Of a DNA stretch of 11,764 nt, positions 1 through 11,764 are shown in pieces. The stretch's first letter is position 1; each line of letters opens with the position of its first letter. The position numbers and the translations under genes are program-made. The notes beneath the pieces were generated by a model that worked only from the letters and a program-made list of their open reading frames with translations, searched no databases and was not told the origin of the DNA. The stretch is from Planctomycetales bacterium (lineage in GTDB: Bacteria; Planctomycetota; Planctomycetia; Planctomycetales; Planctomycetaceae), in NCBI GenBank assembly GCA_020050375.1, contig JAGVKR010000277.1, positions 1 through 11,764 of the forward strand, read 5' to 3'.

Positions 1-35
1 CCCTCGTCGCGCCAGCGTCGGGCGTATTGAGGAAG

Positions 36-211
36 AGGATTCAGGATTCGGCATTCAGGATTCAGGGGACGAAATCCCGTTTAGCCGCGAGGCGCAGCCG
101 AGTGCCTGTTGATTCGACCGCCAAAGTCTGCCTAACGCAGCGACCGCATTCACCTTTCATGGGCGCCAGCCCCGCATTCCCCTGAATCCTGAATGCCGAA
201 TCCTGAATCCT
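36..211. repeat. Long perfect inverted repeat (34-bp arms, 108-bp spacer), MITE-like or cruciform element
   Basis: Positions 36-69 and 178-211 are exact reverse complements over 34 bp. Each arm is built of four 7-bp units, ATTCAGG, ATTCGGC, ATTCAGG, ATTCAGG (39-66 in the left arm). The spacer 70-177 has no convincing ORF. The element lies just past the stop of the minus-strand propeller gene (stop at 222-224), so its transcript could fold into a large stem and act as a 3' barrier. No clear target-site duplication flanks it, so a mobile origin is only a possibility. The repeat itself is certain; its role is not known. Confidence 0.9.
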
Positions 212-221
212 TCCCCTTCCC

Positions 222-1469
222 TCACTTCCCCACGCAATACAGCCGTTCCATCGTGCGGATCAGAATCCGACCGTCGACGAAGACCGGCGTGGCGACGACG
301 AATTCGTCTTTCAATTCGTTCGTCGCCAGCACTTTGAACTCATCTCCCTGCGCTACGACAAACGTCGTCCCGTCCTCGCGTGTCAGGTAAATCTTTCCAT
401 CGGCGATGACCGGCGACGAGCTGAACTGGTGGCGATTTTTCGCCGTTTCCCCCGACCAGAGCACCTTGCCAGTCTGCGTTTCGAGACAGGTGACGCCCCC
501 TTTGTCGCCGCAGATGTAAGTCTTTCCGTTCTGAACGACAGGGGACGGAACATCGGCGCCCAGGGAATCCTTCGACCAGACGATGTGCGACTTCGTGACG
601 TCTCCCTTGCCTCCGAGGCGGATCGCCGTCAGCGATTTGCCGCGCGCGTAAGGGGCCACGACGATCCCGTCGGCCACCACCGGCGAGGCGATCGAACGAA
701 AGTACTCATTTCGTCCGGGATTGAGGCCTCCCACGCGCCACAGCTCCTTGCCATCGGCGGCGTTGTAAGCCGTCACGTGATCGGCGCCGAGAACGACAAT
801 ATGCTGGCGTCCGCCTTCATCAAACACGACCGGCGTCGAATACGTCTGGGCGGCTTCGCGAGGCGCATCGAGACTGCGGTCCTGCTTCCAGGCCAGCTTG
901 CCGTCGCTTTTCCCGAACGCCGCGAGGAACGACGGCCCGCTGTGAATTACGGCGACCACGATATGGTCCTTCGTCAACACCGGTGACGTCCCCAGGTCCC
1001 ACCACAGCGTGTCTTCGCCGTAGAGGTCGTGCATGTTCTTTTGCCAGACGATATCTCCGGCAAAATCGAGGCAGGCCAGCTCGCCGCTTTTGAAATACGT
1101 ATAGATGTGTTTTCCGTCGGTCACGGGCGACGGATTGCAGCCGGTGGCCTTGTTGTGCTTTCCGGGGCGCTCTGTGCCGACCTTCGTCTGCCAGAGCGAC
1201 TTGCCGTTTCGATCGAGGCAAATGACGCCGTTCTGGCCCTCGATTGCGCTGGTCAGAATGATCCGCCCATCCCAGACGGCGGGGGTTGACGCCCCTTTGC
1301 CGGGGAGTTCGAACTTCCATAAGACGTTCTCAGTGCTGCTCCAATGTTCGGGAAAACCGGTCCCCGTGGCGACGCCGTTGTAATCGGGCCCGCGCCAGTT
1401 CGGCCAATTGGCGGCGTGAGTCGCCGCCGCAAACGCAAAACACAAAGCCAGGCTCGCTATCATCCGCAT
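222..1469 (-). CDS. Exported PQQ-type (BamB-like) beta-propeller repeat protein
   Basis: The product has 415 residues. Residues 1-19 form a Sec signal peptide ending in an A-T-H-A type cleavage site, and the mature protein opens with W-P-N-W-R-G-P (22-28), a signature of planctomycete PQQ-like propellers. Blade motifs of the form G-x-x-x-W recur (for example GKSLW, GKELW, GKVLW), as expected for a quinoprotein-dehydrogenase-like propeller slightly longer than BamB. Nothing shows that PQQ is really bound; a structural or binding role in the periplasm or envelope is more likely than dehydrogenase activity. The ATG at 1469 is supported by AGGAG at 1477-1481 with a 7-nt spacer. The gene follows the glycosyltransferase on the same strand, but tandem hairpins lie between them, so it may be a separate transcription unit. 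The specific ligand or pathway cannot be named. Confidence 0.9.
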   Translation of the reverse strand: MRMIASLALCFAFAAATHAANWPNWRGPDYNGVATGTGFPEHWSSTENVLWKFELPGKGASTPAVWDGRIILTSAIEGQNGVICLDRNGKSLWQTKVGTERPGKHNKATGCNPSPVTDGKHIYTYFKSGELACLDFAGDIVWQKNMHDLYGEDTLWWDLGTSPVLTKDHIVVAVIHSGPSFLAAFGKSDGKLAWKQDRSLDAPREAAQTYSTPVVFDEGGRQHIVVLGADHVTAYNAADGKELWRVGGLNPGRNEYFRSIASPVVADGIVVAPYARGKSLTAIRLGGKGDVTKSHIVWSKDSLGADVPSPVVQNGKTYICGDKGGVTCLETQTGKVLWSGETAKNRHQFSSSPVIADGKIYLTREDGTTFVVAQGDEFKVLATNELKDEFVVATPVFVDGRILIRTMERLYCVGK

Positions 1470-1583
1470 TGTCGATCTCCTGCGGGAAGGCCCGCGTCAG
1501 TTTTGTCCGCGACCAGAATCGTCCATTTGATCGTAGCGAATCGTCGCCGGGAAATCATTCGCGGGGTGGGGATGCCGGGGGCA

Positions 1584-1639
1584 AAGCGGCCAATTGAGAC
1601 TTGGCGCAACTGGCCGCTTCTCGAGCCGGGATCCGGCTC
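1584..1639 (-). terminator. Two hairpins after the glycosyltransferase gene, possible terminator
   Basis: In the gap between the glycosyltransferase stop (1657) and the next start (1469) there are two inverted repeats. GAGCCGG/CCGGCTC (1623-1629 with 1633-1639, 3-nt loop) comes first in the direction of transcription. AAGCGGCCA/TGGCCGCTT (1584-1592 with 1611-1619, 18-nt loop) follows, and on the minus strand the second stem ends in only a short T run (CTTTG). The hairpins are clear, but the weak U-tract makes intrinsic termination uncertain. They could instead stabilise the upstream mRNA end. Confidence 0.45.
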
Positions 1640-1656
1640 CGGGAGTCGTCAATCTG

Positions 1657-3207
1657 TCACGGCCGCGTCGACGAATCGATGGACGCCCGCTCGTTATGGT
1701 AGACCGCCGTGTGCCAGCCCGAGAGTCCGCTGTATGGGAACTGTCCCGTCAAACGATAAGCGTTCCCCGCATTGTCGCGGATGGAAGCTGGAGGAACGAA
1801 TCGGCGCTTGAGTGAGTGTTTGAGCAGCCAGGCCGGCCCGCCCGCCGGCCAAGGTCCATCGTCCACTCGGACGATGCGCCGACCCGGTGGCAGCAGGCGC
1901 TCGTAATACCGAAGGACCATGCCGTGGCGAAACGACTGATCGGTTGCAATCACGATTTCCGACCCGGGTGTCAGCGAATCGATCAACCGAAGCACTTCAA
2001 ACGCGTGTCCGCGTCCGAAGCGGAACAGGTCGGCCAAATGGACACTGTTGCCGACGCAGACGGCGAGCAGGACGGCCAGGCCTGTCATTCGGGCCAATCG
2101 TCCCTGCGACAGGGCCCTCGCCGCCAGTTCTGCCAGCACGAGGTAAAGGCTCGCCACCGTGCACAGAAAATACCGGGGATACACTTCGCTGCGATTCATC
2201 GCCAGCAGGACGAGAGGCGGCACGAGAATCATCCCCAGGTGAAAGGTCCAGCGGTCGTCCCCGCCGCGCGCTTGACATACGAGCTCGACGATCACGGCGA
2301 TCGCCACGAGGCACGCCACAATCACTGCCCCTGTTCCTTCCTCCGGTCCGCCGACCATGAGCGAGAGGGTCGATGCGGCCACCGCCGCGCGGTGAAACCT
2401 CGGGCCTTCGCCGTTCTCCATCTGCGAAATGTTGATGAACCACAACGCCGCCAACCCGGCGGTCGGCAGGAGAAATGTGCGAGTCAGCATTCCCATCCGC
2501 GCCCGCCACGTGGCGGGCTTCCGCACCAAGCGCGCAATCGCCCAGACGACAAGTGCGGGGTAGGCCATCAGAAAAATCGGCTGCCCGAGACAGCCGGCGA
2601 TGGAGCAGGCACCGAACAAGACTTCCGTGACGCGCCGCCGCCAGCCGCCATCGGAGTCGGACGGAAGTTTATTCTGCCCGAAGTCCGCGAGAGCCTTCTC
2701 TAAGAATAGGTACGCCGCCAGCAGGAAGAACACCGCATAGGCATAGCCCCGGGCTTCCGACGAGTAATGCACGAGGAGATACGAAGGGACCGTCAAAACG
2801 GACACGGCCAAAACCGCCGCGCTGCCGGCCCGCGCCATCGCCAGCCGGGCCAGGACGACCGTCAACGTCCCCAGAATCACGGCTGGCAGTCGATACCAGC
2901 GCCAATCGGCATCCGGCCCGACAAGATAGATCCACCAGCTGTTCAGAAAATGGTTGTTCTCATGTTTGACCTTGAGCAACACGTCGTCTGCCGATACGAC
3001 CTGCTGCTGAACGATCTCCCAACTCCAGATTTCGTCCAGCCAGAAGTCGTCGAAGCTGGCCAAAAGCCGCAGCACTGCGGCCAATACAAGAATGCCGGCC
3101 GTGGAAATCGCAGAAACGACGGCAGATCGGCGCGATACCATTGAGTCGCGATCAGCGTTAGCCGCCGGCGGCGTGTGATCGGCCTCCAGGACGGAAGACG
3201 TGGTCAT
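1657..3207 (-). CDS. Multipass membrane glycosyltransferase, GT39/ArnT-like (GT-C fold)
   Basis: From the ATG at 3207 the product has 516 residues. A short polar N-terminus is followed by a first membrane helix at about residues 28-50 and then D-F-W-L-D-E-I-W-S (54-62), the acidic first-loop motif of GT39/GT83-type polyprenyl-phosphate-sugar transferases. About nine to ten hydrophobic helices follow, and the C-terminal roughly 90 residues are soluble. Family knowledge suggests transfer of a sugar from a polyprenyl-phosphate donor to a protein or lipid on the outer face of the cytoplasmic membrane; donor and acceptor cannot be read from sequence. The frame is open back to a TTG at 3321, and another ATG lies at 3141. 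None of these starts has a strong ribosome binding site; 3207 was chosen because it is the first ATG and keeps the whole first helix. It follows the lipoprotein gene by about 146 nt. Confidence 0.82.
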   Translation of the reverse strand: MTTSSVLEADHTPPAANADRDSMVSRRSAVVSAISTAGILVLAAVLRLLASFDDFWLDEIWSWEIVQQQVVSADDVLLKVKHENNHFLNSWWIYLVGPDADWRWYRLPAVILGTLTVVLARLAMARAGSAAVLAVSVLTVPSYLLVHYSSEARGYAYAVFFLLAAYLFLEKALADFGQNKLPSDSDGGWRRRVTEVLFGACSIAGCLGQPIFLMAYPALVVWAIARLVRKPATWRARMGMLTRTFLLPTAGLAALWFINISQMENGEGPRFHRAAVAASTLSLMVGGPEEGTGAVIVACLVAIAVIVELVCQARGGDDRWTFHLGMILVPPLVLLAMNRSEVYPRYFLCTVASLYLVLAELAARALSQGRLARMTGLAVLLAVCVGNSVHLADLFRFGRGHAFEVLRLIDSLTPGSEIVIATDQSFRHGMVLRYYERLLPPGRRIVRVDDGPWPAGGPAWLLKHSLKRRFVPPASIRDNAGNAYRLTGQFPYSGLSGWHTAVYHNERASIDSSTRP

Positions 3208-3353
3208 GCGTCGAATCTTGCCGCGAAGCCACCCAAAAGGCAACTCTCGACTCGAAAGCCCGATCGAGGGACATCCGCCAACCTGGCCGGGCTCGATGAT
3301 CCGCTGCTGGTGGTCTCTCAAGGCCAGCGCGGATCACCTTGGCCGCCGACACC

Positions 3354-3608
3354 TCATTCGATTTCGAGGATCTCACCGCTGGGAGAGATTTCGATTTCCC
3401 GCACCTTGCCTTTGCCGTCTTTTCCGATGACCTCAATCCGGCCGTCGCTTCCCTTGACGGCCTGGTCGAACTTGACGCCGGGCAACTTTTCCCTGGCAAT
3501 CGTCATGATGTTCTCGGGCACCTTTTCGATGGGCATCAATTCAGCCTTCGGGGCTTCGCTGCATCCGAGAAGAACGATTAGCAGGCAGGCGGGCACGCAT
3601 CGCATCAT
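3354..3608 (-). CDS. Small PepSY-like lipoprotein
   Basis: The product has 84 residues. A short signal ends in the lipobox L-L-G-C with the lipidated cysteine at residue 16. The remaining about 65 residues resemble one PepSY-like module: an amphipathic helix with A-R-E-K-L-P-G-V, then strands around G-R-I-E-V-I-G and K-V-R-E-I-E-I-S-P-S-G-E-I. Such small exported domains are often thought to bind or inhibit peptides or enzymes, but no partner is visible here. The start codon directly abuts the stop of the upstream DUF1559 gene (stop 3609-3611, ATG 3606-3608), and the ribosome binding site AGGAGA (3616-3621) lies inside the end of that gene, so translation is probably coupled. A second ATG follows at once (3605), so the first residue is ambiguous by one. 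Confidence 0.8.
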   Translation of the reverse strand: MMRCVPACLLIVLLGCSEAPKAELMPIEKVPENIMTIAREKLPGVKFDQAVKGSDGRIEVIGKDGKGKVREIEISPSGEILEIE

Positions 3609-4508
3609 TTAGAAATCTCCTATCGTTTCGCCGCCGGCACGCGTTGAGAGGGCCTGAAAAGTTGCGCGGTCGATATTTGTGGAAATGAACTGAACATGGC
3701 CATCACCGAATACAAAATGCGCTCCGCCGGTGTGCCGGCTCGAGAAATTGTTGCATTCGGTTCCCGGGGCATTCGGCCCTCCCTCGATCGTATGACCCAG
3801 CGTCATGCCGGACGCATGTTGTATGAACGGCATGACCGGTGAACCGGGAGGGGGGTAGATTCTGGCGCCCGTCACCGATCCAACCCACGTTGCTTCGCAC
3901 GTGAACTGCGTTCGTTCTCCCACCAGCAGCGTCAAACTCGATCCGTCCTGAATGTTTTTCAATCCGATGCCGCTGTTGCGGAAAAACACCCCCTCGCCGT
4001 CAATCCCCGGTTCGCTGACACCGAAGACGGCGATATAGTTGGAAGAGGCGACGTCGCAAATCGTGGCGGTCGGATTGGCGCTCGAATCACGCATCACGGC
4101 CGGCCATTTTGGCTTGACCGAGTCGGACGGGCAGAGGTAAACCGTCAGCGGTGCAATTCGAGGCGTCGCGTTGACCGGGGCTTCGATGGCTTGAGTGAAA
4201 TTGATCGTGTCTTGCAGGTTTGCCTGTTCCAGTTGAGACAAGAGCATCGCCCCCCAGCCCCAGCCCGTTCCGGTGTCGGTTCCGCTTGCATCGTAATTCG
4301 AGACATAGCCCGGCGGGAATCGGGTGAAATCCCCGTGATAATTCTGAAGAGCCAGACCAATTTGCTTCAGATTGTTTTTGCACTGCGTCCGACGCGCCGC
4401 CTCACGCGCTTGCTGCACGGCCGGCAGAATCAGGGCGACGAGGACCCCGATAATGGCGATGACGACCAACAATTCAATCAATGTGAATCCGCGAGCAACC
4501 CTTCGCAT
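3609..4508 (-). CDS. DUF1559 family protein with prepilin-type N-terminal cleavage/methylation signal
   Basis: From the ATG at 4508 the product has 299 residues. It begins with a basic leader and the type IV prepilin motif [11 protein letters not shown] (6-16), with cleavage expected after Gly7 and the conserved Glu at mature position 5. A single long hydrophobic helix follows, then [20 protein letters not shown] (35-53) and a C-terminal [14 protein letters not shown] segment. These are hallmarks of DUF1559 (SBP_bac_10-type) pseudopilins, which are hugely expanded in Planctomycetota and probably surface or secretion-apparatus associated; individual functions are unknown. The frame stays open to an ATG at 4619, but AGGAGG at 4516-4521, 7 nt before the 4508 ATG, decides for the shorter form. 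The next gene, a lipoprotein, starts immediately after its stop codon. Confidence 0.92.
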
Positions 4509-4515
4509 TCGCAAT

Positions 4516-4521
4516 CCTCCT
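4516..4521 (-). promoter_or_regulatory. Ribosome binding site fixing the DUF1559 start
   Basis: A full AGGAGG lies 7 nt upstream of the ATG at 4508. It excludes the longer reading frame starting at 4619, whose extra 37 residues include a duplicated Y-D-P-A-D-I and would bury the prepilin leader. Confidence 0.85.
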
Positions 4522-4523
4522 GA

Positions 4524-4559
4524 AATGTCGGCCGGATCATAAATGTCTGCCGGATCATA
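4524..4559. repeat. Tandem 18-bp duplication just upstream of the DUF1559 gene
   Basis: Positions 4524-4541 and 4542-4559 are two head-to-tail 18-bp copies differing at one base (4530 g versus 4548 t). They lie just upstream of the ribosome binding site of the pseudopilin gene, in its untranslated leader. The duplication may be neutral or may duplicate a regulatory site; no known operator is recognised. Confidence 0.85.
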
Positions 4560-4634
4560 CCGGTGGAGGCGATCGGAGCAAGGCTGGCGCCGTGGATTAA
4601 GCAGTTTTAATCGTGTCATCTGCGCATCACATCC

Positions 4635-6350
4635 TCAATTCAGCTTCGGCGTCGAATCCCCCGACTGATCGAACCGATATTCCGGCTCGACGATGCTCTG
4701 CTTGCGGTCTTCGTGGCTCAGCGTCATTGCGTGCAGGCGGGAGCGGATCATGTAGAACTTGAGGCGGATCTCCTTCCCGACGAGTTTGCTCAAGTCGGCG
4801 TTGTCTTTCCATCTCACCGGATGGTCGAGGGCGTCTCCCTGAACCTCACGCGCGTCGGGCTCTGAGAAACCGGCGATTGGCTGCCAGTCGCGCGTCAGTG
4901 CTTCCACACGGATCGAACCTTTCTGCCACGTCGCCGCGTTCAGGAACAGTTTCGGGTGCGAGACGATGAATGGCTTCGTCACGACCCGGCAGGGGCCGTT
5001 GTCCCATTCGCTCGTCTCCAGTGACGCGTACCGATCGCGTTTGAACGTCGCCAGCGCGGCGCCGCATTTGACCGTCGCCGGGTCGGTCGTCGCCGTGTCG
5101 ACCGTGTGCCCGAAGTTGCACGCTGCGTAGTAGACATAGACCGTGTCGTTGACGATCACCGGCTCGGGCTGCGAACAGCACATCGCCATGTAGTCGTAAT
5201 AGCCCAGCGCTCCGTAGGGGATGAACGCTTCGCCGCGTTTGACCCGCGAGAAGTGCACGCCGTCGCGGCTCGTCGCCAGGTGGATGTCGATCGGCTGCGG
5301 GTGACGCAGATAGTAGACGCTCATGAAGCCGACGTACGTCGGCCCGATCTTGTGGCAGGCGAACTGGTACAGCTCGGTGTCCGCCGGATCGTCGGCATCC
5401 ATCCCCAGGATGTATTGATGCTTGTCCCACACGCGCAGATCGTCGCTCTCGGCATAGGCGTACGAGCGGTAGTAACGATCGACTGGCTGGCGATCGCAGT
5501 CGCTCTTGTCGGCGATCATCCGTTCGGTGAACTGGGGAATGATCCGCCGATAGATGACCCATTTCTGCTTCGCCTGATCGTAGATCAGGTGCATCAGGCA
5601 GTCGTCGCCGTAAGTCGAGATGTCGTTGGGGGTCTGCTAGAAAGGTGCATCGGCACACGACCAGTGAATGCCGTCGGGGGACGACACGATGTGGGCGCCG
5701 CGCCGATGATCCTGGACGATTGCGAGGGCGACGAATTTTTCACTGGCGTCGCGCGGCTTGGGATTCTTGACGACCGACCAGAAGAAAGCCTTCTTCCCCT
5801 GGGGGACCATCGGTTTCGTGGGGACAACGTACTTCATCCCGCCAAGTTTATTCACAAATTGTGGGACCATATCGCTCACGTACACGATGTTGTGGTCGCG
5901 CCGCCCGCCGATTTCGGCGACCCCCAGGTCGGGCTTGTCCCAGCGGACGCCGTCGGTCGACGTGAAGTACAGCATGTATGCCGCGTTCCCGCCGAGAAAA
6001 GCCGAGTTCCAGTCGCTGCCCGAACGGGCCCACATTTTGAAGAGCTTGTCTTCCTTGTCGTACATCGTCGTGTACGGCTGGATGATGTTCCCCTCGCACC
6101 AGCGCTCGCTGCGGACGACCGGATTGAGCAGGTGTTTTTTCGGCTGATGCAGCTTGCGCGAAACACCGGGGTTGGATTCGAGCCGCTCATTGTCGAGAAA
6201 CAACTCGGTGACGAACGGGAGCTTTCGGATGTCTTTCTGGCTGGGTGTCGCGGCCGCGGCCTGCGCATCGCCGCCAGCTTGTTGCATGCCGATCCTTCCG
6301 ACCCCTGCCGCCCCCGCGATTGTCATGAACTCCCTGCGGTTTGTTTTCAT
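4635..6350 (-). pseudogene. Tat-exported glycosidase-like (GH32/GH43-type) beta-propeller protein interrupted by an in-frame TAG
   Basis: Read through one amber codon, the frame gives 571 codons. It starts with a Tat signal (N-R-R-E-F-M at 4-9, then a weakly hydrophobic Ala/Gly-rich stretch to about 34). Blade motifs of the S-x-D-G-[VI]-x-[WF] type recur: STDGVRW 131-137, SPDGIHW 224-230 and SRDGVHF 361-367, as in five-bladed GH32/GH43-like propellers. A beta-sandwich-like C-terminal part begins at about 467 (K-L-F-L-N-A) and includes G-S-I-R-V-E. The TAG at 5637-5639 is codon 238; the same frame continues without a shift, and the next ATG (5594, codon 253) has no ribosome binding site. The blade motifs on both sides show one protein was split. 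A mutation or base-call error is most likely; readthrough is possible. TAG ends the neighbouring propeller gene (6466-6468), so genome-wide recoding is unlikely. The substrate is unknown, and catalytic acids cannot be assigned with confidence. Confidence 0.8.
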
Positions 6351-6465
6351 CACGCTGTCTTTCTTTTGCCGTTGAAAGAATCCAAAAGGGGTGGTCAGCA
6401 TTGGACGAAGCAGACCAGTGCCGTTTTCTGCCCATCGAACGTGTATTGAGTATGTCGAAATGCGA

Positions 6466-7662
6466 CTACGGTTCCAGCGAGAGAGCGAGGATTTCGCGGG
6501 TGCCGCGCAGGTAGATGGTCCGGCCGACGACGGCCGGGTGAGACATCAGGCCGCTTTCACCGGTGAGGGGTGCCTGACGATCCAGCAGTTTGAATTCATT
6601 GGCCGTCGCGTCGATGAGCAGCAATTCGCCCGTTTCAGTCGAGGCCAGCAACCGGTCATTGCTGGCCAAAAGGCTCACGTGCGACTGAAACGCTCGATCC
6701 TTTCCCTTCCAGACCAGCTGGAGTTGATTCTCAAGGTCGAGGCAGTAGAGCTCCCCGCTGACGCCAAACAAACGGCTGCCAACGACAATTGGCGTATGCG
6801 TGTCCGGTGCAAGCTCGCTAAAGCTGGCGATCGGTTCCTTCTCGATTTGACCATCGGGACGGAAGGCGAACATACGCGTTCCGTTGTTTTCCGTCGACAC
6901 CAGCAACTGATTCTTGTAGAGGACCGGGGTCGGGACGTTGAAGTCGCCGGGAAAGGAAGGGACGATCGTCCAGAGGCGTTTGCCCGATTTTGCATCCCAG
7001 CCCCCCAGCGACACCGCGTCGTGTCCGACGATCTGCCGAGTCTTGCCAATCTCCATCGCGATGAAAGAGCCATACGCGGCGGTATTTCCCGGTGTCGACC
7101 ACAGTACTTTCCCATTCTCGGGATCGAGGGCCGCGATCGATCCATCCTCCCCGCCGGGGTTGAGGATCAGCCCCCCGTCGACGATCAGAGGGGAACCGCA
7201 AAACCCCCAGGGAAGACGTTCGGTCACGTCGAAATCGTCCCTGACGTTGATTCGCCACACGACCCGGCCGGAAACGAGCTCGACGCAGCTCATGTGTCCC
7301 ATCGCGCCTAGCAGATAGACGTGCCTGCCGAGCACGAGCGGCGTAGCGCGGGGGGCATTGCCGTAGTCGAGCTTACCGGGAGCAACATAGCGGACCGCCC
7401 ATACGTCGCGGCCGGTTTCGGCATCAAAACAGCGGAAGACATCGACGCTGTCGTTCAATTCCCGGTCGGAGACGATAACATGCTGTTTTGTTGCGGCGAT
7501 TCCCCCGAGACCGCGGGAACTCAACGACCTTTTCCAGAACACCCGCGGGGTGGCTGAAAGCCGCGACGGGAGCCCGGGGACGCGGCCATTCCGGTTTGGA
7601 CCGCGCCAGGCGGTCCATTCCTCTGTCGGCTCCGGAACAGCGATGGCGGGATCGGTCAGTTC
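6466..7662 (-). CDS. PQQ-type beta-propeller domain lacking its own start; probably the C-terminal half of a frameshifted fusion
   Basis: Codons from 7662 to the TAG at 6466-6468 encode 398 residues of a PQQ/BamB-like propeller. It opens with E-W-T-A-W-R-G-P-N-R-N-G (7620-7585), the entry motif also seen in the other two propellers here, and has blade motifs GRDVW, GRVVW, GKVLW and GKRLW. Going upstream, this frame meets a stop only at 7681-7683, and no ATG, GTG or TTG occurs between it and a GTG at 7540-7542. That GTG lies after the conserved motif and would give a truncated protein (358 residues) without a signal peptide. The simplest reading is that the domain is made as an extension of the upstream substrate-binding protein by a -1 shift at the A9-G run. 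The joined protein would have 694 residues and one Sec signal. Alternatively the indel is an error and the gene is simply one intact ORF. Confidence 0.8.
   Translation of the reverse strand, partial: ELTDPAIAVPEPTEEWTAWRGPNRNGRVPGLPSRLSATPRVFWKRSLSSRGLGGIAATKQHVIVSDRELNDSVDVFRCFDAETGRDVWAVRYVAPGKLDYGNAPRATPLVLGRHVYLLGAMGHMSCVELVSGRVVWRINVRDDFDVTERLPWGFCGSPLIVDGGLILNPGGEDGSIAALDPENGKVLWSTPGNTAAYGSFIAMEIGKTRQIVGHDAVSLGGWDAKSGKRLWTIVPSFPGDFNVPTPVLYKNQLLVSTENNGTRMFAFRPDGQIEKEPIASFSELAPDTHTPIVVGSRLFGVSGELYCLDLENQLQLVWKGKDRAFQSHVSLLASNDRLLASTETGELLLIDATANEFKLLDRQAPLTGESGLMSHPAVVGRTIYLRGTREILALSLEP
7597..7617 (-). other. Perfect 8-bp hairpin 44 nt downstream of the slippery run
   Basis: On the minus strand TGGACCGC (7617-7610) pairs with GCGGTCCA (7604-7597) around a 5-nt loop. 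A stimulatory structure for -1 frameshifting normally begins 5-9 nt after the heptamer, so this one is too distant to be a standard stimulator. It also coincides with the codons of the W-x-x-W-R-G-P motif and may be chance. Confidence 0.4.
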
Positions 7663-8549
7663 TTTTTTTTTGAAACTGCATCAGCACCGCCTGCGACGCG
7701 GCTCTCTTTCTCCGGGACGAATCCCGACTTGCTCTCGATCGCAGCGAGCAGAACAGGTTCCTCGCCGACTTGTTTGAGTGTGGCGGTTATGGCAGACCGG
7801 TCCGCATCGGAGAGCTTCGTGGAAAGGAAGGCGACGACGAACGGCACCGGCTCGGTGGTGCCGACAACCCGCAAGTCCCCCTTCTTGATCGTTCCGCAGC
7901 CTTCGAGGAGCGGCGCAGCGTAGCTGGAAATGACCGTCGCCGCGCGGACTTTGGAACCCAGCTCCAGAATCGCCGTTGCCCCGTCGCTGCAGGCGGCGCA
8001 GGTTTCGATTCTTTCCGGCGCGACGATCCCGTGCTTCTTGAGCAGGGTAAGAGCGGCGCTGTGCTTTTCGTCGCACTCGGCAGATCCGAAGATGATGCGA
8101 TAGGCTGTCAGATCGGCGACAGATGTCGCCGGATCGGTGGCAGGAACCACGATCAAGCCGGTTTGCGTCGTCTGGCCATCTTTGCCGGTGAGCGCCAGCA
8201 CCGGTTCGAGGGATAGCTTTCGATGGCGCGCCTGTGCTGCGACGACCGACCGTTTGCCGATCACAATATCGACTCGTCCGTCGGTTTCTTCGAGCGCTTT
8301 TTCGAGCGATTCATTGAAGACGACCCGAACCGCCCGCCCCAGTTCCTGTTCGAGAAACGTTCCCAGCTTGTCGTAATCACGTTGCGCGTAGCCTTTCACG
8401 CATGGGCACGAAAGAGGAGCCGCCAGTGGGTCCATGATGACGACCGTCAGCTCACTGGCGCCACCAGCCGATGCGTCGGATACCAACGAAACCATTCCGA
8501 TCACAGCGATCAGCACGATCAAGCACGCGCTCTGACGTCGGGTCAACAT
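7656..8549 (-). CDS. Periplasmic PhnD/SsuA/transferrin-type substrate-binding protein
   Basis: From the ATG at 8549 the product has 297 residues. Residues 1-28 are a Sec signal (basic start, hydrophobic core, D-A-S-A cleavage site). The rest resembles PhnD-type periplasmic binding proteins: T-V-V-I-M-D-P-L at the first strand, Y-D-K-L-G-T-F-L-E-Q-E-L-G (59-71), G-R-V-D-I-V-I-G (91-98) and D-L-T-A-Y-R-I-I-F-G (146-155). It is unusually cysteine-rich for an exported protein: C48, C50 (C-P-C), C159, C184, C187 (C-A-A-C) and C218. The ligand is unknown; no transporter genes are next to it. The ORF ends at TGA 7656-7658 right after an A9-G run, one frame from the following propeller. A longer form from the ATG at 8606 lacks a properly spaced ribosome binding site, whereas AGGGAC at 8557-8562 sits 7 nt before 8549. 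Confidence 0.82.
   Translation of the reverse strand: MLTRRQSACLIVLIAVIGMVSLVSDASAGGASELTVVIMDPLAAPLSCPCVKGYAQRDYDKLGTFLEQELGRAVRVVFNESLEKALEETDGRVDIVIGKRSVVAAQARHRKLSLEPVLALTGKDGQTTQTGLIVVPATDPATSVADLTAYRIIFGSAECDEKHSAALTLLKKHGIVAPERIETCAACSDGATAILELGSKVRAATVISSYAAPLLEGCGTIKKGDLRVVGTTEPVPFVVAFLSTKLSDADRSAITATLKQVGEEPVLLAAIESKSGFVPEKESRVAGGADAVSKKKN
7662..7671 (-). promoter_or_regulatory. A9-G slippery run with A-AAA-AAG in -1 frameshift register
   Basis: In the substrate-binding frame the codons read TCA AAA AAA AAG AAC TGA (7673-7656). The last seven bases of the run (7668-7662) form A-AAA-AAG in the X-XXY-YYZ register of the E. coli dnaX slippery heptamer. Slipping back one base gives AAA then GAA CTG ACC and enters the propeller frame, skipping the TGA. 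An AGGCGG about 18 nt upstream is a poor, too distant match to the dnaX internal Shine-Dalgarno element. The run and register are seen directly; use as a programmed site is inference. Nine A's could also give transcriptional slippage, or be a miscounted run of ten. Confidence 0.5.
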
Positions 8550-8556
8550 GGCAATT

Positions 8557-8562
8557 GTCCCT
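8557..8562 (-). promoter_or_regulatory. Ribosome binding site choosing the 8549 start of the substrate-binding protein
   Basis: AGGGAC ends 7 nt before the ATG at 8549. The alternative ATG at 8606 has AGGGA directly adjacent, which is too close to work, and would place 19 polar residues before the signal peptide. Confidence 0.65.
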
Positions 8563-8630
8563 GCTGGGATTGGGGTTGATCGAAAAGAAACGCCTGTCGA
8601 ATCCATTCCCTGGATTGGAGGGGGAGGAGG

Positions 8631-9938
8631 TCACTCGTCGACTTTTTCGGCCGCTGACTTTTCACGCGACAAGACGATGATCTGCTGGCCGGGCTGGTCG
8701 CAGAAGTAGACCTTGCTCGCGTCGGCGGAAACCGCCACGGCGACGTTCTTGCAACCTCCGGTGAGCTTCGCGCTTCCCACGAGGCCGCGGTACTTTCCGT
8801 CGGTCGTGAAACAGCGAATGATTCCCTCCGATTCCGCGGTATATACCAAGCCATCCTTACCGATCCGCAGGTTCATCGGATTGCAGCAGCCACCGAATCC
8901 GGGGGGGACGTTGGCGTCCCCCTTGGCCTTGTTTTTGCCGCCTCCGGTCAGCAGCGAGACGAGGCCCCCGCCTAAGCCTTCGGGTTGATCACCTTTTCGT
9001 CCGAAGGCGGCAATCCGCTCTCCGTCGCGACTGTAGCGCCCGACACGATGATTGCAGTTTTCGGCGACGAATAATTCGTCGCCATGCGCCTGGACATCCA
9101 TCTGACCGCAACAGCCGCGCAGCTCGGAGAGCACTTGCTTGCTCTCCTGGAATGCATGATCCATCCGCCAGACCGAGTAACCAAAGCCGGTCGATTCGCC
9201 GGTCACCACGAACAGATCCCGCTCGGTGACGGTGACGCCGTTGATGATTCGCAATCGGCTGGTAATCTGCTTCATCAGGTCTTCCACCGAGGGGATTTCG
9301 AAACCGGCGGTGATGCCGTTCAATTCGCGGAGTTGTTCTTCGAAACGGCTGATCCGACGCTTCTCAGCGGGAGTCAGCTCTTTCTTGTCCTTCTCCTTCA
9401 GCTTTTTGAGATTTTCCTCCAACTGTGCTTTCTGCTCGTCGAACTGTTTCCTGGACTCGGCAAACGACTTCTCATATAGCTTTTGCATTTCGAGGGCCCC
9501 CTCGCGAAGCTGGTCCTTGTCTTCGACGGCCTTTTTCAGATGCGGAAGCTCGATGCTTGCCAGCAACTTCCCCTCGGCGTCGAATTTCGCGAGGCGTCCG
9601 TCGCCGCCGACAAATACTGAACCATCGGGGCCAGCGCCGATCGACTGAGCGGTAAACTCGATGCGCCATGTTGCCAGTGCAGTCCCGGATTCGTCAAACA
9701 GTCGGACCTCACTGGTTGCCGGAGCCCGGCTTTCATGAATTTCGCCGTGGCCCCCCGGAGCCACGAGGGCGGCCACCTTTCCGTCGGGCAAAAGCGCCAG
9801 GGTTTGCAGTGTGGAACCGTCGCGCCCGGCAACGCGAATCTCACGCACTTGCTTGTGCGAAGCGTCGGCACCGTGACAATGCTCAAGGCCGCTCAACGCT
9901 GCCACAACCGAGACGATAACGCAAGACAGCCGAAACAT
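8631..9938 (-). CDS. Exported NHL-like beta-propeller protein with coiled-coil insertion and Cys-Cys motifs
   Basis: The product has 435 residues. An N-terminal Sec signal (about 1-24) is followed by propeller-like repeats (L-L-P-D-G-K-V-A, G-P-D-G-S-V-F-V, D-A-E-G-K-L-L). A strongly charged helical segment rich in K, E, L and Q (about 133-208) predicts a coiled coil inserted into the propeller. NHL-like repeats then resume with A-E-N-C-N-H-R-V-G-R-Y (293-302) and a series of cysteine motifs: R-G-C-C-G-Q-M-D (C276, C277), C295, G-G-C-C-N-P-M-N (C351, C352), C376, G-G-C-K-N (C396) and C413. Such repeated Cys pairs at equivalent blade positions suggest metal binding or disulfides. The ATG at 9938 has AAGGAAGG at 9945-9952, 6 nt upstream. 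The substrate-binding gene follows on the same strand 81 nt downstream of its stop, which suggests an operon and a shared role. No function can be assigned with certainty. Confidence 0.82.
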   Translation of the reverse strand: MFRLSCVIVSVVAALSGLEHCHGADASHKQVREIRVAGRDGSTLQTLALLPDGKVAALVAPGGHGEIHESRAPATSEVRLFDESGTALATWRIEFTAQSIGAGPDGSVFVGGDGRLAKFDAEGKLLASIELPHLKKAVEDKDQLREGALEMQKLYEKSFAESRKQFDEQKAQLEENLKKLKEKDKKELTPAEKRRISRFEEQLRELNGITAGFEIPSVEDLMKQITSRLRIINGVTVTERDLFVVTGESTGFGYSVWRMDHAFQESKQVLSELRGCCGQMDVQAHGDELFVAENCNHRVGRYSRDGERIAAFGRKGDQPEGLGGGLVSLLTGGGKNKAKGDANVPPGFGGCCNPMNLRIGKDGLVYTAESEGIIRCFTTDGKYRGLVGSAKLTGGCKNVAVAVSADASKVYFCDQPGQQIIVLSREKSAAEKVDE

Positions 9939-10090
9939 GATTCACCTTCCTTCTCGCGAGGGCGAATTCGGGGAACAGCGCCGCTTCAGACCTGTCGCAC
10001 GCATCCCGAAGAGTATCCCCCCTCGATTCGAAAGTCCAGCTAATCTGTCTGAGGCCGGGCCGAAACGATTCTAAAAGTGAGATTGATCGA

Positions 10091-10270
10091 ATGAACGCCC
10101 AAATGCACTCCGTCGAACTTTCTTCGAGCGAGACGACGATGCTCGCGACCGCGTGGCGGCTGCCGCGCGAATACCGGAACGCCGCGTTGTTCGCGCTGGG
10201 ACTGTGTCTGGTCGCCGGCGAGGAAGGGTTGAACAAGGCAGTGTTCTGGGCCAGGTTCGGAATTCATTAA
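10091..10270 (+). CDS. Small hypothetical protein, 59 residues
   Basis: An ATG-to-TAA frame of 59 codons lies alone on the plus strand, divergent from the NHL-like gene. The product begins M-N-A-Q-M-H-S-V-E-L and has one moderately hydrophobic segment, A-A-L-F-A-L-G-L-C-L-V-A-G (31-43), ending in F-G-I-H. Roughly three quarters of third codon positions are G or C, as expected of real genes in this genome. A weak GTGAG lies 9 nt before the ATG. An overlapping minus-strand frame (10040-10267) is less protein-like. I do not recognise the family. Internal ATGs at codons 5 and 17 are possible starts. Confidence 0.45.
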   Translation: MNAQMHSVELSSSETTMLATAWRLPREYRNAALFALGLCLVAGEEGLNKAVFWARFGIH

Positions 10271-10299
10271 CCGAAGAAGAGCGCAGAAGCTGAAGGGCG

Positions 10300-10345
10300 A
10301 TCCCTGCCGGTGAACATCCGGTGTGCCCCCGCGGTAATCGTCAGA
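10300..10345 (+). promoter_or_regulatory. Cobalamin-riboswitch-like core, incomplete and of doubtful function
   Basis: The plus strand holds CCGGTGAACATCCGG (10308-10321 region) followed by CCCCCGCGGTAATCG (10326-10340). These resemble the GGTG-n-AA-n-TCC and CCCGC/GCGGTAA parts of the cobalamin (B12) riboswitch core. GCCGGTG (10306-10312) can also pair with CACCGGC (10354-10360). Against it, I cannot find the GCCACTG loop or the GGGAAGG part downstream, nor the 3' closing elements. No plus-strand gene follows within 1 kb; the strand runs into the 3' end of the PEP-CTERM gene. It may be a relic, an antisense regulator or chance. Confidence 0.22.
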
Positions 10346-10366
10346 GTGGCCCGCACCGGCCGAGGT

Positions 10367-11077
10367 TCACGGCACGGAACGACGTCGGCTACCGCCGACC
10401 GCGGCCGCGAACGCGAGCAGGCCCCAGACGGCAAATGAACCGGGTTCGGGGGCCATGACAATCGCAGCGGCCGGATTGTCCTGCGCGAAAACGACTGGAA
10501 TCTCGGTCCCGGTCACTCGGACGTTGTCGATCTTCACCCCTTCGTTGCTCTTGTCAACGTTGATGCGGAATTGCAACTGAAGATACGGGGGTGAGCCGAG
10601 ATTGTTGGCACCCGACAGCGACAGGTTCGAGACCGAATGCCAGAAGGGGGGGCGATCGCCGAGTCCGTAAACCGCCAACTGCTCGAAGGGGGCGACGGAG
10701 ACACTGCTCGTCGCTATCCGCCAGCCGACTGACAAAACATCATTGGATTCTGACGGACTCAGGGCAATCCAATCGAACGACAATTGAATATTGCTGAAAC
10801 CCTGCGTGGAGATGCTCAGTTGACGCGCGAAATCCGTCGACTCACGGATCAGCAGGGCATTGTCCCCCTTTTCACCGCTGAAACCTCCTTTGACAATCGC
10901 GACGTCGTTCTTGTCGACATTGCTCTCAGTCCACGGATCACCGTTGCTCGGTCCGCCGACCGTCTTTCCAATTGCGCGATTGAAATTGTCATAGAAAATC
11001 GTTGCCGCCGACAATGGCCGTGCGAATCCGGCACAAATGACCAGCAGCAGCACCGCGGATTTTAATGGTCTAAACAT
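10367..11077 (-). CDS. PEP-CTERM sorting-signal protein, surface or matrix associated
   Basis: From the ATG at 11077 the product has 236 residues. An N-terminal Sec signal ends near P-L-S-A-A (21-25). The mature part reads like a beta-rich, lectin or jelly-roll-type domain (F-Y-D-N-F-N-R at 28-34, L-Q-F-R-I-N-V and V-K-I-D-N-V-R-V-T-G at 168-190). The C-terminus has the tripartite PEP-CTERM signal: A-P-E-P-G-S-F (209-215), a hydrophobic stretch to about 229, then R-R-R (231-233). By family knowledge such proteins are processed by an exosortase and exported to the surface or matrix; no exosortase gene is in this window. The frame is open to an ATG at 11149, but the shorter start puts the signal peptide at the N-terminus. 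Its ribosome binding site is weak. It converges with the small plus-strand ORF at 10091-10270. Confidence 0.87.
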   Translation of the reverse strand: MFRPLKSAVLLLVICAGFARPLSAATIFYDNFNRAIGKTVGGPSNGDPWTESNVDKNDVAIVKGGFSGEKGDNALLIRESTDFARQLSISTQGFSNIQLSFDWIALSPSESNDVLSVGWRIATSSVSVAPFEQLAVYGLGDRPPFWHSVSNLSLSGANNLGSPPYLQLQFRINVDKSNEGVKIDNVRVTGTEIPVVFAQDNPAAAIVMAPEPGSFAVWGLLAFAAAVGGSRRRSVP

Positions 11078-11571
11078 GATCAGGGACTTTCGATCAGCGG
11101 GGGATATCAAGGCGTATTGCTTCACGTAAGGACCCGCTTCAAGGCACAACGGGGATTAGAACACTGAGCCGAACGGTTTGCAAGTCAATAATTGCGCATT
11201 CGACCCGTTCGGGGGATTTCCCCCTGATGTCCCATGTTAGCGACTTGATTGAAGACATAACCGACTGGGATTGGCGGCTGTCTGTGGGTGGTTCGAGGTC
11301 GAACTCCTTGTCAAGGTGTGGGTTGCGTGCATCCGTTCCGAGGAGGTGCCATGCCGAAAACTCTCCGACGCTGGCAGTGTCGGCCCGGCGGGCGGCCCTG
11401 CCAGCGTCGGCGTCCGCCTTGAGCCACCCACATTCAGCGAATGAACCCGGAACGACCGACAATCCACGCCGCGGTGTCGAAATGACGCGCGTTCCGATAA
11501 ACTTCCACCGTTGCGTGTTGCGGCCAAAGCCATTGATCCTTCCTCTGCCCGTTTTCACCAGGGAATCCACG
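11078..11571. other. 494-bp intergenic region with no convincing gene
   Basis: This is the divergent gap between the PEP-CTERM gene (minus) and the third propeller gene (plus), so it should hold both promoters, but I could not identify a well-spaced promoter pair. Frames open across it on both strands are Arg/Ser/Pro-rich and look like GC-rich shadows. A short hairpin GGGGG-ATTT-CCCCC lies at 11211-11224. The main structure is the nested inverted repeat listed separately. A 23-codon Arg-rich ORF starts at 11351 after a perfect AGGAGG (11341-11346). Confidence 0.6.
11284..11431. repeat. Nested inverted repeat: 13-bp inner arms, 8-bp outer arms
   Basis: The inner arms CCGACGCTGGCAG (11365-11377) and CTGCCAGCGTCGG (11398-11410) are perfect complements around a 20-nt GC-rich loop. 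The outer arms GTGGGTGG (11284-11291) and CCACCCAC (11424-11431) pair around them. The 11-bp core GCCAGCGTCGG recurs at positions 11-21 of the window, which hints at an interspersed repeat family. The region could be a REP-like element, a terminator or a structured RNA. Confidence 0.7.
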
Positions 11572-11764
11572 ATGCGAGCTCGCTTCACGATCGTCTGCTG
11601 TTCGATTCTTGGACTGGTTTCTCCCGCCGTGCAGGGAGGGGATTGGACCGAATTTCGCGGGCCGGGGCTGGCCTGATAAAAAGTTGGCAAAAAATCTCTG
11701 GTTGGGGTTGAAGGGAAAAGGAAAAACTGTTGCGCTCTTCGGTGTGAAAGTTTTGGATGGAACA
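11572..11764 (+). pseudogene. N-terminus of a third exported PQQ-type beta-propeller, frame broken and running off the window
   Basis: The ATG at 11572 (AGGGA 8 nt upstream) opens a signal peptide (R-A-R-F-T-I-V-C-C-S-I-L-G-L-V) followed by G-D-W-T-E-F-R-G-P-G (23-32), the entry motif of the propellers in this window. The frame then stops at TGA 11674-11676 after only 34 residues. In the +1 frame from 11672 onward, translation continues to the window end with N-L-W-L-G-L-K-G-K-G-K-T and V-L-D-G-T, which loosely follows the N-V-L-W-K-F-E-L-P-G-K-G-A-S-T pattern of the 222-1469 gene. From about 11675 the DNA also becomes A- and T-richer. So the gene is probably longer, with a frameshift or poor-quality sequence at the end. 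The true state of the gene cannot be judged from this window. Confidence 0.6.

Follow-up and report, generated by a model that had tools for sequence, protein, structure and literature searches.

Can two protein domains that lie in different reading frames and meet at a run of adenines be encoded by one gene, and, if so, what joins them? This question is raised by a locus on the reverse strand of contig JAGVKR010000277.1 from a Planctomycetales bacterium (GCA_020050375.1), where the frame of a substrate-binding protein (SBP) gives way to that of a propeller. We refer to the whole stretch analyzed, 11,764 nucleotides, as the window. The locus and its upstream neighbor comprise the following features.

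7656..8606, reverse strand: SBP ORF (PF12974, E 7.6e-23), encoding the short product with the C terminus S-K-K-K-N
7663..7671, reverse strand: run of nine A's (A9) followed by G, the putative slippage or frameshift site, read in the sequence
7656..7658, reverse strand: TGA closing the unshifted frame one codon past the A9 run, from the sequence
6466..7680, reverse strand: propeller frame (-1), BamB-like (PF13360, E 5.4e-26), the C-terminal half of the predicted long product
7681..7683, reverse strand: TGA shutting the propeller frame upstream of the A9 run, from the sequence
7615..7617, reverse strand: codon for the first Trp of W-x-x-W-R-G, the conserved motif at the propeller entry, from the sequence and related loci
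8631..9938, reverse strand: NHL-type propeller gene, the upstream neighbor, with relatives upstream of the SBP in 47 of the 53 loci compared

The first-pass annotation had described a PhnD-like ORF that stops just after A9-G, a -1 frame that is open across the run into the propeller entry motif, and the absence of any ATG, GTG, or TTG between the preceding stop and that motif. All of this was borne out. The SBP frame reads TCA AAA AAA AAG AAC TGA at the junction, which places A-AAA-AAG in the dnaX register, as had also been noted, and it closes at 7658-7656. Downstream of the TGA at 7683-7681, the propeller frame stays open to 6466 (translation CSFKKKELTDPAIAVPEPTEEWTAWRGP...), with none of the three start codons upstream of the W-x-x-W-R-G motif (at 7617). 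The likely start of the SBP is the ATG at 8549, giving 297 amino acids with a signal-peptide-like N terminus. One extra A in the run opens 398 codons after it, so that a fusion of 694 residues would be read from ATG 8549, with the predicted junction peptide ...SKKKELTDPAIAVPEPTEEW (or its equivalents in relatives); these encoded lengths are those given earlier for the two proteins. Upon loss of one A, the frame then entered stays open for 79 codons. The locus very probably encodes two products from one gene, joined at the poly-A run. The 4.38-Mb genome of the window, a draft that is 67% complete, holds just 8 distinct runs of nine or more A's on both strands.

We then compared related loci, using one genome per species. 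Removal of exact duplicates (the same 150 nucleotides before the end of the SBP match) reduced 181 loci to 129 distinct ones; L022, whose genome is among 22 genomes, had no SBP match in the loci search and was left out before the 181. The propeller lies in the -1 frame in 67 of the 129 distinct loci; each of these 67 has A8 or A9 where the two frames meet. Three incomplete loci bring the frame-shifted set to 70, the window included: 54 with A9 and 16 with A8, none shorter or longer; these loci share descent, so the counts are not independent. The SBP frame ends within four codons in 68 of the 70 (at most 3.3 codons from the run). As in the window, no ATG, GTG, or TTG is available for the propeller in 60 of the 70; in the remaining 10, the propeller frame offers a GTG or TTG but never an ATG, and none has an SD-like 4-mer. 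The run is followed by G in 62 loci and by C in the other 8. Loss of one A leads to an early end (within eight codons) in 53 of the 70 and to a frame of more than 25 codons in 10, the window among them.

The run stands out against its surroundings. Across 135,615 coding nucleotides of the 70 frame-shifted loci, a run of A8 or longer occurs just once besides the 70 junction runs. Where the codon preceding the two AAA codons is four-fold degenerate, its wobble base is A in 45 of 61 cases, whereas A makes up 12.2% of four-fold sites in these genes. The A8 and A9 forms have the same frame offset and differ in the wobble base ahead of the run. Conservation of the run exceeds chance and, as these comparisons indicate, the run looks to be kept by selection in the relatives. 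The propeller frame evolves as coding sequence; in 14 close pairs of relatives, most of the changes in the propeller hit the third position of -1-frame codons. Named records with the frame-shifted form include Gemmata, Rubripirellula, Rhodopirellula, Singulisphaera, Schlesneria, and Fimbriiglobus, and single-contig genomes (G019, G049, and G071) are among the carriers. The short SBP came up as a protein of its own in a protein search whose length limits excluded full fusions, and 108 of the 120 short homologues listed have KK within three residues of the C terminus.

The junction also occurs in other registers. In-frame fusions account for 46 of the 129 distinct loci (46 rather than 48, because L082 is in the third register and L179 is a fragment), and 6 of these hold a run of at least eight A's: A10 in four, A9 in one, and A8 in one. 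Removing one A from L037, L078, L123, or L168 yields an immediate KKK-stop, and removing one from L122 or L125 gives no early stop (43 and 106 codons). In the third register, L004 and L082, one A less or two more would be needed. Thus, the run is seen in all three frame registers, with draft assemblies as the source of both loci in the third. Because L004, L037, L078, L082, and L168 come from multi-contig assemblies, single-base run lengths may be wrong there. A quick gene tree (116 rows, with L070, L083, and L149 as short rows; the 13 of 129 omitted are 10 without a propeller match plus L042, L081, and L179) points to repeated changes between frame states; its weak root gives them no direction. 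Single-ORF fusions (46 loci) exist alongside loci that retain the run together with the frame change (70, the window included), and both findings favor the recoding that had been proposed.

We consider it probable that RNA polymerase undergoes programmed slippage on this conserved poly-A gate, so that either the SBP alone or the SBP-propeller fusion is made. Most transcripts would carry the templated nine A's and yield an exported PhnD-type SBP ending right after the run (KKK or KKKN). The polymerase would stutter on the run, and some transcripts would gain one A (in general, 3n + 1), placing the ribosome in the propeller frame and yielding a single exported fusion, of 694 residues here. Transcripts that lose an A would also end early in most relatives. 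We prefer slippage by the polymerase because the run length looks selected, AAC replaces AAG in several loci, all three registers occur, and there is no clear ribosomal stimulator. The locus shares the features of transcriptional slippage genes: an A/T run of about 8 to 11 at the junction, selective retention, and independence of codon register. Many bacteria show evident selection against A/T runs once these reach nine, and Thermus dnaX uses nine A's (PMC1088944); insertions are described as predominating at A/T runs (PMC5574713). Slippage at A8, the form of 16 loci, may be weak. Less easily squared with this reading are L122 and L125, as well as the 10 frame-shifted loci with a long frame after loss of an A.

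The same two products would arise if ribosomes underwent a programmed -1 shift, as in dnaX, at A-AAA-AAG (or at A-AAA-AAC or A-AAA-AAA), a live rival that we nevertheless regard as rather unlikely. The window has an X-XXY-YYZ heptamer in the zero frame, whose stop follows the run almost at once. Counting against polymerase slippage, an in-register A-AAA-AAG, A-AAA-AAC, or A-AAA-AAA is present in each frame-shifted locus, and a wobble A would supply a second heptamer, so ribosomes could slip at all of them. However, the heptamer needs only six A's, and the frame-shifted loci always have at least eight (70 of 70, with A6 or A7 in none) and are enriched for the ninth. The C that follows the run in 8 of the 70 mostly makes AAC, on which bacterial ribosomes are described as shifting poorly, although the same study reports an IS cluster with A-AAA-AAC for which frameshifting is proven and no stimulator is established (PMC4066793). 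In-frame A10 forms and the third register also speak against a ribosomal shift. The search for a stimulator gave a mixed picture. The 80-nucleotide windows directly 3' of the run show excess folding (mean z -0.98, 22% below -2), compared with -0.50 to 0.09 for later windows and -0.63 around the same motif in in-frame fusions without the run, but 50-nucleotide windows 3' of the run are no better than controls (mean z -0.36 versus -0.35 to 0.11). An upstream hairpin was sought in the 80 nucleotides 5' of the run, which fold as controls do (mean z -0.14), and just 10 of the 70 loci have an upstream SD-like 4-mer within 20 nucleotides. Thus, of the recoding initially suggested, the part that stands is one gene with two encoded products, and a dnaX-type ribosomal shift is less supported than slippage by RNA polymerase.

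The first-pass annotation had considered a base-call error and a phase-variable tract equally valid explanations. If cells switched between SBP-only and fusion genotypes through changes in the DNA run length, both lengths should be common, and species of a single genus (g39, with Gimesia-named records) do differ in this way, some being A9 and out-of-frame, others A10 and in-frame. However, the ON and OFF lengths are not at comparable frequency: the out-of-frame register dominates, with 70 loci against 6 in-frame (A8 or longer) and 2 in the third register, and the constant offset of the A8 and A9 forms, with their differing wobble base, likewise does not fit. The run is also short for a contingency locus. 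Phase variation is, in our estimate, very improbable. Hardly any weight falls on separate genes, with the propeller re-initiated after the SBP stop, or on a frame change due to sequencing error or a pseudogene. There is a CTG at the window junction, besides the GTG or TTG of the 10 loci, and the window genome is only a 67% complete draft. A separate propeller start was nevertheless rejected for the 60 loci that lack all three start codons, and the coding-type evolution of the propeller frame likewise argues against these readings. Because the run and the frame change are conserved across families and in single-contig genomes, a base-call error was rejected as well.

Programmed slippage in cellular bacterial genes is known mostly from single genes in few species, and PMC4256274 discusses examples. 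The closest parallel is tssM1 of Citrobacter rodentium and tssM3 of Yersinia pseudotuberculosis (PMC4256274). There, a poly-A run lies a short distance ahead of a stop, as it does in the present locus; added A's bring back a longer envelope protein, and the unslipped short form is in excess, both as proposed here; a related gene with the opposite default recalls our in-frame forms with the run. In that report, tssM1 has A11, two genes are covered, RNA and protein are shown, and both forms are needed, whereas the present gate, A8 to A10, is predicted from sequence; in contrast to tssM1 and tssM3, it is conserved through a bacterial class and would join two whole folded domains. Thermus thermophilus dnaX (PMC1088944, PMC5009743) likewise combines nine A's, a common N terminus of two products, and nearby stops in the other frames with RNA-polymerase slippage, which we infer here; there, the unslipped product is the long one, here usually the short one, and gene and function differ. 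With the -1 ribosomal frameshift of Escherichia coli dnaX (PMC5009743), our locus shares A-AAA-AAG in register and the close zero-frame stop, but its SD-like stimulator is not conserved, it has no clear positioned hairpin, and its run is at least eight A's. In the literature searched, neither an SBP-propeller domain fusion, nor this gene, nor slippage in planctomycetes turned up. Two planctomycete genomes were included in the GeneTack study (PMC3711429), the main text of which does not mention phosphonate, PQQ, propeller, or Pirellula; the gene may still sit unnamed in the GeneTack database.

As for the proteins, the SBP scores 81.6 bits against PF12974, above the curated cut-off of 27, but 26 bits against TIGR01098 (the phosphate/phosphite/phosphonate binding subfamily), below the cut-off of 112.05. 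It shares the PF12974 match with PhnD-type SBPs (PDB 5jvb, 5o2j), also matches 5jvb directly, and has a conserved Cys-x-Cys motif. The propeller has PF13360 and the BamB fold in common with BamB (PDB 3prw) and reaches 33.6 bits against TIGR03075 (PQQ-dependent dehydrogenase), below the cut-off of 480.05. An AlphaFold2 model of the natural in-frame fusion L078 has a mean pLDDT of 87.8, with a loose linker at 288-296. The 50 Foldseek matches listed are all propeller proteins (BamB, tetrathionate hydrolase, one quinohemoprotein alcohol dehydrogenase, and YxaL) and gave no ligand clue. Within about 4 kb in 53 loci, the NHL-type gene is the sole recurrent neighbor, other families occurring in at most 4 loci each; ABC permease and ATPase partner genes are therefore not conserved nearby, a difference from PhnD-type SBPs. 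The NHL-type gene and the SBP gene probably form one operon. A PDB search with the NHL-type protein gave one weak match, and our guess, from domain content, is that the SBP or fusion and the NHL-type protein are an envelope ligand-binding pair.

A similar gate was found in two unrelated planctomycete families, ThuA/cytochrome and TIR/NB-ARC, which suggest a general device. It is conceivable, if somewhat doubtful, that a poly-A gate (KKK-stop) recurs at domain junctions in planctomycetes, with polymerase slippage setting the ratio of short to fusion product in at least three unrelated families: the SBP-propeller; a 3-keto-disaccharide-hydrolase/ThuA protein with an NPCBM/DUF7133/cytochrome c half; and TIR with an NB-ARC/NACHT-like part. 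Genome-wide, A8-[G/C]-TAR was not enriched (37 in 12 genomes versus 79 for the reversed control), and A9-G-TAR was found 34 times in 119 genomes versus 22 for the control. If such gates are used, annotation by gene finders may leave out a second protein in many genomes of planctomycetes. Since the SBP-propeller site persists in several planctomycete families and natural in-frame fusions serve as controls, evolution could reveal the rules of slippage (run length, following base, neighbor base, and register), which are directly testable. Among the other long runs of the window's own genome, L187 is laid out in a loosely similar way, with a frame of 96 codons ending 8 codons past the run and one of 115 codons beyond; we rejected it as a second gate, as its three frames look non-coding by eye. 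At L183, L188, and L190, the run seems to fall within an ordinary gene or at its start. Also among the 8 distinct runs of that genome are L189, L191, and an A10 run (L185/L186).

In the window, which is contig C429 in an 845-contig draft assembly of 66.6% completeness, a substrate-binding protein (SBP) frame, predicted to encode an exported PhnD-type binding protein, meets a BamB/PQQ-type propeller frame at a run of nine A's (A9).

8606 (more likely start ATG 8549) to TGA 7658-7656, minus strand: SBP frame, PF12974 (Pfam E 7.6e-23)
7683-7681, minus strand: TGA closing the -1 frame upstream of the run, from the sequence
7671-7663, minus strand: A9 run; last SBP codons TCA AAA AAA AAG AAC TGA
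across the A's to 6466, minus strand: propeller (-1) frame, BamB/PQQ-type, PF13360 (Pfam E 5.4e-26)
8631-9938, minus strand: cysteine-rich NHL-type gene upstream of the SBP gene, with GCC, GGCC and GGCK motifs

The window's propeller frame contains no ATG, GTG or TTG upstream of the W-T-A-W-R-G motif at 7617. The A9 run, the open -1 frame into the propeller and the lack of a start codon before the motif, as described in the first-pass annotation, were borne out.

SBP matches were found in 22 of 99 related genomes at E <= 1e-3, the window's own among them (G081, a weak match, later dropped out), and, at the stricter E <= 1e-20, in 85 of 397 genomes from the class; scanning named genome records yielded 169 relatives, and the 80 best were retained. 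The SBP was present in 181 of 182 loci, and 129 distinct loci remained after removal of exact duplicates. Among these, the propeller lay in the -1 frame in 67 and formed a single open frame with the SBP in 46, corrected from 48; three had it in the other frame, one had an in-frame TAG, two no propeller, and eight were cut by a contig end. The TAG locus (L020, G093) has neither A-run nor common start codon, and its stop may reflect read-through or an assembly error. All 67 -1-frame loci carried A8 or A9 at the junction. Together with one locus at a contig end (L010) and two whose propeller is broken downstream (L042, L081), they form a set of 70, in which the run was A9 in 54 and A8 in 16, was followed by G in 62 and C in 8, and lay within 3.3 codons of the unshifted-frame stop in 68. 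One added A opened the propeller frame; with one A fewer, the median distance to a stop was 4.5 codons (at most 8 in 53/70), but it exceeded 25 codons in 10/70, including the window (79). In a separate protein database, KK lay within three residues of the C terminus in 108 of the 120 short homologues listed, out of 1486 with E <= 1e-10 (8000 candidates scored). The homologue search proposed earlier revealed both single-frame fusions (46) and a conserved run with the frame change (70). The frame-shifted form was present in genome records bearing the names Planctomycetaceae, Gemmataceae, Pirellulaceae and Singulisphaera, as well as in single-contig genomes; therefore, base-call error, which the first-pass annotation had raised as an alternative, was ruled out.

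Such runs are scarce elsewhere. The window's genome holds eight distinct A9+ runs in 4.38 Mb, and across the 135,615 nt that code for SBP and propeller in the 70 loci there is one further A8+ run. A8-[G/C]-TAR occurred 37 times in 12 genomes as compared to 79 for the reversed control, and in G071 and G086 (~9 Mb each) the junction was the sole instance. A9-G-TAR occurred 34 times in 119 genomes versus 22 for the control, and 11 of the 30 sites fetched were the SBP-propeller gene. Another A9-G-TAA site (L278, G175) has a 108-codon frame before it and, after one added A, a 133-codon frame.

From 30 nt upstream of the run up to the W motif, the propeller frame lacked ATG, GTG and TTG in 60 of 70 loci; the other 10 had GTG or TTG, never ATG, and none of these with an SD-like 4-mer. 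Read in the -1 frame, the propeller differed mostly at third codon positions (14 close pairs), and the SBP showed the same bias in its own frame (13 pairs measured). Judged by its sequence, the propeller is a genuine coding frame that in most loci has no start of its own. A tree of 116 loci required 11 changes between frame-shifted and in-frame states, or 15 for all six states; because its root is weak, gain and loss of the frame shift were indistinguishable.

From these sequences it appears very likely that the gene encodes two products by design, and RNA polymerase slippage at the run is the probable route. The first-pass annotation had proposed a dnaX-like -1 ribosomal shift; its one gene with two encoded products held up, while ribosomal shifting itself is rated below polymerase slippage and seems rather unlikely. 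The shortest run in the 70 loci has eight A's, where six suffice for a ribosomal heptamer, which counts for the polymerase. So does the wobble base preceding the pair of AAA codons: of the 61 four-fold codons there, 45 carry A, versus 12.2% expected (binomial tail 2e-28, the loci being related), although this A would also create a second overlapping heptamer. Runs followed by C (8/70) mostly form an AAC codon, again favoring the polymerase, as bacterial ribosomes shift poorly from AAC according to passages of PMC4066793.

An A8+ run persists in six of the in-frame fusions; losing one A yields an immediate KKK-stop in L037, L078, L123 and L168 and none in L122 and L125. In L004 and L082, fusion requires one A less or two more. 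All three registers are workable under slippage, whereas a -1 ribosomal shift yields the fusion from a short default in one alone; in favor of the ribosome, several register exceptions depend on draft assemblies. Also counting against slippage, the 80-nt windows 3' of the run fold somewhat better (mean z -0.98 versus -0.50 to 0.09 in later windows), although in-frame fusions without the run show -0.63 near the same motif. On the side of slippage, 50-nt downstream windows are unremarkable (-0.36 versus controls at -0.35 to 0.11), and SD-like 4-mers are scarce (10/70). For polymerase slippage, tssM1/tssM3 (PMC4256274) and Thermus dnaX (PMC1088944, PMC5009743) are the closest precedents; the SBP-propeller gate would work like them, and the gene is a candidate member of this kind. 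The literature searched contained no account of the SBP-propeller gene or of slippage in Planctomycetes.

By sequence, a similar poly-A arrangement appears in two other planctomycete families. In one, a 3-keto-disaccharide-hydrolase/ThuA protein is separated by A10-G-TAR from an NPCBM/DUF7133/HEAT/cytochrome c half. Four of the 30 loci fetched were out of frame with A10 (L225, L226, L247, L251; the register of L226 is opposite to the others), six were in frame with A9 or A10 no more than ~110 nt from the ThuA end, and the other 20 lacked any run of A7 or longer in that region. The ThuA protein ends EKKK- or QKKK-stop at A10-G-TAR in L222:938-5949 (G064), L225, L247 and L251, with the NPCBM/DUF7133/cytochrome c half in another frame, and KKKSN-stop in L226. 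In the other family (20 loci), A9 or A10 separates a TIR domain from an NB-ARC/NACHT-like region (both matches below Pfam cut-offs) in L255 (L210/L255, G152), L256 (G119) and L257 (G270), where the run precedes a stop; L271 (G039) joins them in frame with A9. The L255 copy may be broken, because the region after its gate is short (157 codons).

The nearest PDB entries to the SBP were phosphonate-binding 5jvb (1.4e-12) and phosphite-binding 5o2j (3.4e-5); it fell below the TIGR01098 cut-off and has a conserved C-x-C motif. AlphaFold2 modeled the natural in-frame fusion L078 (31 sequences) as a pair of folded domains connected by a loose linker (pLDDT <50 at 288-296), so the A-run is predicted to lie near a flexible joint. 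The existence of SBP-only relatives (L023, L176 and, at a contig end, L091) suggests a possible use for the short form on its own. In the relatives L023/L086, L091/L134 (L091 soon cut by the contig end) and L176, the available stretch shows neither run nor propeller; G054 and G244, genomes with such relatives, also carry a frame-shifted copy. An NHL-type gene lies upstream of the SBP in 47 of 53 loci, every other neighbor family in at most 4; the window's NHL-type protein (8631-9938) matched no family above cut-off in Pfam or NCBIfam. Elsewhere in the window are a further PQQ/BamB-type propeller gene (222-1469, minus strand; PF13360), a DUF1559/SBP_bac_10 protein with a type IV pilin-like N terminus (3609-4619, minus strand; PF07596, PF07963) and, near the contig end (11572-11676, plus strand), the apparent start of another PQQ/BamB-type propeller gene, reading ...GGDWTEFRGPGLA, then two stops.
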